Shown: positions 1 through 64,000 of the stretch, one piece after another
Layout: every line of letters starts with the position of its first letter
Numbering within the stretch: position 1 is the first letter of the stretch
Notes under the pieces: model-generated
Told to the model about the DNA's origin: nothing
What the model saw: the letters and a program-made list of their open reading frames with translations, nothing else
The model's database searches: none
Assembly: GCA_021730285.1 (NCBI GenBank)
Contig: CP082962.1
Coordinates: 1,922,001 to 1,986,000 of the forward strand
Origin: Desulfovibrio sp. JY
GTDB lineage: Bacteria; Desulfobacterota; Desulfovibrionia; Desulfovibrionales; Desulfovibrionaceae
Length of the DNA stretch: 64,000 nucleotides
Reading direction: 5' to 3'
Made by a program: the position numbers and the translations under genes

Positions 1-1289
1 GCGTCGCCTCCCTGGGACACGATCAAAAATTCCTCGCCGCCCCAGCGACTCACGGCGTCGCGCTGGCGGCAATTGGCCCGCAAAATATCGGCCACGGTCC
101 GAAGCACCGTATCGCCGGCCTGATGTCCATGGGTGTCGTTGACGGCCTTGAACCGGTCGATGTCCAGCATCAGTACGGCAAAGGGCGTGTCGTCCTTTTC
201 GAAATGCGCCATGGCGGCGTCCAGGGTTTCGTTGATGGCTTTGCGGTTGTTGAGGCCGGTCAGGGCGTCGGTGTTGGCCAGGATTTCGAGTTCGTCCGCG
301 TAGCCTTCCATGCGGTCGAAATTGTGTTCGATGGTGACGATCATGTGCATGAGGGCGTCGACGATACGGTACAGTTCGTTTTCCCGGCGGGGAGAGAGCC
401 GTTTCAGCCGTTCCCGCAACCGTTCCAGGGAGAGGGCGTTGCGGGAGTAGGCCAGGAGGTTTTCGACGACGGCCGTGTAGGGCCGCAGTTGCCGGCTCAA
501 AATGAGGATGAGCGCCAGGATCGTGACCAGGGCCGTGACGCCGCCGCTGGCCAGCAGGCTTTTTTTCAGGCCCACCAGCTCGCGGTATTGGGGATCGGGC
601 AGAAAGGCCACGGAAAAGGCTGTCGGGGCGGCGAAGCCGATGTTGGCAAGGTCCAGGGGCTGGGGCGGCTGCGTGTCGGGCGGAGTCGGGACGCTGGCGA
701 TGATGCCGGCCGGCGTTTGGACGCGCAGGACCTGCCGGTCGTCGGTAAAGCTGGCCAGCCAGGCCGGGGTGATGGGCACGGCCACGCAAACCACGCCCAC
801 GGGCATGTCGTCGTATTTGCGCACGGTGCGGGCGCCGACCAGGCTCGGCACGCCGTCGACCGTGGCAATGCCGTAAAAGCTTCCTTCGTGAAGGGCTCGT
901 TTGAACCAGACGCTGTCGGCAACGGCATCGCCGAAATGGAACTCGTCGGGCGCCCGGGACAGGACCAGGCCTCGGACGTCGGCAAAGAGGATGACGCCGA
1001 CGTTCTTGGTGAAGGAATGGCTCCAGTCGAAGAGCACTTCGTTGTCCGCCGTCAGGACGGCGCGTACGATTTCTTTGGGATGGGAGAGGTTGACCGTGAT
1101 CCTGCCCAGGGCGTTGATGGCGTTTTCCAGGTTGTGGGCCACGGCTCTTGTCGCCTGATTTCTGTGGGCGAGCAGGGCCTGTTCGAAACCGGACGTGACC
1201 CGTTCCAATTCCAGCATGTGCACGCCGCACAAAACCACGATGGGCGTGACCATGAGCATGAGCAGTTTGTAGCGTAAGGACACGGTCAA
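1..1289 (-). CDS. Sensor diguanylate cyclase (GGDEF), 3' end outside the window
   Basis: This is a membrane-bound signalling enzyme predicted to make cyclic di-GMP. The protein begins with a hydrophobic segment (YKLLMLMVTPIVV), followed by a roughly 230-residue extracytoplasmic sensor region of the Cache type, a second membrane segment (LLASGGVTALVTILALILIL) and a linker. The GGDEF domain follows and is cut by the window edge just after its signature. It reads GGEEF and is preceded by RQRD, which fits the RxxD inhibitory site five residues upstream, so product inhibition is likely. The TTG start at 1289 was chosen because it lies 3 nt past the stop of the upstream PhnD-like gene; GTG at 1283 is an alternative. 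The tight spacing suggests one operon, with the PhnD-like protein probably delivering the signal. The cyclase call is firm; the ligand is unknown. Confidence 0.85.
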   Translation of the reverse strand, partial: MTVSLRYKLLMLMVTPIVVLCGVHMLELERVTSGFEQALLAHRNQATRAVAHNLENAINALGRITVNLSHPKEIVRAVLTADNEVLFDWSHSFTKNVGVILFADVRGLVLSRAPDEFHFGDAVADSVWFKRALHEGSFYGIATVDGVPSLVGARTVRKYDDMPVGVVCVAVPITPAWLASFTDDRQVLRVQTPAGIIASVPTPPDTQPPQPLDLANIGFAAPTAFSVAFLPDPQYRELVGLKKSLLASGGVTALVTILALILILSRQLRPYTAVVENLLAYSRNALSLERLRERLKRLSPRRENELYRIVDALMHMIVTIEHNFDRMEGYADELEILANTDALTGLNNRKAINETLDAAMAHFEKDDTPFAVLMLDIDRFKAVNDTHGHQAGDTVLRTVADILRANCRQRDAVSRWGGEEFLIVSQGGD

Positions 1290-1292
1290 GGC

Positions 1293-2147
1293 CTATTTCA
1301 AGTGCAGGGCTTCGCGGGTGGAATCGTAGAAGGCGTCTCCCCGGACCTCGAAACCGGCGGCGCTCCAGCCGAGAATCTGGCGCATTTTCCGGCAGAACAG
1401 GTGGTCCCGGGGCATGGCGGCCAAGGCGCTCCGGTAGCGCGCGACCACTGCGTCGGGCAGGTTTTCCCGGGCCACGATGGCGTCCAGGGGAATGGGGGCC
1501 GATGTGGCCAGGATGACAAATTGGTCTCCGTGGTTGCGCTTGGCCGTGAAGTAGGTGCCGTCGGACACCGCCCCGGCATCGACGGCTCCGGAAAGCAAGG
1601 CCTCGATGACCCGGTCGTGTTTTTTGAGAAAGAAGACGATCTTGAAATACGTGTCCGGGTCGATGCCGTTTTTGCGCAACAGCATGTTGGGATAGGCGTA
1701 GCCCGAGGTGGAGCCCACGTCGGTGAAGGCGAAACGTTTGCCTTTGAGGTCGTTGAGGCTGGTGTAGCCGCTTTTTTTGAGCGCCACGATGTAGGACTGG
1801 TAAAAGGGCGTGACATTGCCCGTGGCTTCATTTTCTTCCATGTAGGTGGCGATGTAGCGCACTGCGGGGAGTTCCGCCTTGAGTCTCACGTAGTTGAGGG
1901 TGTTGAGCCAGGCAATGTCAACGCTTTCCTCGCGCAGCCGCTCGGCCAGTTCAGCATAGTCGCGAGTGACCACGGCCTTGACGTCGTCTCCGGTTTTTTC
2001 GTGGAGGTAGGCGGCGAGGACGTCCATGACGGTCTGGAGCTTTTTGGGGTCGTTGGAAGGGAAGACGGCGATCTTGATCGGCATGGCCAGGGCGTTGCCA
2101 ATGAGGCAAAAGGCCACAAGGACGGTCATGAAGAATTTAACGAGCAT
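1293..2147 (-). CDS. PhnD-like periplasmic binding protein
   Basis: This is a 284-residue exported protein of the phosphate/phosphite/phosphonate ABC-transporter binding-protein family. It has a clear signal peptide (residues 1 to about 21, ending NALA) and the family layout: an N-terminal lobe beginning IKIAVFPSNDPKKL, a central GKRFAFTDVGSTSGYAYP segment typical of PhnD relatives, and a second lobe containing VDAGAVSDGTYF. No permease or ATPase gene is next to it. Instead, the next gene in the operon is a sensor-GGDEF protein starting 3 nt after its stop. Binding proteins in that setting often act as ligand detectors for a membrane sensor rather than in uptake; that role is inference here. 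The ribosome-binding site is weak. Confidence 0.82.
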   Translation of the reverse strand: MLVKFFMTVLVAFCLIGNALAMPIKIAVFPSNDPKKLQTVMDVLAAYLHEKTGDDVKAVVTRDYAELAERLREESVDIAWLNTLNYVRLKAELPAVRYIATYMEENEATGNVTPFYQSYIVALKKSGYTSLNDLKGKRFAFTDVGSTSGYAYPNMLLRKNGIDPDTYFKIVFFLKKHDRVIEALLSGAVDAGAVSDGTYFTAKRNHGDQFVILATSAPIPLDAIVARENLPDAVVARYRSALAAMPRDHLFCRKMRQILGWSAAGFEVRGDAFYDSTREALHLK

Positions 2148-2310
2148 AGGGGAAATCCGCAGTATGGCCCGGGGCGGAGAGCTTTGCGCGGGCCTCGCAT
2201 TTTCACGAACACGTCCTTATGGCGCACGTAATAACGTTGCATAGTTTCTCTATCGTGGCAATAGACAAAGGCTCGGGAGCGGCGGGGAGAAGGTGATAGC
2301 GCCGGGCCTG

Positions 2311-2352
2311 AAACAACATCGGGCCGGCGGGACGAAACGTCCCACCGGCCCG
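2311..2352 (-). terminator. Terminator after glyA
   Basis: A 15-bp stem (CGGGCCGGCGGGACG paired with CGTCCCACCGGCCCG, one mismatch) closes on a 3-nt loop and is followed on the minus strand by a T-rich tail (GATGTTGTTTC). It lies about 70 nt beyond the glyA stop. A second perfect 8-bp hairpin (2367-2388, CCGGGGAG/CTCCCCGG) sits between the two. Together they probably end the fatty acid/glyA operon. Confidence 0.65.
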
Positions 2353-2420
2353 ATGCGCTATATGAACCGGGGAGAATAAGCTCCCCGGCAGGGGCTTTGG
2401 GGGAATCCCCCAAGTCTTTT

Positions 2421-3659
<1,239 letters not shown>

Positions 3660-3754
3660 GGGCCTCTCCTCCCAAAGCGCGCGGGGGGAAACTCGGGTAT
3701 CGAGCCTCCCCCCGTTAAAGGATTGCGGTGGCGGCCGCTCGGGCCGAAACCCGC

Positions 3755-4999
3755 TTATTCGACGAAAGCCTTGTACAGCATGCAGGCGTTGGTGCCGCCG
3801 AATCCGAACGAGTTGCAAAGGACGTTGGCGACGTCGGCCTTTCTGGCCGTGCCCGGCGTGTAGTCCAGGTCGCAGACCGGGTCCGGCGTCTCCAGGTTGA
3901 TGGTGGGCGGAATGATGCCCTCCACAATGGTCTTGACGCTCATGACCGACTCGATGCCGCCGGCCGCGCCCAGGCAATGCCCGATCATGGATTTGTTGGA
4001 GGTGATGGGCACCTTTTTGGCGTGCTCGCCGAGCACGGCCTTGATGGCCGTGGTCTCGCAGGCATCGTTCAAGGACGTGGAGGTGCCGTGGGCGTTGATG
4101 TGCGCGATCTCGGCCGGCGCCATGCCCGCCTCGCGCAGGGCGGCCCGCATGGCCAGGACCATGCCTTCGCCGTCCTCGGGCGGAGCGGTCATGTGGAACG
4201 CATCGCCCGACGCGCCGTATCCGATCGCCTCGGCGTAGATGCGTGCGCCGCGGGCCTTGGCGTGTTCCAGGGATTCGAGCAGCAGCAGGCCGCAACCCTC
4301 GCCGATGACGAAGCCGTCGCGGGTCGCGTCGAAGGGACGCGAGGCCCTGGTCGGATCGTCGTTGCGCGTGGAAAGGGCCTTGAGCGCGTTGAACCCGCCG
4401 ACGGCCAGGGGGGTTATGGTGGACTCCACGCCGCCGCAAAGGGCGGCCGAGGACCGGCCGAGGCGGATGTCGGTGAAGGCCGTGCCGATGGCGTGCATCC
4501 CCGAGGCGCAGGCCGAGGTGGTGCACATGTTGGGGCCCTTGGCCCCGACGGCGATGGACACCTGGCCCGCAGCCATGTTGGCGATCATGGTCGGGATGAA
4601 AAACGGCGAGACCCGCGACGGTCCTTGGGCCAGCAGCTTGCTGTGGGTGGCCTCGAGGGTTTCGAGGCCGCCAAGGCCGCAGCCGATGATGACGGCCACA
4701 TCGGCCGCCTCGGCGGGATCGACCTTGTATCCCGCGTCCTCCATGAGCATGGCGGCGGCGGAGAGGGCAAACAGCGTGAAGCGGTCCAGGCGTTTGGCGA
4801 GCTTTGGCGCGACAAACGCCTTCTCGTCGAAGTTTTTGACCTCGCAGGCGAAGTGCGTATCGAAGGCGGTGGCATCAAAACGCGTGATGGGGCCCGCACC
4901 GGAGACGCCGGCCAGGAGATTGGTCCAACTCGTGGCCAGGTCGTTGCCGATGGGGGTGATGGCCGCTAGGCCGGTGACGACTACCCTATTTAAAGTCAT
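3755..4999 (-). CDS. fabF: 3-oxoacyl-[ACP] synthase II (KAS II)
   Basis: This cytoplasmic condensing enzyme extends acyl-ACP with malonyl-ACP in fatty acid elongation. The protein is 414 residues, the usual FabF length. Cys164 in [12 protein letters not shown] is the nucleophile, and the two histidines of the Cys-His-His triad are in [12 protein letters not shown] and [11 protein letters not shown]. Start ATG at 4999 has a GGAAG ribosome-binding site. It lies between acpP (upstream, 65-nt gap that contains a perfect hairpin) and glyA (downstream). Its operon neighbours supply its substrate carrier (ACP) and the next-step reductase (FabG). Confidence 0.97.
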
Positions 5000-5012
5000 G
5001 GCGCTTCCGTCC

Positions 5013-5050
5013 GCGACCGGGGCGACGTCTAGGCACGCCGCCCCGGTCGC
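5013..5050 (-). other. Perfect 12-bp hairpin between acpP and fabF
   Basis: GCGACCGGGGCG pairs perfectly with CGCCCCGGTCGC across a 14-nt loop, immediately after the acpP stop and before the fabF ribosome-binding site. No T-run follows on the transcript, so it is more likely an RNA-stabilising or processing element, or a partial terminator, than a full terminator. It could raise acpP mRNA over the rest of the operon; that is inference. Confidence 0.55.
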
Positions 5051-5064
5051 AGGGCGTTTGGGGC

Positions 5065-5301
5065 TTATTCGCCCTTTTTCTTTTCGATAAAGGAGATGGC
5101 GTCCTGCACTTTCTGGAGCTGCTGGGCGTCTTCATCGGAGATTTCCACGCCGAACTCCTCTTCCATGGCCATGATGAGCTCGGTCAGGTCCAGGGAGTCC
5201 GCGCCCAGGTCATCGACGAACTTGGCGTCGGGGTTGACCTCGCCGGCGTCCACGCCGAGCTGATCCACGATGATCTCTTTGACTTTTTCCGCGACAGACA
5301 T
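5065..5301 (-). CDS. acpP: Acyl carrier protein
   Basis: This is the small acidic carrier of growing acyl chains. The protein is 78 residues, the same length as the E. coli protein. Ser36 in the [12 protein letters not shown] motif is the 4'-phosphopantetheine attachment site. The ATG at 5301 was chosen over an in-frame TTG 12 nt upstream because GGAGG lies directly in front of 5301 (GGAGGAAACC then ATG), and because [10 protein letters not shown] matches family N-termini. It sits between fabG and fabF in the same operon and is followed by a perfect hairpin (5013-5050). Confidence 0.97.
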
Positions 5302-5343
5302 GGTTTCCTCCAAATAGTGGCCGGATTTATCCTAAACGTTGCA

Positions 5344-6072
5344 TTACATGTACATGCCGCCGCTTATGCCGAGGACCTGTCCCGTGACGTAGGCTGCGTC
5401 GTCGCTGGCGAAGTAGCCCACGGCGGCGGCGATTTCGGCGGGGGAACAGGCGCGCTTGAGCGGTATGCGCTCGGCAAAGGTCGCCTTGACGGCGTCCGGG
5501 AGCACGGCGGTCATGTCGGTTTCGACGAATCCCGGGGCCACGGCGTTGACCGTGATGCCGCGCGGGGCGAGTTCCAGGGCGGCGGACTTGGTCAGCCCGA
5601 TGAGGCCGGCCTTGGCCGCGGCGTAGTTGGCCTGGCCGGCATTGCCGGACTGGCCTACCACCGAGGTGATGTTGACGATACGGCCGGCGCGGCGCTTCAT
5701 CATGAGCTTGGCCGCTTCGCGCAGGCAGGTGAAGGCCCCGATCAGGTTGACCTGGATCACGGCCGCGAAATCTTCGTCCTTCATGCGCGCGATCAGCCCG
5801 TCGCGGGTGATGCCGGCATTGTTGACCAGCACGTGCAGGTCGAGGCCCTTTACGTGCTCGGCGAAAAAGGCGGTGACGGCGGCCGGATCGGACGTATCGA
5901 GGGCCACGGCTCTGGCGCTGCCCCCCTCGGCCGTGATGGCCGCAGCCACTTGCGCCGCAGCGTCGGGCTTGCTGACGTAGGTGAGGAGGACGTCGAAACC
6001 GTCACGGGCAAGCCGTGCGGCTGTGGCCGCGCCGATGCCGCGAGACCCGCCGGTGACCAGTGCCGTACGCAT
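5344..6072 (-). CDS. fabG: 3-oxoacyl-[ACP] reductase
   Basis: This NADPH-dependent short-chain dehydrogenase reduces 3-oxoacyl-ACP in the fatty acid elongation cycle. The protein is 242 residues. The TGGSRGIG nucleotide-binding motif starts at residue 7, NNAG is at 84-87, and the catalytic Ser137, Tyr150 and Lys154 lie in NITSVVG and YAAAK. Start ATG 6072 has AAGGAG upstream. It is separated from fabH by a 214-nt gap, unusually long for this operon, and from acpP by 42 nt. Confidence 0.96.
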   Translation of the reverse strand: MRTALVTGGSRGIGAATAARLARDGFDVLLTYVSKPDAAAQVAAAITAEGGSARAVALDTSDPAAVTAFFAEHVKGLDLHVLVNNAGITRDGLIARMKDEDFAAVIQVNLIGAFTCLREAAKLMMKRRAGRIVNITSVVGQSGNAGQANYAAAKAGLIGLTKSAALELAPRGITVNAVAPGFVETDMTAVLPDAVKATFAERIPLKRACSPAEIAAAVGYFASDDAAYVTGQVLGISGGMYM

Positions 6073-6138
6073 GGCGCAACTCCTTGCGGCGCGTGGGAGG
6101 TTTCCCCGTTACGCGGCCGGATTGTTTTTCGTAAGACG

Positions 6139-6162
6139 GGGGCGTGGGACATGGTCCCGCCC
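6139..6162 (-). other. Hairpin in the fabH-fabG gap
   Basis: GGGGCG(T)GGGAC and GTCCCGCCCC form a stem with one bulge around an ATG loop, in the 214-nt gap between fabH and fabG. On the minus-strand transcript an A/T-rich stretch (ACGAAAAACAATC) follows about 10 nt later. It could be a leaky terminator or attenuator. I see no convincing promoter between it and fabG. Confidence 0.35.
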
Positions 6163-6286
6163 CGGCCGGGCAGGGCGACACCCTAGCCGAAACGCCCCGT
6201 GACGGCAATCGCGTTTTACCGCGCGCCGTCGCCTCGTTCGCGCCTTTCCGGGGACGGTTGCCGCCGGGAACGCGCGCGCCGCTTCC

Positions 6287-7279
6287 TTAGAACTGGACCA
6301 GGGCCGAGCCCCAGGTGAAGCCGCCGCCAAAGACGCCGAAAAGAACCCGGCATCCCGGGGTAAGCCGGCCCTCGGCCTTGGTTTCCGCCAGGGCGATGCC
6401 CACCGTGGACGCCGAGGTGTTGCCGAAGCGGGCGATGGTGGACACCACCTTTTCCTCGGGCAGGGCCAACTTCTTGGCCACGGCTTCCATGATGCGCAGG
6501 TTGGCCTGATGCGGAATGAAAAGATCGATGGCGTCGATATCCAGGCCGTTTTTGGCGATAAGTTCCTCGCACACGGTCGTCATGTTGCGCACGGCGTGCT
6601 TGAAGACTTCCCGGCCGTTCATGAACAGGAAATAATCCTCGTCCACGGTGTCGCCGAGCTTGTAGGGATGGCCGGAACCGCCGCCCTTGATGGTGAGCAG
6701 ATGCCCGAGCGAACCGTCGCTCGAGAGCAGCACATCCACGATGCGCCCGTCGCCCGGGCGAGGGTCCCCGGCCGAGACGACCGCCGCGGCCGCCGCGTCG
6801 CCGAAAAGCACGCAGGTGCGGCGATCGGCCCAGTTGGTGCGCGAGGTGAGCACCTCGGCCGCCGCCACGAGGACCTTGGCTTCGGGGTGCAGGGCGAGGA
6901 CGGCCCGGGCCATTTCCAGGCCGAAGATGTAGCCCGAGCAGGCCGCGTTGACGTCCTGGACCACCTTGCCCTTGATGCCGAGCTTTTCCTCCACAAGGCA
7001 GGCGGCCGAGGGCGTGTAGTAGTCCGGGGTGACGGTATAGAGAAAAATATGGGTCAGCTCGTCGGCGTCCATGCCGGCATCGGCCAGGGCACGGCGGGCC
7101 GCTTCGGCCGTCATGTCGCTGACGGCTTCTCCGGGCGCCGCGATGTGGCGTTCCTTGATGCCGGTGCGGGTGGTGATCCACTCGTCGGACGTTTCGACGA
7201 TTTTTTCCAGGTCGGCGTTGGTCAGGATTTTTTCGGGCGCGTAATAGCCAAGGCCGCGGATGTAGGCTTCATGCTTCAT
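6287..7279 (-). CDS. fabH: 3-oxoacyl-[ACP] synthase III (KAS III)
   Basis: This enzyme starts fatty acid synthesis by condensing an acyl-CoA primer with malonyl-ACP. The protein is 330 residues. Cys114 in NAACSGYIFG is the nucleophile; His in IPHQANLRIM and Asn in FGNTSAST complete the Cys-His-Asn triad of the FabH family. The ATG at 7279 (MKHEAYIRGLGYYAPE) matches the family N-terminus and lies 17 nt after plsX. An open frame continues upstream but is only the shadow of plsX. Acyl-CoA primer preference (acetyl or branched) cannot be read from the sequence. Confidence 0.96.
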   Translation of the reverse strand: MKHEAYIRGLGYYAPEKILTNADLEKIVETSDEWITTRTGIKERHIAAPGEAVSDMTAEAARRALADAGMDADELTHIFLYTVTPDYYTPSAACLVEEKLGIKGKVVQDVNAACSGYIFGLEMARAVLALHPEAKVLVAAAEVLTSRTNWADRRTCVLFGDAAAAAVVSAGDPRPGDGRIVDVLLSSDGSLGHLLTIKGGGSGHPYKLGDTVDEDYFLFMNGREVFKHAVRNMTTVCEELIAKNGLDIDAIDLFIPHQANLRIMEAVAKKLALPEEKVVSTIARFGNTSASTVGIALAETKAEGRLTPGCRVLFGVFGGGFTWGSALVQF

Positions 7280-7296
7280 GAGTGAGGGGGGCTCGG

Positions 7297-8346
7297 TTAG
7301 CGTTGGTCGTTGACGGCCTGGCGGCGGGAGCCGGCCAGGTCGATGTTCTTGGCCACAGCCGCGGAGAGGTGGGTGTTGGCTTCCATGTCCACGAACCGGG
7401 CGGCCATGCGCACGGCGCTGGACATGGCTTTGCTGTTGGAGGCGCCGTGGCAGATGAGGCAGATGCCTTTGAGCCCCAAAAGCGGCGCGCCGCCGTATTC
7501 GGCATAGTCGACCAGGCGCGAGAAACGCTTGAGCGCGTTTAGGGCCAGCATGGTGCCGATCTTGCCGAAAAAGCCGCGTCGCAGCTCGCCCTTGAGCAGC
7601 CTGCCGAGCGAGGAGGCCAGGCCCTCGGCCTGCTTGACCACCACGTTGCCGACGAACCCGTCGCACACGACCACGTCCACATTGCCTGTGAACAGGTCGC
7701 GGCCTTCGATGTTGCCGACGAAATTGAGCGAACTGAGGCGCAGGAGATCAAAGGTCTCCTTGACGAGGTGGTTGCCCTTGCCCGACTCCTCGCCGTTGGA
7801 CAAAAGCGCCACGGCCGGATTCTCGCGCCCGAGCATGGTCTGGGCGAGCACCGAGGCCATGACCCCGAACTGGAGCAGGTGGAAGGGCTTGCAGTCGACG
7901 TTGGCCCCCACGTCGATGATGACGCAGTGGGAGCGTTCGGTCGGCATGAAAGTGGCCAGGGCCGGGCGTTCCACCCCCGGCGCGCGGCCGATGGTGAACA
8001 TGGCGCAGGCCAGGGTCGCGCCGGAGTGGCCGGCGGAGATGACCCCGTCGGCGGCACCGTCGCGCACCAAGTTGCAGGCGACCTGGATGGAGGAGTCCTT
8101 CTTGCGCCGCAGCGCTTCGGAAGGCTTTTCCTGCATCTCCACCACCTGGGTGGCGTGCACCACGGAAACCGGCAGGCCCTTGACGTCGTAGCGGGCGAGT
8201 TGGGCGTTTATGGCGTCCGTGTCGCCCACCAGGATGATCTCGGCCTTGCCGGTCCTGGCGGCGTGCAAAGCGCCGGGAACGACCACGTGGGGACCGAAGT
8301 CCCCACCCATGGCGTCCACGGCGATGCGCGGTTTGTTATTCGGCAT
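7297..8346 (-). CDS. plsX: Phosphate acyltransferase
   Basis: This peripheral membrane enzyme makes acyl-phosphate from acyl-ACP, the first step toward phosphatidic acid with PlsY. The protein is 349 residues. The N-terminal AVDAMGGDFGP motif, the GHSGATLACA loop and the NVDCKPFHLLQFG and SNGEESGKG segments are standard for PlsX. Start ATG 8346 overlaps the end of rpmF by 11 nt and has GGAAGGA upstream, so translation of rpmF and plsX is probably coupled. The order rpmF-plsX-fabH is widely conserved in bacteria. Confidence 0.96.
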   Translation of the reverse strand: MPNNKPRIAVDAMGGDFGPHVVVPGALHAARTGKAEIILVGDTDAINAQLARYDVKGLPVSVVHATQVVEMQEKPSEALRRKKDSSIQVACNLVRDGAADGVISAGHSGATLACAMFTIGRAPGVERPALATFMPTERSHCVIIDVGANVDCKPFHLLQFGVMASVLAQTMLGRENPAVALLSNGEESGKGNHLVKETFDLLRLSSLNFVGNIEGRDLFTGNVDVVVCDGFVGNVVVKQAEGLASSLGRLLKGELRRGFFGKIGTMLALNALKRFSRLVDYAEYGGAPLLGLKGICLICHGASNSKAMSSAVRMAARFVDMEANTHLSAAVAKNIDLAGSRRQAVNDQR

Positions 8347-8518
8347 CGTCCTTCCGCAGCATCTGGCGGCCACGGTACATGCCGCAGCTGGGGCAGATGC
8401 GATGGGGCAACGTCGGCTCGCCGCAGGAGCAAAGCACCACGGCGGGAACAGGGACGTGGTCGTGAGCGCGACGCATACCTTTGCGGGACTTGGAGATTTT
8501 TCTATTGGGGACGGCCAT
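8336..8518 (-). CDS. rpmF: Ribosomal protein L32
   Basis: This is a 60-residue, basic protein of the large ribosomal subunit. The N-terminus MAVPNRKISKSRKGMRRAH is the L32 signature. A zinc ribbon is present: CSCGEPTLPHRICPSCG contains paired cysteines, so this is the zinc-binding form. Its 3' end overlaps the plsX start by 11 nt. It lies 62 nt downstream of the DUF177 gene, the usual partner of rpmF. Confidence 0.97.
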   Translation of the reverse strand: MAVPNRKISKSRKGMRRAHDHVPVPAVVLCSCGEPTLPHRICPSCGMYRGRQMLRKDDAE

Positions 8519-8580
8519 GGCGATTACCTCGCAGCTAGGGTTTTAATGTCGTATGATGTGCGGCTCGCGGCGATTGTGCG

Positions 8581-9132
8581 TCAATGCCGCTGCTTCGAGC
8601 CGTTTGGGACCTTCAATTGTCGCAGGACGGCAAGCCTGGGGTCGCCTTCCTCCTTGGAGCAGGAGCACGGCCCGTTTTTCAGCGACGCCCCGCACCGGGG
8701 ACAGAGCCCCGGGCAGTTTTCGTCGCACAAGGGCTTGGCCGGCAGGGCGAGCAGGAATTGTTCCCACAAAAGGCTGGCCACGTCCAGTTCCAGCACCTTG
8801 CCCCGGCGGCGCAGCAATCCCGGCTCGAGGGACTGTTCGCCCTCCACGGGGGTCTCCTCGAAGAACTCGAAATCGACCGCGACGTCGAGCATGGCGTCCT
8901 CGGCGCAACGGTCGCAGGGGGTGACGACCTTGCCGGCCAGCCGCCCCCGCACCAGCGCTCCCCTTCCTTGCGGCAGTACGGTAAACGTGGCTGCAAGCCC
9001 GGTTCCCGGCACGTCGAGACGATGCGGCAGATCGAATTCCCCGATGGGCCCTGTCCAGATGGACTGGTCGGAAAACGAAAACTCCCGGCCGGTTGCCGGG
9101 ATGTCGGTGATATCGAGCCAAAGTTCGGACAT
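8581..9132 (-). CDS. DUF177 (YceD-family) protein
   Basis: This is a 183-residue cytoplasmic protein of the DUF177/YceD family, almost always encoded just before rpmF. YceD has been linked to 23S rRNA accumulation in plants and bacteria; I infer a similar role. Conserved cysteines are visible: CDRCAEDAM in the middle and a C-terminal cluster [15 protein letters not shown]...CSC that probably binds zinc. The ATG at 9132 has GAGGGAACCC upstream. It is the first gene of the fatty acid operon, about 50 nt from a putative promoter (9155-9183). Confidence 0.88.
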
Positions 9133-9154
9133 GGGTTCCCTCGCGGAGAAAAGA

Positions 9155-9183
9155 GTGCTAGTCTGTGGCCCGTGTGTTGTCAA
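9155..9183 (-). promoter_or_regulatory. Putative sigma-70 promoter of the DUF177-rpmF-plsX-fab operon
   Basis: On the minus strand a perfect -35 TTGACA (9178-9183) is followed after 17 nt by TAGCAC (9155-9160) as a weak -10. It points at the DUF177 start 23 nt further on. The -35 and spacing are good; the -10 is poor, so this is tentative. Confidence 0.45.
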
Positions 9184-9324
9184 GAAAAAGCTTGCCAATG
9201 CCTTCGTTCCCATGTACCTCACAAAATTCTTTGCGTCACTGCGAAAAAACACGCGGTCGCGGCAGCCCGGAAACCTTGTCCGGCGGGCCGTCCCGCGACA
9301 TATGTTTTCGGGAGGAACCTCGTT

Positions 9325-9531
9325 ATGGCCAAGATCTGTGAGCATTGCGGCAAGAAGCCCCAGAGCGGCAACAACGTCAGCCACGCCAACAACAAGAGCA
9401 AGCGTCGTTTTTCGCCCAACCTGGTCAAGGTGCGGGCCCAGCTGCCTTCCGGCGAAGTGACCACCATGACGGTGTGCACCCGCTGCCTGCGTTCCGGCGC
9501 GGTGACCAAGCCTGTCGCCAAGACCGCCTAG
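9325..9531 (+). CDS. rpmB: Ribosomal protein L28
   Basis: This is a 68-residue, basic large-subunit ribosomal protein. [27 protein letters not shown] is the L28 N-terminus. Two CxxC pairs (CEHC and CTRC) mark the zinc-binding form. Start ATG 9325 is preceded by GGGAGGAACC. It is transcribed divergently from the DUF177/rpmF operon and ends at a strong terminator. Confidence 0.97.
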
Positions 9532-9565
9532 TTTCGTTTCCAGCCTTTTCTATAGTAAGGTCGCA

Positions 9566-9598
9566 AAGCGGCGCGTCATCCGGCGCGCCGCTTTTTTT
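9566..9598 (+). terminator. Terminator after rpmB
   Basis: A perfect 10-bp stem (AAGCGGCGCG/CGCGCCGCTT) with an 8-nt loop is followed by eight T residues on the plus strand. It is a textbook intrinsic terminator 35 nt after rpmB. Confidence 0.92.
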
Positions 9599-9661
9599 TC
9601 GTTTAGGAAAGGCGGCTGGGGGGCGCGCTTTGTAAGACGGGATTTTGCCCCGGGCTTTTGA

Positions 9662-10993
9662 TCAGGCGTCCGGCTCCGTCTGGTCCGTTTTTTTCGAAGT
9701 GGGCGTCGCCAGCACCCGGTCGATGCGCCGGCCGTCCATGTCCACGATTTCAAACGTCGCGCCAAGGGCGGTCAGCTTGTCGCCGATGGCCGGGATGCGG
9801 CCAAGGCGTTCCAGCAGGAACCCGGCCAGGGTGGCCCCGCTGACGTCCTCGGGCCAGGGCCGGGGCAGGGACAGGGCGGAGGCGGCCTCGTCCATGGGCG
9901 TGGCCGCGTCGATGAGAAACGAGCCGTCATCGCGCCTGACCACGGCCGGCTCGTCGTAACCGGAGAGCCCGGGCAGATCGCCCACCATGTCCTCGAACAC
10001 GTCCGCCGCCGTGACCATGCCGACCACGTCGCCGTACTCGTCCACCACCAGGGCCAGATGCAGGCGCGGCGACTGGCGAAATCGCGACAGGAGCGACAGG
10101 CCGCGCAAGGTCTCCGGCAGGAAGACCGGCGGCGTCAGGTGGCCGGCCAGATCGATTCGGCCGTCGCGCAGATAGCCGGCCAGCACGTCCTTGGCCCGCA
10201 CCACCCCAAGCACCTGGGAAAAATCCCCCCGCACGACCGGAAACCGGGTGTGCGGGCTTTCCATCATGGCCGCCAGGGCTTCCTTGGCCGGCGCGTCGAT
10301 GTCGATGCGGTCGATCTTCGAGCGGTGGGTCATGATGACGTCCAGCGGCCGGTCGGTGAGCCGCAGCACCCGCTCCATGATGGCATGTTCCTCGTGCTCC
10401 AGCGCCCCGTGCAGCATCCCCTCGCGCAACAGGCCACGGATATCCTCCTCGGTCACGTCCTGCTCGTCGCTCCCGCCGCCGAAGCCGAACAGGCGCACCA
10501 CGCCGCGCGTGGCCAGGCCGAGCAGTCGCACCGCCGGCCGGCTGGCGAAAAGCAGCGCCCGCATGACCGGCGCGGCGGCCATGGCCAGTCCTTCCGGCCG
10601 GGCCAGGGCCAACCGCTTGGGCACCAGTTCGCCGAAAAGGAGAGTGACCACGGCGATCGGCACCACCACGCCGGTCAGGGACAAGGCGTGGGCATAGGGC
10701 GCAAGGACCGGGATGGCGTGCAAGGCGGCGGCCAGTTCCCCGGCCAGGGTCGCGCCGCCGTAGGCGCTGGCCAGTACGCTTGCCAGCGTGATGCCGATCT
10801 GCACGGCGGACAGAAAGGTTTCCGGATGCTCCCGCAGGCGCAGGCATGTCCCGGCCCGGCGGTTGCCGGCTTCGGCCAGGGCCTGCAAACGGCTTTTGCG
10901 GCAGGCGACCAGGGCCATCTCCGCCATGGAGAAAAAGCCGTTGACGCAGATGAGGCCAAGAACGGCCAACAGTTCCAGGGTGATCGCGGTCAT
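9662..10993 (-). CDS. CorC/HlyC-family membrane protein (DUF21-CBS-CorC_HlyC)
   Basis: This is a 443-residue inner-membrane protein of the CNNM/CorC family, associated with magnesium or other divalent cation handling. Domain order: DUF21 with three to four membrane helices (residues about 1 to 190, including GFFSMAEMALVA and LLFGELVPKRLA), a paired CBS domain (about 205 to 330, including VIMTHRSKIDRID and LALVVDEYGDVVGMVT), and a C-terminal CorC_HlyC domain (DDGSFLIDAATPMDEA to IDRVLA). The common name hemolysin is historical and misleading. The ATG at 10993 has CGGAG upstream; in-frame sequence further upstream has no support. It stands alone, with its 3' end facing the rpmB terminator. Confidence 0.9.
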   Translation of the reverse strand: MTAITLELLAVLGLICVNGFFSMAEMALVACRKSRLQALAEAGNRRAGTCLRLREHPETFLSAVQIGITLASVLASAYGGATLAGELAAALHAIPVLAPYAHALSLTGVVVPIAVVTLLFGELVPKRLALARPEGLAMAAAPVMRALLFASRPAVRLLGLATRGVVRLFGFGGGSDEQDVTEEDIRGLLREGMLHGALEHEEHAIMERVLRLTDRPLDVIMTHRSKIDRIDIDAPAKEALAAMMESPHTRFPVVRGDFSQVLGVVRAKDVLAGYLRDGRIDLAGHLTPPVFLPETLRGLSLLSRFRQSPRLHLALVVDEYGDVVGMVTAADVFEDMVGDLPGLSGYDEPAVVRRDDGSFLIDAATPMDEAASALSLPRPWPEDVSGATLAGFLLERLGRIPAIGDKLTALGATFEIVDMDGRRIDRVLATPTSKKTDQTEPDA

Positions 10994-11184
10994 GGACGCT
11001 CCGTACGGCGGCGGCCCGCCGGTATGGGACCATGTTAGCATCGGCGGCGACAAAGGCGAAGGGCGCGCAAGGGGGTGGTTGCGGATGGTTGTCATGCCGT
11101 ATTGTATTGTGGCCTGGACATGGTATGGTGGTGCAAAGCTCAATTTCTATTGCGTCAGTATGGAATGCATTCAAGGAGGGTTCC

Positions 11185-11403
11185 ATGGCCGATTGCGAAT
11201 GCCTGGCCGGCTGTGTCTTTTTCAACGACAAGATGCAGAACATGCCCGCGGCGACCAATCTGCTCAAAAAAAGACTGTGTCGCGGCGACAATACGAAATG
11301 CGCCCGCCATATGGTGCTTGTGGCCAAGGGGAGGGCAAACGTGCCTCCCGATCTGTCGCCCAATCAGGTGGATCGCGCGGAGAACATCATTGCCGGAAGA
11401 TGA
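11185..11403 (+). CDS. Small cysteine-containing protein, unknown function
   Basis: This is a 72-residue protein. A perfect Shine-Dalgarno (AAGGAGG, 6 nt before ATG 11185) makes it a convincing gene although it is short. Four cysteines are arranged CECLAGC near the N-terminus and C...C in LCRGDNTKCARHM, which suggests a bound metal or Fe-S/zinc site. The middle (FFNDKMQNMPAATNLLKKR) looks helical. I recall similar short proteins annotated as hypothetical in Desulfovibrio and relatives, but cannot name a family. It stands alone between the CorC-like gene (divergent) and a hairpin at 11416-11452. Confidence 0.8.
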   Translation: MADCECLAGCVFFNDKMQNMPAATNLLKKRLCRGDNTKCARHMVLVAKGRANVPPDLSPNQVDRAENIIAGR

Positions 11404-11415
11404 TGGCGTGACACG

Positions 11416-11452
11416 AGCGCCCTGGCCGTGATGCGGACACGACCAGGGCGCT
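11416..11452. terminator. Hairpin between convergent genes
   Basis: AGCGCCCTGG and CCAGGGCGCT form a perfect 10-bp stem across a 17-nt loop, 12 nt after the small Cys gene and 30 nt before the 3' end of the minus-strand operon. No long T-run follows on either strand, so it is a weak or protein-assisted bidirectional terminator. Confidence 0.5.
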
Positions 11453-11481
11453 ATTGGGCGCTATAGAACCGGCGGGAAGCG

Positions 11482-11679
11482 TCAGTTCGCGGCGAGAAGG
11501 TCGTTTAGGCCCTTGATGAAGGCCTCGGGATCGGACACCTTGCCGAGTTTCAGCAGCGTGCCGAGGTCGCAGGGGAAATCCCCGGAACAGCTGTAGGGGG
11601 ATACGCCGTTTTTGACGCAGTAGGCCACGACGCCGGGCTTGTCGATGAATTCCTCGACCGGTGTTTCCTTGGTGATCAT
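11482..11679 (-). CDS. Small protein next to aldehyde dehydrogenase (possibly DUF1858-like)
   Basis: This is a 65-residue protein starting MITKETPVEEFIDKPGVV. AAAGGAG lies 9 nt before ATG 11679. Three cysteines occur in AYCVKN...PYSCSGDFPCDLG. The layout (short helix, then a Cys near a predicted turn) recalls DUF1858-type domains, but the match is by eye and weak. It follows the aldehyde dehydrogenase by 26 nt and is probably cotranscribed, so it may help that enzyme or sense redox state; this is speculation. Confidence 0.7.
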   Translation of the reverse strand: MITKETPVEEFIDKPGVVAYCVKNGVSPYSCSGDFPCDLGTLLKLGKVSDPEAFIKGLNDLLAAN

Positions 11680-11705
11680 GGGCTGGCTCCTTTGCCGGGA
11701 TGGGC

Positions 11706-13181
11706 TCAATACATCCCGAGCTTCTGTTCGGAAAGGCTGATGAAGATGTTTTTGCGCTGGCTGTAGTGGTCGAGCATCATCAGGTGGTTTTCCCGGCCGA
11801 TGCCCGATTTCTTGTAGCCGCCGAACGGGGCGTGGGCCGGCAGCACGTTGTAGGTGTTGACCCACATGCGGCCGGTTTCGATGCCCCGGGCCACGCGCAG
11901 GGCCCGGTTGATGTCCCGGGTCCAGACGCCGCCGGCCAGGCCGTATTCGTTGGCGTTGGCCAGGGCCACCACCTCGTCCTCGTCGCGGAAGCTGATGACG
12001 CTGGCCACCGGGCCGAAGATTTCCTCGCAGGCCACGCGCATGGTGTTTTTGACGTGGGTCAAAAGCGTCGGCTGCATGAAACAGCCCTTGGCCAGCGGGC
12101 CGTCGGTGATGCGGCTGCCGCCGTAGGCCACGGTCGCGCCCTCGTTTCGGGCCACGTCCACGTAGGCCAGGATCTTTTCCAGCTGGCGGGCGTTGACCTG
12201 GGACCCCATCTGGGTGTCCGGCTCCCAGGGCAGGCCTACCTTGACCTTGGCGAAAGCCTCCGTGGCCGCCTCGATGAAGCGGTCGAAGATGGCTTCGTGC
12301 ACGAACACCCGCGAGCCGGCGCAGCACACCTGGCCCTGGTTGAAGAGGATGCCGAGCTGGAGCCCTTCGATGGCCTTTTCCCAGGGCGCGTCGGGGAAGA
12401 AGATGTTGGCCGACTTGCCGCCGAGTTCCAGGGTGGCGGGAATGAGCTTTTTGGCCGCGGCCTCGGCCACGGTGTAGCCGACCTCGGTCGAGCCGGTAAA
12501 GGCCAGCTTGGAAAAGCCCGGGTGGTTGAGCATGGCGTTGCCGGTGGTCGAGCCTTTGCCGGTGATGACGTTGACCACGCCGGCGGGCAGCACCTGGGCC
12601 ATGAGTTTGGCCAGTTCCAGGATGGACAGCGGCGTTTCGGTGGAGGGCTTGATGACCACGCAGTCGCCGGCGGCCAGGGCCGGGGCCAGCTTCCAGGCGG
12701 CCATGAGCAGGGGGAAGTTCCAGGGGATGATCTGGCCGACCACGCCGAGGGGCTCGCGCAGGATGATGCTCATGGTCGTCTCGTCGATCATCGTGGCCTG
12801 GCCTTCCTCGGTGCGCACGGCGGCGGCGAAGTAGCGGAAATGGTCCGAGGAAAGCGGCACGTCGGCGCCCTTCGTCTCGCGGATGGGCTTGCCGTTGTCC
12901 ATGGTCTCGACCAGCGCCAGATGGTCGGCGTTGGCGTCGATGAGGTCCGCGATTTTAAGGAGCATGGCCGAGCGTTGCTGGGGCGAGGTCTTTTTCCAGG
13001 CCGGGAAAGCCTTCCAGGCGGCGTCGACCGCCTTGTCGATGTCGTCGAGACAGGCGTCGGCGCAGTGGGCCAGGACTTCGCCGGTCGACGGATTGGCTGT
13101 GGCGAAGGTCTTGCCGCAGCCGCTTTCGACCCAGGCTCCATTGATGAAAAGCTTGTAACGATCGTCAAGATGCAGGTTCAT
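11706..13181 (-). CDS. NAD(P)-dependent aldehyde dehydrogenase
   Basis: This is a 491-residue soluble enzyme of the classical ALDH superfamily that oxidises an aldehyde to the acid. Visible landmarks: IIPWNFPLLMAAWKLAPAL (cofactor-binding Asn), IKPSTETP, FTGSTEVGYTV, the general-base Glu in LELGGKS, the catalytic Cys in FNQGQVCCAGSRVF, and EEIFGPVASV. Its closeness to betaine/acetaldehyde-type ALDHs is evident, but the substrate cannot be fixed; in sulfate reducers growing on ethanol, acetaldehyde is a reasonable guess. A 65-residue Cys protein follows in the operon. The 380-nt upstream region is promoter-containing in principle, but I found no convincing sigma-54 site. Confidence 0.93.
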   Translation of the reverse strand: MNLHLDDRYKLFINGAWVESGCGKTFATANPSTGEVLAHCADACLDDIDKAVDAAWKAFPAWKKTSPQQRSAMLLKIADLIDANADHLALVETMDNGKPIRETKGADVPLSSDHFRYFAAAVRTEEGQATMIDETTMSIILREPLGVVGQIIPWNFPLLMAAWKLAPALAAGDCVVIKPSTETPLSILELAKLMAQVLPAGVVNVITGKGSTTGNAMLNHPGFSKLAFTGSTEVGYTVAEAAAKKLIPATLELGGKSANIFFPDAPWEKAIEGLQLGILFNQGQVCCAGSRVFVHEAIFDRFIEAATEAFAKVKVGLPWEPDTQMGSQVNARQLEKILAYVDVARNEGATVAYGGSRITDGPLAKGCFMQPTLLTHVKNTMRVACEEIFGPVASVISFRDEDEVVALANANEYGLAGGVWTRDINRALRVARGIETGRMWVNTYNVLPAHAPFGGYKKSGIGRENHLMMLDHYSQRKNIFISLSEQKLGMY

Positions 13182-13494
13182 GAATCACTCCGTGCTGTTG
13201 TTTGGGATATGACGGACGGTTGCATCCGTAAAAGCGGGAAATACCAGCTCTGATTGCAAATAAAGAAGGTGCAACGCATGCGTGTCGCGTTGGTTATCGT
13301 TGGGACATGGAATCGCCGGCCAGGCCATGCTTGGCCTTGCGCCTGACGTCAGCCGGAACAGCGCTGTCCATATACATTGTTCTTGTCCTCCTTGGAGAAG
13401 ATTCGAGGCTACACTACACCCACGGCCCCGCCTGTCAAGGCCCGGCGCGAAAAAGAAGGGCTACGTCGCTGCCGGCCTGCCCGGGACGCCACGC
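13182..13494. other. Intergenic region upstream of the aldehyde dehydrogenase
   Basis: No gene is visible here. The stretch nearest the dehydrogenase (13190-13310) is less GC-rich than its surroundings and holds a perfect 10-bp palindrome ACGCATGCGT (around 13276-13285), a possible operator. No sigma-54 or good sigma-70 promoter was found by eye. The gltX terminator begins at 13495. Confidence 0.4.
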
Positions 13495-13537
13495 AAAAAG
13501 CCCCCGGACACGGCCAGAACCGTGCCCGGGGGCTTTT
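13495..13537 (-). terminator. Terminator after gltX
   Basis: On the minus strand GCCCCCGGGCACGG pairs with CCGTGTCCGGGGGC around a short loop, followed by TTTTT. It starts 26 nt after the gltX stop. A strong intrinsic terminator. Confidence 0.9.
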
Positions 13538-13563
13538 GTAGCGTTCGGAAAGAGGTTGCCGGC

Positions 13564-14958
13564 TTACAGGGCCAGCGCCCGGTCGATACGGGCGAGCACG
13601 CGCTTTTTGCCCATGACGGCCATGGTCTCGAAGAGCCCGGGGCTGGCCGTGCCGCCGGTGATGGCCACGCGGATGGGCTGGGCGAGCTTTTTGAACTTGA
13701 GCTCCTTGGCCTCGAGATAGGCGGCCACCGCCTGCTCCATGGCGGCCTCGTCGAAGCAGCACAGGGCCTCGAGGATGGCGCGCACGTCGGTGAGGTGCTC
13801 GCGCACCTCGGGAGTGAGAAACTTCTGCACCGCCTTCATGTCGTAGACCAGATCGTCCGTGCGGACGACGAAGCATTCGGTCTTGTCCGCCATCTCGGCC
13901 AACGTCTGGGCGCGCGGCTGCAAAAGCGGCACGATGCGGGCCAGGTATTCCAGGTCCTGGGACGGATAGCCCTTGCGCTCGAGGAACGAGTTGACCAGCA
14001 CCGCCAGGCGCGAGGCCGGGCTTTCCTTGATATAGTGGGCGTTTAACCACAGGAGCTTGGCCTGGTCGAACACGGCGGCCGAACTGCCGAGGTTGTCCGT
14101 GGAGAAAAGTTCGACCAGCTCCTCGCGGGAGAAAAGCTCCTGGTCGCCGGAGGACCAGCCCAGGCGCACCAGGCCGTTGAGCATGGCTTCGGGCAGGAAG
14201 CCCTCGGTCTCGTACTCCATGACCGCCGTGGCCCCGTGGCGCTTGGAGAGCTTTTTCTTGTCCGGGCCAAGGATCATGGGCACATGGCCGAAGCGCGGCA
14301 GGGGCAGGTCCAGGGCCTTGTAGATGAGGATCTGGCGCGGGGTGTTGTTCAAATGGTCGTCGCCCCGGATGATGTGGGTGACGCCCATGGTGGCGTCGTC
14401 GACCACCACGGCCATGTTGTAGGTCGGCGAGCCGTCCGGGCGGCGCAGGACCATGTCGTCGAGCTCGGCGTTGTCGAAGGAGACCGGCCCCTTGACCATG
14501 TCGTCGACCACGGTCGCGCCGGCAATGGGGGCCTTGAGCCGCACCACCCGGCCCGGCCCGGGGCCGAGGCCCGCCTCGCGGCAGCGGCCGGAATACTTGG
14601 GCTTGAGGCCCTTTTGCCTCGCTTCCTCGCGCATGGCCTCGACTTCCTCGGGCGTGCACGAGCACCAGTAGGCGTGGCCGGTTGCGAGCAGCTTGTCGAT
14701 GTACTCGTTATAGATGTCGAAGCGCTGGCTTTGGTAGGTGATCTCGCCGTCATGGTCGAGGCCGAGCCACTCCATGGCGTCGAGGATGGATTTGGTCATG
14801 TCGGCGTTGGACCGGACCAGGTCCGTGTCCTCGATGCGCAGCAGAAATTTGCCGCCGGTGTGGCGGGCCAGCAGCCAGTTGAAAATGGCCGTGCGCGCGC
14901 CGCCGATATGCAGGTAGCCGGTGGGGCTCGGGGCGAAACGGGTAACGATGGTGCTCAT
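13564..14958 (-). CDS. gltX: Glutamyl-tRNA synthetase
   Basis: This cytoplasmic class I aminoacyl-tRNA synthetase charges tRNA-Glu. The protein is 464 residues, normal for GluRS. The N-terminal RFAPSPTGYLHIGGART contains the HIGH-type motif, and KKKLSKRHGATAV near residue 235 is the KMSKS loop. Both active-site motifs are intact, so it is functional. A CxC pair (WCSCTPEEVEAMREEA) with a downstream Cys (SGRCRE) is consistent with a zinc site. Start ATG 14958 with MSTIVTRFAPSPTG fits the family. It follows the NifU-like gene by 99 nt, with a terminator-like hairpin between. Confidence 0.97.
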   Translation of the reverse strand: MSTIVTRFAPSPTGYLHIGGARTAIFNWLLARHTGGKFLLRIEDTDLVRSNADMTKSILDAMEWLGLDHDGEITYQSQRFDIYNEYIDKLLATGHAYWCSCTPEEVEAMREEARQKGLKPKYSGRCREAGLGPGPGRVVRLKAPIAGATVVDDMVKGPVSFDNAELDDMVLRRPDGSPTYNMAVVVDDATMGVTHIIRGDDHLNNTPRQILIYKALDLPLPRFGHVPMILGPDKKKLSKRHGATAVMEYETEGFLPEAMLNGLVRLGWSSGDQELFSREELVELFSTDNLGSSAAVFDQAKLLWLNAHYIKESPASRLAVLVNSFLERKGYPSQDLEYLARIVPLLQPRAQTLAEMADKTECFVVRTDDLVYDMKAVQKFLTPEVREHLTDVRAILEALCCFDEAAMEQAVAAYLEAKELKFKKLAQPIRVAITGGTASPGLFETMAVMGKKRVLARIDRALAL

Positions 14959-14973
14959 AGGGGCTCCAAAGCG

Positions 14974-15001
14974 AAAAAAGGGAGCTGCCGCGGCGGCTCC
15001 C
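14974..15001 (-). terminator. Terminator between the NifU-like gene and gltX
   Basis: GGGAGC(C)GCCGCGGC(A)GCTCCC forms a stem on the minus strand directly followed by TTTTTTC. It lies 57 nt after the NifU-like stop and 16 nt before gltX, so it may terminate most transcripts from the upstream gene or act as an attenuator for gltX. Confidence 0.75.
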
Positions 15002-15057
15002 CAGGTGACGGACGAAAACGCGGCCGGGGCGCGGCCGGCTGCGGGAAATGGACGGAG

Positions 15058-15279
15058 CTAGACGGGTTCCACGGCCTTGACGCCCGGAACCTCCTGCATG
15101 AGGATGCGTTCGATGCCGTTTTTGAGCGTCATCTGCGACATGGGGCACCCCTTGCAGGCGCCGGTGAGCCGCACCTTGACGATGCCGCCGTCGGTGACCT
15201 CGACGAGTTCCACATCCCCGCCGTCGGCTTGGAGGCTGGGTCGGATCTTGGCCAGGGCGGCCTCGACTTTCTCTCGCAT
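15058..15279 (-). CDS. NifU-like Fe-S scaffold (NifU C-terminal domain)
   Basis: This is a 73-residue protein consisting only of the NifU C-terminal domain, which holds a transient Fe-S cluster for delivery to apo-proteins. The diagnostic [18 protein letters not shown] motif carries the CxxC ligands, and the N-terminal [25 protein letters not shown] segment is standard. In sulfate reducers, stand-alone NfuA-type domains like this support the large Fe-S proteome. Start ATG 15279 has AAGGAG upstream. Confidence 0.93.
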
Positions 15280-15477
15280 GGCGATACTCCTTGGCGTGGG
15301 CCTAGGCCACGGCCGACGATGGCCGACGACCTTGCGGCCGGGAGGTAGCGTCTTTGGGGGCCGGCGTCAACCGCGCCGCCCTTGGCCCCGCCTCGGGGAT
15401 GGGCAAATGCGGCGAGGCGTGCTAGAGGGCGGACAACCCGAACGCCCGACCGTGCCAGCGGGCGGTGGAGCCCATGC

Positions 15478-16806
15478 ATGTTCAAGAAATCCGTCTTCCT
15501 GATTCTCCTTTTCTCCTTCTTTTTCCTGATGCTCTCGGCCCTGGTGGTTTTCATCGCGCCGGCGGCCCGGGTGGCCTCCTGGGCCGACTGGGCCTTTCTG
15601 GGCCTGTCCCGGCCAAGCTGGGAAGCCGCGCACCTGGGCATGGGCCTGCTTTTCGTCGTGGCCGCACTGGCCCACGTGGCCTGCAACCGGGCGACGCTGC
15701 TCGATGCCTTGCGCGACGCCGACGGCGCGCTGGTGCTTTTCACGAGACCTTTTTTCGTGGGCCTCCTCGTGGCCGTGGCGGTTTTCGTCTGGTCCCTCGG
15801 CGGCATGCCGCCGGTCGGCCAGCTGGTCGCCGTATCGGACTATTTCAAGCAGCGGGCCGTGGAGACCTACGGCGAGCCGCCCTATGCCGAGGCCCAGCGC
15901 TCGACCCTGGAAAGCCTGGCCCGGCGCATGGGCATGGACAAGGACAAGGCGCTCGCCCTGCTGCGGCTGAAAAACATCAAGGCCGAAAGCGCGGACATGA
16001 CGCTGGCCGAGATCGCCCGGCAAAACGGGGTGGCCCCGGGCGGGGTGTTCGAGGCCCTGCGCATGGTCATGGAGCCTTCGGGCGGCAACCCGGGCGGACT
16101 GCCCAAGGACCCGCCCCCGGGCCTTGGCCGGCGCAAGCTTTCCGATATCTGCGAGGAATACGGCCTGCCCCAGGCCACGGCCATGTCCCGGCTCGCCGCC
16201 GCTGGGATGAAGGCCCAGCCGTCCTGGACGCTGACCGACACGGCCAAGGCCAACAACGTGCTGCCCATCGCCGTCTACGAGGCCCTGCGCACGGAAAAGC
16301 CCGCCCCGGTGGCTGTGGAGGTCACGCCCACGCCCGAGGCCGCGACGCCCCAGCCGGTCCAGGAGCAGGAAAGCGCCCCTGCCGAGCAGCCCCAGCCGGT
16401 CCGGCAAGCGGCTCCCGTCCAGGAACCGACGCCCATCCAGGCCGCGCCGCAACAGGCTCCCGTGGCCCAGCCCGCGCAACCCGCTCCCGGCGTCGCTTCC
16501 CAGCCGGGGTATGCGCCAACGACGCCGGGAGCGGTCCAGCCCGCCCAGCCGGGCTATCCGCCGGCAACCGCCGCGCCGGCCCAGCCCACGGCTCCGGCCG
16601 CGTCGATACCGGCCACCCCGCCGCCGGGACTGGAGAAAATGATGCTGCAGACCTTTTGCCGCGAATACGACATTCCGCTTTCGGTGGCCGTGCAGCGGCT
16701 GGCCCGGCACCACATCACGGCCTTCGGCGACATGAGCTTCGAGGAGCTGTCGCTGGAAAATAACCGCACTCCCTCCGACATCATGCGTCTGGTCGTCGGC
16801 CAGTAG
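15478..16806 (+). CDS. DUF4405-like membrane protein with three repeat modules
   Basis: This is a 442-residue protein. Residues 1 to about 115 hold three membrane helices. The second (AAHLGMGLLFVVAALAHV) has two histidines (H52, H66) placed as in the heme-binding DUF4405/cytochrome b-like family. The soluble remainder holds three copies of a roughly 53-residue helical module: residues about 143-195, 220-271 and 388-440. Each runs 'L..(h)CR.Y.h....A..RL...h.A...(sh)..LA..N...P....ALR'. Copies 2 and 3 are separated by an Ala/Pro/Gln linker of about 110 residues. GGTGGAG precedes ATG 15478. The role is unknown; the modules resemble short helix-turn-helix-like units and might bind a partner at the membrane. 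It is divergent from the NifU-like gene. Confidence 0.75.
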   Translation: MFKKSVFLILLFSFFFLMLSALVVFIAPAARVASWADWAFLGLSRPSWEAAHLGMGLLFVVAALAHVACNRATLLDALRDADGALVLFTRPFFVGLLVAVAVFVWSLGGMPPVGQLVAVSDYFKQRAVETYGEPPYAEAQRSTLESLARRMGMDKDKALALLRLKNIKAESADMTLAEIARQNGVAPGGVFEALRMVMEPSGGNPGGLPKDPPPGLGRRKLSDICEEYGLPQATAMSRLAAAGMKAQPSWTLTDTAKANNVLPIAVYEALRTEKPAPVAVEVTPTPEAATPQPVQEQESAPAEQPQPVRQAAPVQEPTPIQAAPQQAPVAQPAQPAPGVASQPGYAPTTPGAVQPAQPGYPPATAAPAQPTAPAASIPATPPPGLEKMMLQTFCREYDIPLSVAVQRLARHHITAFGDMSFEELSLENNRTPSDIMRLVVGQ

Positions 16807-16813
16807 GCAGAAA

Positions 16814-16850
16814 CGGGCAGGCCCTCCCGGCGGACCTGCCCGCTTCTTTT
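16814..16850 (+). terminator. Terminator after the DUF4405-like gene
   Basis: CGGGCAGG pairs with CCTGCCCG across a 13-nt loop and is followed by CTTCTTTT on the plus strand, 8 nt beyond the stop codon. Confidence 0.8.
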
Positions 16851-16869
16851 CAGCCAGCCACGACAATGG

Positions 16870-16898
16870 AAAAGGGCAGGTGAACCACCTGCCCTTTT
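16870..16898. terminator. Bidirectional terminator
   Basis: AAAAGGGCAGGTG pairs with CACCTGCCCTTTT around a 3-nt loop; T-runs flank it on both strands. It lies between the convergent DUF4405-like gene and the lipoprotein gene, and can serve both. Confidence 0.9.
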
Positions 16899-16933
16899 TA
16901 CTTTTTTGGGGGGAATGGCCGGGACCCGACGGA

Positions 16934-17680
16934 TCAGAGACGGCGGCCGGCCGGAGTCGGAGCCGGTTGCGGCGGCGCGGGATTGGGGCCGGCCGGGGGC
17001 GGCGGCACGAAGCCGTAGTTCCACTTGGTCATGGTGCCGCCCATGTCCATGGCCAGGGTCGAGGTGATGGCCGTCAGCGGATCGGTCGGCATGCGGTTTT
17101 TGCGGGCGAAAAGAATGTAGTCCTCGACGAGCCCGGTCTCCATGGTGCCGGCCTCGGCCATGGACCACAGGCGTTCGCCGCTTCGGGCGTCGATGACGTC
17201 GAAGGTGAAGGACACGCCGCTGTCGCCCCGGGTGCCGCCGGAGAGGACATAGGTGAACTTGCCGACGATGACCGTATCGAGGCCCATTCTGCGGGCCACG
17301 GCCACGGCTTGCGGCGTGCTCGCCCCGCGCAGGTTGGGTTCGTAGATGATCTTGGGGAAGACGCGGTCCCGGGTCCAGGTCCGCCAGACCACCCGGGTGA
17401 GCTGTTCGCCCAGGTCCTGGGACCCGGCCATGTCCTGGGTGACCTCGAAGGGCACCATGAGCGCCGAGACGGGCGTCGGCGGCGAGCGCATGGGCTCGAC
17501 GTAGACCTCGGGGCTGTCGCGGCGGGTGTAGTTGTCGATGTAAACGGTGCTCTTGTCGGAGAGCTTGGGTTCGATGGCGCAGGCGGCAAGCAGCGTCAGC
17601 CCGGCCAGGGCGCAGACGAGTGCGGCCAGGCGGGCGGCCGGGCAGGCGGACAGACGGGCGAGACGCGGATGGCGGCGCAT
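16934..17680 (-). CDS. Lipoprotein, unknown function
   Basis: This is a 248-residue protein with an unusually long N-terminal basic region, a hydrophobic stretch (LAALVCALAGLTLLAAC) and a lipobox LLAAC with the lipid-modified Cys at about residue 34. The mature part begins AIEPKLSDKSTVYIDNYTRRDSPEVYVEPMRSPPTP and has a mixed alpha/beta look (VIVGKFTYVLSGGTRGDSGVSF). The C-terminus is Pro-rich. A TolB-like or outer-membrane assembly factor is conceivable, but I recognise no named family. GGAGG lies 7 nt before ATG 17680. It follows a short helical gene by 26 nt, probably in one operon. Confidence 0.82.
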   Translation of the reverse strand: MRRHPRLARLSACPAARLAALVCALAGLTLLAACAIEPKLSDKSTVYIDNYTRRDSPEVYVEPMRSPPTPVSALMVPFEVTQDMAGSQDLGEQLTRVVWRTWTRDRVFPKIIYEPNLRGASTPQAVAVARRMGLDTVIVGKFTYVLSGGTRGDSGVSFTFDVIDARSGERLWSMAEAGTMETGLVEDYILFARKNRMPTDPLTAITSTLAMDMGGTMTKWNYGFVPPPPAGPNPAPPQPAPTPAGRRL

Positions 17681-17706
17681 GACGTTCCTCCAGGGCCGAA
17701 GGGCGG

Positions 17707-18042
17707 TTACTGGCGCGTGGTGGTGACCACGGGCGCGTCGCAAAGGGTTTTGAGGAGCTGTTCGCGCGAGGACAGCAGGCTCTCGCGCAGCTCGATGCGT
17801 TTTCGCGACGGAAGCATGCGAAATTCCGGACGCGCGGCCATGCGCCCAAGCTCCAGCATTTCCCGGCGGATACGCCTGGCCTTGAGCAGAAAGGCCTGTT
17901 CCTCCGGGCGGACCTTGGAGGCCACCTCGGCCAGTTCGGCCAGTTCGGCGGCCATGGTCCGAAAGGTCTCGGGATGGATATCCCTGGCCAATCGGCGCTT
18001 TTCGGCCATGTTCCGCCATTTTGTCCGCAACCATGCCAACAT
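17707..18042 (-). CDS. Short helical protein, unknown function
   Basis: This is a 111-residue, highly charged helical protein (AWLRTKWRNMAEKRRLARDIHPETFRTMAAELAELAE and so on). The start is uncertain: ATG 18042 was preferred because the extra 18 residues from ATG 18096 are not convincing, but neither has a strong ribosome-binding site. It ends 26 nt before the lipoprotein gene. No motif identifies it. Confidence 0.6.
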   Translation of the reverse strand: MLAWLRTKWRNMAEKRRLARDIHPETFRTMAAELAELAEVASKVRPEEQAFLLKARRIRREMLELGRMAARPEFRMLPSRKRIELRESLLSSREQLLKTLCDAPVVTTTRQ

Positions 18043-18171
18043 GGGCGTCACCGCGTCATCGCCCGGGCGATAACGCCCGGGGCAGGATCCGTCCATCCGC
18101 GCACGCTTCCCATGCCAGTGTCTTCGCGTTTCCCGAAGCCCGCGTCAAGAGGACCAGGGGGACGGCAGGCA

Positions 18172-19617
18172 TTACCGGCCGGGCGTGAAGTTTTGCAGCA
18201 TGGCCAGAAGCAGAAAGAGATAAATAGACCATTTGATGAAGATGACGGCCAGGGTCTGGGTATAGGCTCCCTGGTGGACTTTTTTGAGCCCGATGGCCTG
18301 CAGCACCATGTACCAGACGAGAATGACCGGGGAGAGGATCTGGCCGGCCACGGGCACGGCCGAAAGGACCGTGGGCGCGGCGCTGTAGCACAGCACGCGG
18401 AACGTCTCGTTAAAGCCTTTGTTGGCGCTGCGAAAAAGCCGCAAGAGCAGGTGGGTGAGCCAGGCGTCGAGATAGATGCCGAAGGTGATGGCCAGGGGCA
18501 CGAGCAAAAGCGCGATGAGAAATCCCAGGCCGGGCGTGGCGGCGGCGGCCCCCAGGGGATCGGCCTGGCCGGGATCGCCGATCCTGGCCCGCAGGCCCAT
18601 AATCGACCACAAAAAGTCGATGACGAGCAGGAACTCGCTGATAAGCAGGTTGAAGACCAGCGCCTTCCCCTTGGGCCGGCCCAAGGGCATGTCGCTGAAA
18701 AAATCCACGGGCGTGAAAAGGATTTTCTTGAGCGTGCGGAAAAGGCCCGGGAAGAACCCGTAGGCGTCCACCCGTTCCCAGGGAATGGGATCGGTGACGG
18801 TTTCCCGGGGAGGCGTGTTGGCGTCTTCCGGCGCGTCGTCCGCTTCGTCCTCCTCGTCCACTGGCGCTTCGGATTTGGCGGCGCGCTTGCGGGACGGCGA
18901 GGCATCCATGGCCTGGAGTCTGGCCCAGATGTCCCGGACGCCGTCGCCGGCCCGTTGGCCGTCGCTTGGGCCGTGGCGTTTTGGGGGAACCTCCGGGCTT
19001 TCGGTCGCGTCTTCCCTGGTTATCGCCATATCGTCCGGAGCGTCGCGCCGCGCTGCGCCGGGCGCTGCTTCGGCGCTGTCGCGCGGGGGCTCGGCCGGGG
19101 CGCTCTCGCCGGGGCGGTCGTCACCGGGCGCGGGAGATGCCGCGTCCGCTTCGACCTCGTCGTCGTGGCCGGACGTTGCCGCCGGTTCGGGCCTGCTGGC
19201 GGCGACTTCCTGCGCGACTTGGGACCATTGGTGATCGCGCGGGGGGGTGTGCGCCTGCTCGTCGGGCGCTTCTTCCGGGACGGCGTCCTCGGCCTTGGGC
19301 GCGGGAACCTTGGACCGGACGGAAGGCGGCGCGAGGTCTTCGGGCGCCTCGTCCTGGTGGGGGGATTCCCAATGGGTGACCGGCGGGGCGGCCGTTTCCG
19401 CCTGGGCGGCGGGTCCGGGCCGGCGCCAGGACGAGACGTCGCCATGGGACCGCAGGGGCTCGCGGTCGTGGGCCGCGGTCCGGGAATCGGAATCGTTATC
19501 CGTGCGGAATTTGAACCGATGGCGACATTTCGGACATGTGGCCATGGTCGAGGTCACGGGAATTTTCTTGTCGGGCAATTCCCGAAAGTAGCCGCATTGT
19601 GGGCAAGTGATGCGCAT
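18172..19617 (-). CDS. Zinc-ribbon protein with C-terminal Yip1-type membrane domain
   Basis: This is a 481-residue protein in three parts. The first 40 residues are an MJ0042-type zinc ribbon (CPQC at the start, then CPKCRHRFKF, four cysteines). The next 230 are acidic, Pro/Ala-rich and disordered. The last 190 are a Yip1-like domain with about five membrane helices (ALVFNLLISEFLLVIDFLWSI, GLGFLIALLLVPLAITFGIYL, VAGQILSPVILVWYMVLQ, AVIFIKWSIYLFLLLAML). This layout recurs in Deltaproteobacteria as zinc-ribbon plus Yip1/DUF proteins of unknown role. AAAGGGAT lies upstream of ATG 19617. The ribbon faces the cytoplasm; a membrane-scaffolding role is a guess. Confidence 0.83.
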   Translation of the reverse strand: MRITCPQCGYFRELPDKKIPVTSTMATCPKCRHRFKFRTDNDSDSRTAAHDREPLRSHGDVSSWRRPGPAAQAETAAPPVTHWESPHQDEAPEDLAPPSVRSKVPAPKAEDAVPEEAPDEQAHTPPRDHQWSQVAQEVAASRPEPAATSGHDDEVEADAASPAPGDDRPGESAPAEPPRDSAEAAPGAARRDAPDDMAITREDATESPEVPPKRHGPSDGQRAGDGVRDIWARLQAMDASPSRKRAAKSEAPVDEEDEADDAPEDANTPPRETVTDPIPWERVDAYGFFPGLFRTLKKILFTPVDFFSDMPLGRPKGKALVFNLLISEFLLVIDFLWSIMGLRARIGDPGQADPLGAAAATPGLGFLIALLLVPLAITFGIYLDAWLTHLLLRLFRSANKGFNETFRVLCYSAAPTVLSAVPVAGQILSPVILVWYMVLQAIGLKKVHQGAYTQTLAVIFIKWSIYLFLLLAMLQNFTPGR

Positions 19618-19738
19618 CGTATCCCTTTGTGAGGCACCCTGGCGTTGCCGCCTGGCGCGAGCCGACGCAAGGCAGTGTAGCCACTCCCCGGCGGCAAGGC
19701 AACTGCGCGGGGGTGGCGGGAGGCCGGCCTGGGGCTGG

Positions 19739-20956
19739 TTACCACAGGCCGGGCAGCAGCAAAACCCTGCCGTCGGTGGCGGGGGCGGCCAGGGCGGTGA
19801 AGAATTCCAGGGGCAGGGCCGGGTAGTCGCGGCTGAGGCGGTGGGCATGGCGTCCGGCGGCGGCGTCATAGGCCGCGAGCTTGGCCGTGACGGCCGCGTC
19901 GTCGGCAAGCAGGCGGTTTAAATGCAGCAACGGGGCGTCCAGGGCCAGGACGACGGGGCCGGCGAGCCCCTCCAGGCGTTCGTGGACCGGGCGGACGTAG
20001 CGGGGGCGCGAGGGCGGTTCTTTGGTGAAAAAGCGCAATTGCAGGTCCGGCCAGAGGCCATGCCCGGCTTTGACGTGGTCCGGGTCGGGATAGAGGGTGA
20101 GCCTCGGAAAGTAGGCTCCGGCCAGTCCGGGCATGGCGGCGAGCCGGGGAAGCGTTTCCCGAAAGCCCGGGCCGGGACGTTCGTCGGGGTCGAGGCTGAG
20201 GATGCGCCCGGGGGGACAGGCGGCAAGCAGCGCGTTTCGCTGGGCGGCGAAATCGCCTCCAAGGGGCCGGGCCAGATGGCGCACGGGCATGCCCAGCCGG
20301 GAGGCGGCGTCCCGGCCCGAGACGGGTACGGTCCGGGCGTCCCAGGCGATGACGGCCCGCTGGGCCAGCCCGGCGCAGGCAGCGAAAAAATCGGTCAGGG
20401 CCGGTTCGTCCGGTCGGGCCAGCACGGCCAGGGTCACGGGCGAGGGGGCGGCGGCGGTCGCCGGCAGCGGCACGGTCTCGGCGAGAACGCGCCGCAGCCA
20501 GACAAGCGCCTGGCGGACCTCCGGCGGGCAGGGCTCCGGATTGACGGTGACGAGCGTTTGCGGCCCGAGGCTTGCGGCCATGGCCGGCAGGCAGAAAAGG
20601 GCCTGGCGCGACGAGTCGGCCAAAAGCTGGCGGTTGCCGCCCGGGCGTACCCAGGCGAGCTTTCCCGCGTCGCGAAGCCTTGCGGCGGCAACGGTGTCCG
20701 GGGTGAGAACGGTCAGGGCTGTGGCCGGCGGCAAGGCGGCGGCCAGGGCGGCAGCCAGTTCGCCCGTGCCAAGGCCCAGCAGCAGCACATGCCGCCGCTG
20801 CCTGGCGGCGCGAAGGACACGCTCGACCCGCACGGCCGTGCGCCCGGGATCGGGGGACGGAGCGTCCGCGCCGGAGACAGGACCCGCCGCCTGGTCTCCG
20901 AGCCGCCAGGACAGGATTTCGCTCGTGAAAGTGAAAAAGGGATGCGCGTCGGCCAC
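19739..20956 (-). CDS. Glycosyltransferase with methyltransferase-like N-terminus
   Basis: This is a 405-residue protein next to the filament genes. The C-terminal half looks like a family 2 (GT-A) glycosyltransferase: RAVIAWDARTVPVSG, DFAAQRNALLAACPPGRILSLDPDERPGPGF, where LDPDE resembles the DxD metal site. The N-terminal half contains HVLLLGLGTGELAAALAAALP, a glycine-rich loop as in SAM or nucleotide-sugar Rossmann folds; whether it is a working methyltransferase is uncertain. GTG start at 20956 is favoured by GGAGG 5 nt upstream. Flagellin glycosylation is the natural inference from context, but the gene is separated from fliS by a terminator. Confidence 0.7.
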   Translation of the reverse strand: MADAHPFFTFTSEILSWRLGDQAAGPVSGADAPSPDPGRTAVRVERVLRAARQRRHVLLLGLGTGELAAALAAALPPATALTVLTPDTVAAARLRDAGKLAWVRPGGNRQLLADSSRQALFCLPAMAASLGPQTLVTVNPEPCPPEVRQALVWLRRVLAETVPLPATAAAPSPVTLAVLARPDEPALTDFFAACAGLAQRAVIAWDARTVPVSGRDAASRLGMPVRHLARPLGGDFAAQRNALLAACPPGRILSLDPDERPGPGFRETLPRLAAMPGLAGAYFPRLTLYPDPDHVKAGHGLWPDLQLRFFTKEPPSRPRYVRPVHERLEGLAGPVVLALDAPLLHLNRLLADDAAVTAKLAAYDAAAGRHAHRLSRDYPALPLEFFTALAAPATDGRVLLLPGLW

Positions 20957-21020
20957 CGAATCCTCCGTCCGGGGTGGTACCGTGGGAAGCGGCCGGAAGT
21001 CCATTCGGCGTCGGACAATG

Positions 21021-21052
21021 AAAAACGCCCGCACGACGGCCGTGGCGGGCGT
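21021..21052 (-). terminator. Terminator after fliS
   Basis: On the minus strand ACGCCCGC...GCGGGCGT form a stem ending in TTTTTC, 20 nt after the fliS stop and about 65 nt before the glycosyltransferase start. Confidence 0.85.
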
Positions 21053-21071
21053 GAGTGTTTTGGAAGAAGGG

Positions 21072-21782
21072 TTATCCCTGGGCGCGGCTGGCGGCGTAGG
21101 CGGCCATGACCCGGCGTACGGGCGCGCCGGCCGGCACGGCGACCGTCTCGAATTCCCGCTCCACGGGCGCGGCGGGAACATCCATGGCCGCCAGGGGCGT
21201 CACGGACGTGGCCGCGGGCGCGACCGGCCGGAGCGGGGTGCGGGGCGTGGCCTTGGGCGCCTGCCCGGGGACGTCGGCCTGTGCGGCCTTGGACGCGCCC
21301 TGACCGGCCTGGGCCAAGTACAGGGCCTGGGCGGCCGGCTTGCCGGGCTGGCCCGACATGGCCCCCGGCAGGATGGGGGCGGCGGAGCCGGCGCTTACCG
21401 GCACGCTCTTGGTGGTCACATGCTGGTTGGCTTCGTTGAAAGCTTCGCGCAGGCCGGTCAGGATGTTCACGACCTCGTCGATCTTGGTCACGTCCATCTT
21501 GAGGTTGGCGGCCAACAGCCGGGCGTTGCAGAAAAAATAAAGCTTTTGCAGCCGGTCGGCCAGATCGCCGCCCTTTTGGGCGTTGAGCGACCCTTGCAGC
21601 TCGGAGAGGATGTCCATGGCCTTGGAGATGAGGATGCCCTTCTGGGCGTAATTCTTCTCGGCGATCTTTTCCTTGGCCTGGCTTAAAAACTTGAGAGCCG
21701 CGTCAAAGAGCATGATGAGCAGGTCTCCCTGGGTGGTGGTGGCGACCTGGGTCTGGAAATATGATCTGGCGGCGGCTTGCAT
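21072..21782 (-). CDS. fliS: Flagellar export chaperone FliS with long C-terminal tail
   Basis: FliS binds the C-terminus of flagellin in the cytoplasm and prevents early polymerisation before export. Residues 1 to about 130 are the FliS four-helix bundle (AARSYFQTQVATTTQGDLLIMLFDAALKFL, LNAQKGGDLADRLQKLYFFCNARLLAANL). The protein totals 236 residues, nearly twice the usual 120 to 140. The extra 100 residues are Ala/Pro/Val-rich and low complexity. ATG 21782 was chosen (GGGAGAAAG upstream) over an in-frame ATG 21 nt earlier. A sigma-28-like box lies 24 nt upstream. The tail's function is unknown. Confidence 0.9.
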   Translation of the reverse strand: MQAAARSYFQTQVATTTQGDLLIMLFDAALKFLSQAKEKIAEKNYAQKGILISKAMDILSELQGSLNAQKGGDLADRLQKLYFFCNARLLAANLKMDVTKIDEVVNILTGLREAFNEANQHVTTKSVPVSAGSAAPILPGAMSGQPGKPAAQALYLAQAGQGASKAAQADVPGQAPKATPRTPLRPVAPAATSVTPLAAMDVPAAPVEREFETVAVPAGAPVRRVMAAYAASRAQG

Positions 21783-21805
21783 GCGCTTTCTCCCTGTTTT
21801 CACAC

Positions 21806-21832
21806 TTATCGGTGATGCCGGAGAAAACTGAA
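21806..21832 (-). promoter_or_regulatory. Putative sigma-28 (FliA) promoter of fliS
   Basis: On the minus strand ACCGATAA (21806-21813) matches the sigma-28 -10 consensus GCCGATAA at seven of eight positions. The -35 at the expected 15-nt spacing reads TTCA (21829-21832), a partial match to TAAA. The start codon is 24 nt downstream. Confidence 0.5.
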
Positions 21833-22022
21833 GGGTGCTGTCGTCGAAGAAACGCGGTTGGAGGATGTTTTAGATTTTAATTAATTGAAATACAAAGAGA
21901 AGAAAAATTTATCCCGGTGATGTACGCCAGCGCCGGCCTGAGGCCGCCTTGGCCGTTGCGGAAGTGGGGGCAATCGTCTCGTATGGTATCCGCCGTGGCG
22001 CGGCTCGACTTCCTTGCGGTTA

Positions 22023-23717
22023 TCAACTGGAGGAGGAGAGGTTTTTTATGGCCGAAGTGAGCTGGTTCTGCTGCTGGTTGTAGGTGGAGAGCAGGGAGTC
22101 CACCTTGGCGAAGCGCTTGCGCAGGTTGGAGGCGTAGGTGGCGATGCGGCGCTGCTCGAAGGAGATCTTGTTGTCGATCATGTGCGTGATGTCGTCGTAG
22201 TTATTGTCGAGGATGTGCAGGGGGCCGTCTTTGGCGTTGGTCAATTCGCCGAGCAGATCGACCAACTGGCCGGTCTTGCCCTGCTTGAGGCACGCGGTGG
22301 CGGTGTGGGTGCCCGGCGAGACGTCGATGGCCTTGAGCACCAGGCCGGCTTCGTCATAGCCGTGCTGGCCGGTGATCAGGTTGGAGTTGCTGGAGTAGAA
22401 CGCCGGATGGCCGTTGATCGTGGCGCCCGTGATCTTGCCGCTGGCGTCGGCGGTGTAGGACAGTTCGTAGGTGCCGCACTTGGTCGTGCCTTTGATGTAG
22501 GAGGCGATGGAAATTTCGGAACTGTTCACGCGGCCGGCGTAACTGGCGGCGAAGAGTTCGGCCGCCTTGGTGGCGTTGGATGCCAGGATGGCATTGAGGG
22601 TGGCGTTGCTGATGTAGAGCAGGCCTTCGTTTTTGGCGCCTTCGTTGGCGTTGGTGAAGATGCCGATCTGGGACAGCACGGAGTAGGTGTCGGCGTCGTA
22701 GTCGAACCCGACGCCCTTGCCGGCCACGGCGGTCTTGAGGTTGGTGTCGATGAGTTGCAGGCCGTAGTTGCCGGTCAGGATGGACGCCTTCGACGTCGTG
22801 GAGTCGTATTTGGTAAGGTCCTTCAACATGGACCGCACCGTGTTCATTTGTTCGACGAAGGTCTGGATGTTCTGTTTGACGGCGTTGGTGTCGGTGGACA
22901 CGGTCAGGTTGACGGTGCCCGTGCTTTTGAGGTTGAGGGTGATGCCGGGAATGAGGTCGGTGACGGTGTTGGTTTCCCGGGTAATGTAGCTGGTCGCGCC
23001 CGTGGGCCAGCCGTCGAGCTTGAGCAAGGCGCTGGCGTTGGAGGTGATGGTGTCGAAATCGGAGGCCTGGAAATAGGGCAGGGTGGTGCTGGAGTCGATG
23101 GTCAGCGTGGCGGAATCGCCGGTGTCCATGCCGCGCAGTTGGAGAAAGTAGCCGGTGCCGTCATAGACGACGCTGGCCTTGACGCCGGGGTTGTTGGCGT
23201 CGTTGTTGATGATGCTGGCGAGATCGTTCAGGGAGCAGTTGGTGCCGATGTTGTTGGAATAGGTGGTGCCCTTATAGGTATAGGCGAAGGTCTGGTCTGT
23301 GGGGTTTATGTTGATGATCTGCCTGGGATCGACGAATCCTGAATGGGTGACCATGGCCTTGGCCGTGGCCAGGCGGTTCACCTCGATGACGTGGGAGCCG
23401 TTGTCCGCGCCGGAACTGGTGGTGGCGGTGAGGACGTTGGAGTTGGTGGAACTGGCCACCTTGACCAGGAATTCGCCCTCGGTGTCCATGCCCTCGAGGG
23501 TGGTCTTGAGCGCGAGGAGCTTGGTGTTGAGTTCCAGGAAGGCGTCCTGCTTTTTGGTCCAGGACTGTTTCCAGGTTTGCAGCGTGGTGATGCGGCTCTG
23601 CTCGACCTGGACGAGCTTGGTGATCAGGGTGTCGAAGTCCGTGCCGTTGCCAAGCCCCGTGTAATTGATTTGGCCGGACTTGGTTACCGGTGTGTAGGCG
23701 CTGACCGTGCTGGACAT
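22023..23717 (-). CDS. fliD: Flagellar filament capping protein FliD
   Basis: FliD forms the cap at the filament tip under which flagellin subunits fold. The protein is 564 residues. The N-terminal FliD_N region (INYTGLGNGTDFDTLITKLVQVEQSRITTLQTWKQ) and C-terminal coiled region (NNYDDITHMIDNKISFEQRRIATYASNLRKRFAKVDSLLSTYNQQ) match the family. The middle, Thr/Ser/Gly-rich variable part is exposed. The upstream region has a near-consensus sigma-54 promoter at 23772-23787. It lies 119 nt beyond the end of fliC in the same orientation. Confidence 0.95.
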   Translation of the reverse strand: MSSTVSAYTPVTKSGQINYTGLGNGTDFDTLITKLVQVEQSRITTLQTWKQSWTKKQDAFLELNTKLLALKTTLEGMDTEGEFLVKVASSTNSNVLTATTSSGADNGSHVIEVNRLATAKAMVTHSGFVDPRQIININPTDQTFAYTYKGTTYSNNIGTNCSLNDLASIINNDANNPGVKASVVYDGTGYFLQLRGMDTGDSATLTIDSSTTLPYFQASDFDTITSNASALLKLDGWPTGATSYITRETNTVTDLIPGITLNLKSTGTVNLTVSTDTNAVKQNIQTFVEQMNTVRSMLKDLTKYDSTTSKASILTGNYGLQLIDTNLKTAVAGKGVGFDYDADTYSVLSQIGIFTNANEGAKNEGLLYISNATLNAILASNATKAAELFAASYAGRVNSSEISIASYIKGTTKCGTYELSYTADASGKITGATINGHPAFYSSNSNLITGQHGYDEAGLVLKAIDVSPGTHTATACLKQGKTGQLVDLLGELTNAKDGPLHILDNNYDDITHMIDNKISFEQRRIATYASNLRKRFAKVDSLLSTYNQQQNQLTSAIKNLSSSS

Positions 23718-23771
23718 TTCGCTACCCTGAAAAAAGAGTTGTTCCCATGCGGGGAATTCCGATCGGATCTA

Positions 23772-23787
23772 AGCAACTCTTATGCCA
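23772..23787 (-). promoter_or_regulatory. Putative sigma-54 promoter of fliD
   Basis: On the minus strand TGGCATAAGAGTTGCT fits the sigma-54 -24/-12 consensus (TGGCACG, 4 nt, TTGCW), with exact 10-nt spacing between the GG and GC dinucleotides and 13 of the conserved positions mostly kept. It is 55 nt upstream of the fliD start and just inside the fliC terminator. Confidence 0.75.
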
Positions 23788-23790
23788 AAG

Positions 23791-23822
23791 ACCGGTCGGG
23801 TCGCAGGCACGGCCCGACCGGT
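23791..23822 (-). terminator. Terminator after fliC
   Basis: ACCGGTCGGG and CCCGACCGGT form a perfect 10-bp stem with a 12-nt loop, 14 nt after the fliC stop, followed on the minus strand by CTTTGG. It separates the strongly expressed flagellin gene from fliD. Confidence 0.8.
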
Positions 23823-23836
23823 CATGAAACCGAAGC

Positions 23837-24730
23837 TTAACCCTGAATCAGGTTCAGGGCCATACGCGGCAGGGAGTTGGCCTGGGACAGCATGGCCACC
23901 GCCGACTGGGTCAGGATCTGCTTCTTCACGAACTGGGTCATTTCGGTCGCCACATCCACGTCGGAGATCTGGGATTCCGCGGCCTTCAAGTTCTCGCTCT
24001 GGACCTGCAGGTTGGAGATGGTGTTCTCCAGGCGGTTTTGCAGGGCGCCCAGGTTGGCGCGGATCTTGTCCTTGGACACGATGGCCGTCTGGATGGCGTC
24101 GAGGGCCTTCTGGGCCAGTTCCTGGGTGGAGATGCTGCGGCCGGAAGCGCCGGATGCGGCACCCAGACCCACGCCCAGGGCGGAAGCGGTGGAAGTGCCG
24201 ATCTGGACGTAGTAGTAGTCCTCGGCGCTCTGGTTGCCGGAACCGAAGTGCACCTTGAGCTTGCCGCTGGAATTGAGGGTCGATCCGCTGTGGGTGCTCG
24301 AGGACAGGTTGCCGTTCAAGAGATAAATGCCGTTGAAGTCCGTGGCGCTGGCGATTCGGGTGATTTCCGAGGCCATGGCCTGGTATTCGGAGTCGATGAT
24401 GAGGCGCTGATCCGAAGTGTAGGTACCGGTGGCCGCCTGTTCGGCCAGTTCCTTCATGCGGATGAGCTTTTCGTCCACGACCTGGAGCGCGCCGTCGGCG
24501 GTCTGGATCATGGAGATGGCGTCGTTGGCGTTTCGAACGCCCTGGTTGATGGCGGCGACATCCGAGCGCATGAGCTCGCGAATGGCCAGACCGGCGGCGT
24601 CGTCAGCGGCGGTGTTGATGCGCAGGCCCGATGACAGGCGCTGGGTCGAAGTGGCCAGGGAAGAGTAGGAGTTGGACAGGTTACGGGCGGCGTTGGCGGC
24701 CATTCCGTTGTAATTGATGGTCAGCGACAT
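23837..24730 (-). CDS. fliC: Flagellin
   Basis: This is the main subunit of the flagellar filament, exported through the flagellar secretion system. The protein is 297 residues, on the short side. The N-terminal domain (NLSNSYSSLATSTQRLSSGLRINTAADDAAGLAIRE) and C-terminal domain (ENLKAAESQISDVDVATEMTQFVKKQILTQSAVAMLSQAN) are typical D0/D1 sequences; the central domain is only about 80 residues, so the surface-exposed part is small. A strong AAGGAGG ribosome-binding site precedes ATG 24730. A sigma-28 promoter lies about 110 nt upstream, giving a structured leader. Confidence 0.97.
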   Translation of the reverse strand: MSLTINYNGMAANAARNLSNSYSSLATSTQRLSSGLRINTAADDAAGLAIRELMRSDVAAINQGVRNANDAISMIQTADGALQVVDEKLIRMKELAEQAATGTYTSDQRLIIDSEYQAMASEITRIASATDFNGIYLLNGNLSSSTHSGSTLNSSGKLKVHFGSGNQSAEDYYYVQIGTSTASALGVGLGAASGASGRSISTQELAQKALDAIQTAIVSKDKIRANLGALQNRLENTISNLQVQSENLKAAESQISDVDVATEMTQFVKKQILTQSAVAMLSQANSLPRMALNLIQG

Positions 24731-24781
24731 GGTTGTTTCCTCCTTGAAATGGATGCGGGCGTCCTTGCCCTTTGTGCTTGT

Positions 24782-24819
24782 CCGGTTGCGGCCGCGGGCC
24801 CTCGGCCGAGGACAACCGG
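24782..24819 (-). promoter_or_regulatory. Hairpin in the fliC 5' leader
   Basis: CCGGTTG and CAACCGG pair at the base of a stem whose inner part (CGGCC with GGCCG) is also complementary. It sits in the predicted roughly 100-nt fliC leader between the sigma-28 promoter and the ribosome-binding site. A role in mRNA stability or post-transcriptional control of flagellin is possible. Confidence 0.45.
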
Positions 24820-24838
24820 TAGCGTGTTTTCACCGTTC

Positions 24839-24866
24839 TTATCGACGCCGGAAAAACGATTCTTTA
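24839..24866 (-). promoter_or_regulatory. Putative sigma-28 (FliA) promoter of fliC
   Basis: On the minus strand TAAA (24863-24866), then 16 nt, then GTCGATAA (24839-24846) matches the sigma-28 consensus TAAA-N15-GCCGATAA at 11 of 12 positions with one extra spacer base. It lies about 109 nt from the flagellin start. Confidence 0.75.
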
Positions 24867-24885
24867 GCGTCCCGCCGGGCCGAAA

Positions 24886-24947
24886 TAAAAAAACCACGGC
24901 GGCCGCCGGCGACTTTTCGCGGGAAAGGGTGGGGCGTTTTCCGTGGT
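24886..24947 (-). terminator. Terminator upstream of the fliC promoter
   Basis: On the minus strand ACCACGG...CCGTGGT form a stem with a long, partly structured loop followed by TTTTTTTATTTC. It lies after the end of a short coding remnant (25025-25127) and before the fliC promoter, so it would insulate flagellin from upstream transcription. Confidence 0.6.
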
Positions 24948-25024
24948 CTGCGGCCGGACACGTCGGTTTCCCGACGCGGCCATCTTGGCCGGCAACGGCG
25001 CGAGGAAAGGCTAATCGCTTCGAT

Positions 25025-25127
25025 TTACAGTCGTTGTTCGAAGCTGGACCGGGCGTCGCGAAATTGACGCAGCAGTTCGCGGGTCGGGAGGGACTCGTGG
25101 AAGGCGCGCAGGGCTGGCGCTTTTGGA
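25025..25127 (-). pseudogene. Possible 3' remnant of a lost gene
   Basis: A short minus-strand frame reads ...ALRAFHESLPTRELLRQF...FEQRL then TAA. Its third codon positions are strongly GC-rich, as in real genes here, and a terminator follows 80 nt later. There is no start codon of its own; upstream the frame runs into the repeat at 25149-25311. It looks like the tail of a gene whose 5' part was replaced by the repeat. I cannot identify the parent protein. Confidence 0.3.
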
Positions 25128-25148
25128 GGGAAGAGCCGAGGGGAAGAG

Positions 25149-25311
25149 CCGGGGGAAAACCTTTCTTGCAGAAAGGTTCTTCCCCCGGACCCTCTTTCCA
25201 AAGACTCTTCGTTGTGGCTGGATGGTATCGTTGCTACTGTTGTCGTTATAAAGTTTAGGAAGGGGAGAGCGCGAGAGGGGAGAACCCTTTTCAAAGGGTT
25301 TCCCCTCTCGC
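25149..25311. repeat. Composite palindromic repeat, copy 1 (A then B)
   Basis: Type A hairpin at 25149-25188 (CCGGGGGAAAACCTTTC and its complement, loop TTGCA), spacer with CTTTCCAAAGACTCTTC and AAGTTTAGGAAGGGGAGA, then type B hairpin at 25270-25311 (GCGAGAGGGG arms around ACCCTTTTCAAAGGGT). It lies between the tsaB 3' end and the remnant upstream of fliC. The B hairpin is 27 nt from the tsaB stop and can act as its terminator. Confidence 0.85.
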
Positions 25312-25337
25312 ATTTTTCCTCTCCCTTCCATAAGCAT

Positions 25338-26114
25338 TCATTCCCTTGTCACCGCGTCGTGGAACATGGTCCGGGCCGTTTCCGGGGTAAGCCCCCGGAC
25401 GGCGGTCAGGGCGACCAGGTTTTCCTCGGCGTCACAGGGGCGCAGGTAGAGCGGTTCCACCTGGTCAGGGCCGTAGGTGGCCTGTCTGGCCGCCGCCAGC
25501 ACCGTGTCCGGGTCCGGCCGGTCGCCGTTCTCGGGGATGACGGCCATGGGCGCTGCCTCGAGCAGGGCGGCCCGGTAGCGGGCCGCGCCATCGCCGACCA
25601 GGGTGAGCGGCCCGACCGCCGCGCCCTCGGCCACGCGGGCCGCGGCGGTCTCGAGAAAAAGCGATTCGGGCGGCCCCATGGGGGCCAGATCGCCGTCGGC
25701 CAGGAAGGACTGGAGATAAACCTGCCCGCTTCGGGCATGGGTGATGACGATGACCGCGCCGGTGGCATGGCGCGCGGCCGAGGCGGCCAGAAGCGGCAGG
25801 TAGTCGAGGCCGGCCATGGGCGCGCCGGAGCCCATGGACAGGCCGAGGACCGTGGCCAGGGCCACCCGGATGCCGGTGAAGCTGCCCGGGCCGCGCACGC
25901 AGGCGATGCCGGCAAGCTCCGCCGGGGCAATCCCCGCCGCCGTCAGCATGTCGGCGATCATGGGGGCCAGGACCGCGGCCGAATGGCCCGTGCCCGTGTT
26001 TTCCCGGACCAGCACGTCCTGTCCTGGCAGGCCCAGCAGCACGGTCAGGCGCGGCGAGACGCCGCTTACGACCAGCAGCGGCCCTTCGGCCGGCAAGGGG
26101 CGCGCCTCAGCCAT
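25338..26114 (-). CDS. tsaB: tRNA threonylcarbamoyladenosine biosynthesis protein TsaB
   Basis: TsaB is the inactive-ATPase partner of TsaD needed for the universal t6A37 modification of ANN-decoding tRNAs. The protein is 258 residues. The RGPGSFTGIRVALATVLGLSM signature is clear. Its start overlaps the rseP end by 8 nt, so the two are translationally coupled. Residues 1 to 10 are more extended than usual. The call rests on family resemblance and on the known tendency of tsaB to sit in housekeeping operons. Confidence 0.9.
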   Translation of the reverse strand: MAEARPLPAEGPLLVVSGVSPRLTVLLGLPGQDVLVRENTGTGHSAAVLAPMIADMLTAAGIAPAELAGIACVRGPGSFTGIRVALATVLGLSMGSGAPMAGLDYLPLLAASAARHATGAVIVITHARSGQVYLQSFLADGDLAPMGPPESLFLETAAARVAEGAAVGPLTLVGDGAARYRAALLEAAPMAVIPENGDRPDPDTVLAAARQATYGPDQVEPLYLRPCDAEENLVALTAVRGLTPETARTMFHDAVTRE

Positions 26115-27186
26115 TGAGCACGCTTATCTGGCGGCGGATGTCGTTGACCGTGGCCAGAAGCATCAGCGCGATGAGAAAGGCCAGCCCGAGCCTTGTGGTC
26201 AGCGCCCGCATGCGGGGGCTCACCGGTTTGCGCATGATGATTTCCAGGGTGTAGAAAAGCAGATGCCCGCCGTCGAGGACCGGGATGGGCAGCAGGTTCA
26301 GCACGCCGAGGTTGACGCTTATGAGCGCGGCCAGGGCCACCACGTTGCCGATGCCTTCCGCCGCCTGCTTGCTGACCATCTGGGCGATCATGATGGGGCC
26401 GCCGAGGCTGTCCAGGGGCACCACCCGCTCGATGAGCTTCAAAAGCCCCGTGTAGGTCACCGCCACCACGTTCCACGTCTGTCTGACGGCCTCGCCGGCG
26501 GCCGAACCCGCGCCCATGGGCACGGCCCGGGTCTTGCCCGAGGCCACGATGCCGACCAGCGGCGCGCTTTCCTCCTCGCCGAAGAGGTTCTTGATGGTGC
26601 GCATGGCCGGGGTCAGGGTGAAGGTCAGGTCCTTGCCGTCGCGGCGGACGGTGAGGGTGACGGACTTGCCGCCGCCGCCCCGGATGGACTTGGCCATCTC
26701 GTCCCAGTTGGCCACGGGCGCGCCGTCTATGGTCGTGACGGTGTCGCCGGCGGCGATGCCCGCCTTCTCGGCCGGGCTGTCGGCCTGGACCTGGCCGACC
26801 ACGGGCAGCATCTCGAAGCGGCCCTCGGCCACGAGCAGGCACCAGAAGAGCAGCCAGGCCAGGAAAAAGTTGAACAGCGGCCCGGCCGCCACCACGATCA
26901 TGCGCTGCCAGGCCGGGCGCAGCTTGAACTCTTCCTGCGGCGAGAAGCCGTCCGGCACGGGATCGTCCGGGTCCTGGCCCACGAGCTGCACGTAGCCGCC
27001 AAGCGGAATGGCGGAAATCGCGTAGCGGGTCTTGCCCCGGGTGAAACCCAGGAGCTGGGGGCCGAAGCCCAGGGAAAAGGTGGACACGCCCATGCCGAAG
27101 GCCCGGGCGGCCAGGAAATGCCCCAGTTCATGGAAGAAGATGAGGCCCCCCAAGACCAGGGCCACGGCGACGATGCTTTGGATCAT
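26107..27186 (-). CDS. rseP: Site-2 zinc metalloprotease RseP
   Basis: This is an inner-membrane protease that cuts transmembrane anti-sigma factors and signal peptides within the membrane. The protein is 359 residues. HELGHFLAARAFG near residue 20 is the zinc-binding HExxH motif, and LLPIPVLDGGHLLFY near residue 300 gives the third ligand. A PDZ domain (QADSPAEKAGIAAGDTVTTIDGAPVAN) lies between the membrane segments. It is in the conserved dxr-rseP order, 134 nt after dxr, and is followed by tsaB. Confidence 0.95.
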   Translation of the reverse strand: MIQSIVAVALVLGGLIFFHELGHFLAARAFGMGVSTFSLGFGPQLLGFTRGKTRYAISAIPLGGYVQLVGQDPDDPVPDGFSPQEEFKLRPAWQRMIVVAAGPLFNFFLAWLLFWCLLVAEGRFEMLPVVGQVQADSPAEKAGIAAGDTVTTIDGAPVANWDEMAKSIRGGGGKSVTLTVRRDGKDLTFTLTPAMRTIKNLFGEEESAPLVGIVASGKTRAVPMGAGSAAGEAVRQTWNVVAVTYTGLLKLIERVVPLDSLGGPIMIAQMVSKQAAEGIGNVVALAALISVNLGVLNLLPIPVLDGGHLLFYTLEIIMRKPVSPRMRALTTRLGLAFLIALMLLATVNDIRRQISVLNG

Positions 27187-27320
27187 GCCTACTCGGGTGC
27201 TCCCTGGCGTTTTTACGCGTCAGGGGCGGGTTTGCGCGGCCGGCCGGCTCCCGGAACATCCCGGGGCGGGCCCATGGCCGATGCATTATAATAAGCGACT
27301 TTGGCGGCGAGGCAATGCCG

Positions 27321-28577
27321 TCAGGCGGGTTTTGCCGCCTCCATTGTCCGCCGGCGCACCCGGGCGTCGAGGTCCATGATGGACGCCGCGTCGGGAAGCG
27401 CCTGCCCGGCATGGGCGTCGAGGGCGTCGGCGATGGCCGCGGCGATGCCCATGAAGGGAAGGCGGCCCTCCAGAAAAAGTTCAACGGCCACTTCGTTGGC
27501 GGCGTTTAAGACCACGGTATGGCTCGCTCCGGCGGCCAGGGCGTCCCGGGCCAGGCCCAGGCAGGGGAAGGCGTCGTGGCGCGGGGCCTCGAAGGTGAGG
27601 CTGCCGAGCGTCACCAGATCCACCCGGGGCACGGCCAGGGGCAGGCGCTCGGGATAGCCCAGGCAATAGGCGATGGCCACCCGCATGTCCGGCGGCCCCA
27701 GATGGGCCAAAAGCGATCCGTCGTGGAGCTGGGCCAGGGAATGGACGATGCTTTGGGGATGGACCACCACGTCGACCATGGACACGGGCAGGCCGTAGAG
27801 CCGGCAGGCCTCGATGACCTCCAGGCCCTTGTTCATGAGCGTGGCCGAATCGACGCTGATTTTCGGCCCCATGGCCCAGGTGGGGTGGTTTAGGGCCATG
27901 GCCGGGGTGACGGCGGCCAGTTCCCCGGTTTCCCGGGTGCGGAAGGGGCCGCCCGAGGCGGTCAGCACCAGCCGCTCGACCAGGGGCAGATCGGGGAGTC
28001 CCGCGCCGCCCATGGCCTGGAACAGGGCGTTGTGCTCGGAGTCCACGGGCAAGATGACCGCGCCCGTGCGCCGGGCCGTTTCCCGGATGAGGTCGCCGGC
28101 CAGGACCAGGGACTCCTTGTTGGCCAAGGCCACCACCTTGCCGGCGGCGACGGCGGCCAGCGTCGGCAAAAGCCCGGCCGCGCCGACAATGGCCGAAACG
28201 ACCACGTCGGCCTCGGGAAGCGCCGCCAGGGCGGCGTAGCCTTCCGGCCCGACCAGGATGTCCGGGGCGTAGCCGGTCGGCAGGAGCTTTCGCAGAGCGC
28301 CTGCGCGCTCGTCCGTCAACACGGCCAGGACCGGCGGCCGGAAGGTCGTCGCCTGCTCGGCCAGCAGCGCCACGTTGGTGGCCCCGGCCAGGGCGGCCAC
28401 GGCGTATTTGTCCGGATGTTCGGCGGCCACGCGCAGGGCGCTGACGCCGATGGAGCCGGTCGCGCCGAGCACGGCCAGCCGCCTCGGGCGGGTGGGGGCC
28501 GGCACGTCGAGGGAGGTGATGTAACCCGCGCCGGGGGCGGCGGGGGACGGTGTCGCGTTTTTTGGAAAGTGGGTCAT
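27321..28577 (-). CDS. dxr: 1-deoxy-D-xylulose 5-phosphate reductoisomerase
   Basis: This NADPH- and metal-dependent enzyme makes 2-C-methylerythritol 4-phosphate, the committed step of non-mevalonate isoprenoid synthesis. The protein is 418 residues, slightly long because of a roughly 30-residue N-terminal extension before LAVLGATGSIGVSALRV. Other hallmarks: ALANKESLVLAG, LTASGGPFR, NHPTWAMGPKISVDSATLMNKGLEVIEA and HPQSIVHSL. The ATG at 28577 overlaps the stop of the preceding gene (ATGA), indicating translational coupling. Reading further upstream in this frame is shadow. Confidence 0.96.
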   Translation of the reverse strand: MTHFPKNATPSPAAPGAGYITSLDVPAPTRPRRLAVLGATGSIGVSALRVAAEHPDKYAVAALAGATNVALLAEQATTFRPPVLAVLTDERAGALRKLLPTGYAPDILVGPEGYAALAALPEADVVVSAIVGAAGLLPTLAAVAAGKVVALANKESLVLAGDLIRETARRTGAVILPVDSEHNALFQAMGGAGLPDLPLVERLVLTASGGPFRTRETGELAAVTPAMALNHPTWAMGPKISVDSATLMNKGLEVIEACRLYGLPVSMVDVVVHPQSIVHSLAQLHDGSLLAHLGPPDMRVAIAYCLGYPERLPLAVPRVDLVTLGSLTFEAPRHDAFPCLGLARDALAAGASHTVVLNAANEVAVELFLEGRLPFMGIAAAIADALDAHAGQALPDAASIMDLDARVRRRTMEAAKPA

Positions 28578-30097
28578 GCGTCGCGGTTGGCTTTGGCCGG
28601 CTCGGCGGCCCCGGGCAGGGCGATGCCGTAGCGGCCGAGGATTTCGGTGATGCGGGCGGACAGGTTGGCGGCCACCTTGCCGAGCGCGGCCAGGTTGATA
28701 CAGACGTAGAGGTCGACCTTGTGGGAGGCCATCTCCCACAGGGCCACCAGGGACCGGGTCAGTTCGGGCTCGATCTGGAACAGGCGCAGGCGCTCCTGCA
28801 TCTCGGCCGGATTCCTGGGGCGGAAGAGCGAGAACTCGGGCGCGTCGCCGTCGTCCTCGAAAAATTGCTTGCGCCGCACCTTGTTGAAACCGGCTTCGGC
28901 CAGCGCGTCCACGGCTTCCTTGGGGGCGCGCCGGGTGCGGGCGGTCTTGATCTGGATGCGCCCGGCGTCGGCCTCGCCCTTTTCCCGCAGCAGGTGGGCG
29001 AAGTCGAGTTCCATGATCTGTTCGAGCATGAGGCTGAGGTGGGGCGCGTCGAAGGAGCCGGCCATCTGGACGATCCAGGCCGCTTCCTTGGGGGGAAAAT
29101 CCCGCAGGGCCCGGGCGAAGTCCTCGCGCACCACCCGCAGGGAGGCCGCCGCGCCCACGCAAAGGGCCACGATCTGTTCGGCGCGCAGTTCCTGGGCGGC
29201 GTCGGCCGCGGCCTCCTCGTCGCCGGCGGCCGTACGGTACTGCGCCGTGACCGCGTCCATGGTGGCCACCTGGGCGGCGAAAGCCGCTTCGTCGCGGTCC
29301 GGGCGCTTTTGCCATTGGGGAATTTCCGCCCGGGCGAGCACCGACAGGGCGGTCTCGAAAAGGCCTTGGCCCTCCGTGGAGGTGACGGCTTCGTCAAAGG
29401 CCGTCTGGACGCGGGTCTTGGAGATGGCCTTGGTGGTGCCCTTGAGCTTTTGCAGCACCGCGTCGAAGGGAAAGGCCAGGATGAGGAGCTGGCCTTCGCG
29501 GGAGATGCGATAGCGGCGTTCGGCCAGGATGTCGTCGTAGGCCCCGCGCACCTCTTCCTTGATGAAGCGCTCGATGTAGGCCCGCCAGTAGAGCTCGTCG
29601 AAGACCAGGGTGGAAGTGATCTCGTCGATCTTGGCCAGGGAGTCCTCGCCGAAGTGGCGGATGACCGCGTCGCTGAAATTGTCCTTGATCAGGCTCGAGG
29701 CGTAGACCACGCCCTGGAGGCATTTGACCAGGACGAGCTCCTCGCGTTCCAGGCGTCGGGCCAGCTTCTGCTTGGCGGCCGCATCGCCCACGGCCTTGGC
29801 CTTGCCGTAGTGGTTGAGCTCGATCAAGTAGGCGGAAAAGCGTTCCTTGACGTACTCGTGCCCCGGATGCAGCCCCTCGGTCCGGCGCAACAGCATGTCC
29901 ATGAGCCCCTGCTGCTCGGTTTCGAGCAGGGGAAATTCGTTGATCCGGCTCCGGTTGGCCTTGAGAAATTCCAGGAAAACCCGCTCCTCCAGCACTTCCC
30001 GGCGGGCTTTGACGGCCTTTAATTCCTCCAGACGTTCCAGGCAGGCGTCGAAGCGGGCCTCGCGGTCGCCCGGCGGTGCGGCAGCGGCATCATCCAT
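28574..30097 (-). CDS. Large helical protein between cdsA and dxr, unknown function
   Basis: This is a 507-residue, charged and largely helical cytoplasmic protein. AAAGGAGGT lies 9 nt before ATG 30097, an exceptionally good ribosome-binding site, so this start was chosen over one 64 codons upstream. It has no signal peptide or membrane segment and no catalytic motif I recognise. It is sandwiched in the cdsA-dxr-rseP lipid/isoprenoid operon, 16 nt after cdsA and overlapping dxr by 4 nt, so it is surely cotranscribed. A similar gene is, as I recall, present at this spot in other Desulfovibrio genomes, which would make it lineage-specific. Confidence 0.85.
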   Translation of the reverse strand: MDDAAAAPPGDREARFDACLERLEELKAVKARREVLEERVFLEFLKANRSRINEFPLLETEQQGLMDMLLRRTEGLHPGHEYVKERFSAYLIELNHYGKAKAVGDAAAKQKLARRLEREELVLVKCLQGVVYASSLIKDNFSDAVIRHFGEDSLAKIDEITSTLVFDELYWRAYIERFIKEEVRGAYDDILAERRYRISREGQLLILAFPFDAVLQKLKGTTKAISKTRVQTAFDEAVTSTEGQGLFETALSVLARAEIPQWQKRPDRDEAAFAAQVATMDAVTAQYRTAAGDEEAAADAAQELRAEQIVALCVGAAASLRVVREDFARALRDFPPKEAAWIVQMAGSFDAPHLSLMLEQIMELDFAHLLREKGEADAGRIQIKTARTRRAPKEAVDALAEAGFNKVRRKQFFEDDGDAPEFSLFRPRNPAEMQERLRLFQIEPELTRSLVALWEMASHKVDLYVCINLAALGKVAANLSARITEILGRYGIALPGAAEPAKANRDA

Positions 30098-30113
30098 GGC
30101 CTGACGACCTCCT

Positions 30114-30908
30114 TTACCCCAGCCCGAGCAGGGGCCGGCCGGCTGCATAAACCAGGATGGCGGGCAACAGCCCGTCGATGCGGTCGAGCACGCCGCCATG
30201 GCCCGGGAGCACGGTCCCCGAGTCCTTGACGCCGGCGGCGCGCTTGAGCGCGGATTCGAAAAAATCGCCCATTTGGGAAACGCCGGCAATGATCACGCCA
30301 AAGCCGGCCAGGGCCAGCGGGCCGGGCACGAAACGCGCGGACGCGGCAAAGACCGAAGCGACGATGGCCGAGGCCAGAAGGCCGCCGCAGGTTCCGGCCC
30401 AGGTCTTGCCGGGGCTGACCGCCGGCCAGACCTTGGGGCCGCCGACAAGGCTCCCCGCGTAATAGGCCCCGGTGTCCGCGGCCATGACCACGGCCAGGAT
30501 GAATACCGTTTCCAGCGGGGAAAAAAGGCACAGAAAGCGCAGGGGAAAGGCGACGTAGAGGAGCGCCGCGGCCAAGGCGGCGCGCGGCGGGGCCGTCTCT
30601 CCCCGGGCGGCGAAACGGCCCAGGAACGTGAACTGCTCGATCCAGAAGGCCAGCCCCAGGGCGAGGCCGGCCACGGGCCAACCGCCAAGGACGGCGCTGC
30701 CAACGACGACCAGCCCGAGGGCCAGGCCGATGGCCTCGAGAACTTGTCCGGGCCGACCGGTCATGGCGAAAAATTCCCGCATGGCCAAGGCGGCGGCCAC
30801 GGCGGTCAGGATGGCCAGAAACCAGCCGCCGGCGGCCACGGCCACGGCCAGGACCGGCAGGCCCACGGCGGCGGTGAGCAGGCGTTGTCGTTGTGATCCG
30901 GCAGGCAT
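30114..30908 (-). CDS. cdsA: Phosphatidate cytidylyltransferase
   Basis: This integral membrane enzyme makes CDP-diacylglycerol from phosphatidic acid and CTP, the branch point of phospholipid synthesis. The protein is 264 residues with about eight membrane helices. The C-terminal signature SALKRAAGVKDSGTVLPGHGGVLDRIDGL carries the conserved K, D and metal-binding Asp residues. It is the first gene of the operon here. The usual upstream partner uppS is not in the 216 nt before it or anywhere else in the window. Confidence 0.95.
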   Translation of the reverse strand: MPAGSQRQRLLTAAVGLPVLAVAVAAGGWFLAILTAVAAALAMREFFAMTGRPGQVLEAIGLALGLVVVGSAVLGGWPVAGLALGLAFWIEQFTFLGRFAARGETAPPRAALAAALLYVAFPLRFLCLFSPLETVFILAVVMAADTGAYYAGSLVGGPKVWPAVSPGKTWAGTCGGLLASAIVASVFAASARFVPGPLALAGFGVIIAGVSQMGDFFESALKRAAGVKDSGTVLPGHGGVLDRIDGLLPAILVYAAGRPLLGLG

Positions 30909-31124
30909 GGGAGCGTGTCGCTGTCTCCGGGGCGGGCGCGGACCGCGCCCCGTGTTTTCGGGATGCGGTGGAACCGGTCCCGGCGTTTGGACACCAAAAA
31001 CGGCGCATCCGCATCAAGGGACATCAAGGGGAAACGCCGCTCGTCGGCCGTAAACGCGCGGCCTCGCGTCCCTGGTAGAGCAAAAGCGCTGCGGCGTCCA
31101 ATGCCTCGTGTCGCCTCCGGGCGA

Positions 31125-31607
31125 TCAGTCCCACCAATTGACGGGTTCGAAGGTCACGGGCATCACCCCGGCAAGCCCCGGCAGCACCGCGTCCTCGATC
31201 AGGGGGCGCAGCCGTCCCGCCAGATTCTTATAATAGAAGTCCATGTCCACCACGAACCACGGGTCGCCGTCGACAAGACCCTGCGACGCCAGCATGATGT
31301 ATTCGAATCCCCGGCCGAAGCGCTTGGCGCCGGTTACGGCGTCGGCCGCCTGGGCGAACCGGCCGAACCGGTCGAAGATGCCGGCCAGGGCGGCCCGGCG
31401 ATCCGGCTCGGGGTCGGGATCGGTCTGAAAGGTCAGGGTGAGGTAGCCCGAGGCGTCGGGCCGGACGAATTCCGCGATCTTGAGCACGCCTTCCTTGGGC
31501 GCGTCGCCAAGGCCCAGGTCGAGACGAAACCCGGTGAACCCGGCCAAATGCTCGTGGGCCTTCAAATCCCGCAACTGTTTTTTGAGATCGATCACGCCCT
31601 CGGCCAT
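31125..31607 (-). CDS. Conserved-looking hypothetical protein
   Basis: This is a 160-residue soluble protein starting MAEGVIDLKKQLRDLKAHEHLAGFTGFRLDLG. GGGAGG lies 10 nt before ATG 31607. It has a mixed alpha/beta pattern, several conserved-looking aromatic stretches (GYLTLTFQTDPDPEPDRR, DPWFVVDMDFYYKNLAGRLRP) and ends PVNWWD. No motif identifies a family. It is divergent from the histidine kinase gene; the 129-nt gap must hold both promoters. Confidence 0.72.
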   Translation of the reverse strand: MAEGVIDLKKQLRDLKAHEHLAGFTGFRLDLGLGDAPKEGVLKIAEFVRPDASGYLTLTFQTDPDPEPDRRAALAGIFDRFGRFAQAADAVTGAKRFGRGFEYIMLASQGLVDGDPWFVVDMDFYYKNLAGRLRPLIEDAVLPGLAGVMPVTFEPVNWWD

Positions 31608-31736
31608 GCCTGCATACCTCCCGCCGGTCGGGGTCACGGACGATTCCTGGCCGCTTGTAAAAGCCTTTCCGGAGACGTATGCTTTTTCCATGTATTTGGC
31701 CACCGCCATTCCGCCCGCCGCCGCTGGAGGCAGCCT

Positions 31737-33494
31737 TTGAGCGACCGCCATTATTATCAGTCCCTGACACGCAGCATGGTGGCCTGGGTGGCGGTGGTGG
31801 CGCTGGCCCCGCTTTTGGCCTGCGCGGTCATGCTCGGCTACCAGTTCCACACCGCCTACCGGGCCAAGGTCGTGGAACACCTGGAAGAGCTGGTGCTCAA
31901 GCACACGCAGCAGGTGGGGGCGTTTTTGCGCGAATCCGCCGCCGAGTTGCGGGTGCTGGCCGATCTGACGCCGTTTTCCTCGCTGACCGACGACGGCGCC
32001 CTGGGCGGGCTTTTGGCCACCATGCAAAAAGAGCACGGCGGGGTGTTCGTGGACCTGGGGCTGGTCAACGCCGCCGGGGCGCTCGTGTCCTATGCCGGGC
32101 CCTACCGCCTGGGCCGGGCCGATTACGCCGATTCGCCCTGGTTCGCCGCCGCCCGGAAAGACGAGGTGACCATAAGCGACGTGTTCCTCGGGCTGCGGGG
32201 ACTGCCCCATTTCGTGGTGGCGGTGCGGCGCGTCCATGACGGCCAGGAATATATTCTGCGCTCCACCATCGACTTCGCCGCCTTCAACAAGCTTGTGGAA
32301 AATATCGGCCAGGGGGCCACGGGGCAGGCCTTTATCCTAAGCGCCCGGGGCGAGCTGCAAACCACGCCCAAGCGCGGCCTGCAAACCGACGCGCCGTTTT
32401 TGCGAAGGAAAATCTGGAGCGGCACGGGCGATGCGCCGGCCATGGCCGCCGATCAGGTCATGGTGTTCACCCACGAATCCCCGGCCTCGGGGCATCGGGT
32501 GCTTTACGTGGCGGCCACGCTCAAGGGCGGGGACTGGGCCCTGGTCTACCAGCAGGACGAGGCCGACGCCTTTGCCTCGCTCTACCGGGCCAGGGTGCTG
32601 GCCATCGTCATCGTGGCCGTGGGCGCGGTGCTGGTTTTCGTCGCCGCCTGGTGGCTGGCCCGGCGCATGGTCGGGCGCATCGCCACGGCCGACGCCGAGC
32701 GCGATCTTTTAAACGATCAGGTCATCGAGGCCGGCAAGCTGGCCTCGGTCGGCGAGCTGGCCGCCGGCATCGCCCACGAGATCAACAACCCCGTGGCCAT
32801 CATGATGGAAGAGGCCGGCTGGGTGACGGACATCCTGACCGACGACGACTACGGCACGCCCGAAAACATGGCCGAGATGCGCCGGGCCCTGGACCAGATC
32901 CGCTTGCAGGGCACGCGCTGCAAGGAAATCACCTACAAACTCTTGAGCTTCGCCCGCAAGACCGACGAGCGCATCAAGGAGCTGGACTTAAATGCCCTGG
33001 TGGCCGAGATGGCCGAGCTGTCCGACAAGCGCGCCCGCTACGTCAACGTGCACATCAAGACCGATCTGGCCGAAAACCTGCCCCATGTGGCCGGCTCGCC
33101 CTCGGAGCTCCAGCAGCTCGTGCTCAACCTCGTCAACAACGCCATGGACGCCATGGAGAAAAACGGCGGCGACCTGACCCTGGCCACCCGTTTGGCCGGG
33201 GACAAGGTGGAGCTTGTCGTGTCCGACAACGGGCACGGCATGCCGAAGGCCGTGGCCGCCCGCATTTTCGAGCCCTTTTTCACCACCAAGGCCGTGGGCA
33301 AGGGCACGGGGCTCGGACTTTCCATCTGCTACGGCATCGTCAAGAAGCTCGGCGGCGAGATCACCGTGGAATCGGCCCCGGAACAGGGCGCGACGTTCCG
33401 GATATCCCTGCCCTCGGCCGGCCACCCCGAACCCCAGGCCGCCACCCAACCCTCCGGCCCCGAAGCCCCGAAAGCCGACGCGGAGCGGTCCTAG
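31737..33494 (+). CDS. Sensor histidine kinase
   Basis: This is a 585-residue membrane-bound two-component kinase. Order: membrane helix (about residues 14-36), a roughly 240-residue periplasmic double-Cache sensor (ADYADSPWFAAARKDEVTISDVFLG is a typical Cache motif), second helix (about 284-308), HisKA dimerisation domain with phospho-acceptor His347 in ELAAGIAHEINNPVAIM, and HATPase with N box (NLVNNAMDAM), DNGHGMP and GTGLGLSICYGIV. The TTG start at 31737 is supported by GGAGG 6 nt upstream. No HAMP domain is obvious. The response regulator follows 136 nt downstream, across a palindromic repeat. The ligand is unknown. Confidence 0.93.
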   Translation: MSDRHYYQSLTRSMVAWVAVVALAPLLACAVMLGYQFHTAYRAKVVEHLEELVLKHTQQVGAFLRESAAELRVLADLTPFSSLTDDGALGGLLATMQKEHGGVFVDLGLVNAAGALVSYAGPYRLGRADYADSPWFAAARKDEVTISDVFLGLRGLPHFVVAVRRVHDGQEYILRSTIDFAAFNKLVENIGQGATGQAFILSARGELQTTPKRGLQTDAPFLRRKIWSGTGDAPAMAADQVMVFTHESPASGHRVLYVAATLKGGDWALVYQQDEADAFASLYRARVLAIVIVAVGAVLVFVAAWWLARRMVGRIATADAERDLLNDQVIEAGKLASVGELAAGIAHEINNPVAIMMEEAGWVTDILTDDDYGTPENMAEMRRALDQIRLQGTRCKEITYKLLSFARKTDERIKELDLNALVAEMAELSDKRARYVNVHIKTDLAENLPHVAGSPSELQQLVLNLVNNAMDAMEKNGGDLTLATRLAGDKVELVVSDNGHGMPKAVAARIFEPFFTTKAVGKGTGLGLSICYGIVKKLGGEITVESAPEQGATFRISLPSAGHPEPQAATQPSGPEAPKADAERS

Positions 33495-33563
33495 GCGCTC
33501 CGTCCCCGGCCAAAGGCCTGGTGATATTTTTCCCCCCTGCGAAAAGTTTTTGAGGGTGGGGGC

Positions 33564-33603
33564 CCGGGGGAGGGAACTTTTTTCAAAAAGTTCCCTCCCC
33601 CGG
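33564..33603. repeat. Palindromic repeat, copy 2 (type A only, inverted)
   Basis: CCGGGGGAGGGAACTTTTT and its complement form a 17-bp-class hairpin with a very short loop. The flank at 33541-33563 (AAAAGTTTTTGAGGGTGG) corresponds to the spacer of the other copies, read in reverse. It lies between the kinase and regulator genes and would attenuate transcription from one to the other. Confidence 0.75.
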
Positions 33604-33630
33604 ACAACATCAAAAAGGTTTTAAGCGCTC

Positions 33631-34038
33631 ATGAGTGACAAACCGTTGCGGGTTCTTCTCATCGACGACGAGGCCGGCTTCACCGAAGTGCTGGCCAAGC
33701 GCCTGCGGCGGCGGGGCCTCGAGGTCCTGGTGGCGCTTTCCGGGGCCGAGGCCGTGCGCACGCTGCATGAAAACGCCTGCGACGCGGCCGTGTGCGACCT
33801 CAAGATGGTGGACATGGACGGCATCGAGGTGCTCAAGATTTTCAAGAAGATGGTCCCGTCCATGCCCGTGATCATGCTCACCGGCCATGGCTCCGAGGAG
33901 GCGGCCAAGGACGGCCTGGACGCCGGAGCGGCCGATTACCTGCTCAAGCCCTGCGACCTCGACGAACTGCTGGCCAAGATCACGGACGCCGTGGACCGCT
34001 CCCGCCGGCAGACGCCGTCCGCTGCCGACCCGTCCTGA
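33631..34038 (+). CDS. Response regulator, receiver domain only
   Basis: This is a 135-residue CheY-type protein consisting of a single receiver domain. Asp12, Asp13 and the phospho-acceptor Asp56 (VCDLKM), Thr84 and Lys106 (LLKPCDL) are all present, so it is phosphorylatable. There is no DNA-binding or enzymatic output, so it must act by protein contact or as a phosphate relay. It is the likely partner of the kinase just upstream. It ends before a terminator at 34080. Confidence 0.93.
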   Translation: MSDKPLRVLLIDDEAGFTEVLAKRLRRRGLEVLVALSGAEAVRTLHENACDAAVCDLKMVDMDGIEVLKIFKKMVPSMPVIMLTGHGSEEAAKDGLDAGAADYLLKPCDLDELLAKITDAVDRSRRQTPSAADPS

Positions 34039-34079
34039 CATTTCCTCCTTGACGCCGCGCCGGGAATCTGGTCGAGGGC

Positions 34080-34113
34080 AAAGGCCGCCGCGTATGGCGG
34101 ACCGGCCTTTTTT
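34080..34113 (+). terminator. Terminator after the response regulator
   Basis: AAAGGCC GCCGC and GGCGG(AC)CGGCCTTT form a stem with a small internal bulge followed by six T residues, 42 nt beyond the regulator stop. Confidence 0.8.
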
Positions 34114-34145
34114 CGAGTCGTACGCCTGGCCGGAGGGAGACATCC

Positions 34146-34781
34146 ATGGATGACAACGTCGCGCTTTTCAACGCCCGGGCCGCGGCCTGGGACGCCAATC
34201 CGTTCCGCCGCAAGCTGGCCGGCGACATCGCCGCCACCATGGAACGGGTCGGACTTTTTCGGGAAACCGTGCCCGATGCCCTGGATTTCGGCTGCGGCAC
34301 GGGGCTTTTGACGCTGGAGCTGGCCAGGCGCTGCCAGCGCGTCACCGGCCTCGATACCTCGCCGGGCATGCTGGCCGCCCTTGACGCCAAGATCGAGGCG
34401 GCCGGCCTCGACAACGTGGCCACCATCCTGGCCGACATCGGCGCCGGGGACCCCTTGCCCGGGACCTACGACCTCATCGGCAGCGCCATGGCCCTGCACC
34501 ATGTCGAGGATATCCCGTCCGTGCTGGACCGGCTTTTCAAGGCCGCGGGCAAGGGGGCGCACCTGGCCCTGGCCGACCTGGACAGCGAAGGCGGGGTATT
34601 TCATCCCGACAACGACGGGGTCTACCATTTCGGTTTCGACCGCCTGGAACTGGCCGACATGCTGGCCGGATGCGGGTTTACGGACATCGACGCGACCACC
34701 GCCGCCACCATCGAACGGCCGGGCAAGGACGGGGCCGTGCGGGAATTCACCGTGTTCCTCATGACCGCCAGAAGGCCGTAA
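34146..34781 (+). CDS. Class I SAM-dependent methyltransferase
   Basis: This is a 211-residue soluble enzyme with the class I Rossmann fold. Motif I is DALDFGCGTGLLTLELA near residue 45, followed by the acidic strand end VTGLDTSPGML and the motif IV region DLIGSAMALHHVEDIPSVL. The Met/His-rich ALHH is typical of small-molecule methyltransferases. GGAGGGAGA precedes ATG 34146. It sits 75 nt before ahbC, so a link to tetrapyrrole chemistry is possible, but no known step of the siroheme-to-heme route needs it. The substrate is unknown. Confidence 0.88.
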   Translation: MDDNVALFNARAAAWDANPFRRKLAGDIAATMERVGLFRETVPDALDFGCGTGLLTLELARRCQRVTGLDTSPGMLAALDAKIEAAGLDNVATILADIGAGDPLPGTYDLIGSAMALHHVEDIPSVLDRLFKAAGKGAHLALADLDSEGGVFHPDNDGVYHFGFDRLELADMLAGCGFTDIDATTAATIERPGKDGAVREFTVFLMTARRP

Positions 34782-34856
34782 CCGGACGAACCCCCTACCG
34801 CGTTGGTCGAAAATGTAGTAGAGGGCCATCCCACCCAACGAAACAGAGGATTTTTC

Positions 34857-36044
34857 ATGATAGGCATATCCAAGCTTTACTGCGGCGGGGTGGAGCCTTC
34901 CGACGCCCTGCGCTATGGCCGCCAGTCGGGCAAGCTCCCGTCGCACCTGCTTCAGTTTTCCGCGGACAAAAAGCCCGTCGTGGTCTGGAACATGACCCGG
35001 CGCTGCAACCTCAAGTGCGTGCACTGCTACGCCAAGGCCGTCGACCCGGAAGGCGTGGACGACATCGGCACGGCGGAAGCCAAGGCCATGATCGACGATC
35101 TGGCCGCCTACGGCGCTCCGGTGATGCTTTTTTCCGGCGGCGAGCCGCTGGTGCGCAAGGATCTGACCGAGCTGGCCTCCCACGCCACCTCCCGGGGCAT
35201 GCGGGCCGTCATCTCCACCAACGGCACGCTGATTACCCGCGAAAAGGCCCGGGAGCTCAAGGGGGTCGGCCTGTCCTACGTCGGCATCTCCCTGGACGGC
35301 GGCGAGGAGGTCCATGACCGCTTTCGGGGGGTTGCGGGCGCGTACAAGAAAGCCCTGGCCGGCCTCGAAAACTGCCAGATGGAAGGGCTCAAGGTCGGAC
35401 TGCGCTTCACCATCAACAAGCGTAACGCCAGCGAGGTGCCGCTTCTCTTCGACCTGCTGCGCGACCTCGAAGTGCCGCGCATCTGCTTTTACCACCTGGT
35501 CTACTCCGGGCGCGGCTCGGAGCTGATCAAGGAAGACCTGGACCACGCGGCCACGCGGGCCCTGGTCGACCTGATCATGGACCGCACGCGGGCCCTGCAC
35601 GACGCGGGGCATCCCAAGGAAGTCCTCACCGTGGACAACCACGCCGACGGCCCCTACGTCCACATGCGCCTGGCGCGCGAGGACCCCAAGCGCGCGGCCG
35701 AGGTGGCGGAGCTGCTCTCGTTTAACGAAGGCAACAGCTCCGGCCGGGGCATCGGCTGCATCTCCTGGGACGGCAAGGTCCACGCCGACCAGTTCTGGCG
35801 GCACCACGTGTTCGGCAATGTGCGCGAGCGGCCGTTTTCCGAGATCTGGGACGATCCGAATATCGAACTGCTGGCCAAGCTCAAGGACAAGAAGCGCTAC
35901 GTCACCGGGCGCTGCGCCACCTGCCGCTATCTTGCCATCTGCGGCGGCAACTTCCGGGCCCGGGCCGAGGCTGTCACCGGCGACGTCTGGGCGCCCGATC
36001 CGGCCTGCTACCTGACCGACGACGAAATTCGACCTGAGGAATAG
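34857..36044 (+). CDS. ahbC: Radical SAM protein AhbC (didecarboxysiroheme to Fe-coproporphyrin III)
   Basis: AhbC removes the two acetate side chains of 12,18-didecarboxysiroheme to give Fe-coproporphyrin III in the alternative heme route of sulfate reducers and archaea. The protein is 395 residues. The radical SAM cysteines are Cys50, Cys54 and Cys57 in TRRCNLKCVHCYA, with the SAM-binding FSGGEPLVRKDL. A second cluster motif near the C-terminus (GRCATCRYLAICGGNFR) is typical of SPASM/NirJ-type proteins. The N-terminus (MIGISKLYCGGVEPSDALRYGR) matches AhbC. Other genes of the route, hemB and ahbD, lie 2 and 5 kb downstream on the same strand. Confidence 0.92.
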   Translation: MIGISKLYCGGVEPSDALRYGRQSGKLPSHLLQFSADKKPVVVWNMTRRCNLKCVHCYAKAVDPEGVDDIGTAEAKAMIDDLAAYGAPVMLFSGGEPLVRKDLTELASHATSRGMRAVISTNGTLITREKARELKGVGLSYVGISLDGGEEVHDRFRGVAGAYKKALAGLENCQMEGLKVGLRFTINKRNASEVPLLFDLLRDLEVPRICFYHLVYSGRGSELIKEDLDHAATRALVDLIMDRTRALHDAGHPKEVLTVDNHADGPYVHMRLAREDPKRAAEVAELLSFNEGNSSGRGIGCISWDGKVHADQFWRHHVFGNVRERPFSEIWDDPNIELLAKLKDKKRYVTGRCATCRYLAICGGNFRARAEAVTGDVWAPDPACYLTDDEIRPEE

Positions 36045-36054
36045 AAAATGCGAA

Positions 36055-36203
36055 CCGGGGGGAAACCTTTCTTGCAGAAAGGTTCTCCCCCCGGCCCCCC
36101 TTTCCAAAGATTTTTAACGATAACAGTTTGTCACCGTTAGAAGTTTTGGGGAGGGGAGAGCGCGAGAGGGGGACCCTTTTTTCAAAAAGGGTCCCCCTCT
36201 CGC
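36055..36203. repeat. Composite palindromic repeat, copy 3 (A then B)
   Basis: Type A hairpin 36055-36094 (CCGGGGGGAAACCTTTC, loop TTGCA), spacer containing CTTTCCAAAGATTTTT and AGTTTTGGGGAGGGGAGAGC, type B hairpin 36162-36203 (GCGAGAGGGGGACCC with its complement). It lies between convergent genes: 10 nt after ahbC and 43 nt before the 3' end of the minus-strand 84-residue gene. It likely terminates both. Confidence 0.88.
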
Positions 36204-36246
36204 ATTCGCGCTGGCGAAAAATCTGCGGCACGGCTGCCGCGGGTGG

Positions 36247-36501
36247 TTAAAACAGGGTATGCTGGTCGTTGCGGGAGCCCCTGATGCGCAAAAGCGCCTT
36301 TTCGGCCTGGCGGCGCATGCGGAAAAGCGTCCGCACGCAGGTCAGGTCGTTTTCTCCGGCAATGGCCGAAAGGGCTTCCAGGGCGATGGCCAGGCGGGCC
36401 TTGTCGTCCGTTGCGGTGGCGGCCAGGGCCGGCACGGCCTCCGCTTCCACGATTTTCCTGGCTTCCTTGGCGGTCGCCAGCGATGCCACGCTTGCGCTCA
36501 T
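36247..36501 (-). CDS. Small helical protein, unknown function
   Basis: This is an 84-residue, Ala-rich protein predicted to be all helical (SVASLATAKEARKIVEAEAVPALAATA, ending in GSRNDQHTLF). A GGGGGA box lies 8 nt before ATG 36501. One Cys (LTCVRTLF). It is divergent from the HDOD gene and convergent with ahbC. No family recognised. Confidence 0.55.
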   Translation of the reverse strand: MSASVASLATAKEARKIVEAEAVPALAATATDDKARLAIALEALSAIAGENDLTCVRTLFRMRRQAEKALLRIRGSRNDQHTLF

Positions 36502-36682
36502 GAAAAGGTCCCCCGAAATGTTTGCGTCCGTAGAGTGACGGTTGCTTTACGGCGGGGGTCATACTCCCCGGGCGGGGGGCTGTAAAGCGTTCTCGCGCCT
36601 GTTGACCATGTCCGGGAAAAAAGAATATGAAGAAAAGTACGTGAAGCGGCCTGTTGGGCGGGCGCAAGCGGAGGAGCACATC

Positions 36683-37933
36683 GTGGGCAGGTTACCCCTG
36701 GACGCGCTGGAGGCGGGCATGACCTTGGCGTCGGACCTCATTGGGCCTGACGGCAACATGCTGTTGCCCAAGGGGATGACGCTTACCGACAGCCATATCG
36801 GAAGCCTGCGCAAGCGTGGCGTGGCCGGCGCGGACGTGGCCGACGGCGGGTCGTCGGACGAGTCCGGGATCGCGGATATCCCGCCGGCGCTCATCGAGCA
36901 AAGCGCCACCCATGTTTTTCGCCGTTTCCTGGCCAACGACATGTCGCACCCGGTCATGACCGCCCTGTTCGAGACCGCCGCGCTGAATCAGGCGCGGGCG
37001 CTTGCCGCCGGCGCGGGCCTGCCCCAGGACATCCCCCCCAATCCCCGGGCCGAGTCCATGGGGGATCTCTTTTTCCGCGAAGAGGGCGGGGTCGACGACC
37101 TCGTGGACAGCGAGGTGAAGCTCGCCTCGTTCCCGGACATCTATTTCAAGATTCGCCAGGTGCTCGATTCGCCCGCAAGTTCCTCCGGCCAGGTGGCCGA
37201 CGTCATCAGCAAGGACACGAGCCTCACCGCCAAGCTTCTCAGGCTCGTCAACAGCCCCTTTTACGGCCTGCCCCACCGCGTGGACTCCATCTCGCGGGCG
37301 GTCATGGTGCTCGGCGGCCAGGAAGTCTCCACCCTGGCGCTCGGCATTTCGGCCATGAACGCCTTCAAGGACATCCCCCCGGAACTGATCAACATGCGCA
37401 CGTTCTGGGAGCATTCCGTGGCCGTCGGCGTCTTTGCCCGGCTGCTCGGGGACGCCGCGGGCACAAGCGGCGGCGAGCGGCTGTTCGTGGCCGGCATCCT
37501 GCACGACATCGGCCGGCTGGTGCTGTTTAAGAAGCTGCCCCACGCGGCGGTGGAAGCCATCTATTACGCCAAGGCCAACATGACGCCCCTTTTCGTGGCC
37601 GAAAACGAGGTGGTGGGCTTCGCCCATCCCCTGGTCGGGGGGCTGTTGCTGCGGGCCTGGAAATTTCCCGAGGCGCTGGTGGCCATCGTCACCTGCCACC
37701 ACAAGCCTTCGGCCTGCCCGGGCGATATCGAGCCGGCCATCCTGCATCTGGCCGACATCATGGCCGTGGCCCTGGGACATACCCCGCCGGCTTCGTCCAT
37801 GGTGCCCACCCTCGAACCCGAAGCCTGGGACATGCTTGGTCTCGCTCCCGAGCGCCTGCCCGAACTGGCCGCCGCCGGCCAGGACCAGATAGACGACATC
37901 GTGGGCGCGTTTTTTCCTGTCCGCAAACATTGA
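36683..37933 (+). CDS. HDOD-domain protein
   Basis: This is a 416-residue cytoplasmic signalling protein. The N-terminal 50 residues (DALEAGMTLASDLIGPDGNMLLPKGMTLTDSHIGSLRKRGV) are the strand-rich leader common in HD-type proteins. The HDOD domain (about 145 to 345) shows SFPDIYFKIRQVLDSPASSSGQVADVISKDTSLTAKLLRLVNSPFYG and AGILHDIGRLVL, retaining HD. GTG 36683 was chosen because GGAGGAG lies 6 nt upstream; ATG 36608 is an alternative with no ribosome-binding site. HDOD proteins often act in signal-dependent regulation without clear enzyme activity. It is 27 nt before hemB and may be cotranscribed with it. Confidence 0.85.
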   Translation: MGRLPLDALEAGMTLASDLIGPDGNMLLPKGMTLTDSHIGSLRKRGVAGADVADGGSSDESGIADIPPALIEQSATHVFRRFLANDMSHPVMTALFETAALNQARALAAGAGLPQDIPPNPRAESMGDLFFREEGGVDDLVDSEVKLASFPDIYFKIRQVLDSPASSSGQVADVISKDTSLTAKLLRLVNSPFYGLPHRVDSISRAVMVLGGQEVSTLALGISAMNAFKDIPPELINMRTFWEHSVAVGVFARLLGDAAGTSGGERLFVAGILHDIGRLVLFKKLPHAAVEAIYYAKANMTPLFVAENEVVGFAHPLVGGLLLRAWKFPEALVAIVTCHHKPSACPGDIEPAILHLADIMAVALGHTPPASSMVPTLEPEAWDMLGLAPERLPELAAAGQDQIDDIVGAFFPVRKH

Positions 37934-37960
37934 TCCAACGTTAGCGAAGCGAGGACTGTC

Positions 37961-38947
37961 ATGGTTTTCGGCGATTTTCATCGCGGCCGCCGGCTGCGCC
38001 GTACGCCTTTTTTGCGCGACATGGTGCGCGAAACCGAATTGCGCCCGGCCGATCTCATCCAGGGTTATTTTGTGGTCGATACCGACGACCGGGACTTCGA
38101 ACGTCCCATCGCCTCCCTGCCCGGCCAGAGTCAGCTATCCGTGGAACGCCTGACGGCGCGGGTGGGCGCGGCCATGGACAATGGCCTGCGCTCGGCCATT
38201 ATTTTCGGCCTGCCCGAGAAAAAAGATCCGGTCGGTTCCGGGGCCTACGCGGACGACGGCATCGTGCAAAAGGCCGTGATGCGCCTCAAGGAGACCTATC
38301 CCGAACTGGTCGTGGTCACCGACGTGTGCCTGTGCGAGTATACGAGCCATGGCCACTGCGGCCTGATCGACGGGCACGGCGAAGTGCAGAACGACCCCAC
38401 CCTGGAGTTGCTCGCCAAGACGGCCGTGAGCCATGCCCGGGCCGGGGCGGACATCGTCGCCCCTTCGGACATGATGGACGGGCGCGTGGGGGCCATCCGC
38501 ATGGCGCTTGACGAGGCCGGCTTCAGCCACATTCCGGTCATGTCCTACGCCGTCAAGTACGCCTCGTGCTTTTACGGGCCGTTTCGCGACGCGGCCGACA
38601 GCACGCCGGCCTTTGGCGACCGCCGTGGGTATCAAATGGACCCGGCCAACGTGCGCGAGGGCCTGCGCGAGGCCGCGGCCGACCTGTCCGAGGGCGCGGA
38701 TATCCTGATCGTCAAACCGGCCATGCCCTATCTCGACGTGTTGCGCCTGCTACGCGACAATTTCGACGTGCCCCTGGCCGCCTATCAGGTCAGCGGCGAG
38801 TACGCCATGCTCCAGGCCGCCATCGGCAACGGCTGGCTCGACGAGAAGCGGGCCATCCTGGAATCGCTGACCTCCATCAAGCGGGCCGGCGCGGACATGA
38901 TCATCACCTATTTCGCCGAAAAAGTGCTGCCCTGGCTGTCGAAATAG
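37961..38947 (+). CDS. hemB: Delta-aminolevulinic acid dehydratase (porphobilinogen synthase)
   Basis: This enzyme condenses two 5-aminolevulinate molecules to porphobilinogen, the first common tetrapyrrole step. The protein is 328 residues. Cys123, Cys125 and Cys133 in [14 protein letters not shown] form the zinc site, and Lys199 and Lys252 in [14 protein letters not shown] and [12 protein letters not shown] are the Schiff-base lysines. It lies between ahbC and ahbD in a tetrapyrrole cluster, 27 nt after the HDOD gene. Confidence 0.97.
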
Positions 38948-38984
38948 CCGAGGCTCCGGGCCGGCGCGCCCGCATTGCCGCGCA

Positions 38985-39031
38985 AGGACGTCCCCGAACT
39001 CCCGGTTTGGCCTGGGTTTCGGGGACGTCCT
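38985..39031. terminator. Long hairpin between hemB and the PAP2 gene
   Basis: A perfect 14-bp stem (AGGACGTCCCCGAA/TTCGGGGACGTCCT) with a 19-nt loop lies between the convergent hemB and PAP2 genes, ending 3 nt before the PAP2 stop. T-runs are weak on both sides, but position and stem strength fit a bidirectional terminator. Confidence 0.7.
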
Positions 39032-39034
39032 GCG

Positions 39035-39736
39035 TTATTGGGGTAGGCCGAGGACCCGGCGTGTTTCGGCCCGGGCCTTGGCGTAGGCTTCCGTAAAGGC
39101 CGGGTCGTCGAAGAAAAAGGCCGCGATGACGGTCCCGGCGATGCGGCCGGCCGCCACGTCGCTCGGGTAGTGCACGCCGCCCAGTTCCCGGTTGAACCGG
39201 TAGACTTCCGCTCTGGTGTAGATGGCGTCCGCGTGTTCGGGCAGCATATTGGCCAGAAGGATGGAGGTGACGGTGGCGAAGGTGGAATGGCCGCTGGGGT
39301 AGGAGGCGTTTCCCGGCCTGTGCAGGCAGGGCGTCAGCGCCGGATTGGTCGCGTAGGGCCTGGGGCGGTCGAAATGTTCCTTGGCCGGGCCGAGGAGCTG
39401 GTCGGCGGCGTGGCGGACCTTGTCGAAAAAAGCGGCCGTGACCGGCAGCTCGGCGGCGGAAAAGGCCGGGCTTACGGCGTCGGCGAACCGGAACACGGAG
39501 CGCATGGCGTCGGCCTGGGCCAGGGCGACCTGGGCCGGGGTGCGGGATTGTTGCAGCGTCATGAGCAGGGCCATCTCCTCCCGCTGCTTGGCCGATCCCA
39601 CGGTGGGCGGCGGCGGCAGCAGCCGGACGAGGTCGACCTGTTTTGCCGTGAGGCCAAAGGCCTGTTCGCCGGCCTGGCCGGTACAGGGCACCGTCAGCAG
39701 CAGTAAAAGGACAAGCAGGCGAAACGCCTGGCGCAT
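39035..39736 (-). CDS. PAP2-family acid phosphatase (class A type), exported
   Basis: This is a 233-residue periplasmic phosphatase. Residues 1 to about 23 are a signal peptide ending QAG. The three PAP2 motifs are present: KEHFDRPRPY, YPSGHSTFAT, and RELGGVHYPSDVAAGR (with the catalytic His and Asp). This arrangement matches class A non-specific acid phosphatases (PhoN-like). Substrate range cannot be told. GGAGG precedes ATG 39736. It is divergent from ahbD. Confidence 0.9.
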   Translation of the reverse strand: MRQAFRLLVLLLLLTVPCTGQAGEQAFGLTAKQVDLVRLLPPPPTVGSAKQREEMALLMTLQQSRTPAQVALAQADAMRSVFRFADAVSPAFSAAELPVTAAFFDKVRHAADQLLGPAKEHFDRPRPYATNPALTPCLHRPGNASYPSGHSTFATVTSILLANMLPEHADAIYTRAEVYRFNRELGGVHYPSDVAAGRIAGTVIAAFFFDDPAFTEAYAKARAETRRVLGLPQ

Positions 39737-39760
39737 AGATACCTCCGGTTTCTCGTGTTG

Positions 39761-39886
39761 CGGGCATGACGTTCCATGCCCGGGCTTTTGTGCCCGATAC
39801 GCCCGTCCGCCTTGCCACCGGGCGGCCAACCATTATATCAAGCGGATCGTCCGGTCGCGCGCGCCTTGCCGGCGCGGCCGCGCGCG
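39761..39886 (+). other. Hairpins in the ahbD leader region
   Basis: Two inverted repeats lie between the PAP2 start and ahbD: CGGGCATG/CATGCCCG (39761-39782, followed on the plus strand by GGCTTTTG) and CGCGCGCG/CGCGCGCG (39856-39886). The first resembles an attenuator for a transcript heading into ahbD. An AAAGGAGG sequence at 39898-39905 has no start codon at the right distance. Confidence 0.35.
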
Positions 39887-39949
39887 CATTACGCCACAAA
39901 GGAGGGGACCCGGCGACCGTCCGGCCGCCTTCGGGTCCGAGATCCCCAT

Positions 39950-41080
39950 ATGCAGCATCCCCACGCCAACGGCCACGGCCATCCCCATAACGCGCATCCC
40001 GCCGGCCCGGCCGGCATGCCGCCCCTGCGGCTCATCGCCTGGGAGGTCACCCGGGCCTGCAACCTGGCCTGCAAGCACTGCCGGGCCGAGGCCTGCCTCG
40101 ATCCCTGGCCCGGCGAGTTCGACACCGCCGACGCCAAGGCCCTTATCGACACCTTTCCGGAAACCGGCAGCCCGATCATCATTTTTACCGGCGGCGAGCC
40201 GCTGTTGCGCCCGGACATCTTCGAGCTGGTGCGCCATGCCAGGAGCCGCGACCTGCGTTGCGTCATGGCTCCCAACGGCACGCTCGTCACCGCCGAAAAC
40301 GCCCGGGAAATCCGCGATTCCGGCACCGCCCGCTGCTCGATTTCCATCGACGCGCCCAACGCCGCCGACCACGACGCCTTCCGGGGCGTGCCCGGGGCCT
40401 TCGAAGGCGCGCTTCGCGGCATCGAGTACCTCAAGTCGGCCGGGGTGGAGTTTCAGATCAACACCACGGTGACCAAGCATAACATGGCAAACTTCAAGGA
40501 AATATTCAAGCTGGCCGACGCGCTTGGGGCCGCCGCCTGGCATATTTTCCTGCTCGTGCCGACCGGCCGGGCCGTGGAGCTCGGGGCCGAGATCATAACG
40601 GCCAAGGAATACGAGGAAGTGCTCAACTGGTTCTACGATTTCCGCAAGACCACCAGCATGCACCTGAAAGCCACCTGCGCCCCGCATTATTACCGCATCA
40701 TGCGCCAGCGGGCCAAGGCCGAGGGCGTGGCCGTCACCCCCGACACCTTCGGCATGGACGCCATGACGCGAGGGTGCCTCGGCGGCACGGGCTTCTGCTT
40801 CATCTCGGCCGTGGGCCAGGTGCAGCCCTGCGGCTATCTGGACCTCGACTGCGGCAACGTGCGCAAAACGCCGTTCCCGGAGATCTGGCGCTCCTCGCCC
40901 CAGTTTCTCCAGTTTCGCAACAAGGACGAGTACCTCGGCAAGTGCGGCGTGTGCGAATACCACCGCGTCTGCGGCGGCTGCCGGGCCAGGGCCCACACCA
41001 TGTCCGGCAACTACATGGCCCCGGAGCCCCTGTGCGACTATACGCCGGCCAAGGCCGAAAACGCCGGCGGGGAAAGCTGA
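39950..41080 (+). CDS. ahbD: Radical SAM protein AhbD (heme synthase of the alternative route)
   Basis: AhbD oxidatively decarboxylates two propionates of Fe-coproporphyrin III to the vinyl groups of heme b. The protein is 376 residues. The radical SAM cysteines are Cys37, Cys41 and Cys44 in TRACNLACKHCRAEA; FTGGEPLLRPDI binds SAM; the C-terminal auxiliary cluster motif is CGVCEYHRVCGGCRARAH. Residues 1 to 20 form a His-rich lead (six His in HPHANGHGHPHNAHP). ATG 39950 is the first plausible start but has only a weak ribosome-binding site. Its end is 3 nt from the convergent HdrD-like gene. Confidence 0.9.
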   Translation: MQHPHANGHGHPHNAHPAGPAGMPPLRLIAWEVTRACNLACKHCRAEACLDPWPGEFDTADAKALIDTFPETGSPIIIFTGGEPLLRPDIFELVRHARSRDLRCVMAPNGTLVTAENAREIRDSGTARCSISIDAPNAADHDAFRGVPGAFEGALRGIEYLKSAGVEFQINTTVTKHNMANFKEIFKLADALGAAAWHIFLLVPTGRAVELGAEIITAKEYEEVLNWFYDFRKTTSMHLKATCAPHYYRIMRQRAKAEGVAVTPDTFGMDAMTRGCLGGTGFCFISAVGQVQPCGYLDLDCGNVRKTPFPEIWRSSPQFLQFRNKDEYLGKCGVCEYHRVCGGCRARAHTMSGNYMAPEPLCDYTPAKAENAGGES

Positions 41081-41083
41081 CGC

Positions 41084-42373
41084 TCACAGCACGATTGCCC
41101 GGTCGAACAGCTCGAAAACGGTGGTCACATCCGCCGGGACCGTGTGGTAGGCGAGGAGCTCTTCGATCTGGCGCAGGCAATTGAAACACGGGGCCGCGAC
41201 GAGTGCGGCCCCGGTGGCCGCGATCTGCTCGATCTTCTTTTTCCCCGATACCTTCATGCGGAATTCGTAGAACGTGTCCTCGCGGTCGATGCCCTCGGCC
41301 GATTCCAGTACCGCCAGCCCGCCGCCGCCGCCGCAACAGAAATTGGCCTCCCTGTTGGGCCGCATTTCGCGAAAATCCGTCACACAGGCCCGCAAAAGCG
41401 CGCGGGGAGCCTCCGTCACGCCGCCGCTACGGGCGAAATTGCAGGGATCGTGGTAGGTGACGGGGCTGGTGTTGGCGGACGGGTCCAGGCGCAGGCCGCC
41501 CCGTTTTAGCACCCGCGCCGCCTGGGTGAAGATGTCGGTGACGGTGTAGGGCAGTCCCTGGGCGCTCGTGTAGCCGCCCATGTATTTGGCCACGCGGTAG
41601 GCGTGCCCGCATTCGCCGATGACCAGGGTCTTGGCTCCGGCATCCAGACAGGCCTCGTGCAGCATCTTGTTTTTCCGGAGCATATGGGCATCGTCCCCGG
41701 AAAAAAGGCCGAAGTTGGCCGCGTCGAAGGCGATTGTGGAAAGTGTCCAGGATATCCCGGCCGCGTGGAAAAACGCGGCGCAGCCCATGAGATTTTCGGG
41801 CCGGGCCATGATTTCGCTCGAGGCCGTGGCGAAAAAGACCTCGGCCTTGCTATCGAGCGGAATCCGGATATCCGCTCCATGCTCTTCGCACAGCTCCCCT
41901 TCGAGAAAACGAACCATGTCACGGATGGCGGCCTCGGGCGCGCCCTCGTTGTTGCCCAGGCGGTCGGACGCCCGCTGGGTGGCGACGATGCGGCAGGGCG
42001 TCAGGCTTAGGGCATGGAGAATGCCCCTGGCCTTGCGGGTGATAAGCGCATTGTCGAGGCCCAGCGGACAGTAGACGGCGCAGCGGCGGCAGCCCGAGCA
42101 CTCGTAGAAGTCGCGCACCCACAGGGCAAGGTCCCGCGGGTCGGGTCCCCGGCCGCGACGGTACAGGGCGCGCAGCAGTTCGGCCCGGCGGGCGGGCAGG
42201 AAGCGCTTTTGGGGATCGGCCAGACTGACGTGGCAGGCTTCGGCGCACCTGCCGCAACGCACGCAGATGTCGCAGGCAAGCTGCAACGCCAGCGGCCCCT
42301 CCTTGATGGCCGCCACGGCTTTCCTGGCCTGTGCCAGTTCCTCCGGGCCGATGGCCGCGATTGCGGGACGCAT
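41084..42373 (-). CDS. HdrD-like Fe-S oxidoreductase
   Basis: This is a 429-residue cytoplasmic protein of the HdrD/GlpC type. The N-terminus has two 4Fe-4S motifs (CDICVRCGRCAEACH and CSGCRRCAVYCPLG). The C-terminus has a CCG domain: HDPCNFARSGG, then NFCCGGGGG, then APCFNC, which in HdrD ligates the non-cubane catalytic cluster. It is followed by a NarI-like cytochrome b gene upstream in the operon order, as in DsrK/DsrM, HmcF/HmcE and TmcB/TmcC. AAAGGAGGGAG precedes ATG 42373. Electron exchange between the menaquinone pool and a cytoplasmic disulfide or similar partner is the likely role; the partner is unknown. Confidence 0.88.
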   Translation of the reverse strand: MRPAIAAIGPEELAQARKAVAAIKEGPLALQLACDICVRCGRCAEACHVSLADPQKRFLPARRAELLRALYRRGRGPDPRDLALWVRDFYECSGCRRCAVYCPLGLDNALITRKARGILHALSLTPCRIVATQRASDRLGNNEGAPEAAIRDMVRFLEGELCEEHGADIRIPLDSKAEVFFATASSEIMARPENLMGCAAFFHAAGISWTLSTIAFDAANFGLFSGDDAHMLRKNKMLHEACLDAGAKTLVIGECGHAYRVAKYMGGYTSAQGLPYTVTDIFTQAARVLKRGGLRLDPSANTSPVTYHDPCNFARSGGVTEAPRALLRACVTDFREMRPNREANFCCGGGGGLAVLESAEGIDREDTFYEFRMKVSGKKKIEQIAATGAALVAAPCFNCLRQIEELLAYHTVPADVTTVFELFDRAIVL

Positions 42374-42408
42374 GGCGCTTCTCCCTCCTTTTGTGCGTGA
42401 GACGCCGG

Positions 42409-43158
42409 TCAGGCGGGCGGGGACGCGGCCCGGACCGCGCCCTGGCCGAGCCCGAGCTTGGCCGGCAGGATGCCGGCGGCGTGCAGGAGCTTGCCGAACG
42501 GGAAGACGACGATCAGGGCCTGGGCCAGCAGAAAATGGAGGGCGAAGCCGGGTGTTTCGGGCATGGGCTCGGGGCGCAGGGAAGCCAGGGCGGCGAAATA
42601 GGACCGCACGGATTCGAGGTCGGTCGCGCGCCCCAGACGCATGGCCAATCCCGAGGCGATGACGGCCAGCAGCAGGGTCAGGAGAAAAATGTCTTCGAAG
42701 CGGGTTATGCCCCGCAGCCCGGGCAGCACGAGCCTGCGCCCGGCCAGCCACAGGCCCGACCCCAGGGCGAAAAGCCCGACCGCGCCGCCGGCCAGGGCGG
42801 CCAGGGTGGCAACCACCTCGGGAGAAAGGCCGAGCGCGGCCCAGAGCCTCGGAAAGTCGGTGAAGGCCCGGATGTGTCCGATCAGGAGCAGAACCAGGGA
42901 AAAATGGAAGCACCAGGCGGCAAGGGCCGGCCTGCCGGCGCGGCGGCCGCGCAGCAGGCAGATTTCCGCCGCGATCCGCGCCGCGTCCAGGGCGGGCGAC
43001 GGCGGGGATTGCCGCGTCCGGGGCGACAGGGGAAAAAGCGGGGACGGCGCTGCCCTGGCCCGGTTCCAACGACGCAGGCGCCAGACCAGTCCGAGGACGA
43101 GGATGGCGGCCGTCAGATAGGGCAGGCAGGCGGGAACGGTGTTTGGGCCGGGGATCAT
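42409..43158 (-). CDS. NarI-type membrane cytochrome b subunit
   Basis: This is a 249-residue membrane protein with five predicted helices. Histidines at CFHFSLVLLLIGHI (helix 2) and FALHFLLAQAL...GKLLHAAG (helix 5) fit the bis-His ligation of two b hemes as in NarI. GGGAGG lies 7 nt before ATG 43158; an in-frame upstream ATG lacks support. It starts the operon, with the HdrD-like gene 35 nt downstream, so it would pass quinol electrons to or from that protein. Confidence 0.87.
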   Translation of the reverse strand: MIPGPNTVPACLPYLTAAILVLGLVWRLRRWNRARAAPSPLFPLSPRTRQSPPSPALDAARIAAEICLLRGRRAGRPALAAWCFHFSLVLLLIGHIRAFTDFPRLWAALGLSPEVVATLAALAGGAVGLFALGSGLWLAGRRLVLPGLRGITRFEDIFLLTLLLAVIASGLAMRLGRATDLESVRSYFAALASLRPEPMPETPGFALHFLLAQALIVVFPFGKLLHAAGILPAKLGLGQGAVRAASPPA

Positions 43159-43306
43159 GGCGGACCTCCCTGGCGGAGGGATTCCGGCGCATGGCCGGAT
43201 CGCGGTGGTTTGCGGCCATGCCGCCGCATGCGTGACGGGAACGTCGCATTTTCTGTCGGGAAAAGAAATCATTGCCATTTTTAGGGAAAAGTGGCTTGAT
43301 TATTGG

Positions 43307-43660
43307 ATGCGCATCCGACGATTGTGCGGTCTCCTTGTCCTGATCGCCGGCCTCGGCCTGTCCGCCTGGATATGGCAGCGGGCCGGCGCTGGCGCGGAAA
43401 CGTCGGGCTACATGGTCATCGACGGCGTGGCCTACCCGCAACGCCTGGAGGACACCAAGGCCTACAACCGCCAGATGGAGGCGTTCGGCGGCAAGGGACT
43501 GGTCCTGGCCGAAAAGCTGGAAGAGTGGTTTTCCGGGCTTGGCCGTTCCAGGGGCTTTGCCGGAGGCCTGGCCGTCTTTTCCTTGGGCCTTGGCGGCTGG
43601 CTTTTCCTGGCGCGTCCGGGCCGGCCCGACGGGGATGAAGCGGACAAGCGGGCAGGCTAG
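43307..43660 (+). CDS. Small two-helix membrane protein, unknown function
   Basis: This is a 117-residue protein with an N-terminal helix (CGLLVLIAGLGLSAWIW), a roughly 55-residue, probably periplasmic segment (ETSGYMVIDGVAYPQRLEDTKAYNRQMEAFGG) and a C-terminal helix (GGLAVFSLGLGGWLFLA). The ribosome-binding site is weak. It is divergent from the NarI/HdrD-like pair (148-nt gap) and could be an accessory, but the link is only positional. Confidence 0.65.
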   Translation: MRIRRLCGLLVLIAGLGLSAWIWQRAGAGAETSGYMVIDGVAYPQRLEDTKAYNRQMEAFGGKGLVLAEKLEEWFSGLGRSRGFAGGLAVFSLGLGGWLFLARPGRPDGDEADKRAG

Positions 43661-43686
43661 GCCGTCACGCATGGGGCCTGACGATA

Positions 43687-43719
43687 AAAGCCGGAGGGAT
43701 CAAGTCCCCCCGGCTTTTT
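43687..43719. terminator. Bidirectional terminator
   Basis: AAAAGCCGGAGGGA pairs with TCCCCCCGGCTTTTT around CAAG, with T-runs on both strands. It lies between the convergent small membrane gene and the acyltransferase gene. Confidence 0.9.
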
Positions 43720-43748
43720 CCGTTGGCTTTCGGGAAACCGCGTAAAGC

Positions 43749-45608
43749 CTAGGCGCAATGCCCCGCCGGCGTGTCGGCCGTAGCCGCCTGGGCTTCGTGG
43801 TAGGCGATGAACGCGGCCAGCCCGGCCTTGCCCATGTAGCGCTCGAGCTGGCGTCGGTCGGCCTGGAGCAGGTCCACCACGATCAGCCCGTCGAGGCAGT
43901 CGGCGAAACCCTTGTCCACGTTGAAGGCCAGGATCTTGCCGCCAAGTTTCAGGTACTGGCGCAACAGCACCGGGATGCCTTTGCGGTCGGCCTCGATGTC
44001 GTCGATGAGCGCCAGCAGGTCGTCGAGGTCCTCGACCAGGGTCCGGGCCGCCCGGGCCAGCCATGTCTGGCCGCGCAGGGGCGTTTTGGGCCGCACCAGC
44101 CGGGCCAGGTTGGGATTGGTGACGTTGCCCTCGAAATAGCTGGCGATAAGCCGCCTGGAGGCGTGCTTGTAGTCGTTGGTGATGCTGACCGGGCCGAAAA
44201 GCACCCGGTAGCGCGGCTCGCGCACCACCATCTGGGCCAGCCCCTTCCACAAGAGCAGCAGCGGCGAGTAGCTTTTCTGGTACTCGGGCCGCACAAAGGA
44301 CCGGCCCATCTCCAGCGCCGGGCTGATGCGCGAGAAAAAGGCGGCCTTGAGCACGAAAAGCGTGCTGGTATAAAGTCCTTGCGGGCCTTTTTCGGCCAAA
44401 AGCTCGTCGGTGCGGCCGATGCGGTAGGCTCCGGCCACTTCGCGTGTCGCGGCGTTCCACAAAAACAGGTGGCGGTAGAAGGGATCGAACCCGTCGAGGT
44501 CGCAGGCCTTGCCCGTGCCCTCGCCCACCCGGCGGAAGGTCAGTTCGCGCAGCCGCCCGATTTCGCGCAGCGTCAGGGGGATGTCCACGGCCTTGGCCTC
44601 GATGACCTGGAACTCGCCGCTTTGATGCAGGACCGCTCCGGCCGCAAGGGAGGCGATCTCGTCGGCCAGCAGGTCTGGGCTCACGGGTGGGATGAGTGCC
44701 TCCTGGCGGCCGGCGTTTTTCTGGGGGAAAATCGGCGGCCGGCGCAGGGGCCTGTCCGGGCGATTGCGCAAGAGCTCCGTGCGCAGGCGCAGGTAGCGGG
44801 TGATGCAGGTATCGGCTTCCTCGTCGCAGGTCGAGACCTTGGCCAGGCGATCGTACCGGATGGGGGTGCCGATGCGGGCTTCCACGGTGCGGCCGCGTTT
44901 GTTGTAGAATTCCCGGGGCAGCATGGCCGTGCGCATGAGGGGATGGATGAGCCCCAGGACCTGGAACAGACGGCTGTTGTGGCCGCTGAAGTGGATGGGC
45001 ACGACCGTGGCTTCGGTCTTGCGCACGAGCCGCGCCACGGTGGCGCTCCAGGCCGGGTCGCCGATGGTGAGCCGACCGTTTTCCAGGTGGGGGTGCGCCA
45101 CCGCGCCGGCCGGAAAGATGCCGAGCAGGCCGCCCTTGCGCAAAACGTGCAGGCATTCCTTGAGGGGCCGGATGTTGCTGCCCGTGGCCGAGGAGCCGCC
45201 GAAGGGGTCGACGAAGACGAAAAGATCGCGCAGCTCCGCAATGCGGGAGAGCATGAAATTGGCCATGATCCGGGTGTCCGGGCGCACGGCCAAAAGCATT
45301 TTGGCCAGCACCAGCCCTTCCAGGCCGCCAAAGGGATGGTTGGCCACCACCACCACCGGCCCGGATTTGGGAATGCGCTCCAGTTCCTCGGTCGCGGCCC
45401 GCACGCGCACGTTCATGGCATCGAGCACGGCGTCCACGAAGGAGCCGCCGTCCAGGCCGTTCGGAATGGCGCGGTAGAGGTTGTCGATGGGGGCAAGCGA
45501 CAGCGCCTTGGCCAGAAAAGGCTCGGCCAGGGCGACGGCGCGGCGCGTGACGGCCCCGCCAAAGGAGGGGGCCAGGGAAAAGATGCGGGGACGTTCGCTT
45601 TGTTCCAT
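43749..45608 (-). CDS. Two-domain acyltransferase resembling bifunctional ornithine-lipid synthase (OlsF-like)
   Basis: This is a 619-residue protein. Residues about 60 to 290 are a PlsC/OlsA-type lysophospholipid acyltransferase: VVVVANHPFGGLEGLVLAKML carries a variant of the HxxxxD motif (NHPFGGLEG), and FPAGAVAHP follows. Residues about 330 to 600 are a GNAT-like, OlsB/autoinducer-synthase-type N-acyltransferase (REIGRLRELTFRRVGEGTGKACDLDGFDPFYRHLFLW, GRSFVRPEYQKSYSPLLLLWKGLAQMV, FGPVSITNDY). The order (O-acyltransferase then N-acyltransferase) is that of OlsF. A complete phosphorus-free aminolipid synthase is the inference; the acceptor is unproven. GAGGTGATG precedes ATG 45608. Confidence 0.8.
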   Translation of the reverse strand: MEQSERPRIFSLAPSFGGAVTRRAVALAEPFLAKALSLAPIDNLYRAIPNGLDGGSFVDAVLDAMNVRVRAATEELERIPKSGPVVVVANHPFGGLEGLVLAKMLLAVRPDTRIMANFMLSRIAELRDLFVFVDPFGGSSATGSNIRPLKECLHVLRKGGLLGIFPAGAVAHPHLENGRLTIGDPAWSATVARLVRKTEATVVPIHFSGHNSRLFQVLGLIHPLMRTAMLPREFYNKRGRTVEARIGTPIRYDRLAKVSTCDEEADTCITRYLRLRTELLRNRPDRPLRRPPIFPQKNAGRQEALIPPVSPDLLADEIASLAAGAVLHQSGEFQVIEAKAVDIPLTLREIGRLRELTFRRVGEGTGKACDLDGFDPFYRHLFLWNAATREVAGAYRIGRTDELLAEKGPQGLYTSTLFVLKAAFFSRISPALEMGRSFVRPEYQKSYSPLLLLWKGLAQMVVREPRYRVLFGPVSITNDYKHASRRLIASYFEGNVTNPNLARLVRPKTPLRGQTWLARAARTLVEDLDDLLALIDDIEADRKGIPVLLRQYLKLGGKILAFNVDKGFADCLDGLIVVDLLQADRRQLERYMGKAGLAAFIAYHEAQAATADTPAGHCA

Positions 45609-45813
45609 GTCATCACCTCAGGGGATGGCGTCTAGGAAGACGGGGCCCGGAGCCACTCGTCAAACCATATAGGGCATAGCCAGCCAGGGTTACGACTCCA
45701 TGGAGAATTGGCTGCGTTCGCTGACGATTGTGCGCGGATGCGTCACAACGCAGGTGGATTTGTAACATACGAAACTTACGCCGTTGTCCGCCGTCCGGCA
45801 AGATGTCGACGTC

Positions 45814-45843
45814 TTGACACCCGGCGCGGGCCGCTTCTAGGGT
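45814..45843 (+). promoter_or_regulatory. Putative sigma-70 promoter of the MerR-type gene
   Basis: TTGACA (45814-45819) is followed after 18 nt by TAGGGT (45838-45843). The -35 is perfect; the -10 is poor. It lies 191 nt before the GTG start, so the leader would include repeat copy 4. Confidence 0.35.
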
Positions 45844-45852
45844 ATAGGACAT

Positions 45853-45999
45853 GCGAGAGGGAAAACCCTTTTCGCGCGCTCTCTTCCCAAAAATTTCAAC
45901 CGTTATGCGATGTGGAACGACAGGCTCTTGTTTTCCGTGAAGAGTCTTTGGAAAGGGGGTCTGGGGGGAGAACCTTTCTGCAAGAAAGGTTTCCCCCAG
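45853..45999. repeat. Composite palindromic repeat, copy 4 (B damaged, then A; inverted)
   Basis: Order and orientation are reversed relative to copies 1 and 3. The B part is a half-palindrome: GCGAGAGGGAAAACCC runs straight into CGCGCTCTCTTCCC, lacking the second arm. The spacer TTTTCCGTGAAGAGTCTTTGG follows, then the intact A hairpin 45961-45999 (CTGGGGGGAGAACCTTTC and complement, loop TGCAA). It lies between divergent genes, so here it is in the 5' leader of the MerR-type gene, 35 nt before its start. Confidence 0.8.
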
Positions 46000-46033
46000 T
46001 GGCCTTGTATAAAATAGCTCCGGGGAATGCGCC

Positions 46034-46663
46034 GTGTCGGAAAATCGTCTGTACTCCGTGGCCGCCATCGCCAAGCTGCTGGATATGCCGGAATCCACGC
46101 TCCACTATTGGAAAAACCGCTTCGACGAGGTGCTGCCGAGCGTCGGGCGCGGGCGCAGCAAGCGGTTTCGGCCCGAGGCGGTGGAGGTCTTCCAGGCCAT
46201 CGGCCGGCTGCTCGGCCAGGGGCTCTCGGCGGCGGACGTGCGGGCCGAACTGATGCGGCAATTTCCGGTCAACGTGGCCCACGAATCGGCCGCCGAGGCG
46301 GGGCTTTCCCCTGTCGCCGCGCCCGCTTCGCCCGCAACGACCATCACTGCGGGCGAAGGGGCGTTTCACGGCGGCGAGCCGGCCGTCATGGCCATGGCCG
46401 CCGGTATCGGCACGGAAATCGCCCGGTCGATCATGGCCCAGTTCCAGCAACATTTTCCGCCGGTTCAGCCGGCCCTGCCCGAGGAGACGGCCGAGGGGCT
46501 GCGGGCGCAACTCGAGGCGGTGCGCGGCGAAAACGCCGCCATGGCCGAGAAGATGCACCTGCTGGAGGCGGAACTTGTGCGCCTGCGCAAGGATCGCCGC
46601 GAACTGGAAAACTACCTCGTGGACAAGATAAACGCCCTGCGCCGCGCCGACGAGACGTCGTGA
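46034..46663 (+). CDS. MerR-family transcriptional regulator
   Basis: This is a 209-residue DNA-binding regulator. Residues 5 to 75 are a MerR-type helix-turn-helix with wing (YSVAAIAKLLDMPESTLHYWKNRF, RFRPEAVEVFQAIGRLLGQG). The middle is Ala/Pro/Gly-rich; the C-terminus is a coiled coil (AEGLRAQLEAVRGENAAMAEKMHLLEAELVRLRKDRRELENYLVDKINAL). No metal-binding cysteines are present, so it is not a metal sensor. GTG start at 46034. Its 5' leader contains a palindromic repeat. The target is unknown. Confidence 0.88.
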   Translation: MSENRLYSVAAIAKLLDMPESTLHYWKNRFDEVLPSVGRGRSKRFRPEAVEVFQAIGRLLGQGLSAADVRAELMRQFPVNVAHESAAEAGLSPVAAPASPATTITAGEGAFHGGEPAVMAMAAGIGTEIARSIMAQFQQHFPPVQPALPEETAEGLRAQLEAVRGENAAMAEKMHLLEAELVRLRKDRRELENYLVDKINALRRADETS

Positions 46664-46749
46664 GTGGGGGGGGAGAGGAAGAGGTGCGAGAGGGGGACCC
46701 TTTTTGGGAAAAGGGTCCCCCTCTCGCGCTCTCCCCTCCCAAAAACTTT

Positions 46750-47782
46750 CCTGGTTACGCACAATCCTCAGCCAGTTTGAGCAGTCTGTAAGGCATGGGC
46801 GGCGTCCGCAAGGAGACCCAGGCCAACCGCGTGAGCATTGTCGCCAAGTCATAACGGCGATTGAATCGATATCCGAACGAGGCCAGATAGCGCGACACAT
46901 GTTTGCCTCTCACGGCACGATATGTTCCCAATAATGCTGACTTCACATTGCCAAGCATGGTGTTGACCCACTTAAATACTGAGTCCTGCACAGCCTTGCG
47001 GCCACTGTCTTGAACGGGTTCGTGCCGACAGCCCGCAGCCTGGACCTCGGAAAAACATGGCAACCGGTCCGTCACCACCAATGTCCCGGAACGCAAGATT
47101 TTCTGAGATGCCCGCTGCACCTCATTACGCCGAAAACCTTTGACTCGGCACAGCTTCATCTTGTGTGGTTGTCCACTTTTTGTCGTTTCAACTGCCGCAA
47201 TAAACGGAATTTTTCCTGGGGCACCACGTCCACGTTTCCCACCACGTCGTTTACCGCCAAGGTAAGCATCGTCCATCTCTACGCGGCCGGTGAGACGTTG
47301 CTGGTGTTCACGTTCGAGCATGACCTGCATCAGCTTGTGAGACATTTTCCAGGCCGTCGTTTGCGTGACACCAAGTCTGCGGGCTAATTCGACACTGGAG
47401 ATGCCGCCCTTACTTTGAGTGAGGTGATAAATGGCGCGGAACCACTTCTTGAGGGGAACTTTGGTGGAAGCGAAGATTGTGCCAGCGGTCACCGAAGTCT
47501 GCGTACGGCAATGTGAGCACTGAAAGAGCCGTCGCCTGCCAACAATAAGCAGCGAGTACTTATCCCTGCCGCAAATTGGACAAACGAATCCTTCGGGCCA
47601 ACGCCATTGCACGAGGTGTGCCCAGCATTTCTCCTCGGTGCCGAATTGCGCCTCAAACGCATCTTCGCTCATACCCTTCTGGAATTGCACAATGTTTCTT
47701 GCCAGATCCAGCGCCTCCAACCCCCAGAAAATACACAAAACAATGACCGCTGACAATTAGCTGATGATTGTGTGTAAGCAGG
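46750..47782 (-). mobile_element. Insertion sequence, IS1595 family
   Basis: The element is 1033 bp. Ends are imperfect inverted repeats: the left end reads CCTGGTTACGCACAATCCTC and the right end, complemented, CCTGCTTACACACAATCATC (mismatches at about 3 of the first 20). Direct repeats of 8 bp, AAAACTTT, flank it at 46742-46749 and 47783-47790, the duplication size expected of IS1595. It carries one transposase. Base composition is visibly lower in GC than its surroundings, so it was acquired. It has no passenger gene. Confidence 0.93.
46755..47756 (-). CDS. IS1595-family transposase
   Basis: This is a 333-residue transposase. It has an N-terminal zinc ribbon (CPICGRDKY...FQCSHCRTQTSV), a helical region (KKWFRAIYHLTQSKGGISSVELARRLGVTQTTAWKMSHKLM) and the DDE-type catalytic core with Asp in VEMDDAYLGG and Asp in VVTDRLP. 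The third position reads NTMLGNVK, an Asn variant known in some IS1595 groups. No stop or frameshift is seen, so it may still be active. The start is uncertain: TTG at 47756 gives the full frame, but ATG 47672 and other codons between them are possible. The stop lies within the left inverted repeat. Confidence 0.92.
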   Translation of the reverse strand: MSAVIVLCIFWGLEALDLARNIVQFQKGMSEDAFEAQFGTEEKCWAHLVQWRWPEGFVCPICGRDKYSLLIVGRRRLFQCSHCRTQTSVTAGTIFASTKVPLKKWFRAIYHLTQSKGGISSVELARRLGVTQTTAWKMSHKLMQVMLEREHQQRLTGRVEMDDAYLGGKRRGGKRGRGAPGKIPFIAAVETTKSGQPHKMKLCRVKGFRRNEVQRASQKILRSGTLVVTDRLPCFSEVQAAGCRHEPVQDSGRKAVQDSVFKWVNTMLGNVKSALLGTYRAVRGKHVSRYLASFGYRFNRRYDLATMLTRLAWVSLRTPPMPYRLLKLAEDCA

Positions 47783-47894
47783 AAAACTTTTAACGGTTAC
47801 GGGCGGTAAGACGACAATCGGTTGTTTTCCGTGAAGAGTCTTTGGAAGGGGGGGGCCGGGGGGAGAACCTTTCTGCAAGAAAGGTTTCCCCCCG

Positions 47895-48115
47895 GTCTTC
47901 GCCCTGTGGGGGATGCAAATGGGGAAGGCCGCTTGCCCGGCTTGCGCCCGGCTCACGGCCTTCCTTTCCTCGAGGACTATCGCCTGGTCCGCGAGGCCGC
48001 CCCGACGCCGCGGAAACGTCGGTTCGCCTTCCGGTTGACGATGGCGGCCCAGCAGACATCGCTTAAACGATGGGTCCCGATGGGCTTGGGTGGGTCGCTT
48101 TTCGGCGACTGGCGC
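47895..48115. other. Intergenic region with a hairpin
   Basis: No gene is seen. A perfect 9-bp stem (GGAAGGCCG/CGGCCTTCC, 47922-47963) lies 150 nt beyond the end of the minus-strand gene at 48116; the plus strand continues TTTCCTC. It is possibly a terminator for transcription leaving the IS/MerR region. Confidence 0.4.
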
Positions 48116-49117
48116 CTAAACGTCCATGATCTCCAGATAGACCAGGGTCTGGTTGAGAAGCTGATAGGCGATCTCGCCGTAGGTGACCGGCCCGGTGAAG
48201 GGATCGGTCTTTTTCCCTTCCAGTTCGGAATACAGGTAATTGAGGATGCAGTTGCAGGAGAAGGCCACCCGGGAGGATTCGATGGAGCATTCCTTGTTCA
48301 GGCGGCTGTTGAATTCCTTGACGTAATCCGACACGGGCTTGGCGTGCTTGTAGCGGATGCCGGAGAAGACCGGGGCGTAGAACTTCACCTGGCCTTCCAC
48401 CTCGTCGACATCCTGGAAGCTGATGTTGACCATGGCTCCGTAGTAGTCGGCCACGAGCGGCAGCTTGGTGTCGAGCTTGTTTTTCACGATGTAGGCGGCG
48501 AAGTTGCGCTTTTCGCCGTTGACCATCACGTCCTTGGCGGCAAAGTCGTCGGAAGTGAAGGTCAGGATGTCGCCGTCGCCCTGTTCGAACAGGTTGAGAA
48601 TGCCGATTTCGGCCACCTTGCCCTCGGGCAGCTGGGCCTGGAGCACCATGGCTCCTTCCTCGCGCACATCGCCGGTGCGGCCGTTGATGATCTTGGGGGT
48701 CTTCTTGCCCAGGTCGGAGAGGTGAACGCCCGCGACCCAGCCGATCAGCGGCCGGATGCCGAAATCTTTATAGTTTGGGGCGTTGAGGGCAAAAGACAGG
48801 TGCGTCTTGCTGGCCGCCGGGATGATGATGAAGCTGAATCCGTGCTTGGGACCCTCGGCGTAGACGCGGGCCAGGCTGGTCTCGTCGTAGGTGACGATCT
48901 CGATGGAGGTGACGATGTCGGTGATGTCCGTGGCGCAGATGAGCTCACGGCTGGACATGCCGCCCTTGTCGCTGGAAATGAAGTACGGAATCGTGCCGCC
49001 GATCCAATCGCCCTGGGGCAACTGGCGCAGGGCATCCTCGTCGCCGGCCAGAAGGAGCTTGCGTCCCGACTCGATCAACTGCCTGACATCAGCTACTTTG
49101 GAAATAGTTTGTCGCAT
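48116..49117 (-). CDS. Unrecognised 333-residue protein of a two-gene operon
   Basis: This is a soluble protein of 333 residues with no signal peptide. It starts RQTISKVADVRQLIESGRKLLLAGDEDALRQLPQGDWIGGTIPYFISSDKGG, then a long beta-rich stretch (GFSFIIIPAASKTHLSFALNAPNYKDFGIRPLIGWVAGVHLSD). The C-terminal third is more helical and has two cysteines (AFSCNCILNYLY). The WIGGTIPYF loop and the GWVAGVHL segment look like functional motifs, but I cannot name a family. AAGGGGAAAG precedes ATG 49117. It follows a 77-residue gene by 14 nt, so the two are cotranscribed. Confidence 0.85.
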   Translation of the reverse strand: MRQTISKVADVRQLIESGRKLLLAGDEDALRQLPQGDWIGGTIPYFISSDKGGMSSRELICATDITDIVTSIEIVTYDETSLARVYAEGPKHGFSFIIIPAASKTHLSFALNAPNYKDFGIRPLIGWVAGVHLSDLGKKTPKIINGRTGDVREEGAMVLQAQLPEGKVAEIGILNLFEQGDGDILTFTSDDFAAKDVMVNGEKRNFAAYIVKNKLDTKLPLVADYYGAMVNISFQDVDEVEGQVKFYAPVFSGIRYKHAKPVSDYVKEFNSRLNKECSIESSRVAFSCNCILNYLYSELEGKKTDPFTGPVTYGEIAYQLLNQTLVYLEIMDV

Positions 49118-49131
49118 ATCGCTTTCCCCTT

Positions 49132-49365
49132 CTAGCCGAAGATGGTTTTCAGATCGTCCTGAACGCTTGGCATATTCACATTGTTGGCGAAAATAGCATA
49201 GAGTTGATCAACACTGGCGCCGATGTTGTCCGGCGAAGGGTCTTCCTTCACCGCTCGCGTCAGGCGGCCAAGCAGGATCTTGGCGGCAAGGAATTTGAGC
49301 TGGTAGGTTTTCTTTCCCGTCACAATTTCTTGCCAGGCTTTGTTGCTCTTGCTCGGTACATCCAT
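49132..49365 (-). CDS. Small helical partner protein (77 residues)
   Basis: AAGGAGG lies 6 nt before ATG 49365, a strong start. The protein is helical and charged (AWQEIVTGKKTYQLKFLAAKILLGRLTRAVKEDPSPDNIG, then DQLYAIFANNVNMPSVQDDLKTIF). It is immediately upstream of the 333-residue gene and probably its binding partner or regulator. No family recognised. Confidence 0.82.
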   Translation of the reverse strand: MDVPSKSNKAWQEIVTGKKTYQLKFLAAKILLGRLTRAVKEDPSPDNIGASVDQLYAIFANNVNMPSVQDDLKTIFG

Positions 49366-49482
49366 ATTCGCCTCCTTCTTTATGCGGCAGCACGATCTTG
49401 CGGCAGCGGGAATAATCGTCGCCTGCAACCCGGCCACGGTGACCCACGACCCTTCATGACCCGGCTGGAATCGGCGTATTGC

Positions 49483-49650
49483 GTGACGAAACGTCCGTGC
49501 AGGCGTCAATTAAGCAAAGATCGCACCACGGGAAAAATATCAAGAAACCCACAGGTTATTGAAAGAGTACGAGAAATTGCGGAAGAATACAAGACAAAAC
49601 AGGGAGTTTCCCGTGTTCCAAAAGCCTGGTTGGAGCGTAAAATTCATTGA
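49483..49650 (+). CDS. Possible 55-residue basic protein in an AT-rich patch
   Basis: A plus-strand frame from GTG 49483 to TGA 49650 encodes a basic, helical peptide (NPQVIERVREIAEEYKTKQG, then VSRVPKAWLERKIH). The composition is clearly AT-rich compared with neighbours. There is no good ribosome-binding site. It could be a true small gene, or the 3' remnant of an acquired one. Confidence 0.3.
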   Translation: MTKRPCRRQLSKDRTTGKISRNPQVIERVREIAEEYKTKQGVSRVPKAWLERKIH

Positions 49651-49672
49651 AATAATGAATTATTTCATAATG
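49645..49672. other. AT-rich inverted repeat
   Basis: TGAAATAA, 4 nt, TTATTTCA is a perfect 8-bp inverted repeat (49648-49667), extended by CATT/AATG on the flanks. It lies in the AT-rich patch upstream of the 77-residue gene and over the stop of the possible small ORF. It could be an operator for the two-gene operon or a weak terminator. Confidence 0.4.
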
Positions 49673-49839
49673 TTAAAATGATGGGGAGAATTGGGGCAAT
49701 AAAAAGTCGCGACGGGTCAAAAGGAAACAGGGTTCGCGTCACCTAACCGACCATGAATTTTCAGCAAATTTTCTTTGCAAAAACTGTCGGATGTGCGGAC
49801 ACGGCCAACGGCCTCGCGTGTCCGTGAACCCGCCTACGC

Positions 49840-50892
49840 CTAGCGTACCGTGCGCTGCAGCAGCACCATGTCGGCCAAAACGAGCAGCACCATGGCCCGA
49901 AGCACCGGCACCACGCGCGGAATGGCGCTGCGGTCATGCCGGCCGCCCACCACGATCGACGCCGGATTGCCGGCAATGTCCGTGGTGCGCTGGGACACGG
50001 CGATGGAGGGGATGGGCTTGACCGCCGCCCGCACCACCACGGGTTGCGCATTGGAGATGCCGCCGAGGATCCCCCCGGCATGGTTGGATTCGGGCGGGGT
50101 GACTATGGGATCGTTATTGGCGGAGCCGGTCAGGCGCGCGGCGGCAAACCCGTTGCCGATCTCCACGCCCTTGACCGCGCCGACGCCCATGAGCGCATAG
50201 GCGAGCCTGGCGTCGAGCTTGTCGAAGACCGGTTCGCCAAGCCCGGCCGGAACGCCCGTGGCCGTGACCTCCACGATGCCGCCCAGGCTGTCGCCCGAAG
50301 CCATGGCTTCCTTGGCCCGGGCCTCCCAGGCCGGCACGATGGCCGGGTCCGGGGCGCAAAATGGCCTGTCCGCCGCGCCGGCAATGTCCACGATGTCGGC
50401 CGGGATGCCGCCGAATTCCACGGTGTAGGCCGCGACCTCGATGCCGCAGCCGGTAAGGAACGCCCCGGCCACTCCCCCGCCGGCCACCCTGGCCGCCGTT
50501 TCCCGGGCCGAGGCCCGGCCGCCGCCGCGATAATCGCGCCGGCCGTACTTGGCCAGATAGGTGCCGTCGGCATGGCCCGGGCGCAGCAGGTTCTTGGCTT
50601 CCTCGTAGTCCCGGGAACGCTGGTTGGTGTTCTCGATCACGAAGCCGATAGGCGTGCCGGTGGTTGCGCCCTCGAAAACGCCGGACAGCAGTCGCACGGC
50701 GTCGGGTTCCTTGCGGGTCGTGCCGGTAAGCCCCCCGGCCCCGGGCCGGCGACGGTCCAGGTCGCGCTGGATAGTAGTGGCATCGAGCGGCACCCCCGGC
50801 GGACAACCGTCCACCACGCCGCCAAGGGCCGGGCCATGGGACTCGCCATACGTGGTCAGACGAAAAACAGTGCCAAAGGTATTCCCGCTCAT
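49840..50892 (-). CDS. aroC: Chorismate synthase
   Basis: This enzyme uses reduced FMN to convert EPSP to chorismate, the last shared step to aromatic amino acids. The protein is 350 residues. Signatures are TYGESHGPALGGVVDGCPPG at the N-terminus, RPGHADGTYLAKYG near residue 105, RGGGRASARETAARVAGG around 120 to 137, and GGRHDRSAIPRVVPVLRAM at the end. ATG 50892 lies inside a 7-bp inverted repeat that also brackets the AGGA ribosome-binding site. Confidence 0.97.
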   Translation of the reverse strand: MSGNTFGTVFRLTTYGESHGPALGGVVDGCPPGVPLDATTIQRDLDRRRPGAGGLTGTTRKEPDAVRLLSGVFEGATTGTPIGFVIENTNQRSRDYEEAKNLLRPGHADGTYLAKYGRRDYRGGGRASARETAARVAGGGVAGAFLTGCGIEVAAYTVEFGGIPADIVDIAGAADRPFCAPDPAIVPAWEARAKEAMASGDSLGGIVEVTATGVPAGLGEPVFDKLDARLAYALMGVGAVKGVEIGNGFAAARLTGSANNDPIVTPPESNHAGGILGGISNAQPVVVRAAVKPIPSIAVSQRTTDIAGNPASIVVGGRHDRSAIPRVVPVLRAMVLLVLADMVLLQRTVR

Positions 50893-50912
50893 AAGAGTTC
50901 CTATTTTATGAG
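50888..50912 (-). promoter_or_regulatory. Inverted repeat over the aroC start
   Basis: CTCATAA (50888-50894) and TTATGAG (50906-50912) form a 7-bp stem whose arm includes the aroC ATG and whose 11-nt loop holds the AGGA ribosome-binding site. This could modulate translation initiation. Alternatively it is chance. Confidence 0.3.
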
Positions 50913-50920
50913 AAGGAAGT

Positions 50921-51075
50921 GCGAGAGGGGAAACCCTTTAAAAAGGGTTCTCCCCTCTCGCGCTCTCCCCTTCCTAAATTTTCTACTATTGTCTGTGACT
51001 CACCGTCACTATTTATAAAAGTCTTTGGAAAGGGGGTCCGGGGGGAAACTTTTCTTCAGAAAAGTTTCCCCCCGG
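50921..51075. repeat. Composite palindromic repeat, copy 6 (B then A, inverted)
   Basis: Type B hairpin 50921-50961 (GCGAGAGGGGAAACCCTTT and complement), spacer with CGCTCTCCCCTTCCTAAAT and AAAGTCTTTGGAAAGGGGG, type A hairpin 51038-51075 (CCGGGGGGAAACTTTTC and complement). It lies between the 3' end of the DegT-type gene and the aroC start, and the A hairpin is 22 nt from the DegT-type stop. Confidence 0.88.
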
Positions 51076-51097
51076 TTCCTAACTCCTCCCCCTCCCG

Positions 51098-52216
51098 TTA
51101 CTTCGCGACATCGCGGACGGTTTCGATGACGTAGTCGATCTGGTCGTCGGCGAGTTTCGGGTACAGCGGCAGGGTGATGGTCGAGAGGCCGATGCGGTAG
51201 GCTTCGGGGAAGTCTTCGGAGGCGTGGCCGAGGGTGTCGCGCAGGTGGGTGAGGGTGTGGATGGCCCGGTAGTTGACGGCCACGCCGATGCCGCGTCCTT
51301 TCAGTTCGTGGAGGATGGCGTCGCGGCGCTCGGGGTCGACCCACAGGGTGTAGAGATGGTGGGCCGAGGTGCCGGGGGCGCGGGGGCGCGTGATGCCCGG
51401 CGCGCCGGCGAATCCGGCGTCGTAGCGGTCGACGATGGCCTGCCTGCGCTGCCGCAGGCCGCGCAGGCGGTCGAGCTGGTCCACGAGCAGGGCGGCCCGG
51501 ATGTCGTCCAGGTTGTACTTCCAGCCTTCGGCCACCATGTCCCAGTGCTCGTATTTGCCGTGGTAGCGGCCCGAGGCGTTCTTGCTCATGCCGTGGTTGG
51601 CCAGCTGCCGGGCCAGGGCGGCCATGTCGGCGTCGTGGCAGGCGATGGCCCCGCCCTCGCCGCAGGTGAGGTTTTTCGTGGCGTAGAAGCTGTAGCACGA
51701 GGCGGCGGACAGTTCGCCCGGGCGCACGCCGTCGCGGGAGCATTCGATGGCGTGGGCGCAGTCCTCGACGATGAAGAGGTTGTGTTTTTTGGCGATGGCG
51801 GCGAGCGCCTTCATGTCGCACATGGCCCCGTAGAGGTGCACGGGCAGGATGCCCTTGGTGCGGGGCGTGATGGCGGCTTCGACCTTGGACGCGTCGAGGA
51901 GTCCGGTGTCGGGCTCCACGTCCACGTACACGGGCTTGGCTCCGCAGTGCATGATGACTGTGGAGGTGGCGATGAAGGTCATGGGCGTGGTGATGACCTC
52001 GTCGCCCGGGGCAAGGCCCAGGGCGAGCAGGGCCAGGTGCATGGCCCCGGAACACGATGACAGGGCCACCACGTGGGGGATGCCGGTGAAATCGGCGAAC
52101 TTGGCCTCGAACTTGGCTCCGACCGGGCCGGAGGTCAGGAAAACGGAGCGCAGGACGGCAAGGACATTGTCCATGTCCTTTTCCTCGAGGCTGTGACGGT
52201 AGAACTCAACCTGCAT
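51098..52216 (-). CDS. DegT/DnrJ/EryC1-family aminotransferase
   Basis: This PLP-dependent sugar aminotransferase acts in glycan or nucleotide-sugar synthesis. The protein is 372 residues. The PLP Lys is in SCYSFYATKNLTCGEGGAI; other hallmarks are SSCSGAMHLALLALGLAPGDEVITTPMTFIATS, IVEDCAHAIE and VNYRAIHTLTHLR. MQVEFYRHSLEEKD is the typical N-terminus. It overlaps the flippase gene by 11 nt, so the two are coupled. The sugar it aminates is not known. Confidence 0.93.
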   Translation of the reverse strand: MQVEFYRHSLEEKDMDNVLAVLRSVFLTSGPVGAKFEAKFADFTGIPHVVALSSCSGAMHLALLALGLAPGDEVITTPMTFIATSTVIMHCGAKPVYVDVEPDTGLLDASKVEAAITPRTKGILPVHLYGAMCDMKALAAIAKKHNLFIVEDCAHAIECSRDGVRPGELSAASCYSFYATKNLTCGEGGAIACHDADMAALARQLANHGMSKNASGRYHGKYEHWDMVAEGWKYNLDDIRAALLVDQLDRLRGLRQRRQAIVDRYDAGFAGAPGITRPRAPGTSAHHLYTLWVDPERRDAILHELKGRGIGVAVNYRAIHTLTHLRDTLGHASEDFPEAYRIGLSTITLPLYPKLADDQIDYVIETVRDVAK

Positions 52217-53465
52217 GGGGCATTACCTCGGGTTTGCGGGAACGCACGCGCACAAGCAGCCACACGAGCGACCCGACGAGCATGACGCTGATGCCGGAAA
52301 AAAGGAGCCAGGCCACGGTCATGGGCGTGTCGTGAAAGACCGTGACCAACCCCAGGAAAAGGCCGACTCCGGCCACTTGGAACCAGACAAAGCCGAATTC
52401 CGAGCGGGCCTGGAAGTAGACGAAAAGGATGTTGGCCACGGCGAGGAGGGCCATGGCGCTGCTGATGACGGTGAGAAGGGGGCCGGCGGCGGTGTAGCTG
52501 GCGCCGAAAAGGAGCTTCACCACGAATTTCGAGGCGATGAGGCAGAAAAGGGCGAACCCGCCGCCGAGAAGGGCGGTCAGGCCCATGGACGTCCACAGCG
52601 ACGACAGGTCGTTGCGGCCGGCTTCCTTGGCCGTGGCCGCTTCGGTGAAAAGCACGCTCATGAGCACCGAGGGCAGGTAAAAGGCGATGCGGCCGAGGAT
52701 GGCCGCCGTGGCGTAGAGGCCCGCGCCCTCGGCGTCGCAGTAGTGGCGCACCAGCACCAGGTCGAGGTTGCCGAGCACCATGACGATGACCGACGAGAGG
52801 AGCATGCCGACCGAATAGGTGCCGACTTCCTTGATGAGCCCCTTGGGCAGGGGGGAGGCCTTCAAGGGGAAGACGTCGCGCAAAAAGAGGCAGTTGACCG
52901 CGATGGCGACCACGATGCCGGTGAGGCTCGCAAGCAGCGCGCCGTTGATGCCCCCGGCGAGGAACATGACGAAAAGCAGCGCGCCAAGGAGGCGGAAAAG
53001 GGCGTTGGACGCGCCGGCGATGCCGTAGCCGGTGAAGCGCTGGAGCCCTTGGAGCATGCCCCAGGGCACGGGCAGGACAAACGATCCGGCCATGACCCCG
53101 AGCATAAGGAGAATCGGGGTGGCGGATTCGATGTGCAAAAAGGACTGGAGCAGCGGCAGGCACAGCGCGCCGATGCCGTAGGCTACGATGGCGAGCCCGG
53201 TGGCGTAGAGCGCGGCGCGGGAGAGCAGGGCCCGCACCAGCCCCATGTCCGTCAGCACGAACCGGGCTGTGAACCGGGCCATGACCAAGGGGACGATGGC
53301 CAGCGGCGCGGCAAAGATGACCATGGTGGAATTGAGCGCGTTGAACCCGCCGAAATCGGCCGGGCTCATGGACCGGCCGACCACGAGCTGGAAGAGGTAA
53401 TTGAAGAGGTTGCCCGAGTTGAGCAGGATGAGGATGACGAAATTCTGCTTGAGAAAGCGTTTCAC
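52206..53465 (-). CDS. Polysaccharide flippase-type membrane protein (Wzx-like)
   Basis: This is a 419-residue inner-membrane protein with 12 or so helices and the MATE/Wzx pattern (LLNSGNLFNYLFQLVVGRSMSPADFGGFNALNSTMVIF at the N-terminus). It probably flips a lipid-linked oligosaccharide across the membrane. GTG start at 53465 has AAGGA 10 nt upstream. It is 37 nt downstream of the 971-residue protein gene and overlaps the aminotransferase gene by 11 nt. Confidence 0.87.
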   Translation of the reverse strand: MKRFLKQNFVILILLNSGNLFNYLFQLVVGRSMSPADFGGFNALNSTMVIFAAPLAIVPLVMARFTARFVLTDMGLVRALLSRAALYATGLAIVAYGIGALCLPLLQSFLHIESATPILLMLGVMAGSFVLPVPWGMLQGLQRFTGYGIAGASNALFRLLGALLFVMFLAGGINGALLASLTGIVVAIAVNCLFLRDVFPLKASPLPKGLIKEVGTYSVGMLLSSVIVMVLGNLDLVLVRHYCDAEGAGLYATAAILGRIAFYLPSVLMSVLFTEAATAKEAGRNDLSSLWTSMGLTALLGGGFALFCLIASKFVVKLLFGASYTAAGPLLTVISSAMALLAVANILFVYFQARSEFGFVWFQVAGVGLFLGLVTVFHDTPMTVAWLLFSGISVMLVGSLVWLLVRVRSRKPEVMPHAG

Positions 53466-53502
53466 GCGGGCACGTCCTTAAAGGGGCGATGGATACGGAG
53501 GC

Positions 53503-56418
53503 TTATGGCGCGGGCGTTCGCGCGGAGTTCGCGTCTGTTTCGCGCCGGATTGGCGCAAGCTCCAGGTACAGCCCGGCCAGGAAACAGTAAAGTCCGGCCT
53601 GGACCGCGAATTCCGCCGGTCGGGCCAGCATGGCCAGACGCAGCACGGCGGCGAAGAGGAGCGACAGGGAAAATCCCAGGAAATACGGCCGACCCGGATC
53701 GGCTGCCAGCCATGTGCCAAGCGGCGCGGCGCGGCGGGACAACCGGGCGGTCACGGCCGGAGCGAGCACCCGCCATACCGGAACGAGGGCCATGGCCGCA
53801 AGGGGCACGATCAGGTGCGCGGCGGCCGCGTCCAGGGCCAGACGTATCATGAGAAGCGCTGCGCAGGTGCCAAGGCTCCAGAGCATTTCCCGGCGGGCGT
53901 CGCGGGGATCGGCCGGCGGTGTGGCCAGCCAGCGGGCGGGCTTTGCCGCCAGGGCGTGCAGGCGCGCCGGGCCGATAAGGCGCAGACCGAGCCAGATGGC
54001 GGCCAGGAGCGCCACGGCGGCCAGGGCGCGCGTCAGGGTGTTTTCATGGCCGGAGCCCGACCGGGCTTTGGGCGGGGCGGCAAAGCGGGTGACGTCGATG
54101 GGGGTCTTGGTCTCGAAGCACAGCCCGGCCACGTCGTACCAGGGATGGTTGAAAAAGCGGGCCGAGGCGTTTTGGGCGGGAAGGTCGGCCGGGCCGATGT
54201 CCAGCCAGTCGTCGGCGGCATGCAGGCGCGCGGCCGTTTTCTCGGACACGTTGCCGGGCGAAAGCCGCTTGCCGCCGAGGTCGAGGAGGGGACCGGCCGC
54301 GAAAATAGCGCGCCAGTCGGCCTGCGCCTGGCCGGAAAAGGCGGCCTGGGTCAGTTCCAGGCTGCCCGGGGCCTGCCCGTTCCGGCCCGAAACGGCGACA
54401 TCCACGGTACCGGGCAACACGGCGTTCGGCTTGTCGGCCAATCTGCCGGCCAGAATGCCGGAGCGGGTGTCGGGAATGGCTGGTTGTCCGCCGGCGATGG
54501 ACACGGCCACGGGATCGCCGGTCAGACTGTAGGCGGCGGTCAGCCAGGAAAGGCGGCCAAAGGGCGTCACCGGGGAAAAGTCCCCCGGGCCCGTTGCTTT
54601 GTCCGGCACGGCGGCGGTGGTCACGGGCCAGGGCAGGCGGGCGGCGTAGAGTCCTTGGTGGGGCTTTCCCGTGGGCACGGCGGTGAGCATGGCCCGGGTG
54701 AAGGGCAGGGCGAACTCGCGGCCGGTGAAGGTGAAGCGCAGGGTCGCGCCGGCAACGCTTGGCGGCAGGCCGTCAAGCCGGGTCGGCGTGCCCGGCCGCA
54801 GGGCGTAGGTCCTGGCCGGCTTGCCGTCGGGCGTTTGGAAGACGTCCAGGAACACGCCGGAAAGTCCGGGGGCGCGGCCGATGTCCAGGCGGAAGAAATA
54901 GGCCGTGTCCGCCGCCGGGGTGAAGGCGGCTGTGACCGGAACGGTCAGCCGGTCGGCCCGGCCCTCGACGGAAAGTCCCTGGCCGGTGCGGTAGAGCCGC
55001 ACGCCGCCTTGGGCGCTTAGCAGGCCGGGCGCGCCCGACACGAAGACCGGGGTTTCGGTCCGGGCGTCGCCAAAGGCGAAGCGCTGTTGCACGGGGGCGA
55101 AGGGCGCGGCAAGGCTCCACAGCGGGGTCACGGTCACGCCGCCGTCGGGGCGGTCGATGTCCGGGGCCGCGCCGAGGCTGGTGGCCAGCTCGTCGGCCGC
55201 AGCCAGAAAGGCCGGGGTGTCGCGGCGCGGCGAGACCAGGGCCAGGAAGGCGTCCTCCACCGACGCGCCGCCGGGAAGTTTCGGGGCCATGGGGACCAGG
55301 CGCACGGCGGCCGTGGCCGTTTCGGAAGCGCCCATGGCGGTTGCGGCCGGGGCGATGTTGACGAAGACGCGCCTGACCCCGGCAAAGGGTTCGCGCACCC
55401 GGGTCGGCAGCCGGCCGGGCAGGCCGTCTTTGGCCACGGCGGCCGCGTCGAGGCCGGAGGGCGTAAAGACCAGACGCTCCACCACCTTGTCGCGGCGCAC
55501 TTCGGCGGCGTCCTGGCGGAAGAACATCAGGCTGATTTCTTTGAGTTTCGCCGCCTTGATGCCGGCGTAATGCTCGCGCAGGTAGCGGCCGACATAGACC
55601 CGCAGCACGGTGCGGCCGTCGGGAAGCTCGAAGGTGCGCTTGGCCAGCCCGTACCAGTCGAGGACCGTGCGCGCCCGGGGATGGGCCGGGTCCAGCGCGG
55701 CCACCAGATTGACCTGGACCGGGACCGGGCGGCGCAGGATCAGGTCCACCGCGCCGATGCCGAGCAGGTCGCGGTCGAAGCGGCGCTGCAAAAAGGTGGA
55801 TGGCCCGTCCTCGGCCACGCGCCAGGCGTCGTCGAAGGGGAGATCGAGGACCCGGCGGATGAGATAGAGCGGCGTCTTGTCCGCCCACTCGGCTCGGGCC
55901 ACGGGCACGGAGGCGTCCGGCGCGGCGGCGGCTTCAAGGTAGGCCTGGCCCAGGCGCGAGACGCATTCCAGGGGATCGCTGACGAACGACCGGCCCTGCG
56001 GCGTGCGCACGGTCAGCGCGGCCAGGCTGGGGTTGTCCGGATCGGCGTCGCGCAGGGTCAGCCCCACTTCGTTGAATCGGCCGAAGGCCAGTTCTTTTTT
56101 GCCGTCCGGCGCGGTCAATGTCAGGTCGCGGATGCTTTCGGCCCCGCCCGGCGTGGCGGCCACGGCCAGGGGCGCGGTTTCGAGCACGCGGGAATACTTG
56201 ATTTTCTTGACGCCGATTTTGACCCGCACCGTGCCTTCGGTCGGTCCTGTGCCGCCGAAGATGTCGCCGGGCAGGCGCACCGGGGCGCGCTGGGGCCGGG
56301 GATCGAGGTCCAGGGCCGCCGCCGGGCCGGGAGAGGCGGCCAGGGCGGCCAGAATGACCCAGGTGAGGCAAGCGACCGCAAGGAGCCGGAGGGTGGCAGG
56401 CTTACGGCGCGGGGACAT
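53503..56418 (-). CDS. Large exported protein with C-terminal membrane helices, unknown function
   Basis: This is a 971-residue protein. Residues 1 to about 35 are a signal peptide (ATLRLLAVACLTWVILAALAASPGPAAA). The roughly 780-residue periplasmic part is beta-rich (ELAFGRFNEVGLTLRDADPDN, TLRFTFTGREFALPF). Four to five helices follow from residue about 815 (ALAAVALLAAIWLGLRLI, MLWSLGTCAALLMIRLAL, LIVPLAAMALVPVWRVLA, FLGFSLSLLFAAVLRLAML). GGGAGG precedes ATG 56418. It overlaps the DUF2079 gene by 17 nt and lies inside the glycan cluster, so a glycan-modifying or export role is likely but unproven. Confidence 0.82.
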   Translation of the reverse strand: MSPRRKPATLRLLAVACLTWVILAALAASPGPAAALDLDPRPQRAPVRLPGDIFGGTGPTEGTVRVKIGVKKIKYSRVLETAPLAVAATPGGAESIRDLTLTAPDGKKELAFGRFNEVGLTLRDADPDNPSLAALTVRTPQGRSFVSDPLECVSRLGQAYLEAAAAPDASVPVARAEWADKTPLYLIRRVLDLPFDDAWRVAEDGPSTFLQRRFDRDLLGIGAVDLILRRPVPVQVNLVAALDPAHPRARTVLDWYGLAKRTFELPDGRTVLRVYVGRYLREHYAGIKAAKLKEISLMFFRQDAAEVRRDKVVERLVFTPSGLDAAAVAKDGLPGRLPTRVREPFAGVRRVFVNIAPAATAMGASETATAAVRLVPMAPKLPGGASVEDAFLALVSPRRDTPAFLAAADELATSLGAAPDIDRPDGGVTVTPLWSLAAPFAPVQQRFAFGDARTETPVFVSGAPGLLSAQGGVRLYRTGQGLSVEGRADRLTVPVTAAFTPAADTAYFFRLDIGRAPGLSGVFLDVFQTPDGKPARTYALRPGTPTRLDGLPPSVAGATLRFTFTGREFALPFTRAMLTAVPTGKPHQGLYAARLPWPVTTAAVPDKATGPGDFSPVTPFGRLSWLTAAYSLTGDPVAVSIAGGQPAIPDTRSGILAGRLADKPNAVLPGTVDVAVSGRNGQAPGSLELTQAAFSGQAQADWRAIFAAGPLLDLGGKRLSPGNVSEKTAARLHAADDWLDIGPADLPAQNASARFFNHPWYDVAGLCFETKTPIDVTRFAAPPKARSGSGHENTLTRALAAVALLAAIWLGLRLIGPARLHALAAKPARWLATPPADPRDARREMLWSLGTCAALLMIRLALDAAAAHLIVPLAAMALVPVWRVLAPAVTARLSRRAAPLGTWLAADPGRPYFLGFSLSLLFAAVLRLAMLARPAEFAVQAGLYCFLAGLYLELAPIRRETDANSARTPAP

Positions 56419-58651
56419 TGTCGCCTCCCGTGGCCGGTGTCGGGGCCGGGGCCGGAATCTCGGTGGCGTCCCGGTGGCGTCTTGCGCGCCGGGGCTTTTT
56501 GGCCGGGGCCTCGGTCGGCGTGGTCGCGGCTTCCGGCGAAACGGCGCTTGTGGCATCGGGCGCGACGCCGCCGTTTTCGGTTGGCGTTGCCGGAGCCGGA
56601 GTCCCGGTCGCGTCCCGGTGCCGTCTTACGCGGCGAGGCTCCTTGACCGGTTGCGGCGTATCCGTGGCCGGTGTTTCCGGCGTGACCGTCGCGGCGGCGT
56701 CGGGTTGGGACGCGCTCGGGGTTTCCGCCGGCTTGGCCTTTTTGCGGGTATGCTGGGTCGGGAAGCGGTCGAGCACCTCCACTTCCACCTCGCCCGGGCT
56801 GGCCGGCATAACGGTCGCCGGAGCCGTGGGCGCGGCAGGCGTGCCCGGTGCCGCAGGTGTGCCCGGTGCCGCAGGCGCTGGGGGCGTGGCGGGCGGCGTT
56901 TGCCCGGTCGGGGCGGTCCCCGGGGCGATGGTCCCGGACGTGGCTGTCGGCGCTTGCGGCGGCGTGCCGGTGGTCGCGGTCGGCGTGGGCGCTCCGCCCG
57001 GTCCGGCCGGAGCCTCTCCTGCCGTTTGCGGCGTGGCTGTCGGAGGCGTCGGTGCCGCCTGGGCCGGGGCGGGCTTGGGCTGGTGCCGGCGCAGGATCAG
57101 GAAGCCGCCCTGGTCGTAGACGGTTTCCAGCTCCGCCTTGGCCCGGTCGACCAGCGCGGAAAATTCCCTGGCCACGTCCTTGTCCCGGCAGGCGCCGTTC
57201 TGGAATTCGCAGCCCTTGTCCAGCACGAACCACGGCCGGGTCAGGTCGAGCAGCACGTACTGCGCCTGCCAGGAACGCACGGGCAGGTCGGTTTTGCCGG
57301 TGCGCACGAATTTCCAGAAATCGCCCCAGCTGGCCTTGGACAGGTCGCGCACGGGATGGGGCGTGAAAACGCCCAGAGGAAAGCTGTTGTAATCCAGGCG
57401 TTCGGCCAGCGCGCCCCAGTTGAGCGTGTTTTGGGCCACCACCGGCAGATCCGGGTCGCGGGGCACGGCTTTGAGGATTTCGGCCAGGATGGCGGCGTCG
57501 CGGGCCGTGGGTTCGTAGGCCTCCATGGAGAAGGCGAAATTGTCCGTGGCCCAAAAAAGGCGCGACACGGGCGACGGGGCCAGAAGCACGTGCCCCACGG
57601 CCAGGGCCGCGAACAGCGCCAATCCGGACTGGTGCGCGCCGATGCCCGATTGCCGGGCCAGGATGCGCACCGGCCCGAGTACTTCGCAAAAGGCGAAGAA
57701 AAGCACCCCCGCCGCGCCGGCGGTGTAGTGGTTGGCCCATCCATAATAGTTGGGCTGGGTGGAGAGCAGGGCCAGGGCCAGGGCGGGCACGGCCGGCAAC
57801 AGGAGTTTGGGCCGGAAAAGCGGGAAAAAGAGCAGCGCCCCAAAAAGAAAGCCCAGGTATTTCCACTTGCCGGCCACGCCGAACATCTCGCCGAGCACCG
57901 TCAGGGGATGCATCAGGCACGTGGCGAGGGCCGTGCCCGGGCCGCCGCCGAGCCAGGCGTAGCCGCCGCTTGCGGCGCCGAGGCCCCCGTCGGCCGTGCA
58001 GTAGGGCACGATCCAGGCCGTGGCGACGTAGAAATAGAGCGCGCCGAGGAGCATGAGCCACCAGCCCGGCTTGCGCTCCCCGGCCACGAAGGCGAGGTAC
58101 ACGCCGCAAAAGATCGTGGTCAGGGCATACGGTTCCTTCACCAGACAGGGGAGCAGGCCGAGCACGAAGGCCAGACGTGGCCGGCCCGAAGTGGCGGCGA
58201 CCAGAAAGGCGAACAGGATCGGGATGAGCAGGTGGTCCAGGTGAAAATCAAACAGGGCGTTGGTCCAGACCGGGAAATACAGGGCATAGGCCAGGGCGGC
58301 CAGCATGCCGTAGCGTCGGGCGGCCAAAAGCGCCGGCAGGGCCAGGACCAGCCCCTGGACGGTCAAAAGCACCAGCGGCGCGGCCTGGTCGGGCACGAGC
58401 CGGTAAACCTGGGCATAGAGCGGCAAAAGCGGTTGGGCATGGCCCAGAAAGGCCCGCCACCATTCGCCGTAGCGGTGCAGGGAATAGAGGTTGGACAAAA
58501 AGACGCCCAGGTCGAACACCGTGGAGTGCAGGGCCAGGTATTTGAAGCAGGCCATGAGGGCCAGCACGGCGAACAGCCCGAGAAAAACCGCTCCGCCAAA
58601 GCCGCGGCTGACCGGGACCGGCAAAGTGGCGGGTGCATGCAGGTTAGACAT
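56402..58651 (-). CDS. DUF2079-type multi-pass membrane protein with a long disordered tail
   Basis: This is a 749-residue protein. Residues about 20 to 380 hold some ten membrane helices with the DUF2079 features (HSTVFDLGVFLSNLYSLHRYG, ALFDFHLDHLLIP), a GT-C-like fold. A soluble domain follows to about residue 515. The last 230 residues are a Pro/Ala/Thr-rich tail; near its end the motif RR(V/A)RRHRDAT(G/E)(T/I)PAPA occurs twice. AAGGG precedes ATG 58651. Start and stop overlap the neighbouring genes by 8 and 17 nt. DUF2079 proteins are probable glycosyltransferases; the substrate is unknown. Confidence 0.85.
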   Translation of the reverse strand: MSNLHAPATLPVPVSRGFGGAVFLGLFAVLALMACFKYLALHSTVFDLGVFLSNLYSLHRYGEWWRAFLGHAQPLLPLYAQVYRLVPDQAAPLVLLTVQGLVLALPALLAARRYGMLAALAYALYFPVWTNALFDFHLDHLLIPILFAFLVAATSGRPRLAFVLGLLPCLVKEPYALTTIFCGVYLAFVAGERKPGWWLMLLGALYFYVATAWIVPYCTADGGLGAASGGYAWLGGGPGTALATCLMHPLTVLGEMFGVAGKWKYLGFLFGALLFFPLFRPKLLLPAVPALALALLSTQPNYYGWANHYTAGAAGVLFFAFCEVLGPVRILARQSGIGAHQSGLALFAALAVGHVLLAPSPVSRLFWATDNFAFSMEAYEPTARDAAILAEILKAVPRDPDLPVVAQNTLNWGALAERLDYNSFPLGVFTPHPVRDLSKASWGDFWKFVRTGKTDLPVRSWQAQYVLLDLTRPWFVLDKGCEFQNGACRDKDVAREFSALVDRAKAELETVYDQGGFLILRRHQPKPAPAQAAPTPPTATPQTAGEAPAGPGGAPTPTATTGTPPQAPTATSGTIAPGTAPTGQTPPATPPAPAAPGTPAAPGTPAAPTAPATVMPASPGEVEVEVLDRFPTQHTRKKAKPAETPSASQPDAAATVTPETPATDTPQPVKEPRRVRRHRDATGTPAPATPTENGGVAPDATSAVSPEAATTPTEAPAKKPRRARRHRDATEIPAPAPTPATGGDNVPAP

Positions 58652-61520
58652 GGGACAGCCCTTGGCGTTTGGAGAGAAACGGTCCGGCCAGGATGATGAC
58701 AAGACACACGAACATCGCGGTCGCGCTTATCATAAGCCCGATGATGTACGAGGTTTGCGGCGCGAACGAAAGGAGCATTTCGCAGTCGATCCGACCGTCC
58801 TGGCCCACGGCGTAGTAGCCCGGCGTGGTCGCCGTGGCCCGGGGCAGAAGCGACAGCAGGGCGGGATCGATCCACCAGGCGTTGGCGTAGCCGTAGGCCT
58901 CGACATGGAGCGCGTCCGGCCAGGCCACGGGCTTGCCGACGTTGGTCACGGCCCAGCCGGCCGGGGCCAGGGGATGCGACAATGTCGCGGCGTTTTTCGG
59001 CGTGAAGCGGCCCGGGAAAAAGCCCTCGAACGGACCGCCGTCCGGGAGGTTGTCGTTTTGCACGGCCCCGGCCCGAAGCTTCGAGACATAGTCCACCACA
59101 AAGCGCGTGTCGTTTTTGCCGACCACCGCGCCGCCCGGGCCGTAGAGGAAGGCGTGGCGCGACTTTTCCCGGCCGTCGCCGAGCGTCGAGACGATGCCGT
59201 CTTTGGCGTAGCCGGCAAGGGTCGCGGCGTCGGCGACGTCCGGCCCCTGCACGGGCAGGGGGGCATACGTCGCCAGGGACGGCGGGGTTCTCCGCGTCCC
59301 GGTCAGGTCGCCGGCGGTATGCGGCACGAGCAGCGCCTTCCAGCCGGTGTGGAAGGTTTCCTGGAAAACCAGCGGAAAGCCGGCTGCGACGCCGTGCAGG
59401 CGCACCCGGAGTCGGGTCGGCCCCAGGCGGCGAAATTCCACGGTCGGCGTTTTGAGGCGCTCCACCGGCCTGGACACGGCCAGTTTGGCGTCGTTGGCGC
59501 GTTCGTAGATGATCCGGCTGTCCTTGGCCCCCCGGCCCATGATGGCGCCGAGAAATTCCAGAAACACCGGGTCGTGGCCGGCGCGCAGATAGACCGTGCC
59601 GGGATCGTAGCCGGGCAGGCCCACTTCCTCGGAAAGCGCCGCCACCACCGGGTTTGCGACCTTGGCCGTGCCCACGTTTTCCACCGCCGCCACCCGGTCG
59701 CCCGGCCGCACCAGGGGCAAAAACTCCGTGTTTTCGTAGAGGTCCACGTCCTTAAAAAGCGGCAGCGCGGTCAGCCCCTGCTGCATGGCCAGATTGGCGT
59801 CGAGCACGGGCTTGTAGTCCTTGTAGCCGTCGACCACGGACGGGGCGCGGTAGGCCGGCTGGAAATCGTCGTAGGTGTAGGCGTGGGCGTAGTGGGGGTA
59901 GACCAGGAACCGGCCCGAGCCCAGCGCCAAAAGCCGCGCCAGCCGGGTGTTCGGGTGCTCGGCGTAAAGCCCCGGGAAAATAGCTTCGGCCAGGGGCTGG
60001 GTCTTGAAAGCCATGAAAAAGGGCTTGGGCGAATAGGCCGAGGTCCACTCGAAGGTGAAGTCCGTGTCCCCGGGCCAGGTGATGCCGATGGGCGGCAGGT
60101 AGGTGACGCGGAAATCGTCGCGGCGGTCGCGCAAATAGCTGTAGACGGCCGCGTCCTCCTTGCCGATAGGCGTTTGCTTGAGCGTCAGCGGCTGGATGTC
60201 CTTGGCGGCGTCAAAGGGCCGGGTGAGCCCGCCGGCCAGAAACGGCGAGACGAGAACGAGCACCGTCGCCGCGCCGACAAGGGCCGTCACGCGGGGCTTC
60301 CACGCCCCGGCCAGATCGGCGGCGGCCCTGGCGAAAAGCAGGGCATAGGGCAGCACCACCAGGGGCAGCCAGCGGGTGGTGTTGGAAAAGGCGGCGAACA
60401 GGATCGGCAGCGTCTTTTTGAGGAGCAGTTGATAGAAAAGCAGGCCCGGCAGGGTGCGCGACCCGGAAACCAGCAGCACGCCGACGATGGCTGTCACGTA
60501 AAGCGCGGTCAGCTCCGGCGTCTTGCGGCGGCGAAAGGCGTAGACGAACACCCCGAGCGTGACTACAAGCGCTGCGGCGTACCAGGGCACGGTCATGCCG
60601 GTCGGAATTGGGTAGACGTATTCGGTGTCCATGCCCTGGCGCAGGCGCAAAAGCGCCGAGGCGTCGATGGGCTGGCTTGTGGACTGGTGGTAGGCCTCGC
60701 GCCTGGGCAGCTCCGTGTCCACGGTCACGTCGCCCTCGGCCGAAACCGAAAGTCCCCAGCCGTGGCGGATGGCCCCCTTGCCGAAGTAATCACCCACAAA
60801 AGGGGCCATGAAGTGGATGTTCATGGCCACGGCCACAAAGCCGATGCCCACGAAACAGGCGACCAGCGTCTTCTTGCGGGAGCTGGAAAAAAGCCGCCAG
60901 CCAAAGGCGATGGTGAGCATGGCCGCGGCGCTCATGCCCACGCCCGGATGGAGCGACGTAAGCCCCACCAGAAAGCCGGTCAGCACCGTGAAATAAAATA
61001 TCCCGCGCCGTTTCGCCTCCACGCGCTCCATGAGCGTCTGGGCGGCCAGGATCACCAGCGGCAACAGCGCATAGCCGGCCAGCATCGGCATGTGGCCGGC
61101 CACGATGCGGGAGAGCGCATAAGGGGAAAAGGCGTAGAACACGGTGGCGAAAAGCGCGAACAGGGGCGAGAGGCCCTGCCGTCTGGCCAACGGCCACATG
61201 GCCGCGCCGGCGCAAAACGTCAGCACCAGCGGCAGCCACTTGGACACGGCCTCGCCGCCGGCCAGGGAAAACGGCCACAGGATGAGCCAGTACAGCAGCT
61301 CCAGCTTGAAATAGTGGTAGCGGCCCGTCTCGAAATAGGCGTCCCAGGTGGAAAAATGGTGCCTGGCCATGGCCCGGAACTGCTCGGCAAAGGCCGGAAT
61401 ACCCCAGTCCCAGGTGTGGCCGACCATGCCCGGCCGCGCCAGCACGCCGGCAAAGGCGATCAGGACCAGCGCCGCCAGCGCGGCCATGGCTATAAGGACT
61501 GTCGCTTTTTTCTGCCGCAT
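58644..61520 (-). CDS. Very large multi-pass membrane protein (GT-C/YfhO-like)
   Basis: This is a 958-residue membrane protein. It begins with an N-terminal helix, then GHTWDWGIPAFAEQFRAMARHHFSTWDAYFETGRYHYF, whose acidic and aromatic loop after the first helix is typical of GT-C glycosyltransferases. Some eleven helices lie in residues 1 to 420, then a periplasmic domain of roughly 450 residues and a last helix (IIGLMISATAMFVCLVIILAG). This is the layout of YfhO-like and arabinosyltransferase-like proteins. It overlaps the DUF2079 gene by 8 nt. A lipid-linked sugar transferase is inferred. Confidence 0.8.
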   Translation of the reverse strand: MRQKKATVLIAMAALAALVLIAFAGVLARPGMVGHTWDWGIPAFAEQFRAMARHHFSTWDAYFETGRYHYFKLELLYWLILWPFSLAGGEAVSKWLPLVLTFCAGAAMWPLARRQGLSPLFALFATVFYAFSPYALSRIVAGHMPMLAGYALLPLVILAAQTLMERVEAKRRGIFYFTVLTGFLVGLTSLHPGVGMSAAAMLTIAFGWRLFSSSRKKTLVACFVGIGFVAVAMNIHFMAPFVGDYFGKGAIRHGWGLSVSAEGDVTVDTELPRREAYHQSTSQPIDASALLRLRQGMDTEYVYPIPTGMTVPWYAAALVVTLGVFVYAFRRRKTPELTALYVTAIVGVLLVSGSRTLPGLLFYQLLLKKTLPILFAAFSNTTRWLPLVVLPYALLFARAAADLAGAWKPRVTALVGAATVLVLVSPFLAGGLTRPFDAAKDIQPLTLKQTPIGKEDAAVYSYLRDRRDDFRVTYLPPIGITWPGDTDFTFEWTSAYSPKPFFMAFKTQPLAEAIFPGLYAEHPNTRLARLLALGSGRFLVYPHYAHAYTYDDFQPAYRAPSVVDGYKDYKPVLDANLAMQQGLTALPLFKDVDLYENTEFLPLVRPGDRVAAVENVGTAKVANPVVAALSEEVGLPGYDPGTVYLRAGHDPVFLEFLGAIMGRGAKDSRIIYERANDAKLAVSRPVERLKTPTVEFRRLGPTRLRVRLHGVAAGFPLVFQETFHTGWKALLVPHTAGDLTGTRRTPPSLATYAPLPVQGPDVADAATLAGYAKDGIVSTLGDGREKSRHAFLYGPGGAVVGKNDTRFVVDYVSKLRAGAVQNDNLPDGGPFEGFFPGRFTPKNAATLSHPLAPAGWAVTNVGKPVAWPDALHVEAYGYANAWWIDPALLSLLPRATATTPGYYAVGQDGRIDCEMLLSFAPQTSYIIGLMISATAMFVCLVIILAGPFLSKRQGLSHV

Positions 61521-61543
61521 GATGTTGAGGATGCCTCCGGCGG

Positions 61544-61581
61544 CCAGGGGGGAAACTTTTTGAAAAAAGTTTCCCCCCTGG
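61544..61581. repeat. Palindromic repeat, copy 7 (type A only)
   Basis: CCAGGGGGGAAACTTTTT with its complement forms a hairpin with almost no loop, followed by GACCCCTCTTTAAAAACTTTC, the usual spacer start. The B hairpin is absent. It lies 24 nt upstream of the start of the 958-residue membrane protein gene and after the glycosyltransferase gene. Confidence 0.8.
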
Positions 61582-61648
61582 ACCCCTCTTTAAAAACTTT
61601 CAACGGGCTCCGCGCAGTGTGCGTGGTCCCTCTCGTTTTCCCTTTCTC

Positions 61649-61810
61649 GGGCGGCGCTGTCCCCGGCGGGACGCCGGGGACAGCGCCGCCCGCCGGAAGG
61701 GGGGACCGGGGGGCCCATGGCCCCTCGGCGGGGTGCAGGGGCAGCGCCCCTGCCGGGTCCGGGCAGCGCCCGGCGGTGGGGTCCAGGGGAGGCGGAGGCT
61801 CCCCTGGCCG
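61649..61810. repeat. Cluster of GC-rich hairpins
   Basis: A perfect 19-bp stem (GGGCGGCGCTGTCCCCGGC and complement, loop GGGAC, 61649-61691) is followed by CAGGGGC/GCCCCTG (61736-61752), CCGGGC/GCCCGG (61759-61772) and CCAGGGGAG/CTCCCCTGG (61783-61808). All are GC-rich and back to back in non-coding DNA just after the glycosyltransferase gene. This resembles repetitive extragenic hairpin arrays known from other high-GC proteobacteria and differs from the A/B repeats. Confidence 0.75.
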
Positions 61811-61826
61811 CCGGAGGCTCCGTCGC

Positions 61827-62981
61827 CTACCCCCAGGCCGCTTCGAAGGAAGCGTCGAAAATCGCCGACCAGCGGTAGCGCTGCATGTACGTGACGGCCG
61901 CCTGTCGCATGGCCCGCCATTGGGCCGGGTCTTCGACCATGGCCGCCACGGCCGCTTCCACGGCCTCGGACGTATAATCGGCCACGATGCCCGCCTGTTC
62001 GGTCGTCACGTCCTTGGCGATCTCGGGCACGTCGGTGATGATGACCGGCACGCCGCAGGCAAGATAGTCCTTCACGCGGCTCGGGTCGGCCCAGCGCGAC
62101 AGGTTGTTGTCCGTGGGGCGGTAGAGCGCCAGGCTGATGTCGCAGGCCGGCAGCGTCTCGAGGACCTTGTCGTGGTTCATGACGCCGTGGAGGATGACGG
62201 AGTCGCCGAGTTCGCGCAGGCGCGGCTCGTAGGGCGCGTAGACCACGCCGTCCTCGACGGCGTCGTTGGGCGTCTTGCCGATGACGTGCAGGCGCAGGTC
62301 GGGAAAGCGGGCGATAAGGCGCGGCCAGGCCTCGATGACCAGATCCACGCCCTTGGACGGGGCCAGCGCGCCCAAGAGCACCAGGTCGCGCGGCGCGCGG
62401 TCGGACTTGTCCGGCAGGTCGATTTTTTCCAGGTCCACGCCCACGGGCACGAGCACGTTTCGCGCGTCCGGCAGCCCCTGTTCCCGGCGCACGTCCACGA
62501 TGCGCGGCGAGATGTTCCAGGCCGCGTCGCAGTTTTTCACGCAAAACCGGTCCAGGGCGTGGTAGACGGCGTTTAAAACCGGGTTGGCGAAGCGGCCGGG
62601 CATCCAGTCGATGGTGTAGAAGACCACCTGGTCGATGAGCCGGCATTTCTTGAGGATGATGGCCACCACTGCGTTCAGGGGATCGCAGGCCACGCAGTCG
62701 TTGTAGCGGCCGCCCAGGGAGAAGAAAAAGACCAGCGAGAAGATCGCGTCCTTGAAATAGGTGAGCAGGTTGGGCAGGGCCAGTCCGCAACGCTTCTTTT
62801 CGGTCGTAAGCTTCCCGGAAACGTATTTGCGGGCGATGGAACGGCGGTCCGAGCAGTAGTGGAACGGATGGTAGATGACGCCGAGGACGTCGGAACGTTC
62901 GCGGAGGTAGTTCTCCAGGGCCTCGGACGGGCCGGCCAGGTCCGTGATGTGGCTGATGAGCAGGGCTTTGCGAAAGTGCAT
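61827..62981 (-). CDS. Glycosyltransferase, GT-B type (family 1/4)
   Basis: This is a 384-residue cytoplasmic enzyme. The C-terminal half has the GT4 pattern: DLVLLGALAPSKGVDLVIEAWPRLIARFPDLRLHVIG, then DPSRVKDYLACGVPVIITDVPEIAKDV with the nucleotide-sugar-binding acidic residues. The N-terminal half is less typical (ISHITDLAGPSEALENYLRERSDVLGVIYHPFHYCSD). ATG 62981 was preferred to one 14 codons upstream. It heads the glycan cluster and is separated from the other genes by repeats at 61544-61810. Donor and acceptor are unknown. Confidence 0.88.
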   Translation of the reverse strand: MHFRKALLISHITDLAGPSEALENYLRERSDVLGVIYHPFHYCSDRRSIARKYVSGKLTTEKKRCGLALPNLLTYFKDAIFSLVFFFSLGGRYNDCVACDPLNAVVAIILKKCRLIDQVVFYTIDWMPGRFANPVLNAVYHALDRFCVKNCDAAWNISPRIVDVRREQGLPDARNVLVPVGVDLEKIDLPDKSDRAPRDLVLLGALAPSKGVDLVIEAWPRLIARFPDLRLHVIGKTPNDAVEDGVVYAPYEPRLRELGDSVILHGVMNHDKVLETLPACDISLALYRPTDNNLSRWADPSRVKDYLACGVPVIITDVPEIAKDVTTEQAGIVADYTSEAVEAAVAAMVEDPAQWRAMRQAAVTYMQRYRWSAIFDASFEAAWG

Positions 62982-63187
62982 GGGATTCCCGTTGCGGACG
63001 TATTTGAGGATAGGCCGGCGCACGGGGCCGGTCGGGGCTTGAGGTAGCCGTATCGCCCGGGGAAATCAAGGCGGTGGGGCGCGTCGGACCGCATTGGGCA
63101 CGCCCACGCGGCAGGACTGTCCCGGCGTTGCCAAGGCGCGCCGCCTGGGCTACCTTGGTGATGAGAAGAATTTTCAAGGACAGGCGC

Positions 63188-64000
63188 ATGCAATATCCTC
63201 GTGCCCGGCACGACCTGGAATTCGTTCCCATCACTCACGAAGGCCGCTCCATGATCCTCGTGCGCGACCGGCTGGGGCTCGTGCCCTACGGCACGGGCGT
63301 GCCGGCCGGACTCCTGCCGATCCTGGCGCTCATGGACGGGCAGCGGTCGCTTGCCGACCTCGAACGGGAGATCACGGCGCTCCAGGGCGGCCGGCCGGTG
63401 ACGGTCGCGGACATCGAGCGGGTGCTGGCCGAACTGGACGCCGGCGGACTCCTCGATACCCCGCGCTACCAGGCCAAAAAGGCCGAGGCCGCCGCCGCAT
63501 TCGCGGCCCGGGATATCCGCGAGCCCCTTTTCGCCGGCCCGGCCTATCCCGACAATCCGGAACTGCTCGTGCCCTATCTCGACGCCATCCTGGCCGATGC
63601 GCCGGAAGCTTCCCTGGGGGGCGGGCGCATCCTGGCCGCCATTGCTCCGCACATCGACCTCGAGGCGGGCAGGGCCGGCTACGCCGCCGCCTACGCCCCC
63701 CTGCGCGGGCTTTCCCCCAAGCGGGTGGTGGTGCTCGGCGTGGGACATCAGATCTTGCGCGGCCTCTACTGCCTGACCGACAAGGCCTACGGCACGCCGC
63801 TCGGGAACATCCCGGCCGACGCGGCGGCGGTCGCCGGGCTGCGCCTGGCTGGCGGAGCCTGCGTCGACCCGGGCGATTTGCAGCACCGCGACGAGCATTC
63901 GGTGGAATTTCAGGCGGTTTTCCTGCGCCACGTGCTGGCCGGCGATTTCAGCCTGGTGCCGGTGCTGTGCGGTTCGCCGCGAAGCGTGCTGCCGGCGCAG
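63188..64000 (+). CDS. MEMO-family protein (AmmeMemoRadiSam system protein B), 3' end outside
   Basis: The visible 271 residues have a roughly 145-residue N-terminal region (RHDLEFVPITHEGRSMILVRDRLGLVPYGTG, then TVADIERVLAELDAGGLL) followed by the MEMO domain: AAIAPHIDLEAGRAGYA, VVVLGVGHQILRGLY and HRDEHSVEFQAVFLRHV carry the three conserved histidines of the family. In the AmmeMemoRadiSam context this protein partners AMMECR1 and a radical SAM protein, whose genes would be beyond the window. AAGGA lies 10 nt before ATG 63188. It is divergent from the glycosyltransferase gene. Confidence 0.85.
   Translation, partial: MQYPRARHDLEFVPITHEGRSMILVRDRLGLVPYGTGVPAGLLPILALMDGQRSLADLEREITALQGGRPVTVADIERVLAELDAGGLLDTPRYQAKKAEAAAAFAARDIREPLFAGPAYPDNPELLVPYLDAILADAPEASLGGGRILAAIAPHIDLEAGRAGYAAAYAPLRGLSPKRVVVLGVGHQILRGLYCLTDKAYGTPLGNIPADAAAVAGLRLAGGACVDPGDLQHRDEHSVEFQAVFLRHVLAGDFSLVPVLCGSPRSVLPAQ

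Follow-up and report, generated by a model that had tools for sequence, protein, structure and literature searches.

What kind of unit is formed by the two genes at 48116-49365 of the window, the whole stretch of 64,000 nucleotides that was analysed here, and what may it do for the cell? On the minus strand, a small gene (49132..49365; start at 49365, stop codon ending at 49132) encodes a 77-aa helical protein and is followed after a spacer of 14 nt by a large gene (48116..49117) for a 333-aa protein. The sequence-only reading had described genes of 77 and 333 residues with this spacing, and both open reading frames were confirmed at their positions, as were the loops GDWIGGTIPYF and GWVAGVHL in the large protein and the strong ribosome-binding site of the small gene (AAGGAGG before ATG), which is retained in 12/12 aligned orthologous upstream regions. 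A second copy of the whole pair (81% and 77% identical to the window pair) lies at 4,612,951-4,614,192 of the same 4.69-Mb genome, and relatives exist in many phyla, so the pair is more than a chance arrangement. That reading also took the pair for an unrecognised operon and a candidate for an undescribed system. The pair is indeed a genuine conserved unit, but its large protein belongs to Pfam DUF6976 and has a FIST-like predicted fold; the family was thus already catalogued, while its nature and its partner were not, within the searches named below. The explanation that we prefer, at a probability of roughly two in three, is a cytoplasmic sensor unit, in which a FIST-fold DUF6976 protein would sense a small molecule together with a dedicated 77-aa partner or adaptor, under a sigma-54 promoter and with its output via a separate signalling protein.

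The large protein is a full-length member of DUF6976 (PF22396), covering positions 2-320 of the 321 in the profile (E 1.3e-137, 458.4 bits against a cut-off of 27). This family without assigned function was its sole strong match, when a known housekeeping family had been the point to check. A structural model made from 67 aligned sequences (pLDDT 93.5, pTM 0.92) had the FIST domain of human FBXO22 as its top solved match (Foldseek E 1.8e-3, probability 0.97, TM 0.42), though Foldseek gave no match at E 0.001 or better. Comparison of residues 1-333 with this domain gave Z 12.7 and rmsd 3.8 over 231 aligned residues, and the next fold classes were chorismatase (Z 7.9) and cyanuric acid hydrolase (Z about 6). 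The same top match (Z 12.2) came from another model, which was built for the natural fusion L066 from Chloroflexota. A Dali search with the FBXO22 FIST domain itself is also reported to have returned chorismatase and cyanuric acid hydrolase (PMC11185555). The predicted fold of DUF6976 is FIST-like, the criterion of this fold (three repeats, pseudo-threefold) being judged from Z against the next class on the predicted model only, while membership of the Pfam FIST family fails on score: FIST_C reaches 15.9 bits with the window protein, below the Pfam cut-off of 28.5, and FIST_N was not among the matches listed. Even so, 16/67 DUF6976 members reached FIST_C at E values of 1 or lower, the best being 0.0012, against 2/67 for the next family. 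Profile-profile comparison of DUF6976 with 25 true FIST proteins gave a collinear alignment that fell short of significance (probability 1.1%, E 0.048); its score of 21.6 was higher than those of all 30 column shuffles (largest 20.5). Searches of solved structures by sequence gave nothing with the large protein and one match, at E 0.94, with its profile. In the open-access literature searched, where subscription papers are sparsely covered, DUF6976 and PF22396 were unmentioned.

For the small protein, the comparison covered 83 DUF6976 copies at the genome loci of the best 80 of 501 relatives, which represent the nearer part of the family. Co-occurrence of the pair had been a point to check, and the small gene was adjacent or fused in 72/83 of these copies: its own profile found it directly upstream on the same strand of 58 and in one open frame with DUF6976 in 14. 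The fusions comprise 11 from Chloroflexota, one from a spirochaete and two from Desulfobacterota, of which single cases may be sequencing errors. After removal of sequences more than 80% identical, 47 adjacent, 10 fused and 9 partnerless copies were left (n=66). Of 149 genomes of the window's family, 30 carry DUF6976; the small domain occurs in 29, each of which is one of those 30. It was absent within 1.5 kb of 30/30 true FIST loci. Searches of Pfam, NCBIfam, PADLOC and PHROG with the 77-aa protein found nothing up to E 1, and among 58 relatives of it any given family was hit by two at most. Its profile picked up nine chains of solved structures, none convincing; five of these were helical proteins of designed or synthetic origin. 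In the L066 fusion model the small domain is predicted as one short and three longer helices.

Eleven of the 83 copies lack the small gene, and five fusions of DUF6976 to kinase or PAS domains in Elusimicrobia are among these. This suggests that the small protein may couple the sensor to its target and become dispensable when both form one chain. One partnerless locus does not fit the coupling idea, having a porin upstream and no evident signalling fusion (L089), and L093, L106 and L159 are also without the small partner. The small domain occurs in other settings too. An extra, lone copy lies in a genome of the window's genus (L165 1991-2557), with no DUF6976 in 7 kb of sequence. It is C-terminal in an Anaeromyxobacter protein (L078 455-1624) whose N-terminus is Roadblock/LC7-like by eye, with no Pfam match, and it follows an unidentified N-terminal region in three Betaproteobacteria proteins (L010 10823-11944, L113 3525-4217 and L119 7142-7957), those of L010 and L113 giving no Pfam match. 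It stands twice in tandem in Ideonella, and a second small-gene copy lies just downstream of DUF6976 in L051 (1499-3110), L012 and L022.

Upstream of the pair, conservation among 12 orthologous loci peaks at a predicted sigma-54-type promoter, TGGTGCGATCTTTGCT (GG-N10-GC; 49513..49528, minus strand), which begins 163 nt before the start of the small gene. It is the most conserved 16-column window (97% identity against a mean of 64%) among windows starting in alignment columns 1-340, a range that leaves the ribosome-binding site outside. The site agrees with 10/12 positions of the sigma-54 -24/-12 consensus, and GG-N10-GC is retained in 12/12 orthologues. Sites with at least 10/12 consensus positions were found in 22/113 upstream regions on the coding strand and in 0/113 on the opposite strand, the 113 including some loci fetched twice, and the whole window has five such sites on its two strands together. 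An rpoN-type gene is present in the genome. For the second genomic copy of the pair, a 10/12 site of its own was discarded as a candidate, since the four other copy-2 loci of the alignment do not share it. The second conservation peak is a block of the form CTGTTTCYTTTTGACYC-N~15-TTGCCCCAATT (49681..49732, minus strand), whose spacing from the start is alike in several orthologues and which may be an activator-binding site. Between these elements, an AT-rich near-palindrome, TGAAATAATGAATTATTTCA (49648..49667), matches itself on the opposite strand, is operator-like and is by eye partly retained in some orthologues. It belongs to the AT-rich patch with an inverted repeat that had been noticed before: the G+C content of 49500-49749 is 41.6%, while the remaining 250-base windows across 46000-51000 range from 53 to 74%. 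An open reading frame on the plus strand of this patch (49456-49647) has stops in L017 and L122, is partial elsewhere and is nearly intact in L120; being interrupted or partial, it was treated as conserved DNA and not as a gene. All Rfam matches were below the gathering score, mostly to hairpin-driven miRNA models.

The idea of an accessory module between mobile and AT-rich DNA did not survive comparison with other genomes. The gene for chorismate synthase, aroC (49840..50892, minus strand; Pfam E 8e-130), lies upstream on the same strand in 12/12 aligned orthologous loci of Solidesulfovibrio, and the AT-rich patch is part of the conserved upstream region. Downstream, an IS1595-type insertion sequence (46741..47788) with imperfect terminal inverted repeats and a transposase (46755-47756; Pfam E 7.5e-34) does interrupt a dispersed repeat, as had been proposed; the two halves of this repeat stand close together at 36054-36204 and 25140-25325. 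Among L001-L157, this transposase was not found at the locus of any other genome, and the element is a private insertion. Thus, with a syntenic locus, a conserved sigma-54-type promoter and no such transposase at those other loci, the module was rejected; aroC synteny, the promoter-like site and the private insertion together make the locus an old resident of the genus. The dispersed repeat itself is intergenic and has two strong hairpins; complete or partial copies occur at several places in the window (25140-25325, 36054-36204, 45889-45997, 46671-46740 with 47830-47895, and 50910-51076). Among the best 80 of 501 relatives, those most similar to the large protein, at up to 91% identity, belong to Solidesulfovibrio and to a 'Desulfovibrio sp.' assembly. 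More widely, DUF6976 is patchy, occurring in 4/395 genomes of the phylum sample and ranging over many phyla, including Asgard archaea, Chloroflexota and proteobacteria.

FIST was reportedly described as a sensory domain by Borziak and Zhulin in 2007. In five proteins from four Elusimicrobia loci, DUF6976 is the N-terminal domain, the position of a sensor, and kinase or PAS domains come after it: HisKA-HATPase in L086, a PAS pair in L090, L109 and one L100 protein, and PAS-HisKA-HATPase-REC-REC in the other L100 protein. Elsewhere, a REC-HD_5 regulator lies directly upstream of DUF6976 (L053), a protein kinase precedes it (L099), and in Desulfopila aestuarii a row of genes encodes DUF6976, then a true FIST protein and two kinases that carry receiver domains (L056 8001-14407). 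NosP, a FIST protein, is reported to act on a kinase and to share its operon with an HD-GYP-type regulator (PMC12570481). No kinase is adjacent to the pair in the window. A strong neighbourhood bias to two-component genes was considered and rejected, as response regulators made up 13/121 near genes against 6/95 far genes, which is weak; these numbers come from our own crude gene calls, and three very long proteins of 98 were dropped from the far set. Apart from DUF6976, the same genome encodes a true FIST protein (L135, C1:332465; FIST_C E 4.1e-28); what comes after it in the same frame resembles by eye a SpoIIE-type phosphatase.

In the sensor unit that we prefer, the compact FIST-fold protein would recognise a small molecule, and the 77-aa protein would serve it as a dedicated partner and adaptor, with the sigma-54 promoter driving both in step. 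The ligand-bound complex might then modulate the activity of a signalling protein that is encoded by a separate gene, in the manner of NosP and its histidine kinase. The description of the unit as a FIST-fold protein plus a dedicated small partner has good support. The conserved pairing, the mutual fusions, the fusions of DUF6976 to kinase and PAS domains and the promoter-like site were all found by computation, and the fold is a prediction; the sensor function of DUF6976 is what we infer from them, and a physical complex, an adaptor role, ligand binding and an output in trans are likewise suggested by these findings.

What might be sensed? C288, N289, C290, G314 and E315 are invariant in 112/112 distinct sequences covering them, partly by selection, because the CNC motif was one of the two patterns used for fetching L040-L119 (a second set of loci was fetched by HMM). 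C288 and the Gly-Glu align with C299, G334 and E335 of the FIST alignment, where the Cys and the Glu are invariant and correspond to Cys326 and Glu362 of FBXO22 (numbered via the FBXO22 match); this matching rests on the non-significant profile-profile alignment and on the motifs. The Arg position of the FIST signature SCxxR is Ile (108) or Val (4) in the 112 DUF6976 sequences, and the Cys and Gly-Glu are kept in 112/112. For FBXO22, a reversible hemithioacetal of Cys326 with aldehydes has been proposed from cryo-EM density and mutants, and E362A is reported to have abolished drug-induced ubiquitination (PMC13316043). This aldehyde chemistry comes from synthetic degraders. The FBXO22 FIST domain recruits proteins, and one report describes no obvious ligand pocket in an earlier structure and BACH1 binding that is insensitive to haem (PMC11185555). 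As a tentative choice of ligand, which is more probably wrong than right, we favour an aldehyde, or another electrophile, that would be bound at Cys288 next to Glu315. A broader and more speculative proposal is that FIST-fold proteins, including DUF6976, are ancient reversible covalent sensors of carbonyls: a Glu-activated Cys would form a hemithioacetal with metabolic aldehydes, and the 77-aa partner would relay this to kinases, matching alcohol and aldehyde oxidation to the aldehyde load. Among open-access literature titles on FIST, FBXO22, aldehydes and Desulfovibrio, none puts forward an aldehyde-sensing role for DUF6976 or bacterial FIST.

Because of this Cys-Glu lead, genes of aldehyde and alcohol redox enzymes were searched for. 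AFOR, Fe-ADH or ALDH lay within 1 kb at 11/83 loci (best 80 of 501 relatives), against a mean of 3.6 by random placement with 0/2000 as high, in a test that was post hoc and in which 7/11 near matches are AFOR in Chloroflexota. The second set had 3/38 such loci, all of one genus, against a mean of 0.92 with 66/2000 as high; judged by length, it shares nine contigs with the first set, none carrying the three near loci. When the two genes closest on each side at 27 loci were tallied by Pfam without selection, Fe-ADH made up 3/104, compared with 2/121 in the first near-gene tally; in the far set it was not among the 25 families listed, and one Aldedh was present. Far matches to Fe-ADH, AFOR and ALDH also occur in the placement search. 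True FIST loci had a near ALDH in 1/30 (1.5 kb flank searched), and no zinc ADH was found among the DUF6976 neighbours. On a Sphaerotilus plasmid, an iron alcohol dehydrogenase directly follows the pair. The window has an aldehyde dehydrogenase gene at 11745-13133, about 35 kb from the pair.

Other readings of the same facts have to be weighed. A haem-based sensor of NO or haem like NosP or CdpA, with a Cys or His as iron ligand and the small protein coupling it to a kinase, would agree with reports that the characterised bacterial FIST proteins bind and respond to haem or NO (PMC12570481, PMC8846402), with the possibility that the invariant C288 and C290 bind iron, and with the REC-HD_5 neighbour in L053, which resembles the nosRPK layout. 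However, the NosP model NF041558 matched the large protein at E 0.054 with 12.6 bits against a cut-off of 450, and no His is invariant in the 67 aligned members (H106 is nearly so), and we regard a haem sensor as rather unlikely. The pair could instead be an enzyme of the 'Toblerone' fold, like chorismatase or cyanuric acid hydrolase, with the small protein as a subunit; these classes are the next structural matches, and aroC is next door in Solidesulfovibrio. Yet the FBXO22 FIST domain scores clearly higher, aroC was found only at Solidesulfovibrio-group loci among L001-L157, and the kinase fusions fit a sensor. Cyanuric acid hydrolases use Ser-Lys catalytic pairs, and no Ser or Lys is strictly invariant in the 67 members (K142, S233 and S287 are at 90% or more). 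We consider an enzyme of this kind improbable.

The arrangement of a small gene before a larger one, the patchy spread across phyla and the three plasmid records with DUF6976 relatives among 72,556, one copy being beside CcdAB, would also suit a toxin-antitoxin or phage-defence pair. Against this, neither protein matched PADLOC at E up to 1, a pattern scan of viral_contigs matched five stretches but no relative, synteny and promoter are conserved in the genus, and the two proteins are naturally fused in some relatives; a PHROGs search gave only a match at E 0.16. We therefore consider such a pair very improbable, and return to the sensor unit of a DUF6976 protein and its small partner. With it, a family without assigned function now has a probable fold and role, and also a partner that none of the searched libraries contains. 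The question of what FIST domains sense also becomes a specific one, namely whether the invariant Cys-Glu pair binds aldehydes or other electrophiles. Such binding would be relevant to the reactivity of Cys326 in human FBXO22, and, if the carbonyl-sensor proposal were true, the same Cys-Glu pair would be the site at which aldehyde drugs recruit FBXO22.

Finally, the unit can be placed among known systems. The Pfam record of DUF6976, of which the window protein is a full-length member, gives no function, and the small partner, the fold and the promoter are additions of this study. Chorismatase and cyanuric acid hydrolase share the overall topology (Z about 5 to 8), but their similarity is lower than that of FIST, and DUF6976 is without a strictly invariant Ser or Lys. 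FIST itself (PF08495 FIST_N and PF10442 FIST_C, including FBXO22) is alike in the predicted fold and in the aligned Cys and Gly-Glu, whereas the window protein is under the Pfam cut-off, DUF6976 has Ile or Val in place of the signature Arg, and it possesses the extra invariant C290 and a dedicated small partner, seen at 0/30 FIST genes. Although its score is far under the NosP cut-off (NF041558), DUF6976 resembles NosP of nosRPK as a stand-alone FIST-like protein that probably acts on a kinase in trans, and in L053 it likewise has a regulator, of the REC-HD_5 type, directly upstream.
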